DNA from: a bacterium | GTDB lineage: Bacteria > Zhuqueibacterota > QNDG01 > JAFGCO01 | NCBI GenBank assembly: GCA_016932575.1 | Contig: JAFGCO010000027.1 | Location: 1 to 61,403 of the forward strand | DNA length: 61,403 bases | Direction of reading: 5' to 3' | Shown: positions 1 through 61,403 of the stretch, piece after piece | How the letters are laid out: each line of letters begins with the position of its first letter | How positions within the stretch are numbered: the first letter of the stretch is position 1 | Notes under the pieces: model-generated | Database searches by the model: none | Seen by the model: the letters and a program-made list of their open reading frames with translations, nothing else | Told to the model about the DNA's origin: nothing | Made by a program: the position numbers and the translations under genes

Positions 1-43
1 GAACAAAAAATGGTTGATTCAAACACTTAAGTTTATTATTATG

Positions 44-90
44 GGTGGTACACTTTCAAGTGCCCCCAACCGGTACATTTTCAAGTGACC
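44..90. mobile_element. IS21-like element end (terminal repeats only)
   Basis: Two direct repeats lie 25 bp apart: GGTACACTTTCAAGTG at 47-62 and GGTACATTTTCAAGTG at 72-87, differing at one base. Tandem repeats with a TTTCAAGTG core are typical of the multiple terminal repeats of IS21-family elements. No istA or istB reading frame is visible, so this is either a solo end or the edge of an element lying off the contig to the left. The family assignment rests on motif recall; the repeats themselves are direct observation. Confidence 0.5.
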
Positions 91-92
91 TT

Positions 93-138
93 TGACAATA
101 CTGGACTCGAACCAGTGACTTCCTTCTTGTCAGGTAGG
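93..138 (-). pseudogene. 3' fragment of a tRNA-Val(GAC)
   Basis: Read on the minus strand, a perfect T arm is visible (ACTGG, loop TTCGAGT, CCAGT; 100-116), preceded by a 5-nt variable region and an anticodon arm with loop CTGACAA (127-133), giving anticodon GAC. The anticodon stem CCTAC/GAAGG has one A-A mismatch. No D arm or 5' acceptor strand follows beyond 138, so only the 3' part remains. It directly abuts the IS21-like repeats, which suggests a tRNA gene broken by transposition or recombination. Confidence 0.5.
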
Positions 139-267
139 CAGTTCATTCATTTCTTAATTGATATAAATAAGATAACTTTTTATGAATCCTGATTCATTAT
201 TTCTATTTGACCATTATTATTTGTATAAATTCTTTTAAAATGAATTTATTTTGTCACGCAATCGTGT

Positions 268-296
268 ACAAAATAGCCCGATTTCTCAATCGGGCT
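268..296 (-). terminator. Intrinsic terminator downstream of tRNA-Pro
   Basis: On the minus strand a 9-bp perfect stem (AGCCCGATT / AATCGGGCT, 275-296, 4-nt loop) is followed by ATTTTGT. It lies about 20 nt beyond the 3' end of tRNA-Pro, in the right orientation to end that transcript. Confidence 0.75.
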
Positions 297-316
297 AAGT
301 CTTTAAAAAACAAATG

Positions 317-391
317 TCGGGGCAGCAGGATTTGAACCTGCGGCCCCCTGCTCCCAAAGCAGGTGCGCTAGCCGGACTGCGCTATGCCCCG
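317..391 (-). tRNA. tRNA-Pro(UGG)
   Basis: A full cloverleaf reads on the minus strand. The 7-bp acceptor stem pairs CGGGGCA with TGCCCCG, the discriminator is A, the D arm contains AGTCCGGCTAGC, the anticodon stem CCTGC/GCAGG carries loop TTTGGGA with anticodon TGG, and the T arm has loop TTCAAAT. The sequence after the discriminator is CAT, so CCA is not encoded and must be added after transcription. An intrinsic terminator follows at 268-296. Confidence 0.95.
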
Positions 392-757
392 AATTCAAAT
401 TTTGGACTAATAATATACACTATTCAGAACGAAAATCAAAGGTTTTTCTGATATTATCACTGACCAACAGATTATCCATATACGAATACTCATTTCTAAT
501 AAAAACAATGGAACACAGACTCAATAAATTACAAATAAATATCAAATACCAAATTTCAAACAAAAAAAGTTGTCTCCCCTTGATGCCTGCCCTGTGAAAT
601 AAGTTTAAACATCTCACGGGGCCTGTCTCCTTCTTTATTCTTTCTCTCCGTTTCTCCGAAGCTCCGTCTCTCCCATGCACCATTTCAGCTTCTCATCAAA
701 AACGACCCAACAGACTCTACGACACAATGACTCTACGACCCGAGGAACCCAAAACAC
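392..757. other. Gene-free interval with interspersed repeats
   Basis: I see no credible gene here. An 87-codon minus-strand frame covers 420-683 but lacks a ribosome site and any recognisable protein feature. The stretch holds an AT-rich repeat piece (521-562, read CAAAT.CCAAATTTCAAA), a palindromic CACGGGG repeat (590-621), a CTCCGTTTCTCCG phrase near 647 and degenerate ACTCTACGAC units near 713-740. Related phrases recur in the gene-free regions at 48022-48340 and 55811-56658. Confidence 0.6.
590..621. repeat. Palindromic CACGGGG repeat, copy 1
   Basis: CCCTGTGA and TCACGGGG form an imperfect inverted pair around AATAAGTTTAAACATC. The same arrangement, with ATAAG.TTTA and ATCTCACGGGG, recurs at 48058-48097, where the stem is longer and perfect. 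This indicates a dispersed repeat family. Confidence 0.6.
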
Positions 758-1354
758 TCATACCCCATATATCTTCCTCACATAATCCCCCATCTCGCGA
801 AACGCCCTGCCCCGGTGGCTGATTTTATTCTTTTCTTCAAGAGACATTTCGGCAAATGTTTTATCACACTGCGGCATGTAAAACAGCGGATCGTAACCGA
901 ATCCCTGATTTCCGCTTGGGGCGTCAAGAATCGTTCCTTCACATATGCCTTCGATACAATGTTCATGGTCCTGATCCACAAGACAGGCCACGCACCGAAA
1001 CCGGGCTTTTCGGTTTTCTTTTGGAACACCGATTAAAAGCCGTATTAATTTGACATTATTATCCGAATAAGTCGCATTTTCACCGGCAAACCGGCTGGAA
1101 AAAACACCGGGTGCGCCCTCCAGGAAATCCACTTCCAAACCTGAATCATCTGCTATCGAGGGCAGACCAGTGGCTTTAAAAGCAGAACGCGCCTTTTTTA
1201 AAGCGTTGGCACGCAGCGAGTCACCATCCTCTATGACATCAGGAGCCTGCGGATACTTGTGGATACCCACAAGTTCCGCATGATCCAGCTGCATTAATTT
1301 TTCAATTTCGGTAATTTTATCTGAATTTCGGGTTGCCAATACGATTTGCTTCAT
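758..1354 (-). CDS. rdgB: XTP/dITP diphosphatase (RdgB/HAM1 family)
   Basis: This 198-residue protein is a cytoplasmic nucleotide-pool sanitising enzyme that hydrolyses non-canonical purine triphosphates (dITP, XTP) to monophosphate and pyrophosphate. The family landmarks are all present: the N-terminal ATRNSDKITEI (7-17), the acidic E.G.S..NA..KA helix (42-55), ADDSGLEVD (68-76) with the catalytic Asp, APGVFSSRFAG (81-91), GFGYDPLF (about 151-158) and the C-terminal KNKISHRGRA. Length is normal for the family. It is the last gene of the leftward block, 29 nt after the small zinc-ribbon gene, so co-transcription is likely. No clear terminator follows. Confidence 0.95.
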   Translation of the reverse strand: MKQIVLATRNSDKITEIEKLMQLDHAELVGIHKYPQAPDVIEDGDSLRANALKKARSAFKATGLPSIADDSGLEVDFLEGAPGVFSSRFAGENATYSDNNVKLIRLLIGVPKENRKARFRCVACLVDQDHEHCIEGICEGTILDAPSGNQGFGYDPLFYMPQCDKTFAEMSLEEKNKISHRGRAFREMGDYVRKIYGV

Positions 1355-1383
1355 GAAGTCAATCCGATGCGGGTAGCGACAGA

Positions 1384-1581
1384 TTAACCCTGCAATTCTT
1401 TCTCATTGCACTTACACATCCCTACAAAACGCTGGTTAAAACGCCAGGCGCCTGTTTTCTCTGATTTTTCCGAAGAAACCAACATGACCGATTGTATTGA
1501 TTCTCCGCACTTTGGACAATGTGATGTAAAATCCGTTGCTGATTTAGCCACTTTATCTGCAAAAGATTTAATCTTACCCAT
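1384..1581 (-). CDS. Small zinc-ribbon-like protein
   Basis: This 65-residue protein has no named function that I recognise. It contains a CPKC pair near residue 22 and a CKC pair near residue 56, spaced as the two knuckles of a single zinc ribbon, with a basic helix-like N-terminus (MGKIKSFADKVAKSATDF). A strong AGGAGG ribosome site sits 6 nt before the ATG, which makes translation very likely despite the small size. It lies between the GAF protein gene and rdgB on the same strand. A nucleic-acid or protein-binding role is only a guess. Confidence 0.75.
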   Translation of the reverse strand: MGKIKSFADKVAKSATDFTSHCPKCGESIQSVMLVSSEKSEKTGAWRFNQRFVGMCKCNEKELQG

Positions 1582-1699
1582 TCAATTCCTCCTTTAAGAT
1601 TATTCAACTATTTCTCATCAACATTTATTAAATTGCATTGATAAAGCTCTATTCAGAAAAATTAAAAAAAGATTTCCAATAAAACGATCCATATCGATT

Positions 1700-2929
1700 T
1701 TATTCATTCAAATTTCTCTTTGCCAGGCGAAATCGTTCCAGTGTTAATTCAAAAAAGAGCAGCATGGTTAAGAGTCCGTTTTTTTCTCGTTCTTGAAATT
1801 GGCCAATACGTTTGCTTTCAATGCCAATACAGCCCCATGCGTCTTGATGCCCGAGTGGAACCGCCAGTAAAGAATGAAAACCATGTTTGGTATCTTCTCC
1901 TTCAAAATATCTGGGCCGCACATAGCTGCCCTTCTGCATATCCTCAACCACCAAAGGAGAATTTCGCTTAATTACCCATCCAATCAGACCTTCATCCAAT
2001 GGAAACCGTGTTCCCCTGTCCAAATGATCAATCTGTCCGAATATCTGTCTGATTTCTCCCTCCTCCCGATCCTTATAACAAAGCACACAACGATCAAATG
2101 TAAACAATCGCAGAACAAATTGAACAAACACATTGAATGCCTGCATCTCATCTTCTGCTTTTCGAAGCTCCTGTTCCATTTCCAGTTGTGTTTGCCATAA
2201 TGTTTCCTGAATTTCTTTTCTCCATGCACGGTGATACACGGACATGACCTGACAAATCACCTGACCACAATGGTTGAGAAGTTCAAGGTCATCTTCACTG
2301 AAATGTTCCTGTGCTTCGCTTCCCGCTGCCAGAACACCGGTTATCTTTTTATCAATCACCAATGGAACACCTGCAAAACTTCGGATTTCATGATCATCAA
2401 TACCCGATAAGCAGGTGCCAATTGGCAGGTTATTTTCCCGAACAGATCCGTTTTGCTGAATCACATAATCCACCAGGCTGCCTTCCTGCACAAGAATCCT
2501 CGGATAAGAACCGCTGGATTCACTCTCCGCGATCTGAAGCTCAAGGGTTTCACCCTTACGCAGGTAAAGACCGACAGCCGAAGCCGCTGTGGCATTTCGG
2601 ACAATCGAAATGAATGTTTGATAGAACCAATGAAATGCCTGCCCAAAACCTTTCCATGAAGGTTCACGCATATCTTCAAAAGGAGCATCTTTTTCCGGGA
2701 TTTCCTGTTCAGGCTGAGTACGCTTCCGCTGAGGATTCGTAAAAAACATATTGAACCAGAAAAAATACAATATGAAAAAAACCGTGATAAATAATCCGGT
2801 TTTCAATCCGAATCCTGCCCATGTCTTGGCCGAAACCGGCATAAAAAATCCCACCAGAATCAGCAGAAGGACAAGCATATACATCCAAAGTGCCTGGTCT
2901 TTATTACCAGGAAATCTCAAACCAGCCAC
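1700..2929 (-). CDS. Membrane-anchored tandem GAF-domain protein
   Basis: A 409-residue protein with two hydrophobic helices (about 14-32 and 44-64), a short acidic/basic linker, and two GAF-type sensory domains (about 100-235 and 265-395). The first contains RILVQEGSLVDYV and FAGVPLVIDKKITGVLAAGS; the second contains FPLDEGLIGWVIKRN and LLAVPLGHQDAWGCIGIES, the usual GAF strands. No kinase, cyclase or HTH output domain is fused, so it may act as a sensory partner of another protein. The start is uncertain: GTG at 2929 is almost on top of the AAAGGAG site, while TTG at 2920 has better spacing. It follows the pseudo-HtrA gene by 66 nt and probably belongs to the sigma-factor gene set. Confidence 0.8.
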   Translation of the reverse strand: MAGLRFPGNKDQALWMYMLVLLLILVGFFMPVSAKTWAGFGLKTGLFITVFFILYFFWFNMFFTNPQRKRTQPEQEIPEKDAPFEDMREPSWKGFGQAFHWFYQTFISIVRNATAASAVGLYLRKGETLELQIAESESSGSYPRILVQEGSLVDYVIQQNGSVRENNLPIGTCLSGIDDHEIRSFAGVPLVIDKKITGVLAAGSEAQEHFSEDDLELLNHCGQVICQVMSVYHRAWRKEIQETLWQTQLEMEQELRKAEDEMQAFNVFVQFVLRLFTFDRCVLCYKDREEGEIRQIFGQIDHLDRGTRFPLDEGLIGWVIKRNSPLVVEDMQKGSYVRPRYFEGEDTKHGFHSLLAVPLGHQDAWGCIGIESKRIGQFQEREKNGLLTMLLFFELTLERFRLAKRNLNE

Positions 2930-2995
2930 ACTCCTTTCTACCCTCTCAATTGATTATAATTTAATAAATTTCAAAAGAATGTCAATAAAGAAGAT

Positions 2996-3973
2996 TTATT
3001 TTTTTATCGGCATGCATCCAATCTCAACCACGCAAGACTTCACCACATCGTTACGACGAACATCAAACATGATCTGCTCTTTCGGGGACCTGGTTTTTAT
3101 ATGCTGGGCCAGTTCATTGGCATTTAAAATGCTTTGACCATCTATTGCAAGAATCGTGTCTCCCTTGCATATTGAAGCGCGATCGGCCGGGCTGTCCGGG
3201 ATGACATTCACCACACGAACTCCCTGATTCTCTTTATGGGTTATATCAACGACACACAATCCGATCCAACCAGACTGATTATGAGCAAAGGCAAAAAAGC
3301 GTTGCATCACATGATCGATGGTTGTGATGGGGACACCCACCCCCACAGGATCCTGATACGATTCAATTTTCCGCCGGCCGGCCAGCATGCCAACCAATGC
3401 TCCTTCCCGGTTAAAAAGAGGACCGCCTGTATTGCCCGGCGGCACTGAGCCATGGAACAGAAAAAACCCGTTTTCCTGAAAATCGATAATGTGTCCAAGT
3501 GTTACTGAAGGAAAAACCCCCAATGAATTTCCCAGCAGGATGATACAATCTTGTGGCTTGATATCGCTGCAATGAGAAGAGGGAGGACAGTACGGAAGCG
3601 CATCATTGATTTTTAAAAGGGCCACTTGAGAAACGGGATCGCAATTCAAAACCCAGGCCGGTGTTTTACGACCATTAAAAAAAGTGACTTCAATACTGTC
3701 TCCGCCATGAATAACACTTTGCCTTGTTACAATCAGCCCCCCTTTGTCATCAATCCAGCCGGATCCGATACGACTCCAAATTTCATCATCTTGAAAAATA
3801 AATGTACGGATACTCACTGCTATGGAACGTGCTTTTTTCAAACGCTCGGCCATGAAACAGTTTTCTTCATTATTTTGCTGGATCGCCGATTGAGCGTAAA
3901 TAATCGAAGCGATAAAAATTCCAACAAGAATTCCACCCATTCGATTCTGCTTTTTTTGACGATATCCGATCAT
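2996..3973 (-). CDS. HtrA/Deg-like PDZ protein lacking the catalytic triad (pseudo-protease)
   Basis: 325 residues: an N-terminal membrane anchor (about 12-30), a trypsin-fold domain (about 50-230) and one PDZ domain (about 235-320, with VIPDSPADRASICKGDTILAIDG). The trypsin domain aligns by eye to DegP/DegS, but each catalytic position is changed. The His site of the T.NHV motif reads VTRQSV (Ser86), the Asp site of DP.SDLALL reads DPVSQVALL (Gln116), and the Ser site of PGNSGG reads PGNTGG (Thr182). His89 is nearby but misplaced. I infer a non-proteolytic sensor or chaperone. The gene starts 2 nt after the anti-sigma stop with no strong ribosome site of its own, which suggests translational coupling. 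An active protease using unusual residues cannot be excluded. Confidence 0.85.
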   Translation of the reverse strand: MIGYRQKKQNRMGGILVGIFIASIIYAQSAIQQNNEENCFMAERLKKARSIAVSIRTFIFQDDEIWSRIGSGWIDDKGGLIVTRQSVIHGGDSIEVTFFNGRKTPAWVLNCDPVSQVALLKINDALPYCPPSSHCSDIKPQDCIILLGNSLGVFPSVTLGHIIDFQENGFFLFHGSVPPGNTGGPLFNREGALVGMLAGRRKIESYQDPVGVGVPITTIDHVMQRFFAFAHNQSGWIGLCVVDITHKENQGVRVVNVIPDSPADRASICKGDTILAIDGQSILNANELAQHIKTRSPKEQIMFDVRRNDVVKSCVVEIGCMPIKK

Positions 3974-3975
3974 TG

Positions 3976-4533
3976 TTAAAATCGCACTGGTTGATATAAA
4001 TCTTGAATAGGAGTAAAAGATTCAGTATCAAATAATGAATCAACAACAGCAATGGGAGATGAATTGGATGGATATTGTACAGAAGGCGGATAAGAATCCA
4101 AATCATCAATGACATATTGAATACGACTTACATCGCCTTCATCTGTAATCGTTAAACCCGCTTCAGCAGTGATATCAGGCAAATATGGATGCGAAAACTG
4201 CCGATAAATGAAAAATGAAACGATCAGAATCAATGAGGCCATAACAATAGCAGGAATCCAAAGACGCGTTGGAGAAGGAGAAGACACACCGAATCCTCTT
4301 TTGTGCGCCAGTTCATGACGAATCCTTTCCCTCAGAACAATCTGAAAAGACGCTGGTGCTTTTACAGGTTTCATGTTATGCAATTCCTGCTTGAGGGAAT
4401 GTATCCGATGATAAAATTCGGCGCACACCGCACATGATTGAAGATGCTGCTGTACTTCCTCCTTCACATCATCTTCTAACTCGCCATCCAGAAAATTGAA
4501 AATTTTATCTTTGAACCGTTCGCAAGGAATCAT
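3976..4533 (-). CDS. Anti-sigma factor with zinc-binding (zf-HC2) domain
   Basis: 185 residues from the ATG at 4533, chosen over an upstream GTG because a GGAG site lies 8 nt before it. The N-terminus is a ZAS-type zinc domain: Cys near residue 4, then HLQSCAVC giving the H-x3-C-x2-C signature of zinc-binding anti-sigma factors. One transmembrane helix follows (about LWIPAIVMASLILIVSFFIY), then a short extracytoplasmic tail. Known family members bind and inhibit an ECF sigma factor at the inner membrane. The adjacent upstream gene encodes such a sigma factor and the adjacent downstream gene a membrane HtrA-like protein, which fits an envelope-stress circuit. Confidence 0.88.
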   Translation of the reverse strand: MIPCERFKDKIFNFLDGELEDDVKEEVQQHLQSCAVCAEFYHRIHSLKQELHNMKPVKAPASFQIVLRERIRHELAHKRGFGVSSPSPTRLWIPAIVMASLILIVSFFIYRQFSHPYLPDITAEAGLTITDEGDVSRIQYVIDDLDSYPPSVQYPSNSSPIAVVDSLFDTESFTPIQDLYQPVRF

Positions 4534-4608
4534 AGGCAAAACTCCAAAAAAGGACACTTTTCAATTGACTTCTATTCAATACAAATACACAGCTCATTCT
4601 TTTACGGT

Positions 4609-5202
4609 TCAATTCTCTTCCAAAAGATGTTTTAACTTTTTTTGTAATCTTAACCGGCCCCGATTAACCCTCGATTTCACGGTTCCAATGGGAATCCCCA
4701 GTATTTGACTGATTTCTTCATAAGAAAATTCTTGTACATCACGCAAAACAACCACTTCCTTGAATTTCACAGGCAATGCATCGATTTCCTTCTGAATAAT
4801 CTGGCCGTGCATCTCACCGTCCACAATCCCCTCGGGAGTCTGTGTTTCTTCGTCTGGTAATTCAAAATCTTTATCATCAAATCCAATCTGACTTAAAGAT
4901 AAAAGCCGGCGGCGGCGGCGACGGCGTAATTCGGTTTTTGCTAAATTACTTGCAATGGTATAAATCCATGTTGAAAATTTGGCAATATTTCTGTATAAAT
5001 GTTTGTTTCGGTAAACCCTCAAGAATGTTTCCTGAACAACATCCTCTGCATCAATTCGATCACCCAGAAAATGATAAACAAAATTAATCAGTGGATCTTT
5101 ATACCGCTCAACAATAATATTAAATGCTTTCTCATCACCCTGCTGAAAACGGGCGATCAGTTCCTCATCCGCGATCCTTTTATTGTTCGATGTATCTACC
5201 AC
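4609..5202 (-). CDS. ECF RNA polymerase sigma factor (RpoE-like)
   Basis: 197 residues with sigma region 2 (about 13-85, with DAEDVVQETFLRVYRN and FSTWIYTIASNLAKTE) and region 4 (about 135-190, with FSYEEISQILGIPIGTVKSRVNRGR). The two domains and the lack of regions 1 and 3 identify a group 4 (ECF) sigma factor that directs polymerase to stress-responsive promoters. A run of eight basic residues (LRRRRRRRLL) sits just after region 2.4. It starts at GTG with AGAGG 6 nt upstream. It lies 75 nt before the anti-sigma gene and 36 nt after holA, so it may also be transcribed with housekeeping genes. Confidence 0.93.
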   Translation of the reverse strand: MVDTSNNKRIADEELIARFQQGDEKAFNIIVERYKDPLINFVYHFLGDRIDAEDVVQETFLRVYRNKHLYRNIAKFSTWIYTIASNLAKTELRRRRRRRLLSLSQIGFDDKDFELPDEETQTPEGIVDGEMHGQIIQKEIDALPVKFKEVVVLRDVQEFSYEEISQILGIPIGTVKSRVNRGRLRLQKKLKHLLEEN

Positions 5203-5238
5203 AAAATACCTCTAAAAGTTCCCATGTTTTCCATATTC

Positions 5239-6258
5239 TTATTTTATAAAAAAATGATGTTTTCTTTGGGTCAGATCATAAACAACCAGTGTCATCGCCA
5301 TTATGGGATCGAGCAGACCTGTTTTAACAGATTTATCCGCTTGATGCAGGGCTTCCAATGCATATTGAGCCTCATCCAGTGTAAATTTCTCTGCTTGTTG
5401 GGAAAAGAGTCTGAGAAAATAAGGTCGAAGTCCTAAATATTTCGCTGTCTGATCCTGAGAAATCTGTCGCTCTCTGCATAATTTCAAACGGATGAGTATC
5501 AATATACGGCGTGTTAAATCCATGATTAATCCAACAGGAGATTGTCTGGTATCCATCAAATGCGATAAAATTCTCAAAGCCTCGGTTGTATTACGCCGCG
5601 CAATGGCATCCGTGAATTCCCAGGTATTATATTCCCGCGACATACCCACCACGGCCAGGACATCATCCCGATTCAATTTTTGCTTTCCCCAGGCAAAAGT
5701 GATCAATTTTTCGAGTTCATGATGTAAATTCCATAAGGATGTGCCCACATGCTGCACCAATAATTTTGCAGCTTCTTCTTCGATTGCAATCTGGTTTTGC
5801 CGCATCCGGGATAAAATCCATTCAACAGCCTGATTATCATAAAGTGGTTTAAATTCAATCCACACACTATGCTCCGTCAGCGCGCTCCAGAATTTTTTAC
5901 GGCGATCTGCCCCGTTTGATACAAGAATAAGGCAGGTAGATTCCAGAGGAGAGCAGACATAATTAAGCAACCGATTTCGGTCCGGCGTGGATAACTGCTG
6001 AATATCCTTGAAAATAACAACTCGCCTTTCAGCCATCATCGGAAACGAGGAAGCAATGGCAATCAGGGCTTCGACATCAGTACCAGAACCACTGAATGAA
6101 TCATAATTAAAATCCCTGGTTGCTGGATCTAACGCGCAATTGATCAGAGATCGAATTAACCGATCAACAGGATACGGCTCTTCACCATAGAAAAAATAAA
6201 CTGAAGCAATTTTACCTGCTTCAATCTCTTTCAGAATGGAGTGAAAATCATTTAACAT
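5239..6258 (-). CDS. holA: DNA polymerase III subunit delta
   Basis: 339 residues, normal length for HolA, the clamp-loader subunit that opens the beta sliding clamp. The N-terminal AAA+-like fold is recognisable from VYFFYGEEPYPVDRLI near residue 20, followed by NYDSFSG and the stretch MMAERRVVIFKDIQQLS, all typical of the delta family. The C-terminal helical collar domain (about 215-335) contains AIARRNTTEALRILSHLMDT. Its neighbours are uppP upstream and the sigma factor downstream, 36 nt away. No clear ribosome site precedes the ATG. Confidence 0.9.
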   Translation of the reverse strand: MLNDFHSILKEIEAGKIASVYFFYGEEPYPVDRLIRSLINCALDPATRDFNYDSFSGSGTDVEALIAIASSFPMMAERRVVIFKDIQQLSTPDRNRLLNYVCSPLESTCLILVSNGADRRKKFWSALTEHSVWIEFKPLYDNQAVEWILSRMRQNQIAIEEEAAKLLVQHVGTSLWNLHHELEKLITFAWGKQKLNRDDVLAVVGMSREYNTWEFTDAIARRNTTEALRILSHLMDTRQSPVGLIMDLTRRILILIRLKLCRERQISQDQTAKYLGLRPYFLRLFSQQAEKFTLDEAQYALEALHQADKSVKTGLLDPIMAMTLVVYDLTQRKHHFFIK

Positions 6259-6417
6259 AAAAGCAACGGCTTAATTAATTATTAACAAAATAAGGTAACC
6301 AAAATTTATATACTGTGCAATATAATATTATTAACCGCGGATATGTTTAATACGAATCGACCGCTTCAGGTATATTTTATTCTGACGTGAATCAATAGGA
6401 TAATTGCCTGATTTCTG

Positions 6418-7221
6418 CTAAAAAAGAATCCATGCAACACCAGCCAGTATGAAAGTATAAAACGCAAACATCCATAATCGGCCGTGACGTATAATCCATA
6501 CTAAAAGAGAAAGAAATAAATAACTGAATCCAAATGCAGAAAGAAAGGCCAGTATCAGGAAAAACCAGTTTGCCTGTATATAATGAATACTCGAAATATC
6601 TGACAGTTTAAATACAACCGCGCCCAAAACCGCCGGAATAAACAGCATAAAACTGTAGTAAGCCGCCTCTTCCCGCTTGATACCAAACAAGAGCATGACA
6701 GATATCGTGGTGCCTGAACGGGAAATGCCCGGAAGAATGGCCAGTGCCTGGAACAAACCAACGATAATGGCAAAATAAAAGGCTTTTTCAGATACGCGCC
6801 GGTTTTCTTTTGGTCCGAAGAACCGGACCGAAAGCAAAATCAGGGTCGTTACCAAAAAAGTTATCTGCAGTACTGAAGGAGACTCGAATCCGGATTCGAT
6901 TGGATTTTTAAAAATAAGATACCCTGCGAAAGTGACAACAGATGAAATAATGATATAAATCAGAAACCGACTTTGTTGTTTATCAGGCTGCCGTTGCTTG
7001 ATTTCGATGTAAGCTCCACCAAAGGTTTGCCTGATTTTTGAAAAATAAAAACAGCAAACGGCAACCAGGCTGCCCCCATGCATAAGAATATCATAAATCA
7101 GGGGAATCTCGCTATAATGTAAAAGGCCTTTAATAAAAAGCAGATGCCCCGAGGAAGAAATAGGTAGAAATTCTGTTGCCGCCTGAATAAATGAAAGCAG
7201 TAATCCCTGAAATAAATTCAT
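6418..7221 (-). CDS. uppP: Undecaprenyl-diphosphatase UppP (BacA family)
   Basis: 267 residues, polytopic membrane protein. UppP dephosphorylates undecaprenyl pyrophosphate to recycle the lipid carrier for peptidoglycan and polysaccharide synthesis and confers bacitracin tolerance. Both signatures are present: the N-terminal TEFLPISSSGHL (about 17-28) and the second-half PGISRSGTTIS. The usual QG before TEF is QAA here, a minor change. The start ATG at 7221 has GAAGTGAA just upstream. It is separated from rpmA by a terminator, so it has its own promoter or depends on readthrough. Confidence 0.95.
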   Translation of the reverse strand: MNLFQGLLLSFIQAATEFLPISSSGHLLFIKGLLHYSEIPLIYDILMHGGSLVAVCCFYFSKIRQTFGGAYIEIKQRQPDKQQSRFLIYIIISSVVTFAGYLIFKNPIESGFESPSVLQITFLVTTLILLSVRFFGPKENRRVSEKAFYFAIIVGLFQALAILPGISRSGTTISVMLLFGIKREEAAYYSFMLFIPAVLGAVVFKLSDISSIHYIQANWFFLILAFLSAFGFSYLFLSLLVWIIRHGRLWMFAFYTFILAGVAWILF

Positions 7222-7248
7222 AGCTTCACTTCATTTAAAATGACGCTG

Positions 7249-7290
7249 AAAAAAAATAAGGTTTCACAACAATCAATGCTATGAAACCTT
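7249..7290 (-). terminator. Intrinsic terminator after rpmA
   Basis: On the minus strand, AAGGTTTCA and TGAAACCTT (7258-7266 and 7282-7290) form a 9-bp stem with a 15-nt loop, followed by a T run (7249-7256). It ends the radical SAM-rng-rplU-rpmA transcript about 95 nt past the rpmA stop and just before uppP. Confidence 0.75.
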
Positions 7291-7385
7291 TAAACTCATT
7301 TCAATTTATGAATGAATATATTTCAAACTCGGCGATAAAATCGTAAGAATAGATCCATGATCTGCAATTGATATTACCCGGCCCC

Positions 7386-7634
7386 TCAAGTGTTAATACT
7401 GGCATATTTGCGTCCGCCCCGATTCTCAAAATGAACCCGGCCGTTTACTTTTGCAAATAAAGTATAATCACTGCCCATGCCCACATTGCTGCCCGGATAA
7501 ATTTTGGTACCGCGCTGACGGATAATGATGCTTCCAGCAGTGACTATCTGCCCGCCATATTTCTTGACACCCAGATACTGAGGATTGCTGTCTCGTCCGT
7601 TTTTACTGCTACCCACGCCTTTCTTATGGGCCAT
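7386..7634 (-). CDS. rpmA: 50S ribosomal protein L27
   Basis: 82 residues, usual length. Sequence hallmarks are the N-terminal [20 protein letters not shown], then [15 protein letters not shown] and GRVHFE. L27 reaches the peptidyl-transferase centre of the large ribosomal subunit. There is no N-terminal extension of the Firmicutes kind that needs cleavage. It follows rplU by 3 nt, the usual order, with a GGAGG site ahead of the ATG. Confidence 0.98.
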
Positions 7635-7637
7635 AAC

Positions 7638-8192
7638 TTACGCCTCCTTTTTCTTCGCGGACCTGGAAGAAGTTGTTTTTTCTTTTCCGGACGCTGCTTT
7701 TTGCTTCGCGGTTGTTTTTTTGGCTGCGGTTGCTGTTGATTTTGCAGCCGGTTTCTTTGCAGCTGTCTTTGGGGGAGCTTTTTTCACCGGTGTCTTGGCA
7801 TCTTTTTTCGCAGCTGTTGTTTTTGTCTTTACAGCGACTTTCTTTTCAGCAGGTTTCACGGCTGCCTTGCTTTCAGATTTACCCACGCTTATTCCATTAA
7901 TCTTCAATTCGGTTAAATTCTGACGATGACCGCGCAAAACCTGGTAAGTTTTACGCCGCTTCTTTTTAAACACCAATACCTTATCATCTTTAAAATGAGA
8001 TACGATTGTGGCTTTGACAACTGCATTCGCAATCACAGGGGTGCCGACATCAACTTTATCATTGTCCACAATCAGAAGAACACGTTCCAGATCAACCTGT
8101 TTACCGGCGTCCAGTTTCATTTTTGGGACACAAATCGTCGATGCTTTATCGACCTTGAACTGAATTCCGCCTATTTCCACAATGGCATACAT
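7638..8192 (-). CDS. rplU: 50S ribosomal protein L21 with long lysine/alanine-rich tail
   Basis: 184 residues from the ATG at 8192 (MYAIVEIGG); an upstream GTG would add 11 residues that overlap the GGAGG site and is rejected. Residues 1-102 are a normal L21 ending in the RNA-binding GHRQNLTELKI segment. Residues 103-184 form a low-complexity tail of repeated KK, AAK, PVKK and TTAK units, resembling a histone-H1-like domain. Bacterial L21 is normally about 103 residues. The tail has no stop or frame break and ends 3 nt before rpmA, so it is truly part of the gene. It is likely disordered and RNA- or DNA-binding. Confidence 0.95.
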   Translation of the reverse strand: MYAIVEIGGIQFKVDKASTICVPKMKLDAGKQVDLERVLLIVDNDKVDVGTPVIANAVVKATIVSHFKDDKVLVFKKKRRKTYQVLRGHRQNLTELKINGISVGKSESKAAVKPAEKKVAVKTKTTAAKKDAKTPVKKAPPKTAAKKPAAKSTATAAKKTTAKQKAASGKEKTTSSRSAKKKEA

Positions 8193-8277
8193 ACGAATGA
8201 AAAACCTCCTTCCACATCCGATCACAATAAAAGTTTTTTAAGATAATAAAATTGATGACTTAAGTCAAGCTTTAAAA

Positions 8278-9804
8278 TCATTCTTTCTTCATATCGGACG
8301 ATTCAATCAGAAAATCTTCATCCCTGATATCTGGATCCTTTACAATTTTAAGTGTGACAAAATATTTCCACATCAATCGCCTTGCCCGGCTGCGTATGCC
8401 TTCTTTCAGATAGGCTGCAAGTGCCGGAGTTACTCTCAGGATTAATCTTCGCTTCCCGGTTTCAGTTTTATATTTTTGTATGGCACGCTCAATCTGGGTA
8501 ATGATCGTGCTCTTGGCAGGAATACGTCCCAGTCCATTGCATCGGGGGCAGACTTCACTGTACTGATAAAGTAAGCTTGGCCGGATGCGTTCACGCGTGA
8601 GTGAAACCAGTCCAAAATCATTCATTGGCAAAATATCAAAAGCCGCCCGGTCTTTTTGTAATTCGCGCCTAAGTTTGGCCACAACTTTTTTACGATGGCT
8701 GTCCTGGGAAAGATCAATAAAATCGATGACAACAATACCACCTATATCCCGCAGCCGCAGTTGTCTGGCTATTACCTGAGCAGCCTGAATATCGGTTTCC
8801 AAAGCGTGCAATTCATGATCTTTTTGACTGACAGAACGGCCGCTGTTGACATCAACCACAACCATGGCTTCAACCTGATCAAAAATCACATGGCCGCCAC
8901 CTTTCATCCAGATTTTACGGGCCAGGCTCTTTTCTATCTCTTCTTCGATATTGTATGTATCAAAAATCGGCGTTTTGTCTTTGTAAAGATCAAACTTGGG
9001 CATGAGATTTGGTGCCACATCCTTTAAATACTTCCGGATTTCACCATACAATTTCCGGGAATCTACCAGCAGTCTGTCAATATCCGGAGAAAATAAATCC
9101 CGAATGATACTTGATGTCATACCCGCATCTTTATAAATAAGGCGCCCGGATTTTTCGATCATGGCCTTTTCTTCTATTCGCTTCCAGGTACGCAGCAGAT
9201 ACTCAAGATCCGTCCGGATTTCGTTCGCTGAATGCCCAACTGCAACCGTTCGAATAATCAAGCCAAATCCTTCAGGTTTTAAACTGACTGCCAGTCTTCT
9301 AAGACGGCTGCGCTCCCGGGCATTGCTGATCTTTCGGGAAACCCCGATTGTATTGTTATTGGGAACTAGCACAAGAAAACGTCCGGGCAGCGATATATCT
9401 GTTGTCAGTCGCGCACCCTTGGTTCGAATGGGTTCCTTCGTTACCTGAACAAGTATTTCCTGACCCGCCCGAACAGGGGCGCCTTTTTTCTTGGGTGGAC
9501 GTTTCCGTCGGCCGCGGCGCTTGAATGGCTCTTCCTCCAAGGATACGGTTTCCGCAAGCCCGCTGAACTCGACTATCTGATCTCCAATATCGGCAAACGG
9601 TAAAAAACCGTTTAAATTCATACCGATATCAACAAATGCTGCACGAATGGCATCCACCACATTCTCGACCTTGCCTTTGTAAATATCACCGACCATCCGC
9701 TCATTCTCGGGACGCTCTACATACAGCTCGACCAGCTCCCTGTCTTCACAAATTGCAATCCTTGTTTCAGATGACGAATCGCTTATAATGATTTCTTTTA
9801 GCAT
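8278..9804 (-). CDS. rng: Ribonuclease G/E family endoribonuclease
   Basis: 508 residues from the ATG at 9804 (MLKEIIIS), preceded by GAGG at 10 nt; an upstream start would overlap the preceding gene. Domains: S1-like RNA-binding (about 38-130), interrupted by a strongly basic insert (KRRGRRKRPPKKK), then the RNase H-like catalytic domain with the metal-binding Asp in VVDVNSGR and in VVIDFIDL, and the zinc-link CPRC near residue 430. It acts in rRNA maturation and mRNA decay. No long RNase E scaffold tail is present, so it is RNase G-like. It starts 1 nt after the stop of the radical SAM gene and precedes rplU, a gene order also seen in other phyla. Confidence 0.93.
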   Translation of the reverse strand: MLKEIIISDSSSETRIAICEDRELVELYVERPENERMVGDIYKGKVENVVDAIRAAFVDIGMNLNGFLPFADIGDQIVEFSGLAETVSLEEEPFKRRGRRKRPPKKKGAPVRAGQEILVQVTKEPIRTKGARLTTDISLPGRFLVLVPNNNTIGVSRKISNARERSRLRRLAVSLKPEGFGLIIRTVAVGHSANEIRTDLEYLLRTWKRIEEKAMIEKSGRLIYKDAGMTSSIIRDLFSPDIDRLLVDSRKLYGEIRKYLKDVAPNLMPKFDLYKDKTPIFDTYNIEEEIEKSLARKIWMKGGGHVIFDQVEAMVVVDVNSGRSVSQKDHELHALETDIQAAQVIARQLRLRDIGGIVVIDFIDLSQDSHRKKVVAKLRRELQKDRAAFDILPMNDFGLVSLTRERIRPSLLYQYSEVCPRCNGLGRIPAKSTIITQIERAIQKYKTETGKRRLILRVTPALAAYLKEGIRSRARRLMWKYFVTLKIVKDPDIRDEDFLIESSDMKKE

Positions 9805-9805
9805 A

Positions 9806-12367
9806 TTATATAACCTCGAATGGTGTCTGAAGAACACCGTGCCTTTCAACAAATAAACCTGTCCTGTGAACATGATAACGTTCAATAGGGGAGATATAAG
9901 GGGGTTGAATAGCTTCCAGCACTTCTTCCACCCGCGCCGTGCCCTCGGGTGTGAATCGAATTTTTATATTAAATTCTCCCCTGTTCAATTCAATTTGCCG
10001 GATAAATGTTCGAATATCAACTGTTTTATGATTCCGCTCAATACGATAACTGTTGGAATGTAAAAATCCATGCACAGAATTTTCCAATTCCAGAAGCTCA
10101 AGATCATCATCAATCAAAATCCGGTAAATGGCAAGATTGATAATCTTGCTTAACGAATGTGCCTTGGTATCAATTTCCTGTGCCTGAGTCACATGAAATC
10201 CCTGAGGAAGATGCCGGTTCAGCATCTCTATAAAATGTCTGGGAAAATTATTCATGATCTCAACATCAAAGTACTCCGCAGCTCCCGTGTAACCCAAAGG
10301 CAGGGGCGGGCCTGTTGATATTCTGGGATGCATGTGAAATCCTTGCGACAACGCCACCGGAATATCCGCACGGCGAAATGCACGTGAAAAAACGCGCATG
10401 GTGTCCAGATGTGAAGTGAATCGCACTGCTTTGTTTTTTTCAAAAGAAAACCGGATCCGACGTTTAACCAGAGGAGAACGGATGATTCGAGAGGCGCGTC
10501 CCGGCAGGATGACGGATTTGTTCAATTTTTGGAGCTTTTTATTCACCGGTCGACAATCCATTTTCTCCTTCAGACCGCAGCCTGTACAGACAGTATAGCA
10601 ATCGGGTGTTTTTTTTCCCTGAATTGCCCGATTATATTCTTCATATAAATAGGATTTTGCAACTCCCTTGACCAGATGATCCCAAGGCAGGGGCGTTTTT
10701 GGATCTATCGGCTGCGTCCAGAAAACCGGATCCAAACCGCTTTCTTTAAAGGCTTTCTCCCAAATGGAGGGCTGAAAATGATCCGTCCAGCTGTCGAATC
10801 GGGCACCTTGCTTCCATGCAGCATAAATCACGACTCCCAGGCGCCGGTCTCCCAGACCAAATACAGCTTCCAGTTGTGAAACGTACGGATCGCGCCAGCG
10901 CAATTTTACTTCCCGCCAGAAAATATTTTTTTTCAGGTATCGAATTTTTTCAGAAAGCTGTTCCTTTGAATCCTGACCGGACCACTGAAATGGAGTCTGA
11001 GGTTTCGGAGAAAAAGGTGAAATCGATACATGTATCTCTTTTCGACCATATTTTTTGGCATGCCGGACAACCCGCCCCACCAATTTAACAATACCCTGTA
11101 TATCCTCTTGAGTCTCTGTCGGCAAACCTATCATGAAATAGAGTTTAATACGACGCCATTTCTTCTCAAAGGCGATATCAAGGGCACGCATCAAATCGTC
11201 TTCATCATTGTTTTTATTTATGATGTCCCGCAACCGTTGAGATCCTGCCTCCGGCGCCAGAGTCAATCCGCTTTTCCGAAAATGACTGGCTATGTCTGCC
11301 ATCTCCTTTGTAAACGTTTCGGTTCGTAGAGAAGGAAACGAGATTGAAATCCCTTTCTCTGTAAACTGTCGGTGTAATTTTTGTAAAAGGTCGGTCAATT
11401 GGGGATAATCTGACGAGGAAAGAGAAACCAGAGCAATTTCATCGTAACCTGTATTGCGAATCACTTTTCGGGCGCGTTCCACCAAACGATCGACCGGGCG
11501 AATACGAACGGGCCGATAGATCATCCCTGCATTGCAAAATCGGCAGCCACGACCGCATCCCCGCATAATTTCCATGGAAAATCGGTCATGGGCCACTTCG
11601 ATTAATGGGACAAGAGGAGCATCCGGGTAATTCTCTTCCGTCAGATCGGACTGAATATTAGCTTCTATGTTTATCGGTGCCCCTTCCCGAATGGTTTTCA
11701 TCGATTCAAACCTGCCATCCTTATTATATTCGGGAACATAAAACGACGGCACATACACACCTTGCAGGTCTGCCAATGCATGTAACCGCTGCTTCCTGGA
11801 CCACTGCTCCCGTTTGGCCTGCCGCATAATCCGGGCGATATCAATAATCACCGGCTCACCGTCACCCAGCACCAGTGCATCAAAAAAATCGGCGACAGGC
11901 TCCGGATTGTATGCCAATGGGCCGCCACCGATTACCAAAGGATCTTTTTCCGTCCGGTCTGCCGTCTTTACTGGAATTTCTGCCAACTCAAGCATATTCA
12001 AAATATTGGTATAATGCAATTCATATTGGAGTGTAATTCCCAAAACGTCGAATTGCCGGACAGGCCGTTTGGATTCCAATGTAAATAAAGGAATTTCATT
12101 TTCCCTTAATTTTTTTTCCATGTCCGGCCATGGAGCATAAACCCGCTCGGCCAAAAGCCAGGGAGGCTGGTTACAGAGATGATAAAGAATTTGCATACCC
12201 AAATGGGACATGCCGATTTCATAAACATCCGGAAATGCCAGAGCAAAGCGTACCGGGATATCCCGCCAGTCCTTTTGAATCATATGGAGCTCATGTCCCA
12301 CGTAGCGGCCGGGTCTGGTCACCTTTGGCAGGATCGGTTCAATTAGTTTTTCTACGGATTCAATCAT
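9806..12367 (-). CDS. B12-binding-type radical SAM protein fused to DUF2344
   Basis: 853 residues matching the TIGR03960/TIGR03936 fused architecture. The N-terminal part (about 40-190) resembles a cobalamin-binding fold, with FALAFPDVYEIGMSHLG and VIGGGPLAYNPEPVADF. The radical SAM core follows, with the [4Fe-4S] motif CGRGCRFC (Cys271, Cys275, Cys278) and LAPEAGSQRLR. The DUF2344 domain starts near residue 628 (RRIRFSFEKNKAVRFTSHLD). The substrate is unknown; co-location with rng, rplU and rpmA has led to the idea of a role in RNA or ribosome modification, which is inference. It is probably the first gene of that operon. Confidence 0.92.
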   Translation of the reverse strand: MIESVEKLIEPILPKVTRPGRYVGHELHMIQKDWRDIPVRFALAFPDVYEIGMSHLGMQILYHLCNQPPWLLAERVYAPWPDMEKKLRENEIPLFTLESKRPVRQFDVLGITLQYELHYTNILNMLELAEIPVKTADRTEKDPLVIGGGPLAYNPEPVADFFDALVLGDGEPVIIDIARIMRQAKREQWSRKQRLHALADLQGVYVPSFYVPEYNKDGRFESMKTIREGAPINIEANIQSDLTEENYPDAPLVPLIEVAHDRFSMEIMRGCGRGCRFCNAGMIYRPVRIRPVDRLVERARKVIRNTGYDEIALVSLSSSDYPQLTDLLQKLHRQFTEKGISISFPSLRTETFTKEMADIASHFRKSGLTLAPEAGSQRLRDIINKNNDEDDLMRALDIAFEKKWRRIKLYFMIGLPTETQEDIQGIVKLVGRVVRHAKKYGRKEIHVSISPFSPKPQTPFQWSGQDSKEQLSEKIRYLKKNIFWREVKLRWRDPYVSQLEAVFGLGDRRLGVVIYAAWKQGARFDSWTDHFQPSIWEKAFKESGLDPVFWTQPIDPKTPLPWDHLVKGVAKSYLYEEYNRAIQGKKTPDCYTVCTGCGLKEKMDCRPVNKKLQKLNKSVILPGRASRIIRSPLVKRRIRFSFEKNKAVRFTSHLDTMRVFSRAFRRADIPVALSQGFHMHPRISTGPPLPLGYTGAAEYFDVEIMNNFPRHFIEMLNRHLPQGFHVTQAQEIDTKAHSLSKIINLAIYRILIDDDLELLELENSVHGFLHSNSYRIERNHKTVDIRTFIRQIELNRGEFNIKIRFTPEGTARVEEVLEAIQPPYISPIERYHVHRTGLFVERHGVLQTPFEVI

Positions 12368-12693
12368 TATGGATTGAAAATCTCAAAAAAATCAACATTT
12401 CATCCGCTTCTATACATAAGTGTATCATTCGATATATTTCCACCGAAGATAGCTTCGATTAAACTATTCAAGATACAAAAAAACAATCATTTCTTCAAGC
12501 ATTATTCAAAAATTAAAATTTACTGCATGCAATTGCCGGCGCATTATTAAACTGAACAGAAGGATGAATGATATAATGAATTAAATTTTCGCTTGAAAAC
12601 ATTAATACGATTTATTATATTTATTACGATTTTAGTTTAATTTTATTTTTATCGTAATTTGAAACTTTTTTCGTATAAAAAGGTATATTAAGT
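12368..12693. other. Divergent intergenic region with candidate TetR operator
   Basis: The region between the leftward radical SAM operon and the rightward tetR gene is AT-rich and has no coding potential. It must hold promoters for both directions. Inverted arms ATTACGAT (12623-12630) and ATCGTAAT (12651-12658) with a 20-nt spacer lie 36 nt upstream of the tetR start, and a third related octamer, ATACGATT, lies at 12605-12612. These are candidate binding sites for the adjacent regulator. Confidence 0.4.
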
Positions 12694-13290
12694 ATGAACC
12701 ATATTGAAAATTCAAAACTAAAGCAGCTCAACGCTACAGCAATGGAGCTCTTTCTGAAATTTGGTTTTAAGCGCGTCTCTGTTGAAGAAATTTGTCGGAC
12801 AGCAGGTGTCAGCAAGATGACATTCTACAAATATTTTAAAAATAAAACTGACCTGTTAAAACAGATGCTCAACCAGATAGCCGACAATCAAATGAAGCAA
12901 TATAACAATATCATGAGCAGTGATATTTCCTATTCAGAAAAAGTTAAAGAAATCATCCGAATGAAGCAGTTAACAGCTGAGATGATGGGCCAGGAGCTTT
13001 TCAATGACTTGTATAATAATGCACCTCCTGAAATATCAGAATACCTGCATAATATAGGGATCAGGCTTCTTTCAACTGTTCGCAATGATTTTATTCAGGC
13101 ACAAAAAGAAGGTCATATTCGCTCAGATATTCATCCCGATTTTATTCTCTATTTCATGAATCATATGATCGATCTGGCATCCGATGAAAATCTGATTAAA
13201 CTGTATGATTCACCGAAGGCGCTGATCAATGAAATGATCCGATTCTTTTTTTATGGAATCCTCACGGAAAAGGATACCATGTCCTCATGA
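12694..13290 (+). CDS. TetR/AcrR-family transcriptional regulator
   Basis: 198 residues with an N-terminal helix-turn-helix (about 8-55): ATAMELFLKFGFKRVSVEEI, then AGVSKMTFYKYFKNKTDLL, the classic TetR signature. The C-terminal ligand domain (about 75-195) is divergent and helical, with no clue to the ligand. Its stop codon overlaps the start of the next gene by 4 nt (ATGA), so it is transcribed with the barrel gene and probably governs the following export genes. Inverted repeats upstream suggest autorepression. Confidence 0.93.
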   Translation: MNHIENSKLKQLNATAMELFLKFGFKRVSVEEICRTAGVSKMTFYKYFKNKTDLLKQMLNQIADNQMKQYNNIMSSDISYSEKVKEIIRMKQLTAEMMGQELFNDLYNNAPPEISEYLHNIGIRLLSTVRNDFIQAQKEGHIRSDIHPDFILYFMNHMIDLASDENLIKLYDSPKALINEMIRFFFYGILTEKDTMSS

Positions 13291-14378
13291 AACGGCTGTT
13301 ATGGATATTTTTGTTCATTTCAACGGGCTCCCTGTTCGGACAAACCGCCGACCTGACCGGACAAGCTTCTCTCTGGGGCGTATCCAACGATCAGACAACA
13401 TCCCAAATCGGAATAAGATATATACCAGCACTGTCATTGGCGCAGAATCTCTCAAATAAATGGATCATTGATTCGGAAATCGCCTGGCAATGCGCTAAAT
13501 GGTGGCAATTCGAAAATTGGAGATATCAATCCGAGGCCAAAAAATTGAAACCTTATCGTATGTGGCTGCGCATATCGACCGATCAATTCGAAGCCAGATT
13601 GGGATTACAGAAAATCAATTTTGGCTCTGCGCGGCTGATTCGTCCCCTCATGTGGTTTGATCGGCTGGACCCCAGGGATCCTTTGCAGTTGACCGACGGT
13701 GTAAATGCCATTTTAATGAAATATACATTTTTAAACAACGCCAATATATGGGCATGGGGATTGTACGGAAATGAGGATATCAAAGGATATGAAATCCTTC
13801 CGACCCAAAAAAACACCCTCGAATTCGGAGGACGGTTTCAATATCCGCTGCCATCCGGAGAAATTGCTTTAACAATGAATCAACGCCGCGTTAAAAATAT
13901 CGAATCTTTGGAGCGACGTATTGCCTTCGACGGCCGGTGGGACATTGAAATCGGCATCTGGCTTGAACTCACACTGACTCATCTTGAATGGGATCGATTG
14001 CCATATCAATATCAGACAATGGGTACATTGGGGCTGGATTACACTTTCGGGATCGGTAACGGTTTCTACTGTCAGGCTGAGCATTTTACATTTCGGATTT
14101 CCGATAAATGGAGTGATCCCGGAACCACGCGAAAGTTGACCGCTTTATCTTTAAATTATCCGTTGGGATTGATAGACAATCTCATCACAATGATCTATTA
14201 TGACTGGGATGAGCATGACCTGTACCGCTTCATCAACTGGCAGCGGACCTATGATTCCTGGCAAATTCATCTGATCGGTTTTTGGAATCCAGAGCAATTT
14301 CAACTCATTCAATTCCAAACCGGTCAATCATTATGGATGGGAAAAGGCATACAATGTATGGTGGTGTTTAATCACTGA
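13287..14378 (+). CDS. Predicted outer-membrane beta-barrel protein
   Basis: 363 residues with a cleavable signal peptide (MKRLLWIFLFISTGSLFGQ). The mature part is rich in alternating amphipathic strands with aromatic residues (Trp, Tyr, Phe), for example YRMWLRISTDQFEARLGLQK and GLDYTFGIGNGFYCQAEHF, as in porin-like or alginate-export-like barrels. I do not recognise a named family. It overlaps tetR by 4 nt and precedes the ABC transporter genes by 163 nt. By context it may be the outer-membrane part or client of the transporter encoded downstream. Confidence 0.75.
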   Translation: MKRLLWIFLFISTGSLFGQTADLTGQASLWGVSNDQTTSQIGIRYIPALSLAQNLSNKWIIDSEIAWQCAKWWQFENWRYQSEAKKLKPYRMWLRISTDQFEARLGLQKINFGSARLIRPLMWFDRLDPRDPLQLTDGVNAILMKYTFLNNANIWAWGLYGNEDIKGYEILPTQKNTLEFGGRFQYPLPSGEIALTMNQRRVKNIESLERRIAFDGRWDIEIGIWLELTLTHLEWDRLPYQYQTMGTLGLDYTFGIGNGFYCQAEHFTFRISDKWSDPGTTRKLTALSLNYPLGLIDNLITMIYYDWDEHDLYRFINWQRTYDSWQIHLIGFWNPEQFQLIQFQTGQSLWMGKGIQCMVVFNH

Positions 14379-14541
14379 CAAAATGATGTATGCACTGAAA
14401 ATAACAGGAATAAACAAAAAATTTTGAACAACAAATTGACTTGATGCGAAAATAACATAAATACTGAAATTTTTTTAATGATAATATGCATCTTGAATAG
14501 TTAACAAAACAGACAACAACCCTTTTCTGCGCGAGGTCATT

Positions 14542-15273
14542 ATGGAAAACGGCAAACTCATCACCATACAAAACCTGGTAAAGCATTACCCCATGGGTAA
14601 AGGCCGGTTCACTGCACTGAAAGATATCAATCTCACCTTTGAAAAAGGGGAATTCAGCGGTGTGGTCGGTCCGAGCGGCTCAGGGAAAACCACGTTATTG
14701 AATATTATGGGATCCCTGGATGTGCCCTCAGAAGGCACAGTCCGTGTTCTGGGCAGTGAAATCGGCACGCTTTCACATAAAGCGGCTGCCCGTCTGAGAA
14801 ACCACAATATTGGATTTATCTTCCAGACCTATAATCTGATGCCGGTATATAATGTATTTGAAAATGTTGAATTCCCGCTGCTCCTGCTGAAGATGCCTGT
14901 AAAAGAACGCAGACAGGCCGTGCTGGATGCCCTGGAATGGGTGGGTCTGTCTGATAAAGTCAAATCACGGCCCAAACAGCTCTCCGGAGGAGAATCCCAG
15001 CGTGTGTCTATTGCAAGGGCCATGGTAAAACGACCGCATATTGTCCTGGCGGACGAACCAACAGCCAATCTGGATGCAGATAATTCTCATCACATTCTTC
15101 AGACCATGGAAAAATTAAACCGGGATTTAAAAACCACATTCATATTTGCCACCCACGATGACAAGGTCATTCAATATTTAAAAAGAAAGATTTCACTGGC
15201 AGACGGAAAAGTGCAATCGGATGAAAAAAGCCCGGGGAACCGGAATCCGGAATCCGGACATGAGATTCAGTAA
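14542..15273 (+). CDS. ABC transporter ATP-binding protein (LolD/MacB type)
   Basis: 243 residues. Walker A GPSGSGKT (43-50), Q-loop region GFIFQTYNLMPVYNVFENVE, signature LSGGESQRVSIARAM, Walker B HIVLADEPTANLD and the H-loop FATHDD are all intact. The residues around the Q-loop (NLMPVYNVFENVEFP) are typical of the LolD/MacB/FtsE subgroup, which powers mechanotransmission through FtsX-type permeases rather than classic import. Two FtsX-type permease genes follow directly. A GAGG site precedes the ATG. Confidence 0.93.
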   Translation: MENGKLITIQNLVKHYPMGKGRFTALKDINLTFEKGEFSGVVGPSGSGKTTLLNIMGSLDVPSEGTVRVLGSEIGTLSHKAAARLRNHNIGFIFQTYNLMPVYNVFENVEFPLLLLKMPVKERRQAVLDALEWVGLSDKVKSRPKQLSGGESQRVSIARAMVKRPHIVLADEPTANLDADNSHHILQTMEKLNRDLKTTFIFATHDDKVIQYLKRKISLADGKVQSDEKSPGNRNPESGHEIQ

Positions 15274-15293
15274 TTTAACATGGAGAGATAAAA

Positions 15294-16463
15294 ATGCTCG
15301 CAATAAAACTGGCTTTTAAAAATTTGATAGGCGCCGGGCTGAGAACCTGGCTGAATGCGTTTGTGCTCTCCATTGCCTATGTGGTCATTATCTGGCACAG
15401 CGGTATTCTGGAGGGCTGGAACCGGCAGGCCAGACGGGATATGATCGACTGGCAGATCGGAGGAGGCGAGGTCTGGCAGAAAAATTACGATCCCTATGAT
15501 CCGTTCACCTTAACAGATGCACACGCGCCGGTTCCGGAAAAATTTCAGGAACAAATCAAGGCTGGAAAGCTGACACCGATTCTGGTAACGTCCGGCAGTT
15601 TCTATCCCGAAGGCCGCATTCAAAGCGTGCTGCTGAAAGGCATTGATCCGCAGCAATCGATTCTGAAATTACCAGCCGGCTCCCTTCAAAAAGATAACGA
15701 GGCAATTCCTGCCATGATCGGAACCCGTATGGCAAAAAACAACCGGCTCAAGGAAGGGGATTATGTGACCATTCGCTGGCGCGACGCGCTTGGAACATTT
15801 GATGCGGCTGAAATAAAAATCGCACGAATTTTTAAAACCAGTGTTCCCGCCGTTGACAATGGCCAGATCTGGCTTCCCCTGGATCAGCTGCAGAATATGC
15901 TTCAGATGCCCGGTGAGGCCACCTATTTGATTCTGGAACCCGGACAAAATCCCATCAAAATCAGTGGATGGCAGCATCAGGGATACGACGTGCTTCTGGC
16001 GGAAATGGATGAAATTATCCGCCGTAAATCCATCGGCGGCACCATTCTCTACACAATTATGCTTTTGCTTGCCATGCTGGCAATCTTTGACACACAGGTC
16101 TTTGCCATATTCAGGCGGCAGAAAGAAATCGGTACAGACATTGCCCTGGGCATGACCCGCGGTCAGGTGATCGGCCTGTTCACGGTAGAAGGCGCCGTGC
16201 ATGGCATTCTTGCAGCAGTCATGGCGGCCATATACGGCATTCCGCTTTTGTCCATGCAGGCCGTACACGGAATGGCCATGCCCGAGGGTATGGACGATTA
16301 CGGGCTGGCCGGCGCGGAGAGGATCTTTCCGGTCTACAGCACGGCGTTGATCATCGGAACAGTCATTCTTGTCATGATCACCACGACCATTGTCAGCTAT
16401 CTGCCGTCTCTTAAGATTGCGAAAATGAAACCGACAGACGCTATACGGGGGAAATTACAATGA
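15294..16463 (+). CDS. FtsX/MacB-type ABC permease, first of pair
   Basis: 389 residues. Topology is the MacB/LolC pattern: one N-terminal helix (about 18-38), a large periplasmic domain (about 40-245), then three helices near the C-terminus (about 250-270, 295-320 and 345-368). The end TIVSYLPSLKIAKMKPTDAIRGK is the characteristic FtsX-permease tail (PS..A...P..ALR). The periplasmic domain is soluble-like and likely handles a lipid or lipoprotein. It starts 20 nt after the ATPase gene with a GGAGA site and overlaps the next permease by 4 nt. Confidence 0.9.
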   Translation: MLAIKLAFKNLIGAGLRTWLNAFVLSIAYVVIIWHSGILEGWNRQARRDMIDWQIGGGEVWQKNYDPYDPFTLTDAHAPVPEKFQEQIKAGKLTPILVTSGSFYPEGRIQSVLLKGIDPQQSILKLPAGSLQKDNEAIPAMIGTRMAKNNRLKEGDYVTIRWRDALGTFDAAEIKIARIFKTSVPAVDNGQIWLPLDQLQNMLQMPGEATYLILEPGQNPIKISGWQHQGYDVLLAEMDEIIRRKSIGGTILYTIMLLLAMLAIFDTQVFAIFRRQKEIGTDIALGMTRGQVIGLFTVEGAVHGILAAVMAAIYGIPLLSMQAVHGMAMPEGMDDYGLAGAERIFPVYSTALIIGTVILVMITTTIVSYLPSLKIAKMKPTDAIRGKLQ

Positions 16464-17734
16464 TCCGATTTATCATCAAAGGACTGATCCGGGACCGGCA
16501 TCGCAGCCTGTTCCCCATGATCACAGTCACCATGGGCGTGGCACTGACTGTGGTCGCCCATTGCTGGGTCAACGGTATAATAGGAGACTTTATCGATTAC
16601 AACGCCCGCTATGCCACCGGCCATGCCAAAGTCGTGACCCGGGCATATGCTGAAAATCTGGATCAATCTCCCAATGACCTGGCTCTGCTCGATGTCGATC
16701 AGTGGATGGACACACTCAGCCATCGATATCCGGATTTGGACTGGGTGGCCCGGATTAAATTTGGAGGCATTCTTGATGCGCCGGACAGTCTTGGAGAAAC
16801 CCGGGCTCAGGGGCCTGCTTTCGGCTTTGGTATTAATCTGCTTTCAAAAAACAGCCGGGAAATTGAACGAATGGGCATTCGTGACGGATTGATCCGGGGC
16901 CGGTTACCGCAAGATTCGGGTGAAGTCCTGATCAGTGAATCCTTCGCGAGACGGCTGGAGGTATCGCCGGGGGATACCGTTACCCTGCTTGGAGCAACCA
17001 TGTACGGCGCCATGTCCGTGCATAATTTTCGTATTTCCGGAACCGTTACTTTTGGCGTCAAGCTTCTGGACCGTGGCGCGCTCATTGCAGATATTAAGGA
17101 AATCAGGAAAGCATTGGATATGGAAAACGCAGCCGGAGAGCTTCTCGGCATTGCCAAAGACCACCATTACGATGACGATCAAATGAATCAAATCAAATCC
17201 GATTTCAACCGGCATTTTTCTGAAAGCCAGGACGAATTTTCTCCGGTCATGCTCTCCCTGGCCGAACAAAATGACCTTGCCAGCATGCTTGAATATATAC
17301 AAAGCATGGTCACAATTATGATATTTGTTTTTGTTCTGGCCATGTGCATTGTTTTGTGGAATGCCGGCCTGATCGGCGGACTGCGCCGCTATGGAGAAAT
17401 TGGTGTGCGGCTGGCAATCGGAGAAAACAAGGGGCATCTTTATCGGGCTATGATTCTGGAGTCTGCATCCATTGGGTTTTTTGGCTCGATACTCGGGACA
17501 ATAGCGGGTTTGGGCATCGCCTGGTATTTGCAGACGTATGGCATCAATATCGGAGATTTAATGGAAAATGCCACCATGATGATGCCCAACACATTTCGGG
17601 CCGGCATCACGCCGCCTGCCTATTTTATAGGCATCATTCCCGGCCTGATTGCAACCGTTCTGGGTACATCCCTGTCCGGTATCGGGATTTATCGCCGGCA
17701 GACCGCCTCACTGTTTAAGGAACTCGAAGCCTAA
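16460..17734 (+). CDS. FtsX/MacB-type ABC permease, second of pair
   Basis: 424 residues with the same layout as its neighbour: N-terminal helix near residues 17-40, periplasmic domain to about 275, and three C-terminal helices (about 282-305, 325-355 and 380-405). RRYGEIGVRLAIGENKGHLY is the conserved cytoplasmic coupling-helix region of FtsX permeases. Two different permeases beside one ATPase suggest a heterodimeric transporter of LolCDE type. The ATGA overlap with the preceding gene indicates tight coupling. Substrate unknown; the LolA-like gene downstream suggests a lipid-linked cargo. Confidence 0.9.
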   Translation: MIRFIIKGLIRDRHRSLFPMITVTMGVALTVVAHCWVNGIIGDFIDYNARYATGHAKVVTRAYAENLDQSPNDLALLDVDQWMDTLSHRYPDLDWVARIKFGGILDAPDSLGETRAQGPAFGFGINLLSKNSREIERMGIRDGLIRGRLPQDSGEVLISESFARRLEVSPGDTVTLLGATMYGAMSVHNFRISGTVTFGVKLLDRGALIADIKEIRKALDMENAAGELLGIAKDHHYDDDQMNQIKSDFNRHFSESQDEFSPVMLSLAEQNDLASMLEYIQSMVTIMIFVFVLAMCIVLWNAGLIGGLRRYGEIGVRLAIGENKGHLYRAMILESASIGFFGSILGTIAGLGIAWYLQTYGINIGDLMENATMMMPNTFRAGITPPAYFIGIIPGLIATVLGTSLSGIGIYRRQTASLFKELEA

Positions 17735-17742
17735 GTGAGGAT

Positions 17743-17932
17743 AAATTCCAAATGACAAAATCCAAAATTAACTGCAAATAATTACCGAGGTTAATTTAAT
17801 AAATCAGTCAATTTAAATAACCGATAAAATATTCTGTTTATCATCCGGATTTTGGAATTTATTTGAAATTTAGATTTTGATATTTGGAATTTTGAATTTA
17901 TTTGTTATTTGTAATTTGTCATCTGAAATTTT
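17743..17932. repeat. AT-rich repeat element with inverted ends (AAATTCCAAAT family)
   Basis: The ends 17743-17761 and 17914-17932 are imperfect inverted copies (AAATTCCAAATGACAAAAT against AATTTGTCATCTGAAATTT), and the right half is built of repeated TTTGGAATTT and ATTTGTTATTT phrases. The same phrase family appears at 521-562 and over several hundred bases at 55811-56658. It separates the permease genes from the LolA-like gene and could form a long hairpin. Confidence 0.6.
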
Positions 17933-18005
17933 TGTAATAGATCACAATCCTTGAAGGCTTAAAAACAATGAACTGAAATATCATTCATCCGTATTGGAGT
18001 CAATC

Positions 18006-18737
18006 ATGAAGCATATCATCATTTATTTTCTCACAACATTGACATTATATGCCCAGTATCCTGACGGGAATGTCCTGCTCGAAAAAATCGACAGGAACAT
18101 GATCAGCAGAAACAAAATTATCATTTCCAGAATGATCATTCACGGCCGCCGGGCGAGCAGGACCATCGAATCCAAATCATGGATTCAAGGCTCGGAAAAA
18201 TCGTTCACCGAATATCTTTCACCGGCCCGGGAAAAGGGCACAAAAATGCTGAAGCTGGATGACGAGCTCTGGACCTACTCCCCCTCCGCTGACCGGTCCA
18301 TCCGGATTTCCGGTCATATGCTTCGCCAGTCTGTCATGGGATCCGACCTGAGCTATGAAGATATGATGGAAGACCCGAAAATGCAAAATTTATACAGCGC
18401 CGGGGTCATTGGTGAAGACACACTCTTAAACCGCTCTTGCTGGATACTGGAACTGCAGGCTAAAGTGCCAGATGTGGCCTACCATTCCCGTAAAATCTGG
18501 GTGGACAAAACACGGTATAATATTTTAAAAGAAGAACGATTCGCAAAAAGCGGTAAACTGCTGAAGACCACAGATATTCTTGAAATCATGCAGGCGGATG
18601 ACCGCTGGGTAGCCAAACGTATTATATTTAAAGATGCCTTGAAACAGGGCCGGGGTACGGAGTTTATTTTGGAATCGATTGAATTTGATGCCCATATTCC
18701 TGATTATATTTTTTCAAAGGCAGCATTAAGAAAGTAA
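18006..18737 (+). CDS. LolA-like outer-membrane lipoprotein-sorting protein
   Basis: 243 residues from the ATG at 18006, chosen because GGAG lies 6 nt upstream; an in-frame TTG 12 nt earlier overlaps that site. A signal peptide (MKHIIIYFLTTLTLYAQ) is followed by a domain of the PF17131 LolA-like type, with SWIQGSEKSFTEYLSPAREK, GTKMLKLDDELWTYSPS, RQSVMGSDLSYEDMM and the late strand RKIWVDKTRYNILKEE. Members bind acylated cargo in the periplasm. It follows the two-permease ABC genes and completes a plausible inner-membrane-to-outer-membrane route. The 271-nt gap from the permease gene is filled mainly by a repeat. Confidence 0.88.
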   Translation: MKHIIIYFLTTLTLYAQYPDGNVLLEKIDRNMISRNKIIISRMIIHGRRASRTIESKSWIQGSEKSFTEYLSPAREKGTKMLKLDDELWTYSPSADRSIRISGHMLRQSVMGSDLSYEDMMEDPKMQNLYSAGVIGEDTLLNRSCWILELQAKVPDVAYHSRKIWVDKTRYNILKEERFAKSGKLLKTTDILEIMQADDRWVAKRIIFKDALKQGRGTEFILESIEFDAHIPDYIFSKAALRK

Positions 18738-19009
18738 ATATATATCGGACAATACGTTTTGTTGTTTTTGAATATGTGCGAATTTGACTCATGAACAGGC
18801 CACCGCCTGCAAAACTGACCTAACCTGAAATCTGACATGAATGACAATGATTATTAAAATATTTCATTCTATCATGCCTTGATGTCCTTCTGACTCCGTG
18901 GCAAGCCTCGAGTTGTCCGCAATTTGAATTAGTATCGTTTTATTCTGCGCTTGCGAATCATCCATTTATTCTGTATAATATTATTTTTTAACGTAAAGGA
19001 ATCTCAACT

Positions 19010-22000
19010 CTGCAAAAATACGGACAAACATGGTGGGGCCGGGCATGGCTCAATGCACTTTCGGATATTGATCACAGCAACCGGCTGCCCAGAGGTAAAG
19101 CGTACGCAAGGGCCGGAGCCGTAAAAAGCATACAAATTCAAGGCAACCGAATCAGCGCCCAAGTGCAGGGAAGGCGGCGTTTTCCATATCAGACAGACAT
19201 TACCGTCCCGCCTTTCACAAAATCTCAAAAAACCATTCTCACCCGGAAAATCACGGCAAACACCCTGCTGCTTACCCGGCTTTTAAACCGGGAACTGCCG
19301 CCGGAATTGAACGACATTGCAAAGCAGAAAAGTATCCGGATTTTTCCTGAATCCTGGGATGATCTGGACATGTCCTGTAATTGTCCGGACTGGGCCGTAC
19401 CATGCAAACACCTGGCGGCTGTCATCTATATAATCGCAAATGAGATTGATAAAGATCCCTTCCTGATTTTCGCATTGCACGACTATCCGCTGATACAGGC
19501 ATTGGAAGACAAACAGCTGCTCGTAAATCAGGCCGCAAGACTCGATATCCCTAAAATGAAAGACCTGATCCACCCGGAACCGGTTTCGAACACATTTCCT
19601 GAAGTCTCTCTTTCGGATATCGACTATTCTAAAATATCCAATTTAAAAAGCAGGCTGCTGGCATTGTTGTCACCGCGTCCTCTGTTTTTTGAAAAGGATT
19701 TTAAAACCATTCTGAAAACCGTATATACGATCCTGTCCCGTTCGGTATCCGATCAAAAAATTCCTGTTCACGAATCCGTGGCATTTCCGAATGTGTTTTC
19801 GATTTCTGAAGTCATCATCCTCCTGGACGATCGGCTCGTTTTTAAGAGAATGGATTTGAGAAGTCCTGACGCATCCTTCTCTGCCAGCGATCCGGGCATT
19901 TTATTGCATCTTATTGAGAATGTTGAATCCAAACAGCGGGAATGGCTCTATCCGGTCATGGCCGGATTATATGAACTCAGGCTTTTTGTTATGCATTGTC
20001 TGACTATGGGGGCATTTATCCCGCAATTAATTGTGAATGATAATCACCAATATCGTATCCGGTGGATACCCGCCCTTCTCAATGACAGGATTCAATCGTT
20101 ATTTGAGGCACTTGTATCCTCGATTCCGCAATCCGTCATTCAAATTGAAACATCGGCAGCGATACAATATCAGTCCCCCAGGGAACAGGCACTCAGTCTT
20201 TTTTCGCTGTTTACGGATGAATATATCCTTGCATCCAATCTGTACGAGGATCTTCGATGGCGCCATGCAGATTCAAAATCCTCACAAAAAATTCTCGATC
20301 TTTTTTTTGATGGAAGGGCCGTGTATTTCGAGGATTTTCAGGAAAGGGAAATACCACAGACCATTCAACAGTGGATTAATAAACTCTACATTACCCATCG
20401 GGCGTTCGTCCCGCTGATTAAAATTATTCCGGATAACGAAACATTCATCGTCGATCTTTTTATTGAGGACAAAGACCGGACCTGTCAACTGCCTCTGAAA
20501 ATATTTTTAACGGATCCTGCTTATCAGGTATTTAAATATGAAATCCTCCGGGACCTCGATTTGCTGTCCGAACATTTTCCTCAGCTTGCCATCAGTATAC
20601 AAACTCAGGGAAAGCAAAAAATCACATTTCATGCTCACGACTTTCCTCCGATTTTGATAGACGTTCTTCCGGTGATCCGTATGCTGGGAATTCGTATTTT
20701 AATGCCCAAATCTCTAAAAACCTTCATCCGTCCGAAGCTCTCAGTACAGCTAAGAACCAACAAGGATCAAATCAGCGGTTCCTCCATGGACCTGAACGAA
20801 GTGCTGGCATTCGACTGGAAAGTCGCACTGGGTGATGACCTGATCAGCTTTTCAGAATTTCGGGAAGCCGTGCAAAAATCCACAGGCCTTATCAAGATAA
20901 ATGATCAATATGTGCTGATTGATCAGAAAGAAATCGAGCGGCTTCTCCGGCAAATGAAACATCCTCCGGAACTAGATTCTCAGCAGATGCTAAAAACCGC
21001 TTTGACCGAAATTTTTGAAGATGCCCATATCGGCTTAACTCCTGAAGTACGGGACTGGCTGAAAACGATTAGCGATTCTAAGCCGGTTCCAATACCGGAG
21101 GATCTGACTGCCACACTGCGTCCCTATCAAATACGCGGTTTCGAATGGATGATTAAGAATGCGTATCTGGGATTTGGCAGTCTGCTGGCCGATGATATGG
21201 GACTGGGAAAAACCATTCAGGTCTTAACAGCGCTGCTTCATGTTAAAAATCAGGGATTACTTAATGATCGGAAAGCCCTGATCGTGGTTCCCACGACTTT
21301 AATCACCAATTGGGTAAAAGAAATCCGGATGTTCACCCCGGGATTGTCTCCGTTTGTTTATCACGGGCAAAAACGTCAGTTCAAGCCCGGCGCCCACGAC
21401 TGCGTCATTACCTCATATGGTATTTTACGAAATGAATTGAAAACGTTTGAAAAGGAGCACTGGTATATCCTGATATTGGATGAAGCGCAGAATATCAAGA
21501 ATCCCGGTACTGCTCAGACCCGGGCAGCGAAAAAAATCAAGGCAGAAATAAAAATCGCCATGAGCGGCACACCGGTTGAAAACCGCCTGTCCGAATACTG
21601 GAGTATCCTCGATTTCACCAACAAGGGATATCTGGGATCACTCAAACGCTTTAATGACGAATTTGCCAGACCCATCCAGCTGGATCACAATCATGAAAAG
21701 ATTGAAGTATTCAGAAAAATGACCAGCCCCTTTATTCTTCGACGCGTAAAGACGGACAAGAGCATTATTCATGATTTGCCTGAAAAAGTGGAAAACAATC
21801 TGTTCTGCAACCTGACCCGGGACCAGGCCGTGCTTTATCAAAGTACGGTCAATACCCTGATGGAACAGGTGGAGTCTCTTCAGGGCGTGGCCAGGCGCGG
21901 GCTGATTTTTAAACTGATGACAGCTTTGAAGCAGATCTGCAACCATCCTTTCAATTATCTTAAATCCGGAAGCCAGGATCCCGACCGGTCAGGCAAACTG

Positions 22001-22510
22001 TCGCTTCTCTGGAATTTGCTGGAAACCCTGGAGGAAAACCATGAAAAGGTGCTGATTTTCACCCAATACCGGGAAATGGGGAACCTTCTGGCCCGCTTGA
22101 TCCGTGAGCGATACGGCACTGCACCTCTGTTCCTGCATGGGGGTACGCCCCGGAAAAAACGGGATCAAATGGTCGATCAATTTCAGACACAGCGTCATAT
22201 CCGTACATTTATTCTTTCACTCAGGGCCGGAGGAACCGGCCTGAATCTGACAGCCGCTCAGAACGTCGTCCATTACGATCTCTGGTGGAATCCTGCTGTG
22301 GAAAATCAGGCCACAGACCGGGCTTACCGGATTGGCCAGACCAAAAATGTGATGGTATACCGGCTGCTGACAGAGGGCACCTTCGAGGAGCGCATTAACC
22401 AGATGCTGCAGGAGAAAAAATGGCTGGCAGAAACCACAGTAAACAGCGGCGAAACATGGATCGGCGACCTGTCAGACCGGGAACTGCGGGATTTGGTAAT
22501 GCTGGAGTGA
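19010..22510 (+). CDS. SWIM zinc finger / SNF2-family helicase, probable CTG start
   Basis: A Swi2/Snf2-type ATPase with an N-terminal SWIM module. The first usual start codon is GTG at 19163, but the conserved SWIM-family N-terminus (KYGQTWWGRAWLNAL, then DHSNRLPRGKAYARAGAV) is encoded in frame upstream. The frame opens after a stop at 18989 and has no ATG, GTG or TTG before 19163. A CTG at 19010 sits where the family's Met is expected, 9 nt after AAAGGA. From there the protein is 1166 residues. SWIM ligands are Cys123, Cys125, Cys132 and His134. The helicase core follows with DDMGLGKTIQVL (Walker A), ILDEAQNIKN (Walker B), SGTPVENRLSEYW and the motif VI region NQATDRAYRIGQ. Likely role: DNA remodelling; cellular function unknown. 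Confidence 0.88.
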   Translation: MQKYGQTWWGRAWLNALSDIDHSNRLPRGKAYARAGAVKSIQIQGNRISAQVQGRRRFPYQTDITVPPFTKSQKTILTRKITANTLLLTRLLNRELPPELNDIAKQKSIRIFPESWDDLDMSCNCPDWAVPCKHLAAVIYIIANEIDKDPFLIFALHDYPLIQALEDKQLLVNQAARLDIPKMKDLIHPEPVSNTFPEVSLSDIDYSKISNLKSRLLALLSPRPLFFEKDFKTILKTVYTILSRSVSDQKIPVHESVAFPNVFSISEVIILLDDRLVFKRMDLRSPDASFSASDPGILLHLIENVESKQREWLYPVMAGLYELRLFVMHCLTMGAFIPQLIVNDNHQYRIRWIPALLNDRIQSLFEALVSSIPQSVIQIETSAAIQYQSPREQALSLFSLFTDEYILASNLYEDLRWRHADSKSSQKILDLFFDGRAVYFEDFQEREIPQTIQQWINKLYITHRAFVPLIKIIPDNETFIVDLFIEDKDRTCQLPLKIFLTDPAYQVFKYEILRDLDLLSEHFPQLAISIQTQGKQKITFHAHDFPPILIDVLPVIRMLGIRILMPKSLKTFIRPKLSVQLRTNKDQISGSSMDLNEVLAFDWKVALGDDLISFSEFREAVQKSTGLIKINDQYVLIDQKEIERLLRQMKHPPELDSQQMLKTALTEIFEDAHIGLTPEVRDWLKTISDSKPVPIPEDLTATLRPYQIRGFEWMIKNAYLGFGSLLADDMGLGKTIQVLTALLHVKNQGLLNDRKALIVVPTTLITNWVKEIRMFTPGLSPFVYHGQKRQFKPGAHDCVITSYGILRNELKTFEKEHWYILILDEAQNIKNPGTAQTRAAKKIKAEIKIAMSGTPVENRLSEYWSILDFTNKGYLGSLKRFNDEFARPIQLDHNHEKIEVFRKMTSPFILRRVKTDKSIIHDLPEKVENNLFCNLTRDQAVLYQSTVNTLMEQVESLQGVARRGLIFKLMTALKQICNHPFNYLKSGSQDPDRSGKLSLLWNLLETLEENHEKVLIFTQYREMGNLLARLIRERYGTAPLFLHGGTPRKKRDQMVDQFQTQRHIRTFILSLRAGGTGLNLTAAQNVVHYDLWWNPAVENQATDRAYRIGQTKNVMVYRLLTEGTFEERINQMLQEKKWLAETTVNSGETWIGDLSDRELRDLVMLE

Positions 22511-22627
22511 ATTCAGAGCCGGATAGCGACCTGTCGATTCAGAAGGTAACCTTTTTATTTACTGGAATGCGCCATTATTAATAAACGGAATGTCCCAATT
22601 TAAGGTAGACATGGGAGACATACTGAT

Positions 22628-22663
22628 AACGCCGCAGGATATTATGGGATGTCCTGCGGCGTT
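22628..22663 (+). terminator. Strong hairpin downstream of the SNF2 gene
   Basis: AACGCCGCAGGA (22628-22639) and TCCTGCGGCGTT (22652-22663) form a perfect 12-bp stem with a 12-nt loop. No T run follows on either strand, so it may act as a transcript-end stabiliser or an imperfect terminator for the helicase gene, or be part of a mobile-element relic. Confidence 0.4.
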
Positions 22664-22709
22664 AATCATAGAAAATAGATTGAAAAAACGACTTTACATT
22701 TCATCATTT

Positions 22710-22741
22710 AATGTGTATGTTTTTGGCATATCATACACATT
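22710..22741. promoter_or_regulatory. Perfect palindrome upstream of vapB remnant (candidate operator)
   Basis: AATGTGTATG (22710-22719) and CATACACATT (22732-22741) are perfect 10-bp inverted arms separated by 12 nt, ending 13 nt before the ATG of the antitoxin-like stub. VapBC loci commonly carry such palindromes as the VapB binding site for autoregulation. Confidence 0.5.
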
Positions 22742-22754
22742 GAGAGATGATAAA

Positions 22755-22799
22755 ATGCGTAAAAATGTTGTCATTGATGATGCACTCATGGAATATTGA
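22755..22799 (+). pseudogene. Truncated VapB-type antitoxin (first 14 codons)
   Basis: The reading frame encodes only MRKNVVIDDALMEY before a TGA. This closely matches the N-terminus of the VapB antitoxin subfamily (MR.N.VIDD.LM), the ribbon-helix-helix strand that contacts DNA. No continuation of the antitoxin and no PIN-domain toxin follow in 22800-23022. With the operator-like palindrome just upstream, this looks like the left end of a deleted toxin-antitoxin module. The region after it holds GGGGGA-type interspersed repeat sequence (about 22930-22990). Confidence 0.5.
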
Positions 22800-23022
22800 G
22801 CCATACTTAAAACTGGATGTGATTCATGAATAAAATTCATAAAAACAACTACTCATAATCCTCCTGCCGCTTTCACCCTCTTCCCTTGAGGCCTGCCTGT
22901 TTACCCGCCTCTCTTTTTGACGGGCCGGTCCTTTTGAAGGGGGAGATCCAGCGAAGCTGGTGGAGGGGGTTCATCCCACTACCCGATAAAATCAGAAAAA
23001 TAGTGTCACAAAGGAAAACCAT

Positions 23023-23706
23023 ATGATTAAAGAACGAATCATACGCTATCAAGGCAAGAAAATCACTGTGCTTTTTTCCGTGGACCGGTGCACGCATTAT
23101 GCGGCCTGTCTGGAAGGGGCTCCCGAAGTATTTGATTCATCACAACGGCCCTGGGTGATGCCGGATGCCGCATCACCGGATAAAGTCGCCGAAGTCATCA
23201 TCACCTGCCCCACCGGAGCCTTGCATTTCGAACGAAAAGACGGCGGCGCTCAGGAACCGGTGCCTGCGGAAAATACACTCATTGTCGAAACTCACGGACC
23301 GGTCTATTTTCTTGGTGATCTTGAAGTCAGAGACCAGTATGAAAAACTCCTGCTTAAAGATACGCGAATTGCCTTCTGCCGGTGCGGTATGTCAAAAGTG
23401 AAGCCCTTCTGTGACAATACCCATGCCCGTGTGGGATTTGAAGATGCCAAAGAAATAGCTCCTGATCATCCTTCCGTCCCGTCAAAAGAGATACCGAAAG
23501 GCAAAGTTACAGCTGTGCTGATGAAAGATGGTCCGATCAAATTAACCGGTCCGGTGACCATAAAGAATGGTCAAAAAGATATCATTTTTCAGGGAACCAA
23601 AGCCCTGCTTTGCCGGTGCGGCGCCTCAAAGCACATGCCGTTTTGTGACGGCAGCCACCGCAAATCGGATTTTGAATCCGAACTGGGCTGCGTGAAAATA
23701 ATCTGA
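23023..23706 (+). CDS. Divergent 4Fe-4S / double CDGSH iron-sulfur protein
   Basis: 227 residues. The N-terminal part (about 1-72) is a divergent ferredoxin domain of the Fer4_19 type, with Cys23, Cys29 and Cys62 (DRCTHYAAC and ITCPTGAL). Two CDGSH domains follow: CRCGMSKVKPFCDNTH and CRCGASKHMPFCDGSH, each with the three Cys and one His that bind a labile [2Fe-2S] cluster. The first CDGSH has CDNTH instead of CDGSH; the ligands are kept. The role is probably redox or Fe-S transfer in the cytoplasm. It is followed after 6 nt by pabB-C. AAAGGA precedes the start. Confidence 0.9.
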   Translation: MIKERIIRYQGKKITVLFSVDRCTHYAACLEGAPEVFDSSQRPWVMPDAASPDKVAEVIITCPTGALHFERKDGGAQEPVPAENTLIVETHGPVYFLGDLEVRDQYEKLLLKDTRIAFCRCGMSKVKPFCDNTHARVGFEDAKEIAPDHPSVPSKEIPKGKVTAVLMKDGPIKLTGPVTIKNGQKDIIFQGTKALLCRCGASKHMPFCDGSHRKSDFESELGCVKII

Positions 23707-23712
23707 ACTCAC

Positions 23713-25458
23713 ATGGACGTCCTGCTCAATACAAATACCATTTTGCTGCAGCATACCAGGAGCCAGTGGCTTCTGTTCGAAAACCCCCTTACAGTTATTC
23801 AGACAAACACCATAGAAGACATATTGCCTGCTCTCAGAGAAGTGGACAGCCGGGTCAATAAACATCAGGAATTCGCTGCCGGCTTCATCAGTTACGAAGC
23901 AGCCCCCGGTTTTGATCCGGCACTGAAAACCCACTCCCTCCCGGACTTTCCACTCATCTGGTTCGGGTTGTTTCAGAAGCCTCGTATTCTCAATTCGCTT
24001 CCCAAAGGAAAAACTCCCTGCCAGTTGGGGAACTGGCAGCCGGACACGAACCAGGCGTCTTATCAACATGCCTTCGACCACATTCAGTCCTGTCTGGCCG
24101 GCGGGGAATCCTATCAGGTCAATTACACGATTCGCATGAACGCCGCTTTTACAGGCTATCCTTTCGGCCTATTCAGACAGATGACAAAATCGCAGCAAGC
24201 CTTGTATGGTGCATACATTGATTTCGGGGAATATGCCATATGCTCGGCGTCTCCGGAACTTTTCTTTTCTTTGAACAACAACCGGCTCATTTCCCGTCCC
24301 ATGAAAGGGACAACGCCGCGTGGCCGGTTTCTGTCTGAAGACCGATTCATTTCACAGAGGCTTCAGGACTCTCTAAAAAACCGTGCTGAAAATGTCATGA
24401 TTGTGGATATGATGCGCAACGATATGGGACGCATCGCAATCCCAGGCTCGGTTCATGTGCCGCATCTGTTCGATGTGGAAAAATATCCCACAGTCTGGCA
24501 GATGACATCTACCGTGGAATCGCAGACAAAGGCGGACCTGCCGGATATTTTTCAGGCGCTCTTCCCTTGCGCATCCGTCACAGGCGCGCCGAAACCGCGC
24601 ACCATGGAAATCATCCGGGAACTGGAACCAACTCCGAGAAAAATATATACCGGAGCCATCGGGATGATCGGCCCCGGCCGCCGGGCCCGCTTCAATGTGA
24701 CGATACGAACCGTACTGGTAAACCAAAAAACCGGATCGGCCGAATATGGTGTGGGCGGTGGTGTGGTATGGGATTCCACTGCCAAAGAAGAATATCGGGA
24801 ATGCCAGATAAAGGCACGTATCCTTACTGAAAAACGTCCTGATTTTCAACTGCTCGAAAGCCTGCTCTGGACGCCTGAAACCGGATACTATTTACTGGCC
24901 TATCATATACGCCGATTGACCGAATCTGCGGAATATTTTGATTATCCGTTGGATATTGAATCGTTACTGAAACATCTGAACACAAAGATCACCGATTATC
25001 CTCAGAAGCCTCTCAAAGTGCGTCTGCTGCTCAGTTCGGACGGGTCATTTGATATCAGCTTTAAACCGCCTAAACCTTCCCATTCTGTCACAGTCAACTG
25101 TGCAAAAACACCGGTGGATACAGACAATCCTTTTCTCTATCATAAAACCACGCTTCGGGATGTTTATAAACAGGCGCTTTCAGAAAAGGGAGAGGCGGAT
25201 GATGTCATATTATGGAATAATCGGGATGAAATCACCGAATCTTCCTCATCCAATATCGTGATTCAATTCGGTGAAAAACGGCTGACACCGCCTGTTTCTT
25301 GCGGACTTCTGCCCGGCACCCGACGGGCGGAGCTGCTGGATCAGGGGGCAATCAAAGAATCCGTAATTCATAAATCGCAATTATACAAAGCAGACCGGAT
25401 ATTTCTCATCAACTCTGTGCGCCCCTGGCGCGAAGCCGTACTGACAGTCCAATCATAA
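23713..25458 (+). CDS. pabB: Fused aminodeoxychorismate synthase component I / aminodeoxychorismate lyase
   Basis: 581 residues. The first two thirds (about 1-370) is a PabB-type chorismate-utilising enzyme, with GESYQVNYT, SASPELFFS, RPMKGTTPRG (catalytic Lys), ENVMIVDMMRNDMGR and YGVGGGVVWDS. The last third (about 380-581) is a PLP class IV domain resembling PabC, with FQLLESLLW at the start and ITESSSSNIVIQFG and GLLPGTRRAELL near the end. Together these convert chorismate plus ammonia to 4-aminobenzoate for folate. The glutamine amidotransferase PabA is not in the window. PabB-PabC fusions are known in other bacteria. No clear ribosome site precedes the ATG, suggesting coupling to the upstream gene. 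Confidence 0.92.
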   Translation: MDVLLNTNTILLQHTRSQWLLFENPLTVIQTNTIEDILPALREVDSRVNKHQEFAAGFISYEAAPGFDPALKTHSLPDFPLIWFGLFQKPRILNSLPKGKTPCQLGNWQPDTNQASYQHAFDHIQSCLAGGESYQVNYTIRMNAAFTGYPFGLFRQMTKSQQALYGAYIDFGEYAICSASPELFFSLNNNRLISRPMKGTTPRGRFLSEDRFISQRLQDSLKNRAENVMIVDMMRNDMGRIAIPGSVHVPHLFDVEKYPTVWQMTSTVESQTKADLPDIFQALFPCASVTGAPKPRTMEIIRELEPTPRKIYTGAIGMIGPGRRARFNVTIRTVLVNQKTGSAEYGVGGGVVWDSTAKEEYRECQIKARILTEKRPDFQLLESLLWTPETGYYLLAYHIRRLTESAEYFDYPLDIESLLKHLNTKITDYPQKPLKVRLLLSSDGSFDISFKPPKPSHSVTVNCAKTPVDTDNPFLYHKTTLRDVYKQALSEKGEADDVILWNNRDEITESSSSNIVIQFGEKRLTPPVSCGLLPGTRRAELLDQGAIKESVIHKSQLYKADRIFLINSVRPWREAVLTVQS

Positions 25459-25474
25459 ATCCTGATTCAACAAA

Positions 25475-25568
25475 TCCCCCTTGTCAGGGGGACTTGCGCT
25501 GATTGACCATGAAATAACTGAGCCGGCAAACAGCAGGAGATTTATCTTTATCCCCCTGATAAGGGGGA
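25475..25568. repeat. Pair of TCCCCCT-AGGGGGA stem-loops between convergent genes
   Basis: Two 18-nt hairpins occur at 25475-25492 (loop TGTC) and 25551-25568 (loop GATA), each with perfect TCCCCCT/AGGGGGA arms. They lie between convergent pabB and the 25618 gene and may serve as a bidirectional transcript end. A degenerate third copy is near 27803-27818, and related GGGGGA phrases are at about 22937-22977. Confidence 0.6.
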
Positions 25569-25617
25569 CCCATGAAATGGAAGGGGGTTTGATCCCGTTA
25601 TCAATTCCAGGAACCGC

Positions 25618-26268
25618 CTATTTGACAATAAAAAACACCTCGGGGAAATAACTCTTGTCATCATAGGAAGAATCAGATTCACGTATGGCAATTCTCATTC
25701 TTACGCCGGATTGAATACCAATGGCTGAATACGGAAGCGTGATTTCGACCTCTTTACCAGTAATATCCTTCTGGACTGAATTCAGAGTGCTGTTGATGTT
25801 TTTGGGCATCTTTTTATCCTGTTCGTATTGACACAGTTTATAGGATGAACAGAATCCCTCGATTTCATCTCCCAGTCCGCCCAGACAGGCCAGTCCTCCG
25901 TTTTTGTATTTGATACAGGCCACAAGGTCCACCTGATATTCAAATCCCTTCTTATCTTTTCCCCAGAAAGCAATGCCGCCGGTCGCATCGTTGTTATCCG
26001 TATTAAAGTGCATCTCAATGACCGGGCCCGCCAACTGATTCTTTAAATAATAGGCGACTTTCTTCTTCAATTCAGCAGTAATGCGGAGGTTCTCTCCGTC
26101 ACTGGTGATCGACACCTTGACCACGTCTTTTCCGGGCTTTCCTTCATTTTTCTGAACATCTCCGACAGGATCGTCCAGCACAATTTGATGTCTTCCCGCG
26201 ACGGTTTGAGAAAAAGCAACAGCAGCCATACAAATGCACAGCATCAATAACAACAGAAATCTATGCAT
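25618..26268 (-). CDS. Secreted protein, DOMON/CBM9-like fold suspected
   Basis: 216 residues with a signal peptide (MHRFLLLLMLCICMAAVAFS). The mature N-terminus VLDDPVGDVQ, followed by alternating strands such as DVVKVSITSDGENLRITAEL and VIEMHFNTDNNDATGG, resembles DOMON or family-9 carbohydrate-binding folds, which start with a D.GD strand and carry a D.D calcium-like loop. Four Cys in the middle could form disulfides. No catalytic motif is visible. Function unknown; periplasmic or extracellular location is likely. Confidence 0.7.
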   Translation of the reverse strand: MHRFLLLLMLCICMAAVAFSQTVAGRHQIVLDDPVGDVQKNEGKPGKDVVKVSITSDGENLRITAELKKKVAYYLKNQLAGPVIEMHFNTDNNDATGGIAFWGKDKKGFEYQVDLVACIKYKNGGLACLGGLGDEIEGFCSSYKLCQYEQDKKMPKNINSTLNSVQKDITGKEVEITLPYSAIGIQSGVRMRIAIRESDSSYDDKSYFPEVFFIVK

Positions 26269-26427
26269 GATTTTATCCTCTCCTTGGTTTTTGAATGTCC
26301 CTGCACACCATCCCGGGTTCGGGAATCAGCGGAATGAAATTCCTTAACCACATGATTTTGCAACCTTCAGACAAACTCCACGCTGAGTGATATTATATAT
26401 TTTCATTTCTATGATGCAGGATAAATA

Positions 26428-27582
26428 TCACCGTTCGTACGTGACTGCATCCGCAGTAAATCGCCAGGGGGGGCCAGCATCTGCATCCTGTCTCTCAATC
26501 TTCATATGGGTTTCATCTGTCAACTGTAATAATATCACAGACTGCCTGTACCATGTTGGAGAACAGTGATACCATATATGGTAATGATAGATGTGACCAT
26601 CCGGTTTAACTTCATGGAACGGGCGATCTGCAAAACCCGTATCAGCAATGGTAAATGTGTAGCCACCCGTACCCAGGCCAGGAAGCCCGGTACCGATAGA
26701 AAAAATGGGTATCGCGGGATCCACATTATGATAAACCAATGCCATATGCGGATCCACCGGTGAAAACGGCTCGCCCGCCTTGAACCATATGCCCTGGGCT
26801 GTGCCCGGTATATCAAAATCAATTGTACCGCCCACCGGAGGAACGATTCGCACGACATTGGGTTCGCACAAGGTAAATCCGCAAATAGGAATCAGAATTT
26901 GACAGATTTCCTCGGTAAAGTAATCAAGAGGAGATGTGGCATAGGAGTACCAGTAATCATCAAAACGGTCGGTCGCGAATTCTATTTTACGTGTCTTGTC
27001 ATACGTACCGAAATCCAGTCCGTTCTGGCCCGGATTGCCTCCCGCCATCCCCAGTGTATCCCCCGCGGATACCGGAATATTCACCCAGCTCAGACAGTGA
27101 ATAAAACGATTTCCCAGAGAATTAAGCGTATCACATTCGGCTTGATCATCCGCTTCAAGGATTTCGAGAATATCATCATGCAAAGCGGACAGATGTCCGA
27201 ATTGAACAATAAATTCCTCCTCATTTACCGACAGGGTCAATCCATAATCCACATAGCCTCCCTGATCAGTGGCCATAATTCTTGTAATCGTCATGTCCGC
27301 AGGGCAAAAAACCGGCACCTTTTTTGTGACGTCTGTTAATAAAAATCCTCCATGATCGCAGGGAAAAATTTTACCCGATGTCCATCCGATATTCGCGAAA
27401 AAGCAAAAATTGTCTTCATGCATGGGCAGCACAGATAAAAATCCTTGCTCGACTTCCACTCTGTGTGCCGCAACTTTCTCCGGTGATTGACAGGTAAGAA
27501 GAAAAAATATCACCATAATAAAGAAAATCCGGAATATGATATCCGGAATCCGATTGATTATAATCATCACTGATCTCTTCAT
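26428..27582 (-). CDS. Putative lipoprotein with degenerate M23-peptidase-like fold
   Basis: 384 residues from the ATG at 27582 (MKRSVMII); upstream ATGs at 27660 and 27612 have no better ribosome site. A hydrophobic segment ends in FFLLTCQS, which resembles a lipobox but with Thr at -1. The middle (about 90-215) has the strand order of LytM/M23 peptidases, with VQFGHLSALHDDI, VSAGDTLGMAGG and LDFGTYD, but the H.H zinc ligands and the final HLHFE are missing, so it is unlikely to be an active endopeptidase. The C-terminal region (about 230-384) is beta-rich and unrecognised. It is followed on the same strand by the DOMON-like gene. Confidence 0.65.
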   Translation of the reverse strand: MKRSVMIIINRIPDIIFRIFFIMVIFFLLTCQSPEKVAAHRVEVEQGFLSVLPMHEDNFCFFANIGWTSGKIFPCDHGGFLLTDVTKKVPVFCPADMTITRIMATDQGGYVDYGLTLSVNEEEFIVQFGHLSALHDDILEILEADDQAECDTLNSLGNRFIHCLSWVNIPVSAGDTLGMAGGNPGQNGLDFGTYDKTRKIEFATDRFDDYWYSYATSPLDYFTEEICQILIPICGFTLCEPNVVRIVPPVGGTIDFDIPGTAQGIWFKAGEPFSPVDPHMALVYHNVDPAIPIFSIGTGLPGLGTGGYTFTIADTGFADRPFHEVKPDGHIYHYHIWYHCSPTWYRQSVILLQLTDETHMKIERQDADAGPPWRFTADAVTYER

Positions 27583-27941
27583 TTTTTTACCGATCCTGTA
27601 AGTATCCGCCATTTTGATGCGACTGGATTTCAGATAGAATATGAACCGAAGGCAAAACACATATAATCAAATGAAATACACTTGGTCCTGTTTAACAATG
27701 CCAATATATTGAATTCAGGAAAGTGATTCAAGAAAAACCTTGCATCACAGATAAAAATTATCATACTTATAAGAGCATCAATAAATAAATCATTCAGGAT
27801 TACCCCCTGATAAGAGGCATCCATTCCAGCCCGTCACGATTACTGCGGGAGGAGCAAAAAAATACGGGATGTCAAATGGAATCACCACAGGTTTCATCTC
27901 ATTTTTTGTGTTTAATCATTGATCCCCAAAGGAGGGCTGAT
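27583..27941. other. Divergent intergenic region
   Basis: This 359-nt spacer separates the leftward lipoprotein gene from the rightward hydrolase gene. It contains a degenerate CCCCTGATAAGAGG copy of the stem-loop repeat (27804-27817) and the hydrolase ribosome site AAAGGAGGG (27928-27936). I see no gene and no convincing promoter. Confidence 0.5.
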
Positions 27942-29573
27942 ATGAAACTCTCCAAAAAAATACAGATACTTATCATTCATGGTCTGCTCTTTAACATATT
28001 GAATGCAACTCCCCCCCCCGTCTTCACCAACCTGCCCTCAACATCAGCCCAGCCGGAGGGTCTTCGAATCCGTATTAATCCGCCTGTTCAGCAACGATAC
28101 ACCGATGGCGCCCCGATTGTTCTTTACATGCCGGGCGGATTTCAGGGAGAAGGCCTGGATGAACGTGAAACGGGCCTCACCGAACAGGGATTCATCGAGA
28201 TCCGGTTTAACCTTCCCGGGAATGGAGAAAACCGGGATCTCAGCGGCGGGGGGCCTTATGACTACCGGGGAGTCAGCAGCCTGATCGCTCTGCGGGATAT
28301 TATTCAATTTGCAAACGGGTCGATCACAGACATAAACGGGAACACCCTGTCCGATCTGGTCAGCCCGGCCAGTCCCCAATCGGACAATGTCGGACTGATC
28401 GGCTGGTCCATGGGCGGCAGCACCAACATATGCGTCGCAGGACGCTGGGGTCATGTCTTCCAGCTTGCCTGGATCGTGAATTGGGAATCTCCTGTCGGCG
28501 ATGGCATGCCCCAGGCCGAATGCGGCGCAAAACTGGAGGGCATTCTGCGTCCCAATACCATGGAATTAAATCCTGCCTATGATCCGGCCAATGGCAGCTG
28601 GGATCTGTCAACTCTGGCATATGACCCGCAGATTCAGATTCCGATACTGGAGAATACCAGGGAGCATGTCACCGGAGGTCTTTTTTTCGACATGAATCAG
28701 GATGCTCAGATGGATATGAGTATTGATTACATCCCTTATCCTCTGGTCTTCGAGATGTCCGACGGCCTTAAAGCTTATTATTCAGAGAGACTGCGTGAAA
28801 AAGCGAATCAAGAAACCCTTTTCCCCGCCACGCTGCCGCCCCATATACCGACGCCTGCAGAAAACCGGCAATTCTGGGCCATACGTAACGGTGCGTATTG
28901 GATCGATTCAACCATCATCAAGCTGCCTGGCCTGATGTTTATAATCGTTGCCAATGACACAGACCATGTACAGCGCGCTCCGGATCACCCCCACGTGGTC
29001 CTGCAATACGAAGGCTTCGTCAATGCCGGATGCCGTTTTGTCCGTTTGAATCCTGACCGGTCCTATGTGGAATCCCTCCTGGGTCATGAGAATCCGCGCG
29101 CTGCGGATAATCCCGCGTTTATGACCCTGGATCGGACAGACATGAAATCCGTGGTAGAGCCGGTAGATGCCAATAATCGTGATGATATCGGTTATTCACT
29201 GACAGCGGCAGCCGCGGCCTGCGAACTGGCGGACCGGACACAGTTCAGCGACCTGCGCGACCAAATTCATGAATTGATCACATGTGCAGAAGAATTGAAT
29301 CCGCCGATTCCAAAGGCAATAAACCTGATGAATTACCCCAATCCATTCAACTCGCAGACAACTATTCTGTTTGAGCTCACTGAACCTGATGAGATAACTA
29401 TGGATATCATCAACTTAAAAGGACAGACTGTTGAGAGAATAATACAGACCCGGATGCCTGAAGGAAAACATAAATTATCCTGGGAAGCATCAAAATATCC
29501 GACCGGTCTTTACATTTGTCGAATCATCAAAGAAAATCAATTACAATCCAGAAAATTAATATACATCAGATAA
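27942..29573 (+). CDS. Secreted alpha/beta hydrolase with type IX secretion sorting domain
   Basis: 543 residues from the ATG at 27942, which follows a strong AAAGGAGGG site; an earlier in-frame start is rejected. After a signal peptide comes an alpha/beta-hydrolase-like domain with IVLYMPGGFQGEG (oxyanion region) and the nucleophile elbow GWSMGGS, so a Ser hydrolase is likely; a DHPHV segment could supply the His. The last 80 residues are a T9SS type A sorting domain: NYPNPFNSQTTILFEL, then LKGQTVERI and the terminal YICRIIKENQLQSRKLIYI. The product should be exported through the outer membrane. The substrate is not evident. Confidence 0.82.
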   Translation: MKLSKKIQILIIHGLLFNILNATPPPVFTNLPSTSAQPEGLRIRINPPVQQRYTDGAPIVLYMPGGFQGEGLDERETGLTEQGFIEIRFNLPGNGENRDLSGGGPYDYRGVSSLIALRDIIQFANGSITDINGNTLSDLVSPASPQSDNVGLIGWSMGGSTNICVAGRWGHVFQLAWIVNWESPVGDGMPQAECGAKLEGILRPNTMELNPAYDPANGSWDLSTLAYDPQIQIPILENTREHVTGGLFFDMNQDAQMDMSIDYIPYPLVFEMSDGLKAYYSERLREKANQETLFPATLPPHIPTPAENRQFWAIRNGAYWIDSTIIKLPGLMFIIVANDTDHVQRAPDHPHVVLQYEGFVNAGCRFVRLNPDRSYVESLLGHENPRAADNPAFMTLDRTDMKSVVEPVDANNRDDIGYSLTAAAAACELADRTQFSDLRDQIHELITCAEELNPPIPKAINLMNYPNPFNSQTTILFELTEPDEITMDIINLKGQTVERIIQTRMPEGKHKLSWEASKYPTGLYICRIIKENQLQSRKLIYIR

Positions 29574-29799
29574 TCTTTGTCTAAATTTAAACCCGTTCAT
29601 TTTTTTCTTACTTTACTACCATTGATACTCAATGAAATGGGAAGAGGCTTAAAATTCCTTCTCTTTTGGTCTATCATATCATAATAAAAACTTCTCGTAT
29701 TATTCTCCTTGCATTTTATTAATTTATAATTATTTTAAAGTAATCCGTAAAAGGTCGTTCAAACACACTTTAAATAATACAATAATAACCCAACTGTAT

Positions 29800-30657
29800 A
29801 TGGAAAATCCCAGTCTCCTGATTTTAGGCTCTGCCACTCTGGATGAAAATATCATCGACGGAAAACGATTCAGGAAAATCGGCGGTGTCCCTGTTTATGC
29901 CGGATTTACCTTTAAAAAATTGGGATATCCGCCTTCCATTATTTCGAATATCGCTGAAACAGAATTAAATATTCGTCAATTCTTTAAAAAACAGGAGATA
30001 CCGGTACGGTCTGGTTTAACAGATAAAACAACCACTTTCATCAATGAATACAATCGGGATCAACGCACACAGCAGATGCCGTGCTGTGCAATGCCTGTCA
30101 GACCGGAGCAGATAACAGGCTCCTGGAAAAATATCACACATCTTCATCTCGGTCCGCTTCACCCCGATGATCTGGCTCCGGATATCTATTTGCTCGATCC
30201 CGGTTCAAGGCTTGTGACGCTGGACATTCAAGGACTGACCCGTTCGATAAAACAAAATCAGGTGATACAGGAAGTATCTCCTGCCATCAAAGATGCGTTA
30301 AATCAAGCCTGTATTATTAAAGCGGACGATTCAGAATTGAATTTAACATGTCAATATCTGAATTTATCCATCCGTAAGCTGATAAAACAATATCAAGTGA
30401 ATGAGATCGTTGAAACCCTGGCGGATGCCGGAGGAAAGATTCATACAATTGAAAAAAGCATGACATTCTCTGCCCATCCAAAAAAGCAAATCAAAGACAC
30501 CACAGGTGCAGGGGATGTCTTCTTTGCGGCCTATCTGTTTTCAAGGATCTACAAAAAAGAGCCCATATCTTCTGCATGCAGGTTTGCCGCTATGATAGCG
30601 GCCCGGCATATCGAGGGGAATTGGCTGCAAATCGGTCTGCTCAATACAGAATCATGA
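29800..30657 (+). CDS. PfkB-family carbohydrate/nucleoside kinase
   Basis: 285 residues. The C-terminal PfkB signature DTTGAGDVFFAAYL (near 238-251) carries the catalytic Asp and anion hole; the N-terminus has LILGSATLDENIIDG and the substrate-side GGVPVYAGFTFKKLGY. The protein is short for the family (usually 300-330 residues), and the internal region is divergent, so the sugar or nucleoside substrate cannot be named. Its stop overlaps the ribosome site of the following ABC ATPase gene, so it starts a five-gene cluster ending at 34668. Confidence 0.87.
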   Translation: MENPSLLILGSATLDENIIDGKRFRKIGGVPVYAGFTFKKLGYPPSIISNIAETELNIRQFFKKQEIPVRSGLTDKTTTFINEYNRDQRTQQMPCCAMPVRPEQITGSWKNITHLHLGPLHPDDLAPDIYLLDPGSRLVTLDIQGLTRSIKQNQVIQEVSPAIKDALNQACIIKADDSELNLTCQYLNLSIRKLIKQYQVNEIVETLADAGGKIHTIEKSMTFSAHPKKQIKDTTGAGDVFFAAYLFSRIYKKEPISSACRFAAMIAARHIEGNWLQIGLLNTES

Positions 30658-30668
30658 GGAACAATACG

Positions 30669-31406
30669 ATGATTACCACCTATGACATCAGTAAAACCTT
30701 TTATGATTCCAAACGGGGAGAAATCCATGCGGTTTGTCCGACCAGTATTGCAATACGCAAGAGTGAAATCTTCGGATTATTGGGACCAAACGGCGCTGGC
30801 AAAACCACACTGTTGCGCATGCTATCCACAGTGCTGAGTCCTACAACCGGCACAGCGACAATCAACAGTCTGAATTTACTTAAAAATCAGGAGCAGATCA
30901 AAAAAAATATCGGCTTTCTTTCTGGGAATACCAGACTTTACGGACGGCTTTCTCCGAGGGAATTGTTGGACTACTTTGGCGCGCTTTATGAAATTTCACC
31001 TCAACAGATTAAAATCCGGACAACGAAAATTTTCGATATGCTCGATATGTGGGAATTTGTTGATCAACGCATCGAGAAACTTTCCACAGGACAAACCCAA
31101 AAAACCTCCGTCGCGCGAACCATTCTGCACGATCCTCCCATTTATATTTTGGACGAGCCAACCCTGGGTTTGGATATTCTTACAGGCCGCACCATTATTC
31201 AATTTATTCGGGATTCTGCGGCCCAGGGTAAAACCATTCTTTTTTCAACCCATTACATGGAAGAAGCTGAAATGCTTTGTGACAGGATCGCTCTGATGCA
31301 TCAGGGAGAAATATTGGATATTGACACATTAGATAATTTAAAAATAAAGAAAAACAAATATCACCTAGCAGATGTTTTCATGGCCTTTATCAAGGAGGCA
31401 CCATGA
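30669..31406 (+). CDS. ABC transporter ATP-binding protein (NatA type)
   Basis: 245 residues from the ATG at 30669 (MITTYDISK), with GAGGA about 9 nt upstream. Walker A GPNGAGKT, signature LSTGQTQKTSVARTI, Walker B IYILDEPTLGLD and the switch FSTHYMEEAE are present. The signature is LSTGQ rather than LSGGQ, as often found in NatA-like exporters. It overlaps the following permease gene by 4 nt, indicating a two-part exporter. Confidence 0.92.
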   Translation: MITTYDISKTFYDSKRGEIHAVCPTSIAIRKSEIFGLLGPNGAGKTTLLRMLSTVLSPTTGTATINSLNLLKNQEQIKKNIGFLSGNTRLYGRLSPRELLDYFGALYEISPQQIKIRTTKIFDMLDMWEFVDQRIEKLSTGQTQKTSVARTILHDPPIYILDEPTLGLDILTGRTIIQFIRDSAAQGKTILFSTHYMEEAEMLCDRIALMHQGEILDIDTLDNLKIKKNKYHLADVFMAFIKEAP

Positions 31407-33403
31407 ACTGGAACAAAGTCAATATAGTCTATTTGAAAGAAATCAAAGACACATTACGCGATAAACGTACCGTCATGATGATGATCCTGGTTCCTATTCT
31501 TCTTTATCCGTTGCTTTTTATGATTATGGGTCAGTTAATGACTGCAGGCACCAAAAAACTCGAGGCCCAAAAAAGCCGGATCGCATTGAATGATTCTCTT
31601 CCGGGCGTGCTGATCGATATGATCCGGGAAAATAAAGATTTTGATATCCAAAGTGTGGACAATCCGGTTGAAAGTTTGAAGGCGAAAGAAATTCAGGGTT
31701 TTCTGACAAAGAAAATAATTAACGACACGCTGCAGTATGTGGTTTATTATGACGGAGCACTTGACAAGTCGCGTCTCTGTGAGGACCGGTTAACCGGAAT
31801 ACTGAATCGGTATCTGAGGCAGGAACAGGAACAACTGCTTTTGCATAATAAAGTGGATACATCCGTATTGGAACCTTTTGAAATTCACTCGAAAAATATT
31901 GCGCCGCCAAGCCGCATGGGGGGCATGCTGCTGGGCAGTATGATTCCGCTTATTCTGATCGTCACGATGGTACTGGGCGCCATGTATCCTGCCATTGATC
32001 TGACAGCCGGCGAAAAGGAACGAGGCACGCTTGAAACCATTCTGACCATTCCCATTCAGCGGCTGGAGCTTTTGTTTGGTAAATTTTTAACAGTGACGAC
32101 CACGGCATTTATCACCGGTCTTTTAAATCTCGCCTCTATGATACTGGTCTATACTTCAGGCATGGTGCAAATAGGCAAACTGAGTGAACTGATGGAATTT
32201 GGCATCACTCCCTACGGATTGCTTTGGCTGATCGTGTCCTTAATTCCTTTTGCTTTATTTATCAGCGCTGCAATCATTTCGGTCTGTCTGTTTGCACGCT
32301 CCTTTAAAGAAGCGCAAAATTTTGTCACACCGGTATATCTGCTGATCATGTTCCCATCCTTCATTGCATTTATGCCCGGCGTGGAACTGAACCGAACACT
32401 GGCCATGATTCCCGTTGTTAATATCAGCCTGCTTTTTCGGGAAATCTTTTTAAACAATTATCCCCTGGGACTCATTGCATTCACCTTTCTTGCCAATTCA
32501 TTTGTCGCAATGCTGTTTATCATCATTGTCGTCAAACTCTTTCATGTAGAAAGCGTGCTCTTTGGTGAAAATCAGCCTTTCCAGCTTTCTTTGAAACGGT
32601 CACACATAAGACCTGCACCCTCTTTTCAGCCAAGCAGCGCTCTTTTAATTTTTGCACTGGTCATGCTCCTCCTGTTTTATATCGGTTATTTTGCCCAGAT
32701 AAAATCAATCGTCTGGGGACTTGTGATTACTGAGTGGGCATTGATTTGCCTTCCTGTTATTTTGCTTATCTGGTTTTTCAAAGTGAACATAAAACAGACC
32801 CTGAATCTGAAAAAGGCAAATTGGACCGCATTCTTGGGAACGGTTTTCACGGGTATCGGTGCGTTAGGCGTTATGGTCTGGGTTTCCCGGCTACAGATGG
32901 AAATATTTCCGGAGTATCAGGAGCTGGTTGAATCGATGGAAAAAATCCTGAACATATCAACCACACCATTGCATCCTGCCATCGGCCTGTTCATTTTTGC
33001 GTTCAGTCCCGCGATTTGTGAAGAAATGCTCTTCCGCGGATTGCTCTTGTCCTCATTGAAAAAACATATGCCCGGGTGGATGGTCATCGTATTTGTAGGA
33101 TTTCTGTTTGGTGTATTTCATGTGCATCTGTACCGGATTGTCCCCACCGCTCTGCTCGGTATACTGTTTACATATATTGTTTTTCGCACAGGATCCATCT
33201 GGCCCTCAATTCTGGCCCATTTTATCAATAATTCAGTCGTCTATCTGCTGGTTAATTCTCCCACGCTTGTTGAAAAAATCCCCTGGCTAATCGGAGAATC
33301 ATGGCCCACATTAAAGGCCACTCTCATCATGATCACTTTAATGATATTCGGTATTGCTCTCATAGAAATGCGTGCAAAAAATCAAATAATGGATGATAAA
33401 TAG
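31403..33403 (+). CDS. ABC-2/NatB-type permease fused to CPBP intramembrane protease
   Basis: 666 residues. Residues 1-395 form an ABC-2 permease: first helix (VMMMILVPILLYPLLFMIMG), an extracytoplasmic loop, then about five helices, including the coupling region AIDLTAGEKERGTLETIL. After a further set of helices (about 410-500), a CPBP (Abi/CaaX-protease-like) domain occupies about 520-650 with the three motifs EEMLFRG (Glu540, Glu541, Arg545), FGVFHVH and HFINN, all key residues present. The fusion joins export and possible intramembrane proteolysis in one chain. Such fusions exist in a few other phyla, usually as NatB-like proteins. The cargo is unknown. Confidence 0.9.
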   Translation: MNWNKVNIVYLKEIKDTLRDKRTVMMMILVPILLYPLLFMIMGQLMTAGTKKLEAQKSRIALNDSLPGVLIDMIRENKDFDIQSVDNPVESLKAKEIQGFLTKKIINDTLQYVVYYDGALDKSRLCEDRLTGILNRYLRQEQEQLLLHNKVDTSVLEPFEIHSKNIAPPSRMGGMLLGSMIPLILIVTMVLGAMYPAIDLTAGEKERGTLETILTIPIQRLELLFGKFLTVTTTAFITGLLNLASMILVYTSGMVQIGKLSELMEFGITPYGLLWLIVSLIPFALFISAAIISVCLFARSFKEAQNFVTPVYLLIMFPSFIAFMPGVELNRTLAMIPVVNISLLFREIFLNNYPLGLIAFTFLANSFVAMLFIIIVVKLFHVESVLFGENQPFQLSLKRSHIRPAPSFQPSSALLIFALVMLLLFYIGYFAQIKSIVWGLVITEWALICLPVILLIWFFKVNIKQTLNLKKANWTAFLGTVFTGIGALGVMVWVSRLQMEIFPEYQELVESMEKILNISTTPLHPAIGLFIFAFSPAICEEMLFRGLLLSSLKKHMPGWMVIVFVGFLFGVFHVHLYRIVPTALLGILFTYIVFRTGSIWPSILAHFINNSVVYLLVNSPTLVEKIPWLIGESWPTLKATLIMITLMIFGIALIEMRAKNQIMDDK

Positions 33404-33477
33404 AGGCTATCAACAAACATGATCTTAACAGGCATCTGAAAATAAGGCAAAAATTTAAACAAAAGGGAGGGATTTTC

Positions 33478-33885
33478 ATGGATAAGGTCAAAGCCGATCC
33501 AAAATACCGCAAGCATGTACTCATCAAGGGCACAGTTTATCTGACTATTGCACTTGTACTCGTTTTATGGATTGTCCCGCAGGCAAGCGAACATCTGATG
33601 CAAACCAATCCCCCGAGAGCCTTTCTTTTTCTTGAGACAATCATTTTTCTGATTCTGCTGCTCATGATTTTAAGCTGGATCAATGTGCTGCGGGTGGGAA
33701 TTCAAAGCATCAGGCAAAAACAGTATCCCCCCAAAGACGTACCGGTCTTTATCGACACGATTGTAATAACTGATAAAAAAGCCGTAACAAAAGGGAAACT
33801 GGTCATCGGCAGTGCTTTGCTTGCCATTGCGCTTTCTGTATGTCTTTGTGTAACTCTGGCTGTGACTGTATTCAGTATGTTTTAA
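33478..33885 (+). CDS. Three-helix membrane protein of unknown function
   Basis: 135 residues with three predicted transmembrane helices (about 18-35, 50-70 and 110-132) and a middle cytoplasmic or periplasmic loop RQKQYPPKDVPVFIDTIVIT. A strong GGGAGGG site precedes the ATG. It is not a family that I recognise. The next gene starts directly after the stop (no gap), so the two are surely co-translated. Possibly an accessory of the ABC/CPBP system. Confidence 0.75.
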   Translation: MDKVKADPKYRKHVLIKGTVYLTIALVLVLWIVPQASEHLMQTNPPRAFLFLETIIFLILLLMILSWINVLRVGIQSIRQKQYPPKDVPVFIDTIVITDKKAVTKGKLVIGSALLAIALSVCLCVTLAVTVFSMF

Positions 33886-34668
33886 ATGAACATCAATGAA
33901 AAACCGTTTCTCATTCAATTCTGTCCTCCCTGTCAGCTGGACAGGGTTGAGCTGACGTACAAGCCGGATATAAATCAGCAACCGGACATAGGCACCCTGG
34001 CTCAGGCCAGGAAACAATGGAAACTGTACAATCAAAAAAGGAAATCTTCCGGCATTCCCCCGCTGAAAAATTCACTTTTGTTTCGGCCGGATTCTATAAG
34101 AAAAAACAAAGATAGAATCCGTGTTTACTGCGGTCTTACGTCTTATCTGGCCACTTCTTTTCTGTCCGCGCCCTGTAAAGGATGGCACGAAAAACATCTG
34201 GGTGCCGGATTGTCCATTGTCCCCGTGTGCGCAGACGGGCAAATTTTAATCGGCAGACGTTCCGGGATTGTATATCAGGGAAAGCATCGATTTCATGTTG
34301 CCGCAGGTCATGCTCATCCGAAAACAGATTTCAAAACCAAAAACGACACATTAACAAAAGCCGCTCTTCAGGAACTGGATGAAGAAATGGCCATTCAGGC
34401 TGCGGATATTCAAACAATCGAGTTTCTGGGTATCGGTCTCGACCTCACAACATCCAAAACCGAATTTCTTACGCGGGTAAATTTAGAAAATAACGCGGAT
34501 GCCTATATGCATCGGTGGAGAAAAACAGCCTGTTTGTATGAATACCGGGAGTTTGATATGATCACAACACTGGACGCAGTTACCGGTAAAGATTCACTGG
34601 GATTTCATCAAAACAAATTTACCGTTGCCTGCCGGATAGCGCTGGAAGCACATTGGGAATGTAAATAA
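33886..34668 (+). CDS. Divergent Nudix-like hydrolase
   Basis: 260 residues. The C-terminal half (about 108-250) has the Nudix fold order: GLSIVPVCADGQILIGRRSG, the AGHAHP loop, then AALQELDEEMAI as the Nudix helix. The consensus RE..EE reads QE..EE here: the Arg is Gln but the metal-binding Glu residues are kept. The spacing between the loop and helix is longer than in the classic box. The N-terminal 100 residues are unrecognised. It begins immediately after the preceding stop. The substrate is not evident; NDP-sugar or nucleotide derivatives are the family norm. Confidence 0.75.
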   Translation: MNINEKPFLIQFCPPCQLDRVELTYKPDINQQPDIGTLAQARKQWKLYNQKRKSSGIPPLKNSLLFRPDSIRKNKDRIRVYCGLTSYLATSFLSAPCKGWHEKHLGAGLSIVPVCADGQILIGRRSGIVYQGKHRFHVAAGHAHPKTDFKTKNDTLTKAALQELDEEMAIQAADIQTIEFLGIGLDLTTSKTEFLTRVNLENNADAYMHRWRKTACLYEYREFDMITTLDAVTGKDSLGFHQNKFTVACRIALEAHWECK

Positions 34669-34806
34669 CATGATTCATAAATCATTTATCAAATAGGCTC
34701 AATGGGATTGGATAAATTAACTCTATCGGCGCAGCAGGTTTTTCTTCTTTAACACCGAAGTTATCATTCCCGTCTGAAATACAGCCCGAATCCCTCTTTA
34801 TTCTGC

Positions 34807-35295
34807 TTACTTCTGCAGTTTAAGCACATACCTGCGATGCTCCGGATACCGCTTCCACAGTTCCTGATTACAGGTTGCCAGCCCATCGCATTCCACACAG
34901 CTAAAATAACCTTTTTCCACGGCGCACTTGCGGACCGTGCAGGCTGAGACAATAAATCCCATGGGTTTGCCTATCGGTTTACATCCATAGCAATATAATT
35001 GATCTTCTGGTATTTTACTGCCGCCGTGATCTTTAGACCATGCTTCAGCCTTGTCTTTCAGAAACTGGTGATCTCCTTTTAATGAAGCGACCAGGATCGG
35101 ACATGTTTTGCTGCATCTGTACGCGCAGAATGTCATATCCTTGGATACTTTATCAATATACATATCCATTTCACCTTCACCAGAAGTATTCTCATTTGTG
35201 CCTGCTCTTAGCAGTCCGGGGAACCGGGACAGCACACAGCAGGCCATAAGATCCCTGACAGATTGTTTTATAAATCCGCGACGATCCTGATCCAT
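34807..35295 (-). CDS. Tat-exported cysteine-rich DUF3795-like protein
   Basis: 162 residues from the ATG at 35295, which follows GGAGGG. The N-terminus carries a twin-arginine motif DRRGFIKQS followed by a hydrophobic stretch, so export of a folded, metal-loaded protein is predicted. The body has eleven or more Cys, with patterns FCAYRCSKTCPI, YCYGCKP, ACTVRKCA and FSCVECD, matching DUF3795 domains (putative Fe-S or zinc binding). DUF3795 proteins are usually cytoplasmic and lack a Tat signal, so this version is notable. Leftward, isolated from its neighbours. Confidence 0.82.
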   Translation of the reverse strand: MDQDRRGFIKQSVRDLMACCVLSRFPGLLRAGTNENTSGEGEMDMYIDKVSKDMTFCAYRCSKTCPILVASLKGDHQFLKDKAEAWSKDHGGSKIPEDQLYCYGCKPIGKPMGFIVSACTVRKCAVEKGYFSCVECDGLATCNQELWKRYPEHRRYVLKLQK

Positions 35296-35429
35296 TGTGC
35301 CCTCCATCTCATCAATCGAGTTTTTTAATAACAAACGCCTGACATCATGCAAGCAGATGAAAATCCGCCCTCACACGCCGGCATATATGATCATCTTATC
35401 CGTTTTTGTCAATATGAAAACAAATAAAC

Positions 35430-37625
35430 TTAATTCAATTTGGAATTTGTAATGCTGCCGCTTAGCTGAAAGCGAATCTCGATTTTTGTGCCATGATTGT
35501 GTTCAAACTGAATTTGGCCATCCAGCTGATCTTTTGCCAGAATGCGAACCAGCTTAAGCCCCAGTGAATTGGCCTTTTCCCATTCGAAATTTTCAGGCAT
35601 GCCCTGTCCATTGTCCTGTATTATCAGGGAGACTTCCCGTGAATCATTCATGGTAAAATATATCGTCACTTTCGGTTCCTGATGACCGTCCGTAAAAGCA
35701 TGCTTTAATGCATTCGAAACCAGTTCATTAATGATCAAACCACAGGGAACCGCACGGTCTATGCCCAGGGGGATATCATCTATATCCAATTCGAATGTCA
35801 CCCGTCCATGCTGATGCTGATAACTGCGTTTGAGTCCATTCACCAGAGTATTGACGTAATCCTGCAAATCCAGATGTGAAATATCCGCGCTCTTGTACAG
35901 ATTTTCATGAATCAGCGCCATGGAGCGGACACGGTCCTGGCTTTCTTTTAAAACAGAAACTGTGTCCGGATCTTTGATGGTTGAGGACTGCAAATTCAGC
36001 AGGCTGGAAATCACCTGCAGATTGTTTTTCACCCGGTGATGAATCTCTTTCAGCAGGATTTCTTTTTCTTCAAGGGACGCCTTGATCTTTTCCGCGGAAA
36101 TCATCCGCTCTGTTATATCTCTTGAAATACCGATAATCGTCACCACATCACCGGATTCATCTTTCACAGGTACTTTGGTTGTGGAAACCCATGTCGGTTT
36201 TCCTTTGATACTGGAGATATTTTCAATTTTATTGATCAAAGGATTTCCTGTCTTGACGATTCTTTTCTCGTCTTCGTAGGTTTCTTCAGCAAAATCCAAA
36301 GGGAAAAAATCAAAGTTGGTTTTTCCCAGGGCCTCTTCCTGATCCGTTAATCCGAAAAGTGCCAGATGGGCCTTGTTATTTTGAATAAACCGCGAGTATC
36401 TGTCCTTGAAATAAATGAAATCGGGCATATTGTCCATCAGAGCTCTGAGCATACGATGTTCATTTTTTAAAGCTTGCTCTATTTTTACACGCCACATCCG
36501 GCTCAACAGCAAATAAACAATCAATACTGTCTGTACCAGTAAAACAATCAGTGCAAGGATCACAATATACGGGTGTTTCTCAAAAAACGAGACCGGGTGC
36601 CCAATGATCTGGCAATCCGGAGGGAGAAGACGCGCTGCAATATGAAATCGTTTCAACTGCCTGTCATCAAATTTATACACACACTGGCTCCCCTGATAAA
36701 CAGGAATATTTTCAGGTGATTCACCAAACAAAATGCGTACTGCCATTTCAGCGGATACCCTTCCCTGTTCAGTACCCGATACCAGTTTGCCGCCAACAAT
36801 ACCGTACCCCAGATAAACCTCCGAAAATCCATAGACCGGCACTGTGGCATGTTCGGTAATCATGGGAAGCACTTCTTCATGCATGAAGGATTGCCCGTTT
36901 TTATCACGGAGAAACAGCTGATAAATCACCACTGATTCCTTGGGCAGATTTTTCAGTCGGGCCAGCAATGCATCCAGGCTGTATTCGCTGCCGTCCAGAT
37001 ACTGCACATTCATCCGGGTGAGCTGTTCAATTGCCACTCCCTCGCTTTGCCGCAGCACTTTCCCGGTCAGTGTAGCATCGCTGATGATGTAAAGAGTGTC
37101 AGCATTCGGATGCAGGCGTTCTATCAGACGGATGTTGTCTTCAACATCCGTCTTTTCGACAATCCCAGTATAGTTGGAATACCCTTCCAGCATGTGCGGA
37201 TCGTACTGATTGAGTCCGCAGAAAACCACCGGTACATTGGTCCATTGATCTTTCTGAAGCCGCTGCATCAATCGAAATGCATGGTCATCGGCCACGATGA
37301 TCAGATCAAAGGTATCCCGGTGATATTTTTCCAGCAAATAATTCTTGAATAACCGGATATATTGCGGATGATCGAAGTTTTTCGTATCCATATATTCCAC
37401 CCGGATATCCACATAAGGAATGGCCTCATGCAGTTTTTGAAAAATTGTCCGGGTGACTTCATCTGATTGCTGATAACCGTAATGATAGGAATTCAACAGC
37501 AAAATCGTGGGTGAAAACACGCCATTTATGTGTTCGTTACCCGCAAGAACGCATGAATGGAAATAAAGGATGCATCCCATTATTGATAGAAAAAGGGCAA
37601 ATCCATATTTTCGAATCTGCGGCAT
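35430..37625 (-). CDS. Sensor histidine kinase with ABC substrate-binding-like sensor
   Basis: 731 residues. Order: signal/anchor helix (about 8-27), an extracytoplasmic domain of the ABC-substrate-binding-like type (about 38-335; ILLLNSYHYGYQQSDEVT and VPVVFCGLNQYD are typical), a transmembrane helix (about 350-375), a PAS domain (about 395-500; MPDFIYFKDRYSRFIQNN), a HisKA_2 dimerisation domain with phospho-acceptor His near 528 (EIHHRVKNNLQVISSL), and a HATPase (about 608-728; NELVSNALKHAF, DNGQGMP). This layout is known in kinases that sense small ligands in the periplasm. No response regulator is adjacent. It starts 3 nt after the GH3 gene, so the sensed ligand may be a product of that enzyme. 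Confidence 0.93.
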   Translation of the reverse strand: MPQIRKYGFALFLSIMGCILYFHSCVLAGNEHINGVFSPTILLLNSYHYGYQQSDEVTRTIFQKLHEAIPYVDIRVEYMDTKNFDHPQYIRLFKNYLLEKYHRDTFDLIIVADDHAFRLMQRLQKDQWTNVPVVFCGLNQYDPHMLEGYSNYTGIVEKTDVEDNIRLIERLHPNADTLYIISDATLTGKVLRQSEGVAIEQLTRMNVQYLDGSEYSLDALLARLKNLPKESVVIYQLFLRDKNGQSFMHEEVLPMITEHATVPVYGFSEVYLGYGIVGGKLVSGTEQGRVSAEMAVRILFGESPENIPVYQGSQCVYKFDDRQLKRFHIAARLLPPDCQIIGHPVSFFEKHPYIVILALIVLLVQTVLIVYLLLSRMWRVKIEQALKNEHRMLRALMDNMPDFIYFKDRYSRFIQNNKAHLALFGLTDQEEALGKTNFDFFPLDFAEETYEDEKRIVKTGNPLINKIENISSIKGKPTWVSTTKVPVKDESGDVVTIIGISRDITERMISAEKIKASLEEKEILLKEIHHRVKNNLQVISSLLNLQSSTIKDPDTVSVLKESQDRVRSMALIHENLYKSADISHLDLQDYVNTLVNGLKRSYQHQHGRVTFELDIDDIPLGIDRAVPCGLIINELVSNALKHAFTDGHQEPKVTIYFTMNDSREVSLIIQDNGQGMPENFEWEKANSLGLKLVRILAKDQLDGQIQFEHNHGTKIEIRFQLSGSITNSKLN

Positions 37626-37628
37626 GTG

Positions 37629-39941
37629 TTATCTCACATTCAACGTGTCCGATAAAAACTCGACAGAACTTCGGCCTACCATAATCGCAAAATCTCCCGA
37701 TGGTACTGACCGCTCCATGTTCATGTCAAAGGCTTCGAGTTTATCAGATGTTAAACGAAAATGGACGGTTTTGGTTTCCCCCGGATCAAGATGCACGCGT
37801 GTAAAATCTTTTAATTCTTTCACGGGCCGGGTGGGCAGGCTGATCAAATCATGAATGTAAAGCTGCACAATCTCATCACCCGCTTTGTCTCCGGTATTCG
37901 TCACCTTGACGGTCACCGCGGCAGGTTCATCCTGACCGATTACTTTCGGCGAGATTTCCAGATTTCTGTATTCGAACTGTGTATAGCTTAATCCAAAACC
38001 GAAAGGATACAGCGGTGAAGAATCGGACAGAATGTAGTGACGAAAATCACTGGGTTTTTTATTGTAATAACAGGGCAATTGCCCGACCGATCGTGGAAAA
38101 GTCACAGAAAGCTTGCCGCTCGGATTTACTCTCCCAAACAGCAGATTGGCCGCAGCTTGACCGGTTTCCTGCCCGAGGTACCAGCATTCAACAATCGCAT
38201 CCGCATTTTCCTGAATGGCATTGATCGACAGCGGCCTTCCGTTGATGAGGAGCACCACCACCGGTTTGCCGGTTTTAAACAGGGCCTCTGCCAGGGCATT
38301 CTGGCGGCCTGGAAGATTCAGATTGTCCGTGTCTCCCAGATGATCCTCATTCCAGGCTTCACGGTTCAGAATTTCGTTTTCACCCAGAACCAGAATGACT
38401 GCGTCGCTCTTTTTTGCAGTCTTCACAGCCTGTTTGATCAGCTTTTTATCATTTTCAGGATCATTCAAAACCGGTTTTTCATTCAATCGCCAGTGGCAGT
38501 CTTCATTCAGGGTCAGTTTGCATCCCTCGGCGTAAACCACTTTGAATTTTCCTTTGGCAAAAGTCTGGATCCCCTGAAGTACAGACACGCCCCGCATGGG
38601 GACTGTGGAATAGCTGCCAAGATGAATATCCGCAGCATTGGGCCCGATCACGGCCAGGGTTTTAATTTTGGCAGAATCGAGCGGAAGCAATCCATCCCTG
38701 TTTTTCAGCAGTACCATGGCTTCGTGCGCTGCCCTCAGAGCCAGAACACGGTCACCTTCGCTTTTCAGGGCCCGCTCATAGGCATCGACATCAATATACG
38801 GATCGTCGAACAATCCGGCCAGGAATTTGACCCGAAGCACATTGCGCGCGGCTCGGGTAATCGTTGTTTCGTCGATATTTCCCTTGAGGTATTGATCGGC
38901 CAGTGCACGATAACATCCACGGCTGCCCAAATCATAATCGACTCCTGATCGGAGGGATAAAACACCGGATGCAGCAGAATCTTCAGCCGCCAGATGATCC
39001 CGATAAGTCACATCCAGACCTCCCCCGTCGCTCATCACATAACCGTCGAATCCCCATTCACTGCGAAGAATATCCAAAAGCAGTTTACGGTTCACATGAT
39101 TGGGCACGCCGTCCCATTCATTGTATGAAGCCATAATGGACAGGGCATGGGCTTTTTTCACAGCCATTTCAAAAGGATAAAGATGGGTTTCCCGGAACAG
39201 GCGTTCCCCATAATTCACCGGGGCAATGTTTCGGCCGCCAAAGGGTTGTCCGTGACCCGCAAAATGTTTCAGTGTAACCGCAAGATGCGCATGATCCACG
39301 GGCAATGACCTGCCCTGAAGCCCGAACACGGCGGCAATCGCCATTCGTGATGCGAGATAGGGATCTTCACTGTAACACTCTTCGGTCCGTCCCCATCTGG
39401 GCTCCCGCGCAAGATCCAGAACCGGAGACAGCACCTGCCGGGTGCCGCGCAAACGGCCCTCCCTGGCCGCGACCGTAAAGACCGCTTCAACCAATGTGGT
39501 GTCAAAGGTGCATCCCAGGGCAATGGCCTGGGGGAAACTGGTGGCGCCCCGGGCGGTCAGCCCGTGAAGCGATTCATTGAACATGAAAACCGGAATACCC
39601 AGACGCGTATTTTCAATCATATATTTCTGAAGACCGTTGATGCACATGGCCTGCTGCCGCGGCGTTTTCCTGTAATACATGCCCCATGAAAAAAACGCTC
39701 CCAGGCCCCGGTGAATGATGGCCGTGTCCTGCGTGCTGATAAAATTTCCCTGGCCGTCAAAGGCAAGTGTGTCTCTTGAACCGAATGAAAAAAGCTGGCC
39801 GGCTTTTTCTTCAACGGTCATGCGATGAATCAAATCATCCAGACGCTGTTCCACCGGCACAGACGTGTCTTTGTATATGGGGATCCGGCCGGACAAAACC
39901 GGGCAGACCAGCATGCAAAGCATAATAATCCGATATGTCAT
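37629..39941 (-). CDS. Glycoside hydrolase family 3 (beta-glucosidase/xylosidase type)
   Basis: 770 residues from the ATG at 39941 (AGAGG 8 nt upstream); an in-frame TTG is rejected. A signal peptide (to about residue 20) is followed by the (beta/alpha)8 domain: VEQRLDDLIHRMTVEEKAGQ, SPVLDLAREPRWGRTEECYS, TLKHFAGHGQPFGGRN and GFDGYVMSDGGG with the nucleophile Asp near residue 300. Then come the alpha/beta sandwich domain and a C-terminal fibronectin-III-like domain (VKVTNTGDKAGDEIVQLYI). The family cleaves beta-glucosides or beta-xylosides. There is no T9SS tail, so it is likely periplasmic. Co-transcribed with the sensor kinase downstream. Confidence 0.94.
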   Translation of the reverse strand: MTYRIIMLCMLVCPVLSGRIPIYKDTSVPVEQRLDDLIHRMTVEEKAGQLFSFGSRDTLAFDGQGNFISTQDTAIIHRGLGAFFSWGMYYRKTPRQQAMCINGLQKYMIENTRLGIPVFMFNESLHGLTARGATSFPQAIALGCTFDTTLVEAVFTVAAREGRLRGTRQVLSPVLDLAREPRWGRTEECYSEDPYLASRMAIAAVFGLQGRSLPVDHAHLAVTLKHFAGHGQPFGGRNIAPVNYGERLFRETHLYPFEMAVKKAHALSIMASYNEWDGVPNHVNRKLLLDILRSEWGFDGYVMSDGGGLDVTYRDHLAAEDSAASGVLSLRSGVDYDLGSRGCYRALADQYLKGNIDETTITRAARNVLRVKFLAGLFDDPYIDVDAYERALKSEGDRVLALRAAHEAMVLLKNRDGLLPLDSAKIKTLAVIGPNAADIHLGSYSTVPMRGVSVLQGIQTFAKGKFKVVYAEGCKLTLNEDCHWRLNEKPVLNDPENDKKLIKQAVKTAKKSDAVILVLGENEILNREAWNEDHLGDTDNLNLPGRQNALAEALFKTGKPVVVLLINGRPLSINAIQENADAIVECWYLGQETGQAAANLLFGRVNPSGKLSVTFPRSVGQLPCYYNKKPSDFRHYILSDSSPLYPFGFGLSYTQFEYRNLEISPKVIGQDEPAAVTVKVTNTGDKAGDEIVQLYIHDLISLPTRPVKELKDFTRVHLDPGETKTVHFRLTSDKLEAFDMNMERSVPSGDFAIMVGRSSVEFLSDTLNVR

Positions 39942-40291
39942 GATCAAATCCTCTTGTAAATGGGGTTAAGATCAAGATGAATCTCATGTCAGAACTGGTA
40001 AGGTCAGGTCATCCATCCTGAGCGAATTGAATCGCACGCGATGCATCATCTTGCGGAAAAATAATATAATCCGAAAATTAACTGAATTAATGATGAAAGT
40101 CAAGATGGAAAAACGGGGTTTTTAGTAAAAAAAAGCACAAATTCCTGTTATTGATCGAAAGCGCATCAAAAAGTCAACGGAAGTTGGGTGTTGATTTTAT
40201 GATCGATTGTTGTTATAATACATCAATTCTGTCTCCACTCATATTCGAAGACCTTTATTGCACTGTATGAAAATCTTATGGAGGACGAACT
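39942..40291. other. Divergent intergenic region
   Basis: About 350 nt between the leftward GH3 gene and the rightward ankyrin gene. I see no gene. A GGAGG site lies at 40280-40284 before ATG 40292, whose frame is cut short after 20 codons (see the ankyrin entry). Confidence 0.5.
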
Positions 40292-40322
40292 ATGTACAGA
40301 CTGATGAAATACAAAAAATGCA

Positions 40323-41429
40323 TTGCTCCTTCAGGAACACGGTGCCGGTCGTAATCTATCAGCAGCTTCAAGATATCTGTTAAATCAGTCATTACTTGAA
40401 TCTGTACAGAAAGGCAATGTGTTTAAAGTCAGCACTTGTTTGAAATTAGGAGCTTCTGCCAATGCAAAATCAAATCAGGGAAAGACTGCGTTGATGATGG
40501 CTGTTCAGAATGAGCATATTGAAACCGTAAAAATGTTAATTGATGAAAATGCCGGTATTCATGCAACAAACAACGTCCGTGAAACCCCATTGATGATCGC
40601 TTCAAAAAACGATACCACTGCAATTGTAAAATTACTGATCTCAAAAGGAGCTGATATCAATGCCAAAAACAATAACGGTCAGACGGCATTTATACTTGCC
40701 GTCCAGGCGGGTAAATTAGAGACAGCAAAATTATTGCTGGCACAAAGTGTCGATGTCAATGCGGGTGACAATATGAACACAACTCCCTTAATGGTTGCAT
40801 CACAAGCAGGCAATACCGGGATTGCTGAATTACTGATTGCGCATCATGCAAATGTGAATATAAAAAACAACCGGAGAATGACTGCTTTGATGTTTGCATC
40901 TGAAAGGGCATACAATTCTGAGATTATCGAATTGTTGATTGCCCATGATGCCGATGTCAATGCCCGATCATATTATAAAGAAACCGCACTGTCACTCTCG
41001 AGCAGACATGGGAAAAATTATCTTGTTTTGAAGAAAGCCGGCGCCACAGAATTTTATCGTAAATCCTGGTTGCTTGGAATGTCTCTCGGAGGTGCTCCGG
41101 GGAATTACTCAGAAGCGTCGGCCGATAAATCAGTCAGTCAATCGAGCACAACAGCGGAATTCAGATTCGGAAGAATGATGAGCGACCAGCTGATGCTCTC
41201 GCTGGGAATGTACGGATGGATACCGGATGGGACAATCGACAACCAGAAAAGAGATTTGTCATTCACAACCTGCACATTTGAAGCAACTGCATTTCCGGGA
41301 AAAATGGGATCTCCATTAAACAATGTTTTTATCAGAGGAGGCTTATCAATAACCCAGGCAGATATTTACGATGAGGAAGGGATAGATATTGAAGAAAGTG
41401 AGTCCGGATTTGGATGGATGATTAAATAG
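40323..41429 (+). CDS. Ankyrin-repeat / outer-membrane barrel protein, damaged at both ends
   Basis: 368 codons are open. About six ankyrin repeats (residues 22-240) carry the consensus pattern (GKTALMMAVQNEHIETVKML; GADINAKNNNGQTAF; HDADVNA). A beta-barrel-like segment follows (about 245-368: LLGMSLGGAPGNYSEASAD, AEFRFGRMMSDQLMLSLGMY) and stops abruptly at GFGWMIK. The good start (GGAGG, ATG at 40292) is in another frame and ends at a stop after 20 codons; the open frame begins only at 40308 with TTG at 40323, so the signal peptide is lost through a frame-disrupting lesion. The barrel lacks its last strands. Most likely a pseudogene or a gene fused by deletion to the following esterase. Confidence 0.6.
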   Translation: MLLQEHGAGRNLSAASRYLLNQSLLESVQKGNVFKVSTCLKLGASANAKSNQGKTALMMAVQNEHIETVKMLIDENAGIHATNNVRETPLMIASKNDTTAIVKLLISKGADINAKNNNGQTAFILAVQAGKLETAKLLLAQSVDVNAGDNMNTTPLMVASQAGNTGIAELLIAHHANVNIKNNRRMTALMFASERAYNSEIIELLIAHDADVNARSYYKETALSLSSRHGKNYLVLKKAGATEFYRKSWLLGMSLGGAPGNYSEASADKSVSQSSTTAEFRFGRMMSDQLMLSLGMYGWIPDGTIDNQKRDLSFTTCTFEATAFPGKMGSPLNNVFIRGGLSITQADIYDEEGIDIEESESGFGWMIK

Positions 41430-41464
41430 AGCGGCAAAGAATTATTCAGGTATCAGATCCCGGA

Positions 41465-42220
41465 ATGTACGTTTTTTTCACTTCACAAGAAGAAAACACG
41501 GGATGTGCGGTCCTGATTTGCCCGCCGGGCGGATACGGGAAACTGGCCTACAATATTGCAGGTTTTCAGTTTGCCAAATGGCTGAACACACTTGGTGTGA
41601 GTGCTTTTGTACTGATTTATCGATTACCCGCATCACCCGATCTGATTGAACGGGAAAAAGCCCCTCTTCAGGATGCACAAAGAGCCGTAAAAATGATCAG
41701 GTCGAATGCTCAGGCATGGCAAATAAATACTGCCAAAATTGGTGTCATGGGAACATCGGCCGGCGGACATCTGGCTTCAACCCTGGGAACCCATTTTGAA
41801 GATTATTCATCAATCGGTGATTCTTTAGACAATTATTCATTTGAACCTGATTTTATGATATTGATTTCGGCAGTGATCAATATGGACCGGTATGCCCATC
41901 AGGGCAGTGTGAACAACTTATTGGGAAGCAAACCAGCTCGCAAAATGAGGGCCCTTTATTCGAATGAACATCATGTCAGCAGTAAAACACCCCCGGCATT
42001 TATTGTTCATGCACAAAATGATCATGTGGTTCCCGTTATCAACAGTATCTTGTTTTACCAGGCAATGCTAAACAATAAAATTACCGGAAGCCTCCATATT
42101 TTTCCTGAGGGAGATCATTCGATTGCTTTGTGTAACAATCCGGGATCAACCAATTTATGGACAGTTTTATGCGAGGAATGGCTTTGTTATATGGGATTTA
42201 CTGTGAAAAATGCGGACTGA
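41465..42220 (+). CDS. Acetyl-esterase-like alpha/beta hydrolase, N-terminally truncated
   Basis: 251 residues from the first Met. The alpha/beta-hydrolase motifs ICPPGGYGKLA (oxyanion), MGTSAGGH (nucleophile elbow with Ser), HAQNDHVVPV (Asp) and EGDHSI (His) are all present, as in xylan acetylesterases. But the first beta strand is encoded upstream of this Met: in frame, ERQRIIQVSDPG precedes MYVFF, and the frame meets a stop at about 41424. The usual signal peptide and first strand are therefore missing, and no ribosome site precedes 41465. With the truncated barrel gene ending at 41429, this looks like a deletion junction. Probable pseudogene. Confidence 0.65.
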   Translation: MYVFFTSQEENTGCAVLICPPGGYGKLAYNIAGFQFAKWLNTLGVSAFVLIYRLPASPDLIEREKAPLQDAQRAVKMIRSNAQAWQINTAKIGVMGTSAGGHLASTLGTHFEDYSSIGDSLDNYSFEPDFMILISAVINMDRYAHQGSVNNLLGSKPARKMRALYSNEHHVSSKTPPAFIVHAQNDHVVPVINSILFYQAMLNNKITGSLHIFPEGDHSIALCNNPGSTNLWTVLCEEWLCYMGFTVKNAD

Positions 42221-42339
42221 ATTTCAAACATGTTCCGGTGATCTCCCTGGATTGTTCAATCCGGGAGGATCATACCGGCATGAAATAGATGGGTTGAATT
42301 GTCTGAATATCAGACCGTATTTTATGCATAGGAGGTTGT

Positions 42340-42846
42340 ATGAATCGAATATATATAACATTAATAATCGTATGGATTGTCATGACCGGATGTGCCGACA
42401 AATCCGCACTCCAGAAAAACCAATTGCAGGGTGCATGGCGCGTGACCGCAATGTGTTTAATCTCTGCGAATAAAGACACCATGAAAGTACCGATAAACGA
42501 AAGTTTATTCATATTTGGAGAAGGATATTACAGCATCGTATACGCTTTCGGTGATAAGAGTTCTCCGACCTATGCCGAGCGCTGGCACCCGAGTGACAGT
42601 GAAAAAGTTTCAAGATACAGTTCCCTGATTGTTAATACAGGTTCATATCATATAAATGGATCCCACCTTTATGCACGGCCCCTCTTTGCGCTTGCGCCGG
42701 AATTTGTTAAAGGCCAAGCGATTTTTTCATTCAGGTTTGTAAAGGAAACATTGGAGTTAATATGGGAAAAGAGCATTGCGTTCGATGGCCTTGAGTATCC
42801 ATCGGCAGGCACGGTCACCCTGCTCAAACTTGTGCGGGTAAAATGA
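42340..42846 (+). CDS. Lipocalin-like lipoprotein
   Basis: 168 residues with a lipoprotein signal peptide ending in VMTGC (Cys18). The mature part begins LQGAWRVTAMCLIS, a typical opening of lipocalin-like small beta-barrel lipoproteins (LxGxW), followed by antiparallel strands and ends in TVTLLKLVRVK. An AGGAGG site lies 4 nt before the ATG. No specific ligand is evident. Likely anchored to the outer membrane, periplasmic side. Confidence 0.78.
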   Translation: MNRIYITLIIVWIVMTGCADKSALQKNQLQGAWRVTAMCLISANKDTMKVPINESLFIFGEGYYSIVYAFGDKSSPTYAERWHPSDSEKVSRYSSLIVNTGSYHINGSHLYARPLFALAPEFVKGQAIFSFRFVKETLELIWEKSIAFDGLEYPSAGTVTLLKLVRVK

Positions 42847-43097
42847 ACAGTAGTAATTTTGATCATCCGGGGTATTTTACCTGTAACAAAAACCGGGCGG
42901 GTTTTATAATCGATAATACAGAAAAATCTGAGGCAGGGATTTCACAGAAAACCATCCTGGATTATCAAGTCAGGAATGATCAAAAATGATAAAGACATTG
43001 ATTTTGAGTATCTTCGTTTTTATTTTATATAAAAATGAATTTCCAAATAATAACATAAGATGCCGGATATAAGCAAAATATGACTGAGAGGCATACA

Positions 43098-43790
43098 ATG
43101 AAACAGATAAAAACAGCGATCTCTGCCATTCTGGGGCTTCAGCGTGTGCTGTGGAAACACCTGGGCTTCCGGTGGCCGGCCATGCTGATCCGGGCGTTCA
43201 TGAATTCCGGAAAACTGCTGGATCAGACGCGATGGAAAAATGACCAATCGGAAGAGGCCGAATACCTGAGGCTGATTGCAGTCTTTGCCGCCCTTTATCT
43301 TGATCTTCTGATGAAATATCCGGAAGAGAAAGCCGGTAAAATTCAGCGGGAAATCATGGAAACCGCCGTATTGAATGATGACATGATCGTGAGCCGCCAG
43401 TGCGGCCTGCTGAACACAATAGATCCGTTCCGGCGTTTTCTGCAGTTTGACAAGCACCTCACTCAGGAAGGTTCGGGAAAATTCAACCGGCTGATATTTT
43501 ACTCCAAAGAACCGCACGAAATCCATTATCTGCAGACCCGCTGCCTGTTTCATGATTTCTTTAATGAAGTGGGCCTGCCCGAATTGACCCGCCATTTCTG
43601 CAATATTGACCGGGTCATTTATCAGAAAATCTTTCCCGAATATCATTTCAACCGCAACGGGAACTGGGGCAATACACTGGGTTACGGAGCGCCGCATTGT
43701 GAATTTGTTTTTCTGCTGAAAGACCGGCCGGATATCGAGTTTGAAGAAGAGCCCGGAGAAGTCATGCTTCCCCTGGCAACCCATATGTAA
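43098..43790 (+). CDS. L-2-amino-thiazoline-4-carboxylic acid hydrolase-like protein
   Basis: 230 residues; ATG at 43098 preferred over 43080 because GAGAGG lies 6 nt upstream. Late motifs match the ATC hydrolase family PF14196: CLFHDFFNEVGLPELTRHFCNIDRVIYQKI and the following H-rich FPEYHF segment. The known member opens the thiazoline ring in cysteine formation from ATC, but most family members have no tested substrate. No signal peptide; cytoplasmic. It stands alone between the lipocalin-like gene and the barrel gene cluster. Confidence 0.7.
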   Translation: MKQIKTAISAILGLQRVLWKHLGFRWPAMLIRAFMNSGKLLDQTRWKNDQSEEAEYLRLIAVFAALYLDLLMKYPEEKAGKIQREIMETAVLNDDMIVSRQCGLLNTIDPFRRFLQFDKHLTQEGSGKFNRLIFYSKEPHEIHYLQTRCLFHDFFNEVGLPELTRHFCNIDRVIYQKIFPEYHFNRNGNWGNTLGYGAPHCEFVFLLKDRPDIEFEEEPGEVMLPLATHM

Positions 43791-43838
43791 GGGTTTTTTA
43801 ACTTGAGTGAAATGTTACGGATATTTTATCTGGTTCAC

Positions 43839-43866
43839 ACAGGTTTTCAGAATTCTGAAAACCTGT
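43839..43866. terminator. Perfect 28-bp palindrome between convergent genes
   Basis: ACAGGTTTTCAG and CTGAAAACCTGT flank a central AATT, making a perfect self-complementary 28-mer between the convergent genes ending at 43790 and 43933. Adenines rather than thymines follow on the plus strand, so it is not a classic intrinsic terminator, but its position fits a bidirectional transcript end. Confidence 0.45.
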
Positions 43867-43932
43867 TAAAAAAATTACTTCGGTTCCTGCTGAAATAGTT
43901 AATCTTCTCAGGCGTATCCATCTCCATACAAT

Positions 43933-44493
43933 CTAAATTTTCACCGCATTGAATCCGACAAGAAAACTGATGCGCACGCCTTTCTTGCTCATGGCCAGTG
44001 ACACATTCATGGGAAAATTCAAACGGCCGGACGTTTTTGTCACACCCAGTGCGATCACATAACCCACGCCTGCCAAAGAAATATTGGGACCCAGTCCAAA
44101 CTCGGCCCCGCTGGCGGATCGTATGCCCACCAGCGTGCTGAAACTGGGCAGTAAAATTCCCTGCTCCATGCCACCGACCAAAAGCACAAATTCTGTCACG
44201 GCGGTCACGCCTCCTTCAACTGTAAAAAACCGGGTTTCCCATTGCCATCCAAACTGAGTGATGACCGGTCCGGCATCAAATTTATCTTTTAATTTAGCGG
44301 CCGCCTTACCGGTGAGAAGTGTTATGCCGATTCGGGGACCGACCATACTCTGATAAGGGATCGTATCCGCTGTTTTGGAAACCTGCAGTGAATCCTGTTG
44401 TGCAATCAACCCATGTGCGGACAATACCAGATACAAACAGCCCATCAATCCAACTGCCGCAGCGGTTTTGTTTTCTTTTCTTGTATGCATCAT
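43933..44493 (-). CDS. Small outer-membrane protein of unknown family
   Basis: 186 residues from the ATG at 44493, directly after AAGGAGGAC. A signal peptide ends near AHGLIAQ. The mature part is glycine-rich with alternating short strands (VGPRIGITLLTGKAAAKLKD, GWQWETRFFTVEGGVTAV), a pattern common in small outer-membrane barrels of FCB bacteria. Function unknown. It is the last of five leftward envelope-protein genes (43933-47793) with short gaps. Confidence 0.75.
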   Translation of the reverse strand: MMHTRKENKTAAAVGLMGCLYLVLSAHGLIAQQDSLQVSKTADTIPYQSMVGPRIGITLLTGKAAAKLKDKFDAGPVITQFGWQWETRFFTVEGGVTAVTEFVLLVGGMEQGILLPSFSTLVGIRSASGAEFGLGPNISLAGVGYVIALGVTKTSGRLNFPMNVSLAMSKKGVRISFLVGFNAVKI

Positions 44494-44509
44494 GTCCTCC
44501 TTTCCTGTT

Positions 44510-45490
44510 TCAATACATCCATGCGGCATTACTTCCGCCGTATTGTGTCAGTTGAACGATATCGGATCCATCCGAAGATATGAGAAACAGATTGGCATCC
44601 GCTACGCCGCGCGTGAATAATATGGACTGACCATCGGGAGACCAGACCGGCTGATAGTCATAATAACCGGATGTCAGCTGCTTTTGATTCGAACCATCTT
44701 CATGCATCACCCATAGATCATGGGCGTCCGTTCTGATATCCCAGCGTGTGTACACAATCTGAGAGCCGTCCGGGGACCAGGCCGGATCACCGAATATCTC
44801 GACAGGGGAATTATAATCAATGAGAGAACCGTCTGACATATAAATACGGACCCTATCGTAACCACAGCCCTGCATCAGGGGCACCCAGGTGGTATCCCGA
44901 AGTGATACCCGGTACAGGGCGCCCTGAGTGGTCGAATCGCACACGGTAACAATCAAATATTGACTGTCCGGGGACCAGGCAGGCGCCTCCTGCTCACAGC
45001 TTAATTTTGTGACAAACGGACGCCCGTCTATCCAGATTTCATGCATATGGAGGGGCCACCCTCCCCCATTGTACCAGTAAGCCAGTCGGCCGTCATTCGA
45101 CCAGGCGGGGTAATTGTTGTGCGCATCGGGCGCATAGACCTGCTGGGATCGGCCGCTTTGGACATCCAGATGATAGAGCCGGTATAAACTGTCATCATAA
45201 TCGAATTTCGAATAGGTGATCTGGGTGCCGTCAGGTTTCCATGCCAGTTCATGATAGGTATAGTGATCGGATGATTTCAGCAGACGCATCGCTTTTTGAT
45301 CCGCATCGATGATAATCACACAGCTCTCGATATCCCCTCCACGATAAGCAATCTTTCCTGACAGCAGATCCCAGGGGATCGATGTCTCTTCTTTTCGAAC
45401 AATATCCTCCGGTTCCAATCCGTTTTTTTGACATGCCACCAGACAGATAAGAATGACCAGACATGTGGTTGTGAAAACTTGTTTAACCAT
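44510..45490 (-). CDS. TolB-like beta-propeller lipoprotein
   Basis: 326 residues with a lipobox (LICLVACQ, Cys20). The mature protein holds PD40/WD40-like propeller blades: WKPDGTQITYS, WSNDGRLAYW, WSPDSQYLIVT, WSPDGSQIVYT, WSPDGQSILFT, giving a six-bladed propeller. Such proteins bind partner proteins or cell-wall ligands in the periplasm. It follows the 45527 barrel gene by 36 nt and precedes the 43933 gene by 16 nt, so it is in the same cluster. Confidence 0.9.
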   Translation of the reverse strand: MVKQVFTTTCLVILICLVACQKNGLEPEDIVRKEETSIPWDLLSGKIAYRGGDIESCVIIIDADQKAMRLLKSSDHYTYHELAWKPDGTQITYSKFDYDDSLYRLYHLDVQSGRSQQVYAPDAHNNYPAWSNDGRLAYWYNGGGWPLHMHEIWIDGRPFVTKLSCEQEAPAWSPDSQYLIVTVCDSTTQGALYRVSLRDTTWVPLMQGCGYDRVRIYMSDGSLIDYNSPVEIFGDPAWSPDGSQIVYTRWDIRTDAHDLWVMHEDGSNQKQLTSGYYDYQPVWSPDGQSILFTRGVADANLFLISSDGSDIVQLTQYGGSNAAWMY

Positions 45491-45526
45491 GGTATTGCCT
45501 CCATTCTTTTGTCTTGATATAACAAC

Positions 45527-46342
45527 TCAAAGCACAACCTGACATTGAATTCCCAACGTCGATTGGAGATACTCTCTCATATCCTCTTTCAGCGGAATCT
45601 GATAAAAAATTCCCGGCCGGACTTTTCTATGGTTCAACTGTGCGCCAATTGCCAGAAAATTCAAAAATCTGTCCTCAAAATCATCAATCTCTTCAGAAAG
45701 GATGAACTGGCCATAGAGTTCACAGGAGAGAACAACAGGATTCAAATAGACATGACCGGACAATCCATAATGTATCAGGATTTCTGTGTCTGCATCTGAT
45801 TCATTTTTTGAGGGGATCCACAAATGAGGCCCGAATTCCAAATGCATTTTCAGGGCTTCATTCACATGAGATATTATAGTAACATTACCATAAATTGTCA
45901 ATGTATTTGGCGCGAATTGATAAAGCTCATGATAATTTGTAAACATGCTGTTAATATTCACCCCATATTCATCTTCATCAGCTGTCGGTAAATAGAGGCC
46001 AAAAGTACAATAAGATTGGGTGTCTATCCGTGTCTGCGCACCCAAAAACAAATCGCCAATATGATCATTTCCCCCGTATTTATTCCTGTATGTCCCATAC
46101 GGTAACATGATGAGAAATGCAGCTTCTTCAGGCATGGGTATGGACACAAAAATCTGATAGACTCCGGATAAAATGGACAGATCATCACCATACCCTTTAA
46201 AATCCGGCCGAAAAAAACGAACACGAAAAGCAATCTTATTTTCAGGTGGCGGCTGCATCATCAGTGATTGTGCCATTGCTCTTGCAGAGATCAATCCAAA
46301 GCAGAGGATGATCATCAGTCTCTGAATAGGATTTGCTTTCAT
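45527..46342 (-). CDS. Outer-membrane beta-barrel protein of unknown family
   Basis: 271 residues from the ATG at 46342 (AAGGAGGG 4 nt upstream). A signal peptide ends near ARAMAQ. The mature part has many amphipathic strands ending in FYQIPLK and the terminal GIQCQVVL. The motif SVYQIFVSIPMPEE-type start and the PYGTYRNKYGG loop recall barrel families annotated as transporter-like or DUF-type outer-membrane proteins. Function unknown; same cluster as its neighbours. Confidence 0.72.
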   Translation of the reverse strand: MKANPIQRLMIILCFGLISARAMAQSLMMQPPPENKIAFRVRFFRPDFKGYGDDLSILSGVYQIFVSIPMPEEAAFLIMLPYGTYRNKYGGNDHIGDLFLGAQTRIDTQSYCTFGLYLPTADEDEYGVNINSMFTNYHELYQFAPNTLTIYGNVTIISHVNEALKMHLEFGPHLWIPSKNESDADTEILIHYGLSGHVYLNPVVLSCELYGQFILSEEIDDFEDRFLNFLAIGAQLNHRKVRPGIFYQIPLKEDMREYLQSTLGIQCQVVL

Positions 46343-46378
46343 TTTGCCCTCCTTAAGGAATTTATGCGTATTCAAATT

Positions 46379-47212
46379 CTAATTCGGATAGATAAAACTC
46401 AGGGAAAGCCGGAACTTCACATGCCAGAACGCACCGAAAATATCATTTTCAAATCCCTCGCGCGTTTCTTCATCCCATAAAATCACACCCGGAAGGATCT
46501 CTCCGCCTAACTGAAAATATCGCGTCTGCATCAGGTTGATGCCCGCCCCTGCATAGATCTCCAGCCCGGACATGCTGTCTGACCGGATGGTCTCTCCATC
46601 AAACAGGATCGGATTCTTGTAGGACCAGAACATATACTGAAAACTTAAACCGCCGATAAAATACTGGCCCATAAATGTATAGTGGGGAGTCGTGTAATAT
46701 CGGTACTCGCCTCCCAGCTGCAGCAGAAGCACCCCGTTTTTCAGGGAATGATGAAGATGCCCGGTTGTCTGAAGAGGCGCCCACATATATCCCGCATAAC
46801 CCTGAATCCGGCTCCGTCGTGATATTTTCTCGCCATACGCGATATTAAAATGGTTGTACCCGTAAAAATCACTGCCGCTTAACAATCCGCTTCCTCCTGA
46901 AAAACTGAGCACCCTGCCGAAGTGCTGTTCGGATGAATCGGCAGACACGGCAGAGGCGTTGCCTACGGCCGCCGGAGAAGCGGACGGATCTTCTGTGACC
47001 GCAGATTCAATGACAGGCTCCTCTTTCACCCACACATAATGGGTTTCGACTTCACGATCTTCTTCATTTTCATCCGACGCTTTTTCCATGGCGTCACTCA
47101 GCTTACCCCGGCGCTTCACAGAAATGAATTGCGAACAGCATCCCTGGACAAGCAGACTGAAAACCATTGCGGACATCAAAATGAAAAAATGCTGTTTGAT
47201 ATGCCTTTTCAT
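46379..47212 (-). CDS. Lipoprotein with C-terminal beta-barrel
   Basis: 277 residues. A lipoprotein signal ends in LVQGCC (Cys25); then a charged, acidic, low-complexity linker (about 33-95, with repeated Glu/Asp and Ala/Ser) leads to a barrel-like domain (about 98-277) with strands such as RIQGYAGYMWAPL, FMGQYFIGGLSFQYMFW and LEIYAGAGINLM. The last strands RLSLSFIYPN fit an outer-membrane barrel terminus. Lipid anchor plus barrel is unusual. It is 36 nt upstream of the 45527 gene. Confidence 0.72.
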   Translation of the reverse strand: MKRHIKQHFFILMSAMVFSLLVQGCCSQFISVKRRGKLSDAMEKASDENEEDREVETHYVWVKEEPVIESAVTEDPSASPAAVGNASAVSADSSEQHFGRVLSFSGGSGLLSGSDFYGYNHFNIAYGEKISRRSRIQGYAGYMWAPLQTTGHLHHSLKNGVLLLQLGGEYRYYTTPHYTFMGQYFIGGLSFQYMFWSYKNPILFDGETIRSDSMSGLEIYAGAGINLMQTRYFQLGGEILPGVILWDEETREGFENDIFGAFWHVKFRLSLSFIYPN

Positions 47213-47238
47213 TGTCTTTTCCTTCCGGTGAATAATGA

Positions 47239-47793
47239 TTATTTCAATCGACCCAGTTCGAGACTCACGGCCATGCCGATAAAGGATTCTTCAAAATTCA
47301 GATTGGCAAATAACAGAAAACCGAGCCCAAACCTTTCAGACAACGCATAGACAAAATGTGTCTCCACAGGAATACCGACTGTAAGAAACCTGTCTCTTTC
47401 ATAGTGACTCGAAAACCAGCCGTCACTGTACAGATACTCGCCCCGGCGCACACCGCCGACCAAAGCCAATCCGCTCGAGAAACTGAGGCATGCTGTCCTT
47501 GATTTTTTACTCACGCCTCTCATCAAACCAATGTCCCATACGTTTTCCGAGGGATCGGGACCCAGGATATTCAACTCTTCATGTCTGGAATATCGTATTT
47601 TAAATATCCCGGTTTTCATGCTGCCGGCAGCTGAAACATAGGCGGACAGGCCGTGAGAAGACGCGCCTCCGGCCAGCGTAATAAACCGATAATCCGGGGC
47701 CGGTGATATCTTTCCGGCCTGGGCCCGGATCGGACAAATAGTCAGCATCATTGTGAGCGTGACCAACGGCATGATTAAAGATTTGGATTTCAT
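47239..47793 (-). CDS. Small outer-membrane protein of unknown family
   Basis: 184 residues. A signal peptide (to about residue 26, ICPIRAQA) is followed by short strands (YRFITLAGGASSHGLSAYVS, GLALVGGVRRGEYLYSDGW) and the end FIGMAVSLELGRLK. No family recognised. It is the first of the five-gene envelope cluster and has a candidate promoter about 100 nt upstream. Shared features with the other members (small size, barrel pattern, same strand) suggest joint function or joint expression. Confidence 0.72.
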   Translation of the reverse strand: MKSKSLIMPLVTLTMMLTICPIRAQAGKISPAPDYRFITLAGGASSHGLSAYVSAAGSMKTGIFKIRYSRHEELNILGPDPSENVWDIGLMRGVSKKSRTACLSFSSGLALVGGVRRGEYLYSDGWFSSHYERDRFLTVGIPVETHFVYALSERFGLGFLLFANLNFEESFIGMAVSLELGRLK

Positions 47794-47894
47794 TGCGGAT
47801 CCCTCCTTGAATTTTTTTTAATCGGACACCCGCAATCCATTCAAACCCCGTGCCGAAATTCATATTGGGATGTTCAAACATCACTATTATATTA

Positions 47895-47920
47895 ATTATA
47901 CTGAACTTAATATATGTCAA
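47895..47920 (-). promoter_or_regulatory. Candidate promoter for the envelope-protein cluster
   Basis: On the minus strand, TTGACA (47915-47920) is followed after 14 nt by TATAAT (47895-47900), about 100 nt before the ATG at 47793. The hexamers are perfect sigma-70 matches, but the 14-nt spacer is short, so support is weak. A second TATAAT lies 10 nt further on. Confidence 0.3.
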
Positions 47921-48021
47921 CATTGAAAGGATTCGGATGAAAATTTAAAAAAATATTTATGAAAGATGATACAGGGTGTATACAGATGGATAACAAAAAA
48001 AATCATGAGAAGATTTAAAAA

Positions 48022-48097
48022 ATGTCATCCCCGAATGCTTCTGTCAGGGATCCGCCCTTCACCCCGTGGGATAAGCTTTACTATCTCACGGGGTGAA
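48022..48097. repeat. Two interspersed repeats in tandem (CATCCCC-type and CACGGGG-type)
   Basis: 48022-48053 (TGTCATCCCCGAATGCTTCT and the following CAGGGATC) recurs at 61292-61322 with few changes. 48058-48097 is the second copy of the CACGGGG palindrome, with perfect TTCACCCCGTG/CACGGGGTGAA arms; the first copy is at 590-621. Downstream (48187-48222) are direct repeats ACCCCGGGTGTT, and 48250-48340 holds CTCCGTTTTTAAC and ACGACTCGAGGACTC phrases like those at 640-740. Confidence 0.6.
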
Positions 48098-48390
48098 CCT
48101 CCCAACTCTGGATTTCCGCTTTAAAAATTGAGGGAATGACAAAGAGGTGTTCCTCGTTCCCAAAGTCCTGAGACGCTGTTAAAACCCCGGGTGTTGAGCG
48201 AAGCGAGACCCCGGGTGTTTGAGAACGGTGCTTTTGTCTCCATTATTCCGATACTCTGTTTCTCCGTTTTTAACATATTTGACACAAAGACACAACGACT
48301 CGAGGACTCAATGACTAAACACTCGACACTTTCATATTGTTCACATACTCCTCAGTTTGTATGAGAATAAAAAAATAACCGAGAGAATAG

Positions 48391-48500
48391 GTCATTTCGA
48401 TCCGCCGTTTTTTGGCGGAGAGAAATCTTGAATGATCCGGTCTGTGCGATAACCAGATGTTTTAAGATTTCTCTCTCCGCTTCGCTTCGTTCGAAATGAC
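48391..48500. repeat. MITE-like repeat, copy A (110 bp)
   Basis: Ends are perfect 10-bp terminal inverted repeats, GTCATTTCGA and TCGAAATGAC. Inside, GGCGGAGAGAAATCTT and AAGATTTCTCTCTCCGC form a second inverted pair, so the whole element could fold into a hairpin. The same sequence occurs in inverted orientation at 51936-52046. It codes for nothing. Confidence 0.75.
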
Positions 48501-48582
48501 ATATAAAAGTAGCAATCGTCTCAATTCTCCAGCCTGCGGAAATAGACCTGTGATCTGCAGTATCCATGGATAGACGCAATAA

Positions 48583-48806
48583 CCGTATTTACGGCCGTGA
48601 ATCTCTTTTTATGTCAATCGTGACAAAAAAGAGGATTGGGCGGGGTGGAAAACTGCTTTTTGCGCGGACAGTTGGCTTCAGGCAATCTCTTTAAGGATAA
48701 ACGAATCCTTCATTCACAGCACAAACCTTAAGGGCTCCATGAGCATGCAAAAAGCAAAAGTTTCTTTGGGCACCTTTCTTTTAAAAGAAAGGTGCTGTTT
48801 TTTTTA
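48583..48806 (+). ncRNA. Candidate terminated small RNA
   Basis: A gene-free stretch holds a series of stem-loops read on the plus strand: CCGT/ACGG (48583-48594), a long hairpin of ATCTCTTTTTATGTCA with TGACAAAAAAGAGGAT (48601-48636, one mismatch and one bulge), AAGGAT/ATCCTT (48693-48710), and a terminal intrinsic terminator at 48770-48805. No plus-strand gene lies upstream for 4.8 kb, so a terminator here implies a transcript of its own. No promoter is clear. A degenerate repeat or relic is an alternative. Confidence 0.3.
48770..48805 (+). terminator. Strong intrinsic terminator
   Basis: CACCTTTCTTTT/AAAAGAAAGGTG is a perfect 24-nt palindrome (48771-48794), extended by one G-C pair (48770 and 48795) and followed by TG and eight T residues (48798-48805). 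It terminates plus-strand transcription. Confidence 0.75.
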
Positions 48807-48912
48807 GTGGGATCTTATTTAAATAGTTAAATACCCATTTAACAATTCTTCACCTAGTAAAACTCTTAATCAGACCACAACCAGAGGTTCTGGTTTTAGT
48901 CATAATAAAAAG

Positions 48913-48942
48913 TCCCGGCAGGTTTTTCAAAACCTGCCGGGA
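48913..48942 (-). terminator. Intrinsic terminator after the papain-like protease gene
   Basis: TCCCGGCAGGTTTT and AAAACCTGCCGGGA form a 14-bp perfect stem with a 2-nt core loop. On the minus strand the stem is followed by CTTTTTATT, and on the plus strand by TTTT, so it can act in both directions. It lies 24 nt after the stop of the protease gene. Confidence 0.85.
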
Positions 48943-48966
48943 TTTTACAAGGATTCGGAGCATCAC

Positions 48967-51867
48967 CTATTTCAGCAGCAGGCACTTCTTTGTATCACAA
49001 AATTCGCCCGCCTGAATCCGGTAAAAATACAGGCCCGACGGAAAACCGCTGCCGTCCCACTGAATGTGATGAACTCCCGCCGTCTGTCTTTTATCAATCA
49101 GAGACGCCACCTGCTGGCCCAGCGCATTGAAAATCCGGATCTCGACATGCGCCGCGGTTGGCAGTGTATATTGAATATTTGTGACCGGATTGAACGGATT
49201 GGGATAATTCTGAACCAGCTTCCATGTACATGGGATAGTCACGCTTTTATGAGCAATGTCTGTCGGACTCTCAGGATAGATCTCGATGTTATCAATCCAG
49301 AAAGCATTCCTTTTTTTCACCTCCCGAGTATGGTAATAAAACCTGAACCACAGACCCTCATGACCTGCCCGTATGCTGGGTGTCAGATCGATCTGACGCT
49401 GATCCCAGGCCAGATTTCCGGTGACCGAATCAGCTTTTGTCCAATTCAGACTGTCCGTACTGATTTCAAAATAACAGATCTGTTTGTCTACAACACTAGC
49501 GGATCGGATCCAGTACTGTATTCTGGCCTCATCGACCAAGCTGAAATCCAGTTTTGGGTTAAAAATCAGAATTGCATCAGAATCTGCTTTGGCGGAGATA
49601 AATGCACAGTGAGGGCTGTACTCGTATCCGATAGGAGAATCCTCAATCCGCCATTCGCCTTCAATCGTCCAGAGAACAGGCTCGGATTCGAAATTCTCCA
49701 CCAGGTTGGTGGCGGCAATCTGACTTTCCAGCTGATTGTTCAACAGATTATTGTCTTCCGGCAAATCAACAGAATACACTTTAAAATCATAATCAGCCGG
49801 ACAATCCAATACCAGTGGATTAAATGAAACAGTCATTGATTTCTTAGATGCAAGAGTAAGATTGAAAGCAGTATCTGAATAGACCTGCACGCCCTCGAAT
49901 TTAACCTGCAGAATAAGACCAAAACCAGCTTCCGTATTCTGCCCGATATTTTTTATTTGAATCGTCGGCCTAATTGGGCAAAGGATGGGCATACGTTTAC
50001 CCGGTGATAACATGCTTTTCATAGCAATATCATGCGCCACTGGCTCAATCATGAGACTGAAGGAACATGAATCTTTGGGATGTGTTATATCGTTGACAGA
50101 TACAACAATATTTCCAAAATAGGTGCCTGGTTCCAATAAATGGGTACGAACCTGAATGGGAATTTCAATCGAATCACCTGAAACAACAAAAGCATGATAT
50201 TGTCCAAGTCCAAACCAGTCATTTCTTGCATACCAAGTAGTGCCTGAATGATTCATTCCATTCAATTCATCACCATGGTTCTCATATAAGATCTTTTCAT
50301 TATCAATAACCTGAATTTCATCTATAAAAAAACCAACAAGATCAGGCTGAGTTATTGTGCTCCGATCCTTGTCAGACACAAATGAGAAACGAATTATCAC
50401 GCTGTCAGATGCATATGCACTCAAATCAAATTCTGCGGGGATCCATCCATTACTGAATCCCATCCATCCCGGTATTGGTTGTTCAAGCAGATAGAACAAA
50501 TAATAAAAACCCATAAGATTGGTACAGTCATAATATGGCATAGAGGGCTCAATAATCATAAAGTTTTTTCCACCATCATCCGATATCCAGACATTACAGC
50601 CATCTCGACCATCGAAGACTTGCCGTCCATCGAATGGATTATATATTCTAGGCAGCTCAGTGGCCCACTGTGCCATAAATTCCAGCCGGGGATTGACAGT
50701 ACCTGACAGATTTAACATGGGCGTATCCAGATTCTCCCATAAATCATCAGGATACCCACCCAAATCCGGATCCCCACACCAGAGAGACATCCCATCATAA
50801 GACATAAAAGTGTCCGGATGGAATAAAACTTTATGACAAATATCAACAATTGTACATTCAAGAGCATTAAAACCCTTATTTCGTATTGTCAGTTGAAAAT
50901 CTGTGGAATCACCTGCGGATAAAATCAGTGCTTCTTTTTCAATTGAAACAGAATAGTACGTTTTTTCAATCACATCGTTCCAAATACAGGTCGCATAAGA
51001 TCCTAACCCGCAATCTCCCCATCTAATTCTAAAATATCCGTTATCGCCCCAAAGCGGTCCCCAGGAATTTTTACATATCCAGCTCTGTTCAGTATCGTCC
51101 CATCCAATGATTAAAATCGCATGATCACCCGCATATTCTCCCCAGACATGTTCATAGACCCCTTCTGTATAATAATCCCAATCGTAGTATGTTCGAAATG
51201 CAGCTGAAACAGGTGCACGAAAAACAGCCTGTTTTATGGCCCCAACATGGGGATCTCCGAGGGTGACCCAGCCCCATCCGGGAATGGTAACGGCTTCATT
51301 CTGCCAGTTCGCACAAGCATTTGCACATGACACGGTATCAACTGCATCATATGGCATACAATCTTCAGAAGGTACTCCGACGGTTTGATAAAACTCAAGA
51401 GCATCCCACATTTCCCCCCCATTACATGAACCTGCATTTCCACAGGAAAGTATAAACTGTTCTGATAGATCAATCATGGAATCCGGATTGGCATTAAATA
51501 TTTTCCACCATGCCTCAATCTGAGCGATGGCTGCGAAATTCCAGCAATCACCGCATCCTTGAGATTTAACGGGAGTGATCCAGTTCCCGTTATTATCCCG
51601 CCAGTCAATTTTTTCAGGCAGATCCACCTGTTCGAAATGGGCCTGCGGTGCATTGGACACATCTTCCGGCTCAAGGATCGCCCCGCACAAGGCGCGCCGT
51701 TCTTCTTTTGAAAGCCGCGTCACCCAGTTCTCTCCGGCTGTCCATTGTGCCCCTTTAGCCTGAATGGCCCGACGGATTTCATCAATGTCTCGATTCGCTG
51801 AGAGCAACGGAATAGCCATCATGATGAAACATATGATGATGCAGGTGTGTCTGTTTCGTGGTTTCAT
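48967..51867 (-). CDS. Secreted papain-like (C1A) cysteine protease with T9SS sorting domain
   Basis: 966 residues from the ATG at 51867 (GGGAGGG upstream; earlier in-frame starts rejected). A signal peptide precedes a short propeptide-like region. The papain domain (about 85-310) has the oxyanion Gln and catalytic Cys in SQGCGDCWNFAA, catalytic His in DHAILIIGWDD and Asn in KNSWGPLWGDNGYF. The active-site motif is one residue shorter than the usual QG.CGSCW. Two or three beta-sandwich regions follow (about 325-880), and the last 80 residues are a T9SS type A domain (NYPNPFNPVTNIQYTLP and a terminal KKCLLLK). Likely an extracellular protease. Flanked by inverted copies of a MITE-like repeat. 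Confidence 0.92.
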   Translation of the reverse strand: MKPRNRHTCIIICFIMMAIPLLSANRDIDEIRRAIQAKGAQWTAGENWVTRLSKEERRALCGAILEPEDVSNAPQAHFEQVDLPEKIDWRDNNGNWITPVKSQGCGDCWNFAAIAQIEAWWKIFNANPDSMIDLSEQFILSCGNAGSCNGGEMWDALEFYQTVGVPSEDCMPYDAVDTVSCANACANWQNEAVTIPGWGWVTLGDPHVGAIKQAVFRAPVSAAFRTYYDWDYYTEGVYEHVWGEYAGDHAILIIGWDDTEQSWICKNSWGPLWGDNGYFRIRWGDCGLGSYATCIWNDVIEKTYYSVSIEKEALILSAGDSTDFQLTIRNKGFNALECTIVDICHKVLFHPDTFMSYDGMSLWCGDPDLGGYPDDLWENLDTPMLNLSGTVNPRLEFMAQWATELPRIYNPFDGRQVFDGRDGCNVWISDDGGKNFMIIEPSMPYYDCTNLMGFYYLFYLLEQPIPGWMGFSNGWIPAEFDLSAYASDSVIIRFSFVSDKDRSTITQPDLVGFFIDEIQVIDNEKILYENHGDELNGMNHSGTTWYARNDWFGLGQYHAFVVSGDSIEIPIQVRTHLLEPGTYFGNIVVSVNDITHPKDSCSFSLMIEPVAHDIAMKSMLSPGKRMPILCPIRPTIQIKNIGQNTEAGFGLILQVKFEGVQVYSDTAFNLTLASKKSMTVSFNPLVLDCPADYDFKVYSVDLPEDNNLLNNQLESQIAATNLVENFESEPVLWTIEGEWRIEDSPIGYEYSPHCAFISAKADSDAILIFNPKLDFSLVDEARIQYWIRSASVVDKQICYFEISTDSLNWTKADSVTGNLAWDQRQIDLTPSIRAGHEGLWFRFYYHTREVKKRNAFWIDNIEIYPESPTDIAHKSVTIPCTWKLVQNYPNPFNPVTNIQYTLPTAAHVEIRIFNALGQQVASLIDKRQTAGVHHIQWDGSGFPSGLYFYRIQAGEFCDTKKCLLLK

Positions 51868-51935
51868 TTTATTCGCCCTCCCTTTAGGATTCGCATTGCC
51901 ATAGTCTGTGATTATTTGAAACAAGGCAATAGAAT

Positions 51936-52046
51936 GTCATTTCGAACGGAGCGAAGCGGAGAGAGAAATCTTAAAACGTTCTGTTACTGTAACGTCTGGA
52001 TTATTTAAGATTTCTCTCTGCCAAAAAACGGCGGGATCGAAATGAC
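51936..52046. repeat. MITE-like repeat, copy B (111 bp, inverted relative to copy A)
   Basis: Terminal inverted repeats GTCATTTCGA and TCGAAATGAC match copy A, and the reverse complement of the inner part aligns with copy A (CGCCGTTTTTTGGC, GAGAGAAATCTT, TTTTAAGATTTCTCTC). Both copies have ATATAA followed by GTAGC just right of the element and AATAG just left of it, although their cores point in opposite directions. Confidence 0.75.
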
Positions 52047-52186
52047 ATATAAGTGTAGCTTCATCATAAATCTTCAATTTGCAATGTTTCAAAATGCCGG
52101 TTCTCTTTCATTAAGAATCGCCGATAGTTATTTTTTTATCACTGTTATTTAATTCCTGTGCAGCATTTTATTATAATGTGCTTACT

Positions 52187-52918
52187 CTATTCTTCCAATC
52201 GCTTTAACATTTCTTTTGCATTTTCATTATCCGGATTCAGCTGTAATGAGTGCTGATAATTTTTTATGGCTAAATCCTTTTCCCCGTTCTTCATAAAGGC
52301 TTCACCTAAACTGTCATACACATTCCATGACTCCGGATACAGTTTTACATTTAATTGAAAAACAGCTTTCGCTTCCTGAAATTTTCCCTGATTAAGAAGC
52401 TTATATCCTGAATCATTTAAATCATACTCTATATCTTCTTCCTCAGAAGGTTGATAAACCGCTGTTGAATATACCAGTTTCCAAGTGCCGTCGAATTTTT
52501 CAACAAATTTAACTTCTCTGCTTTCGGCAAGCTCTTCTCCGGTTTCCTGGTGGATTAATTTCTGATTGTAATAGACCCATGCCGCATTTCCGTATAATTG
52601 GACATGCCAGTCGGATCTTTTGATATCCATGATACGAGGTTCAGGATGTGTTTCATAAAACGATTTCCAAAAGGAACCCAATGAATCCCAACCCACAAAC
52701 TCCATAGGAATCAAGTCGGTCGGGTACATGGCTAAAACATAATCTGTATGGGCCCATGTATCTGACCACCCCTTAAAATTTCTGTTGGCCCAATGGGTCG
52801 TTTCGCTGATGACCACTGATTTAATCGCTTCTATTTCAGCTGATGTGTCATCCTTTTGTTTTGCGGCAGAAAAAGAAACTGCACACAATAATCCGATTAG
52901 CACGATTCTTTTCAACAT
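52187..52918 (-). CDS. Secreted SnoaL-like/TPR protein
   Basis: 243 residues from the ATG at 52918 (GGAG 6 nt upstream). A signal peptide (MLKRIVLIGLLCAVSFSAA) is followed by a SnoaL/NTF2-like domain (about 25-150; WANRNFKGWSDTWAHTDYV and VQLYGNAAWVYYNQKL, with the sheet face YNQKLIHQETGEE) and two to three TPR repeats (about 165-243; GKFQEAKAVFQLNVKLYPES, NYQHSLQLNPDNENAKEML). The combination suggests periplasmic ligand binding plus protein contacts. It precedes the protease gene on the same strand with the MITE-like repeat between them. Confidence 0.8.
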   Translation of the reverse strand: MLKRIVLIGLLCAVSFSAAKQKDDTSAEIEAIKSVVISETTHWANRNFKGWSDTWAHTDYVLAMYPTDLIPMEFVGWDSLGSFWKSFYETHPEPRIMDIKRSDWHVQLYGNAAWVYYNQKLIHQETGEELAESREVKFVEKFDGTWKLVYSTAVYQPSEEEDIEYDLNDSGYKLLNQGKFQEAKAVFQLNVKLYPESWNVYDSLGEAFMKNGEKDLAIKNYQHSLQLNPDNENAKEMLKRLEE

Positions 52919-53044
52919 AACCATCTCCTTTATTAATCTTTTTAAATATATTCTCCCCTCACAGTATCTGCAGAGAGTCATCTCATGCACCTTGTGTTCA
53001 AACGCTTATTCACTCCACTATGAAACACAAAAGGTTCTCAAACC

Positions 53045-55810
53045 TCATTTCATCAGCACCATCCGAACCGCTTTCTGATAATCCCCTGCCAGTATCCGGC
53101 AGATATAAATTCCTGCGGCCACTGCGTTCTCCTGATCATTCAGTCCGTTCCATGTGACTGTATGATAACCAGCTTCAAAGTTGTCTGAAATAAGGTTCTT
53201 TACCTGCTGCCCCAATGTATTGTAAACAATCAGGCAAACCTGTTCATTTTTTGGTAATTCGAAATGAATCTTTGTGATTGGATTAAAGGGATTGGGGATA
53301 TTTTGATTTAATTCAAAATTTTCCGGGATATCGGTAACTGTTTGATGATCCTCGATATTTGTAGTTCCATAATATGGTGATATTTCAGTTACACGGTGTG
53401 TTAATATCAGTGCCCCTGGTATGCCTGCTTCTTCAGTCCCCCAGAAAATATCACTCTCAAATGTGTATTCTTTCCCGGCTGGTACACCTAAAGAATGCAA
53501 TTCTATAACCGTCATATCCTCATTTTCATTTAAATGATTTTCACGTACATGTGTAAATTGATGAGTTTTTACCTGTGCATCTATACCTATACTCTTCCAC
53601 GTAAATCCTCCTTTCACAGAAAATTTAAAGCTCCAGTATCGTGACCTGTTTGCTTCAATACTTCGATAAGTACTTCTTCCCCATGCTTTCTCAAAGCTTG
53701 TTATCGCTGAGTTAAGTTCCTGTGTTAAAGTAGGAAAAGCATGCAAATAATCCAAAATTTCCGGATCCATATTCGATCCATAATAAGAGTAAACATTTCC
53801 TGGCGTATGTCTCATAAAGGGTTCCATAAAATTTTCCAGTGCAGATCGTGCAGTATTCCCATACATTAGTTCATATTCTTCTATATAAGTTTCCCATGGA
53901 TCAAACTGTAATGTTGGATTTCTCGGAAGAAGAATATAAAACCACATTTCTTCATTATCCTCTCCTAAAACCGGTGTCCCGTCAAGATATTCAATACGAT
54001 AGGGATATTGATAGTACCCGGAATTTAACCATAAAACTGAATTTGTTTTGTTATTTAATGTCCAACCGGTTGATTCAAAGTAACCCTTGCGAAATGATGA
54101 TCTACTTTCAACCGTGTCAATATATACTTGTTCAAAGCCTTGCTTAAGCTTTGGCAACTTCTTTAATTTTTTTATACCTGTCAGTTTGCTTATATCCAGA
54201 CTCGTTTCTATATTATATGAGTACCCAAATCCCGAGGAAGCTTGCACGGAACAAAGGGTATCGTGTGCTTCCGCATAAATAACTTTAATATATGTTCGTA
54301 ACGAATCATCATTGATCCCCTTTTCACATGGAGGTGCTGTAATTATTGCCACAGGCTTTCCAACGCCCGGCAAGGAATTGACAGAATCAAATTTCGAAGT
54401 GAAAAAGCGGCACCAAAACGAATCATTGTTGATATCTGATGCAACAATGATAGGTTTTTCAAAACCATAATTTGTTGTAAAATTACTTGTCATAGGTTCC
54501 TGCATAATGAATTCGTCATTCTCTTTAATGTAATTTATAATATAGAGTGCCGGTCTATTTGTGACACAATACACCTGAAAATTTTCATCTCCGGCAGCAT
54601 TCGCAATAGTCATTGAAACATCAAGCCCTGCATTTGATCGAACACTTGCTAATCTTTCTTTAGGATTTTGAATTCCATCCAGATCGAATGTGTAAATCCA
54701 ATTAAATAATTTTTGATCACCATTTTGATTTGCGGACATAGCGAATACAATATCACAATAACCATTATAATCTATATCCATCATATCCACATCAAGTTTA
54801 TATGGTCCGCTAGCTCCACTTAGGGACATTCTATGATCACTATCCAGTAAAGTATTATTCATTGGATTGTCGTTCCCCGCATATGACACCTGCTCCCATT
54901 GTTCCAGTTCAGAGTTATAATCCAATATCATCGCATAAAAATCTCTGTCACTCATGCTAAAGAAAATGACTATTTCAGATCTTCCATCATGATCAATATC
55001 TCCACAGGCCAAGTCTGCATTAGTAAATCCAAATGATGATTTGTTAAATATCAATTTCTCAACAGGCGTACCCGGAAAAACATTCCATTTATAACTATAT
55101 ACTTTAAGAGCTACCATGTCAATAACAACACCTATCAGTTCATCAATATTATCCCCATCCAGATCGGCAATTTCAAATGCATGAGAACCTGGAATTCCGA
55201 AAATCGCTTGAGAATTTTTTATTCCATAACATTGGTCGATTTCATCAACCTTGTTATTTTTCCAGTAACCCCACCATTTATCACCAGCTGCAATTAAAAG
55301 CTGCTGTAGATTTTGTGCCCTAGCTGCTGCAGAAAAACAACCTCCAAACATATATCTCAAATCTGATCCGGAGACTATAGTATTTAAGTTTGACATGGAG
55401 GATATGTCCAATTGATTATCATCATTTTCAATACGATAGAAATTCCCTGAATTATCTGTCTGTAATGTGCCCAATACAATACTTTGTTTTTCACTTAAAA
55501 GGACGGCAGTAGCACGCACATTTTGATGAGACGCAGCATCCATAGTTTCAAACAACGGGCTTGTCCAATATTCATATTCTTCTGTACCTTCGATCCATCG
55601 ATGATCAATATACTGTAAAAATGGCGCATTTGACGATGTTCCGCTTCCAAATGCAATAAACAATTCCTGCTCCTCCAACTTAAAATCCGGAAGGGGACTG
55701 AAATTCTGATTATCCCCAGCCTTACAAAAAACAAAGGAGAAGAAAATACACAAGGTAACTAAAAAATGGTTTTGTGTAGTAATTGGTTTTAACAGTTTCG
55801 CGCTTTTCAT
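53045..55810 (-). CDS. Secreted FG-GAP/VCBS-repeat protein with T9SS sorting domain
   Basis: 921 residues with a signal peptide (to about residue 32). The middle contains FG-GAP-like repeats with calcium-binding D.D.DG loops: IADLDGDNIDELIG, CGDIDHDGRSEIVIF and MDIDYNGYCDIVFAM, as in integrin-alpha-like propellers. The C-terminal 80 residues are a T9SS type A domain (NIPNPFNPITKIHFELP, GLNDQENAVAAGIYICRIL and a terminal KAVRMVLMK). Export through the type IX system is likely. Function unknown; such propellers commonly bind partners or ligands. GGAGG lies 8 nt before the ATG. Confidence 0.88.
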   Translation of the reverse strand: MKSAKLLKPITTQNHFLVTLCIFFSFVFCKAGDNQNFSPLPDFKLEEQELFIAFGSGTSSNAPFLQYIDHRWIEGTEEYEYWTSPLFETMDAASHQNVRATAVLLSEKQSIVLGTLQTDNSGNFYRIENDDNQLDISSMSNLNTIVSGSDLRYMFGGCFSAAARAQNLQQLLIAAGDKWWGYWKNNKVDEIDQCYGIKNSQAIFGIPGSHAFEIADLDGDNIDELIGVVIDMVALKVYSYKWNVFPGTPVEKLIFNKSSFGFTNADLACGDIDHDGRSEIVIFFSMSDRDFYAMILDYNSELEQWEQVSYAGNDNPMNNTLLDSDHRMSLSGASGPYKLDVDMMDIDYNGYCDIVFAMSANQNGDQKLFNWIYTFDLDGIQNPKERLASVRSNAGLDVSMTIANAAGDENFQVYCVTNRPALYIINYIKENDEFIMQEPMTSNFTTNYGFEKPIIVASDINNDSFWCRFFTSKFDSVNSLPGVGKPVAIITAPPCEKGINDDSLRTYIKVIYAEAHDTLCSVQASSGFGYSYNIETSLDISKLTGIKKLKKLPKLKQGFEQVYIDTVESRSSFRKGYFESTGWTLNNKTNSVLWLNSGYYQYPYRIEYLDGTPVLGEDNEEMWFYILLPRNPTLQFDPWETYIEEYELMYGNTARSALENFMEPFMRHTPGNVYSYYGSNMDPEILDYLHAFPTLTQELNSAITSFEKAWGRSTYRSIEANRSRYWSFKFSVKGGFTWKSIGIDAQVKTHQFTHVRENHLNENEDMTVIELHSLGVPAGKEYTFESDIFWGTEEAGIPGALILTHRVTEISPYYGTTNIEDHQTVTDIPENFELNQNIPNPFNPITKIHFELPKNEQVCLIVYNTLGQQVKNLISDNFEAGYHTVTWNGLNDQENAVAAGIYICRILAGDYQKAVRMVLMK

Positions 55811-56658
55811 GATTTGTTCCTCCCAATTTTTAGGTTCACCATCAAATTAGGAGGATGCATGTTAAAATTCTACCAGCATTGTTGCAAATGATGCGGTTAT
55901 TGTTGCATATGGGGGATTTTAATATAAAAAGGGGGAAAAGTTCAGACCAAAGATGGGACTGATGAACGGACAACTATGATAGGAAGTGTAAATGGGCAGA
56001 TAAGTTAAAGGATTCTCCTTGGTTTATTAAATTGACAAACTGTAAAGTGCAGACAGTCGACCATGGCAAATGTCAAATTCCAAAAACCAAATCTCAAATA
56101 AAACTCAATACCCAATGACCAAAATTCCAAACATAACATCGTACTGTTTGAAATTTGAATTTTGATATTTGGGATTTATTTGTTATTTAGGATTTGTTAT
56201 TTGATATTTGATTTTTAATTATAACTTTACGTGCTTTGCGACTTAGCGGTGATTACTTGAGTTTTTTATTTTGAATTTGGAATTTCGAATTCTTGCCCCG
56301 TTAGATAAAAAAATCTGTAACAGTTAAATTTACTTTTTATGCAAAATAGAATTAATATTGCAATAATAAACTTCCATATATCTATCTAACAGGGTGAATT
56401 TCGAATTTAGACATTCGAATTTTGGATTTATGATTTTTTTGACATTTGGATTTTGACAATGATTTGGCATTTGGATTTTGGATTTTGGAATTTATTATAA
56501 TTTGTTTAGGATTTCAATATTCGAATTTCGGATTTAGGATTCGTTTGTTTTTTGGAATTTGTTATTTGTAATTTATTTGGACTTTGTAATTTGGAATTTG
56601 TATTTTCACACCTTCATACTTAGACACTTTCGTACCTTCTTTAATCTTTAATCTTGAT
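55811..56658. repeat. AT-rich repeat tract (AAATTCCAAAT family)
   Basis: No gene is seen. From 56068 on, the stretch is built of ATTTG, TTTGGAATTT, ATTTGGGATTT and related phrases. Segments 56068-56132 and 56146-56210 are imperfect inverted copies of each other (about 65 nt arms, 13-nt centre). Further copies run to about 56605, interrupted by a non-repetitive piece near 56285-56390 that ends in AACAGGGTGAATTTCGAATT. Similar phrases occur at 521-562 and 17743-17932. The part before 56068 is plain intergenic sequence. Confidence 0.6.
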
Positions 56659-59600
56659 TTATTTATACTTCGACGGCACACAACCGAACTGCTCCTTAAA
56701 GCATTCACTGAAATACGCCGGGTTGCTGAATCCCACCTGATACGCTATCTCCGAAATGGTGCCGGTCTTCTTTTCAAGTAAAATCGCCGCCTGACGAAGA
56801 CGAATAGAGGCGATGAATTCCGTGGTACTCATGTTCACAACCGCTCTCAGCTTGCGGTGAAGCTGGGACCGGCTCAGGCCGATTTCCTTGCCCAGACTGT
56901 CAGGACCGAAACGCTCGTCTTCCATGTTTTTCACAATGATTTCGGACGCACGCGTTAAAAACTGCTCATCCGCGGAGGTGATGGCCACCTCGGACAAAGG
57001 CATAAGAATGTTGTTCTTATACCGTTTGAACAATTTTTTCCGCTGCTCGATCAGGTTCCTGACCCGGACGCTCAGCTCTTTTTCATTGAACGGCTTCACC
57101 AGATAATCATCCGCCCCGGTTTCCAGACCCTGGATCTTGCTGTCAAAATCCGCGCGTGCAGTTAAGAGGATCACAGGAATATGACTCGTTTGAGGATCGG
57201 TTTTCAGTTTCTCACACAATTCAAAACCATCCATTTCCGGCATCATCACATCACTGATCACCAGATCGGGCATGTGTTCCAGGGCCAGTTCCAGACCCTC
57301 GCGGCCATTCTCCGCCTCTGTCAGATGATACTGTTTATCCAGAATCCCGGCCATGTAATGGCGCAGGTCCGCATTGTCTTCAACGATCAGTATGCTCGGT
57401 TTTTCTTTACCCTTCGCCTCTACGGATATTTGCTTTTCATTGTCAGGTATACTTTGTTCAGACAGCACTTCTTCAGCTTCCGGTCCGGTCAGGTCGGAAT
57501 CTGGCACTTCTCTCAAAGGCAGAGTGACCGTAAACGTGGATCCCTTTCCCGGCATGCTTTCAACCGTGATGTTTCCCTGATGATGCTCCACCAGCTCCTT
57601 GGCTAAAGCAAGACCAATGCCTGTGCTCGCATCCCGGTGTTTCATGCTGTCATCCGCCTGATAAAACCGGTCGAAGATCCTGTCCAGATGTTCCGGGGGA
57701 ATGCCGATGCCTGTGTCTTTCACGGATATTTCCACGGATCCATGTGCGTACAATTCTTCCCCGGAAACAGGCTGATGCCTCTCATCCGGTTCGATGGTTC
57801 GGATGTTCACCCAAACCGATCCACCTTCCGGCGTAAATTTCAAAGCATTGGACATGAGGTTATACAGTATATGCTCGAATTTCTCCCTATCCACAGCCAT
57901 TTGAATGGACAATTGTTCCGATTTTATGTGAAGCGAAATGTGTTTCAGTTTGGCCTGCGACTCGAAGCTCTGCACAATGCGGTTCACAAAGGGCACCATA
58001 TCCAGGCTGACCAGCTGTAAGCTCAGCTTGCCGGATTCGATTTTTGCCAGATCAAGTAACTGGTTTACCAGTTTTAAGAGCCGCTCGCCGTTCTTTTTAA
58101 TGATCTTGAGATCCAGTTTTGCCTGATTCTTCCTGGCAGCTTTGATTAATTGATCCAGCGGCCCTAAAATCAACGTCAACGGTGTCCTGAACTCATGCGA
58201 GATATTGGCCAGGAACTGGGTTTTCATGTGATCCACTTCCTGCAGCTTGGCCGCTTCCGCCTGCTTCATCTGATAGGCATGCTGAAGTTTGAGCCTGCGC
58301 ATCTGGTTCCGCCAGACCAGGACCACAGCACCGGCAATCATCAGAAAGTAAACACTGTATGCCAGAAACGTGCCGTACCAGGGTTTGTGAATAATCACCT
58401 GTAAAGACAGGCCCTCCCGGTTCCACACCCCGTCACTGCTGGCGGCCTGAATGCGCAGTACATATTTGCCCGGATTCAGATTCGTGTAATAAAACTCGCG
58501 CCGCGTGCCCGCATCCACCCAGTCCTTATCATAATTTTCCAGCATGTACCGGTACGTATTCTCCTCGGGCCGGCTGTAATGCAGGGCCGCACTCACAAAC
58601 GTCAGATCATTCTGCCAGTGCGCAAGTTCGATTCTGTCCGAGATGCTGATATCCTGCTTTAACACAGAATCATTACCTGGAACGACGGATTCGTTGAACA
58701 GTTTAAAATCCGTGAGCACCACTTTGGGGGGATGGGGATTGTCGATGATTTCTCTGGGATTGAAAAACACAAGACCATCACTCAGTGTACATAAATAAAT
58801 ATAACCATCGCTTAACTGAGTCGCAGAATAATGATAAAAATTGGTAGGGAGCCCTTTTTTTTCAGTATAATTTCTAAACTGTTCTGTTTCAGGATCAAAT
58901 CTAACCAAGCCTCCGGTTGTAGCCAGCCATAAATAACCGTCCTGATCCTCAATAATCCCCTGGACCTCATTTTTAATCAGTCCATCTTCTTTCTGATAAA
59001 ACTTCACTTCACCAGTCTCAGGATTGTATTTTCCCAATCCATTGTAACCCGTACCCAACCAGATGTATCCCCTGCTGCAGCAATAGATCTCTCGAAGATT
59101 GATCCAGTCAACAGCCCGGCTGAATGTAGAATCATGTTTGTTGAATTTGCAAAGCCCGTTTTGCGTTCCCACCCAGATATTGCCTTCATAATCCTGATGT
59201 GTACACCAGACATAGTAATCGGTATGAATGGTTGTGCTGTCTGAAGGATCCCAATAAAACCGCCGGTTTTTTTGCCTACCTATATCAAACACATTAAGTC
59301 CACTGGCCGTACACCCAATCCAGAGACTTGTTGAATCATATTGATCCATGCACAGAATTTGATTGCTGGACAATGTGGACACATCCGAAGGATCATGCGT
59401 TAAATGTACAATACTCCCATTTTTATTAAGGCATACAGCCCCCCCAAAAAACGTTCCAAACCACAAATTACCAATATGATCAACCATAACGCATGAAACA
59501 TCATCCGTATTCAGACTCCCTTTATTTTGAGGTAGTTGCACACATGAGAACTCATTTTTTTCTCTGTTATAAACATTTAAACCATTTTCTGTTGCCACAT

Positions 59601-61053
59601 AAATACTGTTCGGATCGTAACTATTTTCAGCAATATCACGTGTATGATTATGAGACAATCCGCTGTTTCCGGACCAAATATGATGAAAACACTGCTTAAA
59701 AGGATCACACTTGTTCAAACCTCTTACTTGTGTTCCAATCCAGATGATACCTGAATGGTCTATAAGTAAAGAATTAAAATGCACCGCACGAAACGAATTT
59801 TCATCCTGCAGATTTTCACTGTAACGTTCTACTGTTCCTGTTTTAATATCAAGCAAATTGATATGCTTTTTCATATTCTCATCTTCAGCCAAAATCCATA
59901 AAGAACTGTCATGAGTTTCATGAACCGGTCTGAATTGTGCTGAATTGCTTAAACTTTTCGGTTCATCCGGATTATGTCTGAAATGGGTACTTTGCATTGT
60001 GTTCCTGTCAATCAAATCCAGTCCGTTTGGAATGGACACCCAGAGATTATTCCGTCTGTCTTCATACAGATAATAACAGGTATCACTAGAAATGCTGAAC
60101 GGTTTTGAAGAATCATGTTTTAAATTTTCAAATCCATCTGTTTCAGGAACATAAAGGTTTAATCCGCCGCCTTCTGTACAAATCCAAATTTCATCATTTT
60201 TTGTCTTACTTATAAACAATACCTTATTATGACTAAGACCGATTTCATTATCTTTTTCAAATCGATAATTCACAAAAGTGTCTTTATCTCTGCAATATTT
60301 ATATACACCATTATTAACTGTACCAATCCATACATTGGAAAGGCTGTCCTCAATCATGCAGGGATAACCCATTGTGCTGAATACAAATGGAAATAAGAAC
60401 CACTGATTTCGTTCTGATACTGAGTCCTGGGCGCACATTTGAGGGTACTCATGGAATTCACATGTGATTGTATTGAAACGACATAGTTTAACAAGGTTAG
60501 ATCTATACATATCAATGCACCAAAGCCACATTTCATTTTTCGAATCCAAATAAAAAGTAAAGAAATCCCATAGAACTGAATTGCTTGAATCCGGCTCTGA
60601 GAAATCAAACCGTTCCAGTTTTTCCGTTTGTCTGTTGAATTTAAATATCTCTGGAGTTAAACACAGAAACCATATATTACCAAATTCATCCTCCTGCATG
60701 CTGAAAATCCGAAATGAATCCAGTTGATAAACAGAATCTCGATATAATGGATAATGCTTAAATTCATAACCATCATATTGTATCAACGCTTTTGATGAAG
60801 AAAACCAGATAAAACCCAGATGATCCTGAAGCATTGGACCAATATCATTATCATTCAAATTATTTTCAGAAGTGATATGCTCAAACTTCACCCGTCTGGG
60901 CTGATTGAACAGGTTTTGGGCGGAACAAGACTCTGTCTGAATAAAAAGAAAAACCAATAAGGCAAGGAGTATGATGCATGATTTTTTATTAAAGCGATAC
61001 GGAAACATCATTTTCCAAAATTCAAAAAAATTCCGTTTTGTGAATCCCGGCAT
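56659..61053 (-). CDS. Hybrid two-component system sensor kinase/response regulator with AraC output
   Basis: 1464 residues from the ATG at 61053 (GGA 8 nt upstream); a TTG 12 nt earlier is less likely. Order: signal anchor (about 25-45), two seven-bladed Reg_prop propellers (about 50-790; repeated blades such as EDSLSNVWIGTVNNGVYKY and DHIGNLWFGTFFGG), a Y_Y_Y domain (about 800-875), a transmembrane helix (about 895-915), HisKA with phospho-acceptor His (NISHEFRTPLTLILGPLDQL, near 950), HATPase (about 1065-1170), receiver with phospho-acceptor Asp (DLVISDVMMPEMDGFE, about 1220-1340) and AraC HTH (about 1365-1464). Such proteins in Bacteroidota sense periplasmic oligosaccharides and switch on polysaccharide-use genes. 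No target cluster is adjacent within the window. Confidence 0.96.
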   Translation of the reverse strand: MPGFTKRNFFEFWKMMFPYRFNKKSCIILLALLVFLFIQTESCSAQNLFNQPRRVKFEHITSENNLNDNDIGPMLQDHLGFIWFSSSKALIQYDGYEFKHYPLYRDSVYQLDSFRIFSMQEDEFGNIWFLCLTPEIFKFNRQTEKLERFDFSEPDSSNSVLWDFFTFYLDSKNEMWLWCIDMYRSNLVKLCRFNTITCEFHEYPQMCAQDSVSERNQWFLFPFVFSTMGYPCMIEDSLSNVWIGTVNNGVYKYCRDKDTFVNYRFEKDNEIGLSHNKVLFISKTKNDEIWICTEGGGLNLYVPETDGFENLKHDSSKPFSISSDTCYYLYEDRRNNLWVSIPNGLDLIDRNTMQSTHFRHNPDEPKSLSNSAQFRPVHETHDSSLWILAEDENMKKHINLLDIKTGTVERYSENLQDENSFRAVHFNSLLIDHSGIIWIGTQVRGLNKCDPFKQCFHHIWSGNSGLSHNHTRDIAENSYDPNSIYVATENGLNVYNREKNEFSCVQLPQNKGSLNTDDVSCVMVDHIGNLWFGTFFGGAVCLNKNGSIVHLTHDPSDVSTLSSNQILCMDQYDSTSLWIGCTASGLNVFDIGRQKNRRFYWDPSDSTTIHTDYYVWCTHQDYEGNIWVGTQNGLCKFNKHDSTFSRAVDWINLREIYCCSRGYIWLGTGYNGLGKYNPETGEVKFYQKEDGLIKNEVQGIIEDQDGYLWLATTGGLVRFDPETEQFRNYTEKKGLPTNFYHYSATQLSDGYIYLCTLSDGLVFFNPREIIDNPHPPKVVLTDFKLFNESVVPGNDSVLKQDISISDRIELAHWQNDLTFVSAALHYSRPEENTYRYMLENYDKDWVDAGTRREFYYTNLNPGKYVLRIQAASSDGVWNREGLSLQVIIHKPWYGTFLAYSVYFLMIAGAVVLVWRNQMRRLKLQHAYQMKQAEAAKLQEVDHMKTQFLANISHEFRTPLTLILGPLDQLIKAARKNQAKLDLKIIKKNGERLLKLVNQLLDLAKIESGKLSLQLVSLDMVPFVNRIVQSFESQAKLKHISLHIKSEQLSIQMAVDREKFEHILYNLMSNALKFTPEGGSVWVNIRTIEPDERHQPVSGEELYAHGSVEISVKDTGIGIPPEHLDRIFDRFYQADDSMKHRDASTGIGLALAKELVEHHQGNITVESMPGKGSTFTVTLPLREVPDSDLTGPEAEEVLSEQSIPDNEKQISVEAKGKEKPSILIVEDNADLRHYMAGILDKQYHLTEAENGREGLELALEHMPDLVISDVMMPEMDGFELCEKLKTDPQTSHIPVILLTARADFDSKIQGLETGADDYLVKPFNEKELSVRVRNLIEQRKKLFKRYKNNILMPLSEVAITSADEQFLTRASEIIVKNMEDERFGPDSLGKEIGLSRSQLHRKLRAVVNMSTTEFIASIRLRQAAILLEKKTGTISEIAYQVGFSNPAYFSECFKEQFGCVPSKYK

Positions 61054-61403
61054 ATTATCATCCAATGTTCAGAATGAGAGGGATCCTGCCAAATAAGCAA
61101 ACACGCAATCCGGTATCAAAATGAGAAATGGAGTTTCAATCGAAATTCCCCTGCTCATTATCCCGATGCAACATAAAGTAATGTTGAAACCGTTGGGTTG
61201 AAGGCTGTTCAACTTTACAAAAATTGAATCACAAAAGCAATAAAAAATATATAATTAATAAATTCAACAAATATCCATAAAAAGAACAAAATATCATCCC
61301 CTAATGCTTCTGCCGGGGATCGATTCTTTACTCTGTTGGATATTAATTAATTAACTTTGGCAAATTTGTAAAAAAGAAAAATCTTTCTTCCCCACACGCC
61401 TAA
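61054..61403. other. Region upstream of the hybrid regulator, to contig end
   Basis: No gene is seen in these 350 nt. A small inverted pair CAACAT/ATGTTG occurs near 61169-61186. The second copy of the TATCATCCCC repeat lies at 61292-61322. The rest is AT-rich and unexplained. Confidence 0.5.
61292..61322. repeat. CATCCCC-type interspersed repeat, second copy
   Basis: TATCATCCCCTAATGCTTCT followed by GCCGGGGATC closely matches 48022-48053 (one G/T change in the first 20 bases after the first two). The arms ATCCCC and GGGGAT can pair, so it is a hairpin repeat. Confidence 0.6.

Follow-up and report, generated by a model that had tools for sequence, protein, structure and literature searches.

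We report an operon of the phylum KSB1/Calditrichota in which the genes for an ECF sigma factor and its membrane anti-sigma factor are followed by a gene for a DegS/HtrA homologue that has no catalytic triad. In the DegS/RseA system, the PDZ domain of DegS senses misfolded outer-membrane proteins (OMPs) and turns on the protease. We propose, giving the whole proposal slightly better than an even chance, that the dead homologue described here binds and shields the anti-sigma factor, and that OMP tails compete with this factor for it. The window is the whole stretch of DNA that was analyzed, 61,403 nucleotides long; its source genome is 4.41 Mb and 94.5% complete.

Operon architecture and the HtrA-like protein

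The genes considered here lie on the minus strand of the window in the order uppP, holA, ECF sigma, anti-sigma, HtrA-like, GAF-domain gene, and rdgB, at the following positions.

6418-7221, minus strand: uppP (named from a reading of the sequence)
5239-6258, minus strand: holA
4609-5202, minus strand: ECF sigma factor, RpoE/SigW-like (Pfam Sigma70_r2, 4.5e-20; Sigma70_r4_2, 1.3e-15)
3976-4557, minus strand: membrane anti-sigma factor, zf-HC2, with one TM (Pfam zf-HC2, 9.3e-8)
2996-3973, minus strand: HtrA/DegS-like pseudoprotease, 325 aa, with a signal-peptide-like N-terminus (Pfam, phmmer, alignment, and AlphaFold2 model)
1700-2929, minus strand: GAF-domain membrane protein
758-1354, minus strand: rdgB (named from a reading of the sequence)

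An earlier note, made from the letters of this DNA alone, had read the sigma, anti-sigma, and HtrA-like ORFs with a 2-nt gap between the last two. All three were recovered on the minus strand at the coordinates above, and the spacing holds, with the anti-sigma stop codon ending at 3976 and the HtrA-like ATG at 3973. Translation of the anti-sigma factor probably begins at the ATG at 4533 and not at the GTG at 4557, because most same-order relatives begin with M-x-P-C. Within the phylum, sigma orthologues are 56 to 80% identical and stand in the same gene order. The order holA-sigma-anti-sigma-pseudoprotease was found in nearly all loci examined, commonly with rdgB downstream, and in most relatives of the order the membrane-anchored GAF-domain protein (1700-2929 in the window) is encoded downstream of the pseudoprotease. 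An autoregulatory promoter between holA and the sigma gene was considered and rejected, as the AAC-spacer motifs were scattered and formed no consistent pattern.

The HtrA-like protein contains an HtrA/Deg chymotrypsin-like domain and a PDZ domain, with Pfam matches to Trypsin_2 (1.6e-16) and PDZ_2 (4.8e-12), and phmmer aligned it with DegP, AlgW, HhoA, and DegS across both domains. Its AlphaFold2 model (pLDDT 82.8, pTM 0.73) matches the protease domain of DegS (2qf3_C) with a Z score of 25.9 and an rmsd of 2.1 Å over 190 residues. These results bear out the retention of the trypsin fold and PDZ domain that had been read from the translation. The features of the protein were located as follows.

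3329-3820, minus strand: trypsin-fold domain, about residues 52-215, with a shortened L3 segment (alignment and model)
3716-3718, minus strand: S86, at the triad His position (alignment with 16 HtrA controls)
3626-3628, minus strand: Q116, at the triad Asp position (alignment with 16 HtrA controls)
3428-3430, minus strand: T182, at the triad Ser position (alignment with 16 HtrA controls)
3023-3277, minus strand: PDZ domain, about residues 233-317 (Pfam PDZ_2, 4.8e-12)
3257-3268, minus strand: PDZ peptide-end loop W236-I-G-L239 (conservation; the AlgW equivalents touch the peptide end)

The His-Asp-Ser catalytic triad is absent. The alignment to DegS, DegP, and HhoA and the fold model, both suggested earlier as checks, gave a DegS fold. 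Aligned with 16 HtrA proteases of the window's order, the protein has S86, Q116, and T182 at the triad positions, the same three residues that the earlier note had named. The 16 proteases have H in 16/16, D or E in 16/16, and S in 16/16 at these positions. Glu stands at the Asp position (H-E-S) in 8/16 of these controls. Two DegP-like proteins encoded elsewhere in the window's genome are also H-E-S (L001, G000:C20:123181-123618, and L002, G000:C16:87491-87925).

At the His position, 59 aligned homologues have Ser in 51 cases and His in none; the Asp position holds Gly in 42 and Asp in 3, and the Ser position holds Asn in 19, Ala in 12, Ile in 7, Ser in 6, Val in 6, and other residues in the remainder. 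These counts, like the others given here, come from related sequences and are not independent events. Continued protease activity with an unusual catalytic set is highly improbable. One triad position does keep Ser in 6/59 or Asp in 3/59, but His is found in no member, and in 53/59 the nucleophile has given way to N, A, I, V, C, T, G, or L. Catalytic rescue by His89, named earlier as a way in which the reading could fail, was rejected, as this residue, three positions past the His column, is not conserved among relatives. Across seven same-order genomes, Ser86 and the loops G148-N-S-x-G and P179-G-N-x-G-x-P are all invariant, so the site is constrained and not decaying.

The L3 sensor segment spans 19 to 25 aa in the pseudoproteases, whereas in active HtrAs it spans 26 to 39 aa. 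In DegS and AlgW, L3 forms the link between the active site and the PDZ domain (PMC8545111), so its shortening suggests that the relay has gone together with the catalytic residues, and the pseudoproteases appear to be without both. The earlier description of the protein as non-proteolytic is strongly supported by the short L3 and by a triad loss that is fixed in about 70 homologues.

The peptide-binding part of the PDZ domain has been kept. A G-x-G-type peptide-end loop is present in this C-terminal domain, with W236 in 65/70 sequences, G238 in 70/70, and hydrophobic residues at 237 and 239, giving the pattern W-[ILV]-G-[VIL]. In AlgW, the end of the bound peptide is touched by the corresponding residues W281, L282, and V284 (PMC8545111). 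At the other end of the protein, the N-terminus resembles a cleavable signal peptide in relatives, as judged by sequence (e.g., AAAQ and ATAQ).

Distribution and age of the pseudoprotease

The pseudoprotease profile has matches in 61/82 genomes of the phylum (E ≤ 1e-45). A tree of 70 pseudoproteases, all with a lost triad, and 20 active HtrAs, built by a quick method with the triad columns removed, requires a single change on one branch (SH-aLRT 99) to separate the two groups. Five pseudoproteases from outside the phylum (G217, G354, G182, G138, and G215; four families) fall on the pseudoprotease side of this branch. All five of their loci adjoin an anti-sigma gene and four of the five also adjoin a sigma gene; one locus (L218) is truncated. 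The operon is also present on contig L067 (Zod_Metabat.95), which is labelled Acidobacteria; its place in the tree is within the window's order, and the label may therefore be wrong.

A survey of homologues beside ECF sigma genes, which had been suggested with the earlier note, found the triad lost throughout the operon homologues. A recent mutation or an assembly artefact was therefore rejected: the loss is common to all homologues in the operon, and no close homologue with an intact triad came to light, His being absent in 59/59. The earlier attribution of a lost triad to this copy thus stands as regards the loss, which is a feature of the family and not of this copy.

Pseudoproteases outside the window's order and outside the phylum (L011-L023 and L217-L222) are extended at the C-terminus by about 80 residues, the last part of which is a predicted coiled coil. 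This extension is missing from the pseudoproteases of the window's order.

The protein could act as an adaptor or activator that presents the anti-sigma tail to an active HtrA, or mixes oligomers with it, and so promotes cleavage in the way that MamO activates MamE. There is precedent, as MamO is a degenerate HtrA and activates MamE-dependent proteolysis (PMC4794232). The two DegP-like H-E-S proteins of the window's genome would be in keeping with such a role, and the coiled coil found outside the window's order suits oligomerization. However, the operon encodes no active HtrA, pseudoproteases of the window's order have no coiled coil, and no result points to mixed oligomers, and we regard this explanation as unlikely.

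The anti-sigma tail and its possible readers

The anti-sigma factor combines a zf-HC2 domain (H38-x3-C42-x2-C45), one TM, and a periplasmic tail of about 75 residues, with the following features.

4195-4260, minus strand: predicted TM helix (WIPAIVMASLILIVSFFIY...; hydrophobic stretch in the translation)
4102-4119, minus strand: tail motif QYVIDD, about 28 residues past the TM (motif enrichment in tails)
3979-3987, minus strand: C-terminus Val-Arg-Phe-COOH, candidate PDZ ligand (aromatic-end conservation)

Anti-sigma tails are poorly conserved in sequence overall. Those of the phylum that adjoin a pseudoprotease nevertheless all end in an aromatic residue (65/65; Phe in 55 and Tyr in 10), and 46 of the 65 have Val or Ile at position -3. 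With one sequence per genus (49), the relative entropy reaches 4.8 bits at -1 and 1.9 bits at -3 and stays between 0.2 and 0.9 bits elsewhere. PDZ domains chiefly read positions 0 and -2, which correspond to -1 and -3 here (PMC8545111). As controls, aromatic C-termini were found in 9/245 neighbouring genes and in 1/24 unlinked zf-HC2 proteins of the same genomes. On these comparisons, the aromatic end of the anti-sigma factor is a predicted PDZ-ligand pattern. The sole unlinked zf-HC2 protein with an aromatic tail (L144, G006:C78:15516-15620) ends in NKIRF. Some anti-sigma factors of the KSB1/Caldithrix-like family f12 (L070 and L085) have lost the zinc-binding His/Cys but are otherwise retained, the aromatic C-terminus included. 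Outside the phylum, one anti-sigma factor (L220) ends in TFSP, not in F/Y. A search for the anti-sigma factor in viral contigs found none.

A second element of the tails is the motif Y-[VPITS]-[ILVMDN]-[DEQMLSKR], present in 37/49 genera against 6.1 expected from shuffles (best of 300 shuffles, 14), an exploratory count in that the regular expression was composed after the tails had been viewed.

HtrA proteins can act as chaperones. The pseudoprotease might accordingly be a periplasmic chaperone or a sensor of some other ligand, placed in the operon through sigma control and making no contact with the anti-sigma factor; in E. coli, sigma E has DegP among its targets (PMC8103513). Among the gene products tested, however, only the anti-sigma C-terminus is uniformly aromatic, which points to a specific partner and leaves this explanation with a remote chance.

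Contrasting operons bear on who reads the tail. In two genomes of family f3 (G007 and G002; loci L226 and L227), the pseudoprotease is absent between the anti-sigma and GAF genes, and a profile search found no other copy in either genome. Their anti-sigma factors end in VSY and VNY, keeping the aromatic end, and the YVIDD motif was not seen in their tails. The absence of the pseudoprotease is probably one loss event. This pattern suggests that the YVIDD motif is tied to the pseudoprotease, and, as the aromatic end is kept where the pseudoprotease is absent, it also suggests that this end has, or can have, another reader.

The tail may thus be a degradation tag for another PDZ protein, such as an active HtrA, S41/Prc, or RseP, with the pseudoprotease acting otherwise, for example via YVIDD only. 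In keeping with this, RseP (TIGR00054 over cut-off) was found in 10/10 genomes, the window's genome included, and S41 (Prc-like) proteases were found in 10/10 genomes searched. However, such a tag would leave unexplained both the conserved PDZ pocket and its fixed pairing with aromatic tails, and the two exceptional genomes are one family that may represent a single loss; we consider this account improbable.

In G316 (L223) the operon is more conventional: the sigma and anti-sigma genes are followed by one for an RseB-like protein and one for an HtrA whose triad is intact, and the anti-sigma factor ends in HFLQ. A similar order was read in G222 (L232), where the middle protein scores below the RseB profile and the anti-sigma factor ends in SEGY.

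Proposed mechanism and comparison with known systems

That the pseudoprotease binds the anti-sigma tail directly is supported, though only indirectly, by the universal aromatic C-terminus, the retained PDZ pocket, and the fixed operon. We infer from these sequence features the tail binding, the shielding, and the competition by OMP tails that make up the proposal. The PDZ domain most likely grips the free anti-sigma C-terminus (Val-Arg-Phe here), and the inactive protease cleft may hold the QYVIDD motif of the tail in the manner of a substrate that is not cut. In DegP, substrates are bound by the PDZ domain and the cleft alike (PMC11642142). An AlphaFold2 model of locus L065, read through its single in-frame TAG so that the anti-sigma tail and the pseudoprotease were joined, left the tail disordered (pLDDT about 25), in a construct whose C-terminus was not free and whose tail was without an alignment.

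In the resting cell, the pseudoprotease would shield the anti-sigma factor from the true site-1 protease, a job like that of RseB, which shields RseA (PMC8545111). Under stress, periplasmic OMPs with aromatic C-termini would compete for the PDZ domain and expose the tail. Such competitors are plausible, as F, Y, or W is the last residue of 14/29 TonB-dependent receptor barrels sampled from five same-order genomes, a resemblance to the anti-sigma tail; the remaining barrels have non-aromatic ends. The exposed anti-sigma factor would then be cut by an active HtrA or an S41 protease, followed by RseP, and the sigma factor would be freed. Proteolytic release of the sigma factor by another protease is likely because RseP and S41 proteases are present in all ten genomes and HtrAs with intact triads occur in the order. 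The window itself has the ECF sigma factor and membrane zinc-type anti-sigma factor of RpoE/RseA-type pathways. In the window's genome (94.5% complete) no match to the RseB family PF03888 was found, and relatives gave only weak matches.

A broader version holds that the dead HtrA has replaced both the DegS sensor and the RseB shield, that an OMP-like anti-sigma tail fills its PDZ domain until misfolded OMPs displace it, and that this pathway spans the phylum and several outside families. We offer this version tentatively and with some doubt.

HtrA-family pseudoproteases (MamO, PMC4794232) and HtrA genes beside sigma and anti-sigma genes (PMC10027907) are already known. In the open-access literature searched, no description was found of a triad-less HtrA fixed beside an ECF sigma factor and an anti-sigma factor with a PDZ-type C-terminus. 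The mycobacterial sigE/rseA-htrA-tatB locus resembles the present operon in the adjacency of sigma, anti-sigma, and htrA genes. No description of aromatic-tail pairing was found for that locus, whose HtrA has been described as essential and as a protease with an amidase as its target (PMC10027907).

MamO, too, is an HtrA-family protein whose active site has degenerated and whose role is non-catalytic. It differs in its setting, which is metal binding and the MamE activation pathway, whereas the pseudoprotease here has an ECF/anti-sigma partner. It also has a non-glycine residue at position 193, whereas the equivalent G180 here (P-G-N-T-G) is Gly and invariant in the order.

In its proposed role, the pseudoprotease resembles RseB/MucB, a non-catalytic periplasmic protein that is encoded directly after the anti-sigma factor and, by binding its tail, guards it against site-1 cleavage. 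The folds are unrelated, however, and the conventional operon of L223 has an RseB-like protein and an active HtrA together.

The likeness to DegS and AlgW extends to the fold, a trypsin domain with one PDZ domain, to the link with an ECF sigma factor and a membrane anti-sigma factor, and to the end-binding loop of the PDZ domain. Unlike DegS and AlgW, the pseudoprotease has no triad, has a short L3, and may have a cleaved signal peptide in place of a membrane anchor. Its candidate PDZ ligand is the C-terminus of the anti-sigma factor itself and not just the tail of an OMP or MucE. Should this binding prove real, the PDZ sensor, and not the cut, would be the conserved core of the switch, and a simple competition mechanism would operate in KSB1/Calditrichota, whose stress responses are little studied. 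An aromatic anti-sigma C-terminus together with a Ser-for-His HtrA provides a marker for locating the system elsewhere. The same DegS fold has lost its protease across a phylum and is still paired with the same kind of sigma and anti-sigma factors.

Follow-up and report, generated by a model that had tools for sequence, protein, structure and literature searches.

The six genes considered here appear to provide a full path from the inner to the outer membrane, and raise the question of whether they form a second, inducible export route for lipids or lipoproteins, as originally predicted, or a machine for some other cargo. They lie at 12694-18737, on the + strand of the analysed window (the whole stretch of 61,403 nucleotides), and code for a TetR regulator, a barrel, an ABC ATPase, two FtsX permeases and a LolA-like carrier. 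All six predicted same-strand open reading frames were found at their expected positions, together with two 4-nt overlaps, between the TetR and barrel genes (13287-13290) and between the genes for the two permeases, PermA and PermB (16460-16463). The features are reported in Table 1. As the start of the carrier gene, the ATG at 18006 was favoured over the TTG at 17994, because a GGAG motif is found 6 nt upstream of the ATG.

Table 1. Genes and putative control elements of the locus, with positions in the window.
Feature	Position	Strand	Description
TetR-family regulator	12694-13290	+	198 aa; PF00440 (TetR_N) 2.3e-14
Outer-membrane barrel	13287-14378	+	363 aa; signal peptide and 18 predicted strands; highly conserved loop 109-138; no Pfam/NCBIfam match
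ABC ATPase, LolD/FtsE/MacB type	14542-15273	+	243 aa; PF00005 (ABC_tran) 3.3e-34
FtsX-type permease A (PermA), LolC-leaning	15294-16463	+	389 aa; PF02687 2.6e-14; TIGR02212 1.4e-12
FtsX-type permease B (PermB), LolE-leaning	16460-17734	+	424 aa; PF02687 1.2e-14; TIGR02212 2e-9
Periplasmic LolA_like carrier	18006-18737	+	243 aa; signal peptide without lipobox; PF17131 3.9e-57
Probable TetR operator, ATTACGAT-N20-ATCGTAAT	12623-12658	.	inverted repeat, 36 bp; conserved pattern
Nested half-sites ATACGAT (12605-12611) and TTCGTAT (12670-12676)	12605-12676	.	possible; read from the sequence
Promoter-like TTGAAA-N17-TATATT (10/12)	12593-12621	+	overlaps outer operator half-site; weak

Relation to Lol-type and MacB-type transporters

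The best NCBIfam match of the ATPase is LolD (TIGR02211), with 238.4 bits, under the cut-off of 307.75. In the proposed comparison with LolC and LolE, the permeases lean towards one and the other, respectively, but their scores against the lolCE model TIGR02212 (47.3 and 36.9 bits) are far under its cut-off of 362.45. A MacB identity of the permeases was rejected for a LolCE-like one, according to NCBIfam scores; the MacB-like FtsX pairs of the same genome are at other loci (L057 and L059). The module is not the only Lol-type system of its genome: a separate LolA, matching PF03548, is encoded at C18:87741, and a LolCE/LolD-like set (L056) is just under the NCBIfam cut-offs, its ATPase scoring 284.3 bits. 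Together with the gene set, these additional genes support the predicted complete trans-envelope path, separate from the housekeeping Lol system.

Like LolCDE-LolA-LolB, the module has a separate ATPase, two FtsX-type permeases and a LolA-fold periplasmic carrier. It differs in that its ATPase and permeases are under the curated cut-offs, its carrier is outside PF03548, a TetR operator is present, the whole is additional to other Lol-type genes, and a porin-like barrel occupies the place of LolB; no LolB-type outer-membrane lipoprotein receptor is encoded among the six genes. With MacAB-TolC it shares an FtsX-type ABC permease and exit at the outer membrane, whereas its ATPase and permease are in separate genes, with no MacB fusion, and it uses a soluble carrier where MacAB-TolC has a periplasmic adaptor tube. 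Neither a membrane-fusion protein nor TolC is encoded by the six genes; genes judged MFP-like or TolC-like from reading their sequences each neighbour the module in 5 of 104 loci.

Conservation and control of the module

The last five genes form a real module, with a linkage beyond chance. The core of barrel, ATPase, PermA, PermB and carrier keeps this order in 77 of 104 dereplicated loci, and 22 of the remaining 27 are cut off by a contig end. Among the 82 loci long enough to hold five genes there are 5 exceptions: L112 and L080 were scored as incomplete by artefact (a long ORF start and a diverged barrel, respectively), all five genes being present, L037 is unlinked, and L113 and L130 are the other two non-artefact cases. 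Adjacency of the barrel and of the LolA-like gene to the transporter, on which the original prediction depended, is thus seen in nearly all complete loci. At the genome level, barrel and PermB occur jointly in 39 of 99 genomes, the barrel only in 3, PermB only in 4 and neither in 53 (Fisher 2e-19). Their distance is 5 kb or less in 33 of the 39, and five of the six exceptions are at contig breaks; in genome G044 the barrel is unlinked from the transporter.

In addition to the 77 loci, the type strain of Persicobacter psychrovividus, which is in culture, carries the five-gene core on a closed replicon. A search of plasmid records found the barrel in two records only, both from Persicobacter, and no Borrelia among the 25 carrier matches listed of 33. 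Hosts of the module, many of them uncultured, include Bacteroidota, KSB1/Calditrichota, Aminicenantes, Ignavibacteriota, Desulfobacterota-type bacteria and others (phylum names as in the sequence records).

No cargo, biosynthesis, catabolic or lipoprotein gene family recurs beside the module, the largest neighbour families reaching 5 of the 104 loci, as expected of a self-contained efflux unit; a periplasmic enzyme is likewise absent from the recurring neighbours of these loci. Some FtsX-family permeases are mechanotransmitters, and an FtsEX-like signalling or envelope-stress relay, where the ABC transporter would pass a mechanical signal and move no substrate, would also suit the link to TetR. 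Such a relay would have no need of the dedicated carrier and outer-membrane channel conserved in the operon, and the set contains no periplasmic enzyme, so that this role seems highly improbable.

The DNA-binding domain of the regulator matches PF00440 with 53.4 bits, above the cut-off of 24. The inverted repeat that had been suggested as its operator is unexpected by chance within the window, and the exact site occurs once in the 4.41-Mb genome. Conservation backs the suggestion: the pattern TACGAW-N20-WTCGTA is found upstream of 37 of 51 TetR genes, a count that is not blind, the half-site having been picked after inspection of the data, and that is controlled by its specificity to the 20-nt gap and by shuffles (mean 0.45). 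The nested half-sites are centred on 12640.5, the same point as the main operator, and may represent a second operator layer. For the promoter-like element in Table 1 the evidence is weak, since the region contains 21 such sites, a small excess over the mean of 14.9 in shuffled sequences.

Of the 92 loci whose upstream sequence extends for 700 nt or more, 50 have the module TetR and 42 lack it. In the TetR-less loci neither upstream genes nor operators indicate one common control, and in Persicobacter no operator with up to 2 mismatches precedes the TetR gene. No wider TetR regulon was detected in the 99 genomes, where the forward pattern has 61 sites and its reversed control 56 (hand count from tables); once the 14 at module loci are set aside, the remaining 47 forward sites amount to background. 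TetR control of the module is supported by the conserved putative operator; the regulator is not universal.

Carrier and barrel

The carrier matches PF17131 with 193.3 bits (gathering cut-off 30 bits), its sole Pfam match at E 0.01 or better, and has no match to PF03548 (LolA). Structural neighbours found via its AlphaFold2 model (pLDDT 90) are PF17131/DUF1329-type structures, with Z of 24-28, vs 15 or less for LolA and LolB; the closest solved folds are the DUF1329 protein 4z48 (Z 28.4, rmsd 2.1, 225 residues) and LolA3 of Porphyromonas gingivalis, reported to interact only very weakly with LolB (PMC13103446). The predicted LolA fold is therefore retained, but the protein belongs to the PF17131/DUF1329 group and is not a canonical LolA. 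A lipobox pattern is present in only 2 of 79 family members.

The barrel found no meaningful match in Pfam, NCBIfam or PDB sequences (one chance-level hit, two at E 0.55-0.9), and 0 of 35 family members match Pfam DUF1302 (PF06980) at E 0.1 or better. Its AlphaFold2 model (pLDDT 93) has 18 strands, the first of them directly behind the signal peptide. Porins, Occ channels and AlgE top the fold matches listed, and no Omp85 barrels are among them. On this model, the protein belongs to a so far unnamed family of porin-like barrels with 18 strands. Its lumen is polar, charged and more conserved than the lipid face (0.70 vs 0.51); faces were assigned by hydropathy per strand, which partly builds in the polar/apolar split, but not the conservation difference. 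A barrel standing in for LolB as an insertase is not borne out by these porin-like features.

The same genome contains two loci combining TetR, a PF17131 protein, a barrel and an MMPL/RND pump, and a Fusobacteriota plasmid shows a DUF1302-MMPL-PF17131 arrangement. By hhalign, the barrel family was matched to RND-locus barrels at E 3.9e-13 (prob. 97.9) and 4.2e-6 (prob. 86.9), as single comparisons, with reversed and unrelated-family controls at 0.03 to 0.6. A bridging barrel in genome G086 scores 86, 51 and 28 bits against three profiles. Profile similarity thus indicates remote homology between the barrel and those of the RND-driven TetR/carrier/barrel loci.

These data bear on a second Lol route, by which the ABC transporter would release particular lipoproteins or lipids, the carrier would ferry them, and the barrel would receive them or insert them in the outer membrane or expose them at the surface. 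A cluster proposed for such a lipoprotein/lipid route, BBJ23-29 of Borrelia (2026, computational; PMC13078400), likewise groups an ABC ATPase, an FtsX-type permease, a LolA-like protein and an outer-membrane barrel. According to that account, it has an Omp85 barrel, where that of the module is predicted to be porin-like, and it differs further in having one permease acting as a homodimer and TPR chaperones; the TetR operator is a module feature, none being described in the available text of PMC13078400. The nearest relatives of the ATPase (LolD) and permeases (LolCE), and the fold of the carrier, also speak for such a route. It is nevertheless unlikely, given permeases at 47 and 37 bits against a lolCE cut-off of 362, a carrier outside PF03548 whose neighbour LolA3 hardly interacts with LolB, and the lack of a recurring lipoprotein gene family in the 104 loci; moreover, a porin-like barrel with RND-linked homologues and a polar conserved lumen would suggest passage of a solute rather than lipoprotein insertion.

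A candidate ABC-driven export machine

On balance, we favour an exporter that is inducible, draws on ATP and moves an amphiphilic or hydrophobic compound across the envelope. The module probably exports an amphiphile rather than serving as a second lipoprotein route: a lipoprotein cargo is less likely because the carrier groups with PF17131/DUF1329 structures and not with LolA/LolB, the barrel is porin-like, and its remote relatives are paired with hydrophobe-linked RND pumps. The original prediction is thus supported in part, for its complete, TetR-linked trans-envelope path, while a lipoprotein cargo loses ground.

By analogy, the module would best be read as a counterpart of the AmeABCD-type RND hydrophobe exporter in which an ABC transporter supplies the energy. 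AmeABCD of Castellaniella defragrans comprises a DUF1302 barrel, a DUF1329 LolA-fold protein and an RND pump, and its deletion is reported to lower monoterpene tolerance and raise Nile Red accumulation (PMC6394551). The two systems share a remotely homologous barrel family (via the DUF1302-matching barrel of L082), a carrier of the same structural group (that of 4z48, Z 28.4), a single operon and probable hydrophobe export. They differ in that AmeABCD has an HAE3 RND pump, whereas the module is energised by a LolCDE-type ABC transporter with two permeases, has a barrel without a Pfam DUF1302 match and lacks an AmeC-like protein. A TetR-linked set with a PF17131-named carrier is also known from P. 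gingivalis: PG1178-1181 (TetR, MMPL, lipoprotein-sorting protein, hypothetical protein) is described as strongly induced when iron or hemin is low (PMC10434189, PMC10470040) and, unlike the module, is energised by MMPL/RND. In the open-licence literature no publication on a system of ABC transporter, PF17131 carrier and porin-like barrel was found, PMC13078400 and PMC6394551 being the closest.

The exporter reading builds on computed parts: the gene set with its order and co-occurrence, the folds, a barrel remotely related to those of RND loci, and an operator that is conserved. From here on we infer the transport direction, what kind of cargo is moved, how it passes from one component to the next, and a repression that a ligand relieves. 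The heteromeric LolCDE-type (type VII) ABC transporter would lift the compound from the outer leaflet of the inner membrane and hand it to the soluble PF17131/DUF1329-type carrier, whose half-barrel groove would hold the greasy part while crossing the periplasm. The carrier would then dock at the 18-strand porin-like barrel, where the conserved loop and charged lumen may release the cargo. TetR would occupy the 36-bp operator before its own gene, and leave it on binding the cargo or a compound related to it.

LolCDE/MacB-type ABC transporters are known as exporters or extractors, which argues against retrograde uptake, by which barrel and carrier would import a hydrophobic nutrient and the ABC transporter would deliver it to the inner membrane; nor was a catabolic gene family found recurring beside the module in the 104 loci. 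Uptake is accordingly a doubtful role, even if it could draw on the reported requirement of Pseudomonas putida PP_0765/PP_0766 (DUF1302/DUF1329) for growth on Tween 20 (PMC10866462), and on a Thalassolituus MMPL/LolA-like protein and its porin-like neighbour, reported to increase on C28 alkane (PMC6304351). The Tween 20 requirement suits uptake and export alike, and is set against the exporter reading together with the polar lumen face, which a fully apolar cargo would fit poorly, and with the 42 of 92 TetR-less loci, the missing operator of Persicobacter and the unlinked barrel of G044.

The chances seem even that the module exemplifies a general, unnamed and widespread class with a three-step export plan and no periplasmic tube, in which extraction from the membrane is followed by transport on a soluble shuttle of LolA fold and by exit through a gated porin-like barrel, the energiser being swappable between ABC and RND. 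Such a plan would make the barrel family, which has no Pfam/NCBIfam model, a dedicated outer-membrane exit, and would provide a job for 'orphan' LolA paralogues not serving LolB, such as P. gingivalis LolA3. For the common label 'outer membrane lipoprotein-sorting protein', the module offers an alternative role, that of carrier in a self-contained export machine with a porin-like barrel as its exit. The inducer can be approached directly through the conserved operator, and, since Persicobacter psychrovividus is in culture, the question can be put to the test in this host.

The six-gene set and its conservation

The six genes lying between 12694 and 18737 of the window are listed in the table below, together with related loci. 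The observation originally made from the sequence is correct and now firmer than sequence alone could tell, and both 4-nt gene overlaps were confirmed. The carrier most likely starts at the ATG at 18006. All Lol equivalog scores of the ATPase and the permeases fall under the respective NCBIfam cut-offs.

Features of the window and of related loci, with Pfam/NCBIfam assignments for the genes of the window
Feature	Location	Strand	Assignment or content
TetR regulator	window, 12694-13290	+	TetR; first of six genes, 12694-18737
Barrel	window, 13287-14378	+	no family match
ABC ATPase	window, 14542-15273	+	best equivalog LolD, 238.4 bits (cut-off 307.75)
FtsX-type permeases PermA, PermB	window, 15294-16463, 16460-17734	+	best equivalog LolCE, 47.3 and 36.9 bits (cut-off 362.45)
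Carrier	window, 18006-18737	+	PF17131, 'outer membrane lipoprotein-sorting protein'
L081	contig C24, locus positions 8069-14659		TetR, PF17131 carrier, barrel, MMPL/RND
L082	contig C24, locus positions 7282-12994		TetR, PF17131 carrier, barrel, MMPL/RND
L228	genome G009, locus positions 6604-9044		second copy of both permeases
L229	4223-10593		distant module relative
L230	6080-10044		distant module relative

Within a set of 99 genomes, the barrel query found matches in 42 and the PermB query in 43. Both were present in 39 genomes, the barrel alone in 3, PermB alone in 4 and neither in 53 (Fisher p = 2e-19). The three barrel-only genomes (G041, G068, G071) gave partial matches; two of the PermB-only genomes (G024, G069) have short contigs ending inside the module, and the other two (G087, G098) hold distant relatives at 25-27% identity. 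Barrel and PermB lie within 5 kb of each other in 33 of the 39 genomes; five of the remaining six are split across contigs, and one is truly rearranged. In the latter, G044, is the sole clear unlinked barrel, the transporter and the carrier being rearranged on another contig (L223, L037).

Genome contigs were scanned with the barrel alignment, yielding 263 relatives, the best 80 of which were kept. According to their record titles, these 80 include Aminicenantes, KSB1, Calditrichota, Bacteroidota, Ignavibacteriota and sulfate reducers, with single records of further groups. Together with earlier loci they make up 118 loci with a barrel, or 104 once dereplicated. The order barrel-ATPase-PermA-PermB-carrier was found in 77 of the 104; among the remaining 27, a contig end cuts 22 short. 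In Persicobacter psychrovividus, a cultured species, all six genes are present on one closed replicon. Since TetR precedes the module in 50 of the 92 loci having at least 700 nt upstream, and the upstream gene varies between loci where it is absent, the core consists of five genes, TetR being common, not universal. Among 20 proteins scanned, 18 were such upstream genes from loci lacking the module TetR, and 2 of these 18 are other TetR-type regulators.

In the PermB tree, the window joins three rows (95*), two of them from KSB1 and one from Calditrichaceae, other KSB1 rows lying elsewhere, a placement compatible with either transfer or old duplication.

Two loci without TetR (L068, L070) have divergently oriented DUF937 genes upstream of the barrel. 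Barrel and carrier are absent from the stretch containing the second permease pair of G009. Of the 104 loci, 5 have an MFP-like gene close to the module and 5 have a TolC-like gene there (L054, L069, L139, L072, L052), which hints at efflux islands.

The probable TetR operator

The predicted inverted repeat upstream of the TetR gene, ATTACGAT-N20-ATCGTAAT at 12623-12658, is exact, and the same half-site was seen on inspecting regions upstream of other TetR genes. Allowing up to 2 mismatches, TACGAT-N20-ATCGTA occurs in 37 of 51 TetR-upstream regions, where control gaps from 10 to 30 other than 20 gave 0-5 matches and shuffled sequences averaged 0.45, never exceeding 2; it occurs in 2 of 45 loci without TetR. 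TAC in the left half-site and GT in the right one are invariant across the 37 sites. The TetR of Persicobacter, which is more diverged, has no such site before it. In the window's own genome the site is found exactly once, at this locus, and a hand count in other genomes, module sites excluded, showed no excess of extra sites over the reversed control pattern. Conservation, the single exact copy and the lack of excess elsewhere point to a dedicated, self-regulating TetR switch rather than a regulon. Four half-sites, forming two nested pairs with a shared centre at 12640.5, are found at 12605-12676 and may accommodate two TetR dimers.

Carrier, barrel and the separate Lol system

The carrier model (pLDDT 90) is closest to the DUF1329 protein 4z48 (Z 28.4) and to LolA3 of P. 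gingivalis, 9tp6 (Z 27.3); it is also near 3bk5 and 3buu, with LolB and LolA structures ranking further down, at Z 15 or lower. Because the lipobox pattern is present in just 2 of 79 family members, the carrier is read as soluble. In PMC13103446, the interaction of LolA3 with LolB is described as no more than very weak, the LolA arginine and LolB leucine as absent, and a separate function is proposed.

The barrel model, based on 74 sequences (pLDDT 93), shows a signal peptide followed by 18 strands. Foldseek and VIA-align gave general porins, Occ/OprD channels, chitoporin, MOMP, the alginate exporter AlgE and Wzi as neighbours, the top match reaching Z 23.4 (rmsd 3.1, 293 residues); identities in the VIA list are 5-13%, and what is shared is the fold. 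Loop 109-138, which would be the extracellular third loop if both barrel ends face the periplasm, has a mean column identity of 91%, compared with 22-55% for the other extracellular loops. Of the strand faces, as set by hydropathy, the more polar is the more conserved (0.70 vs 0.51).

The claim that the module is distinct from the housekeeping Lol genes is supported. The same genome has a PF03548 LolA outside the module and, elsewhere on contig C24, a permease at 357.7 bits (LolCE cut-off 362.45) with a LolD-like ATPase at 284.3 bits (cut-off 307.75); the module is thus additional to these Lol-type genes.

Kinship with RND loci and possible cargo

On C24, the genome has two further loci in which an MMPL/RND pump takes the place of the ABC transporter, alongside TetR, a barrel and a carrier of PF17131; one of their barrels matches DUF1302. 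Profile comparison of the window's barrel family with the two RND-locus barrels gave E values of 3.9e-13 and 4.2e-6, while reversed-sequence and unrelated-family controls ranged from 0.03 to 0.6. One barrel of G086 scores with all three barrel profiles; in G098, the ABC-permease-carrier set adjoins a barrel matching the RND-type profile only. DUF1302, MMPL and PF17131 are adjacent on a Fusobacteriota plasmid. As ABC and RND loci share related barrels and carriers, the energiser seems exchangeable, with carrier and barrel retained. The barrel adjoining L229, a relative with three permease genes, matches the RND-type profile, not the ABC-type one.

By analogy, the best experimental precedent is AmeABCD, which has an RND pump where the module has an ABC energiser. 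In PMC6394551, deletion of the system (DUF1302 barrel, DUF1329 LolA-superfamily protein, AmeC and HAE3 RND pump) lowered monoterpene tolerance and raised Nile Red accumulation. For P. putida, PMC10866462 reports that Tween 20 use requires DUF1302/DUF1329 genes, a result compatible with transport in either direction. P. gingivalis PG1175-81 (TetR, MMPL, lipoprotein-sorting protein) is listed in PMC10434189 as up 13- to 136-fold in low iron, and a like-named set, compared by gene names, appears in PMC10470040 as up in low hemin. From these precedents we infer that the module probably follows the same plan with an ABC energiser and exports an amphiphile. The original proposal of another route for lipids or lipoproteins is partly right: the genome does have a second envelope route that is regulated, but the findings favour an ABC-powered relative of RND hydrophobe exporters.

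In L082, a GyrI-like small-molecule-binding protein adjoins the carrier, and its N-terminus resembles a signal peptide.
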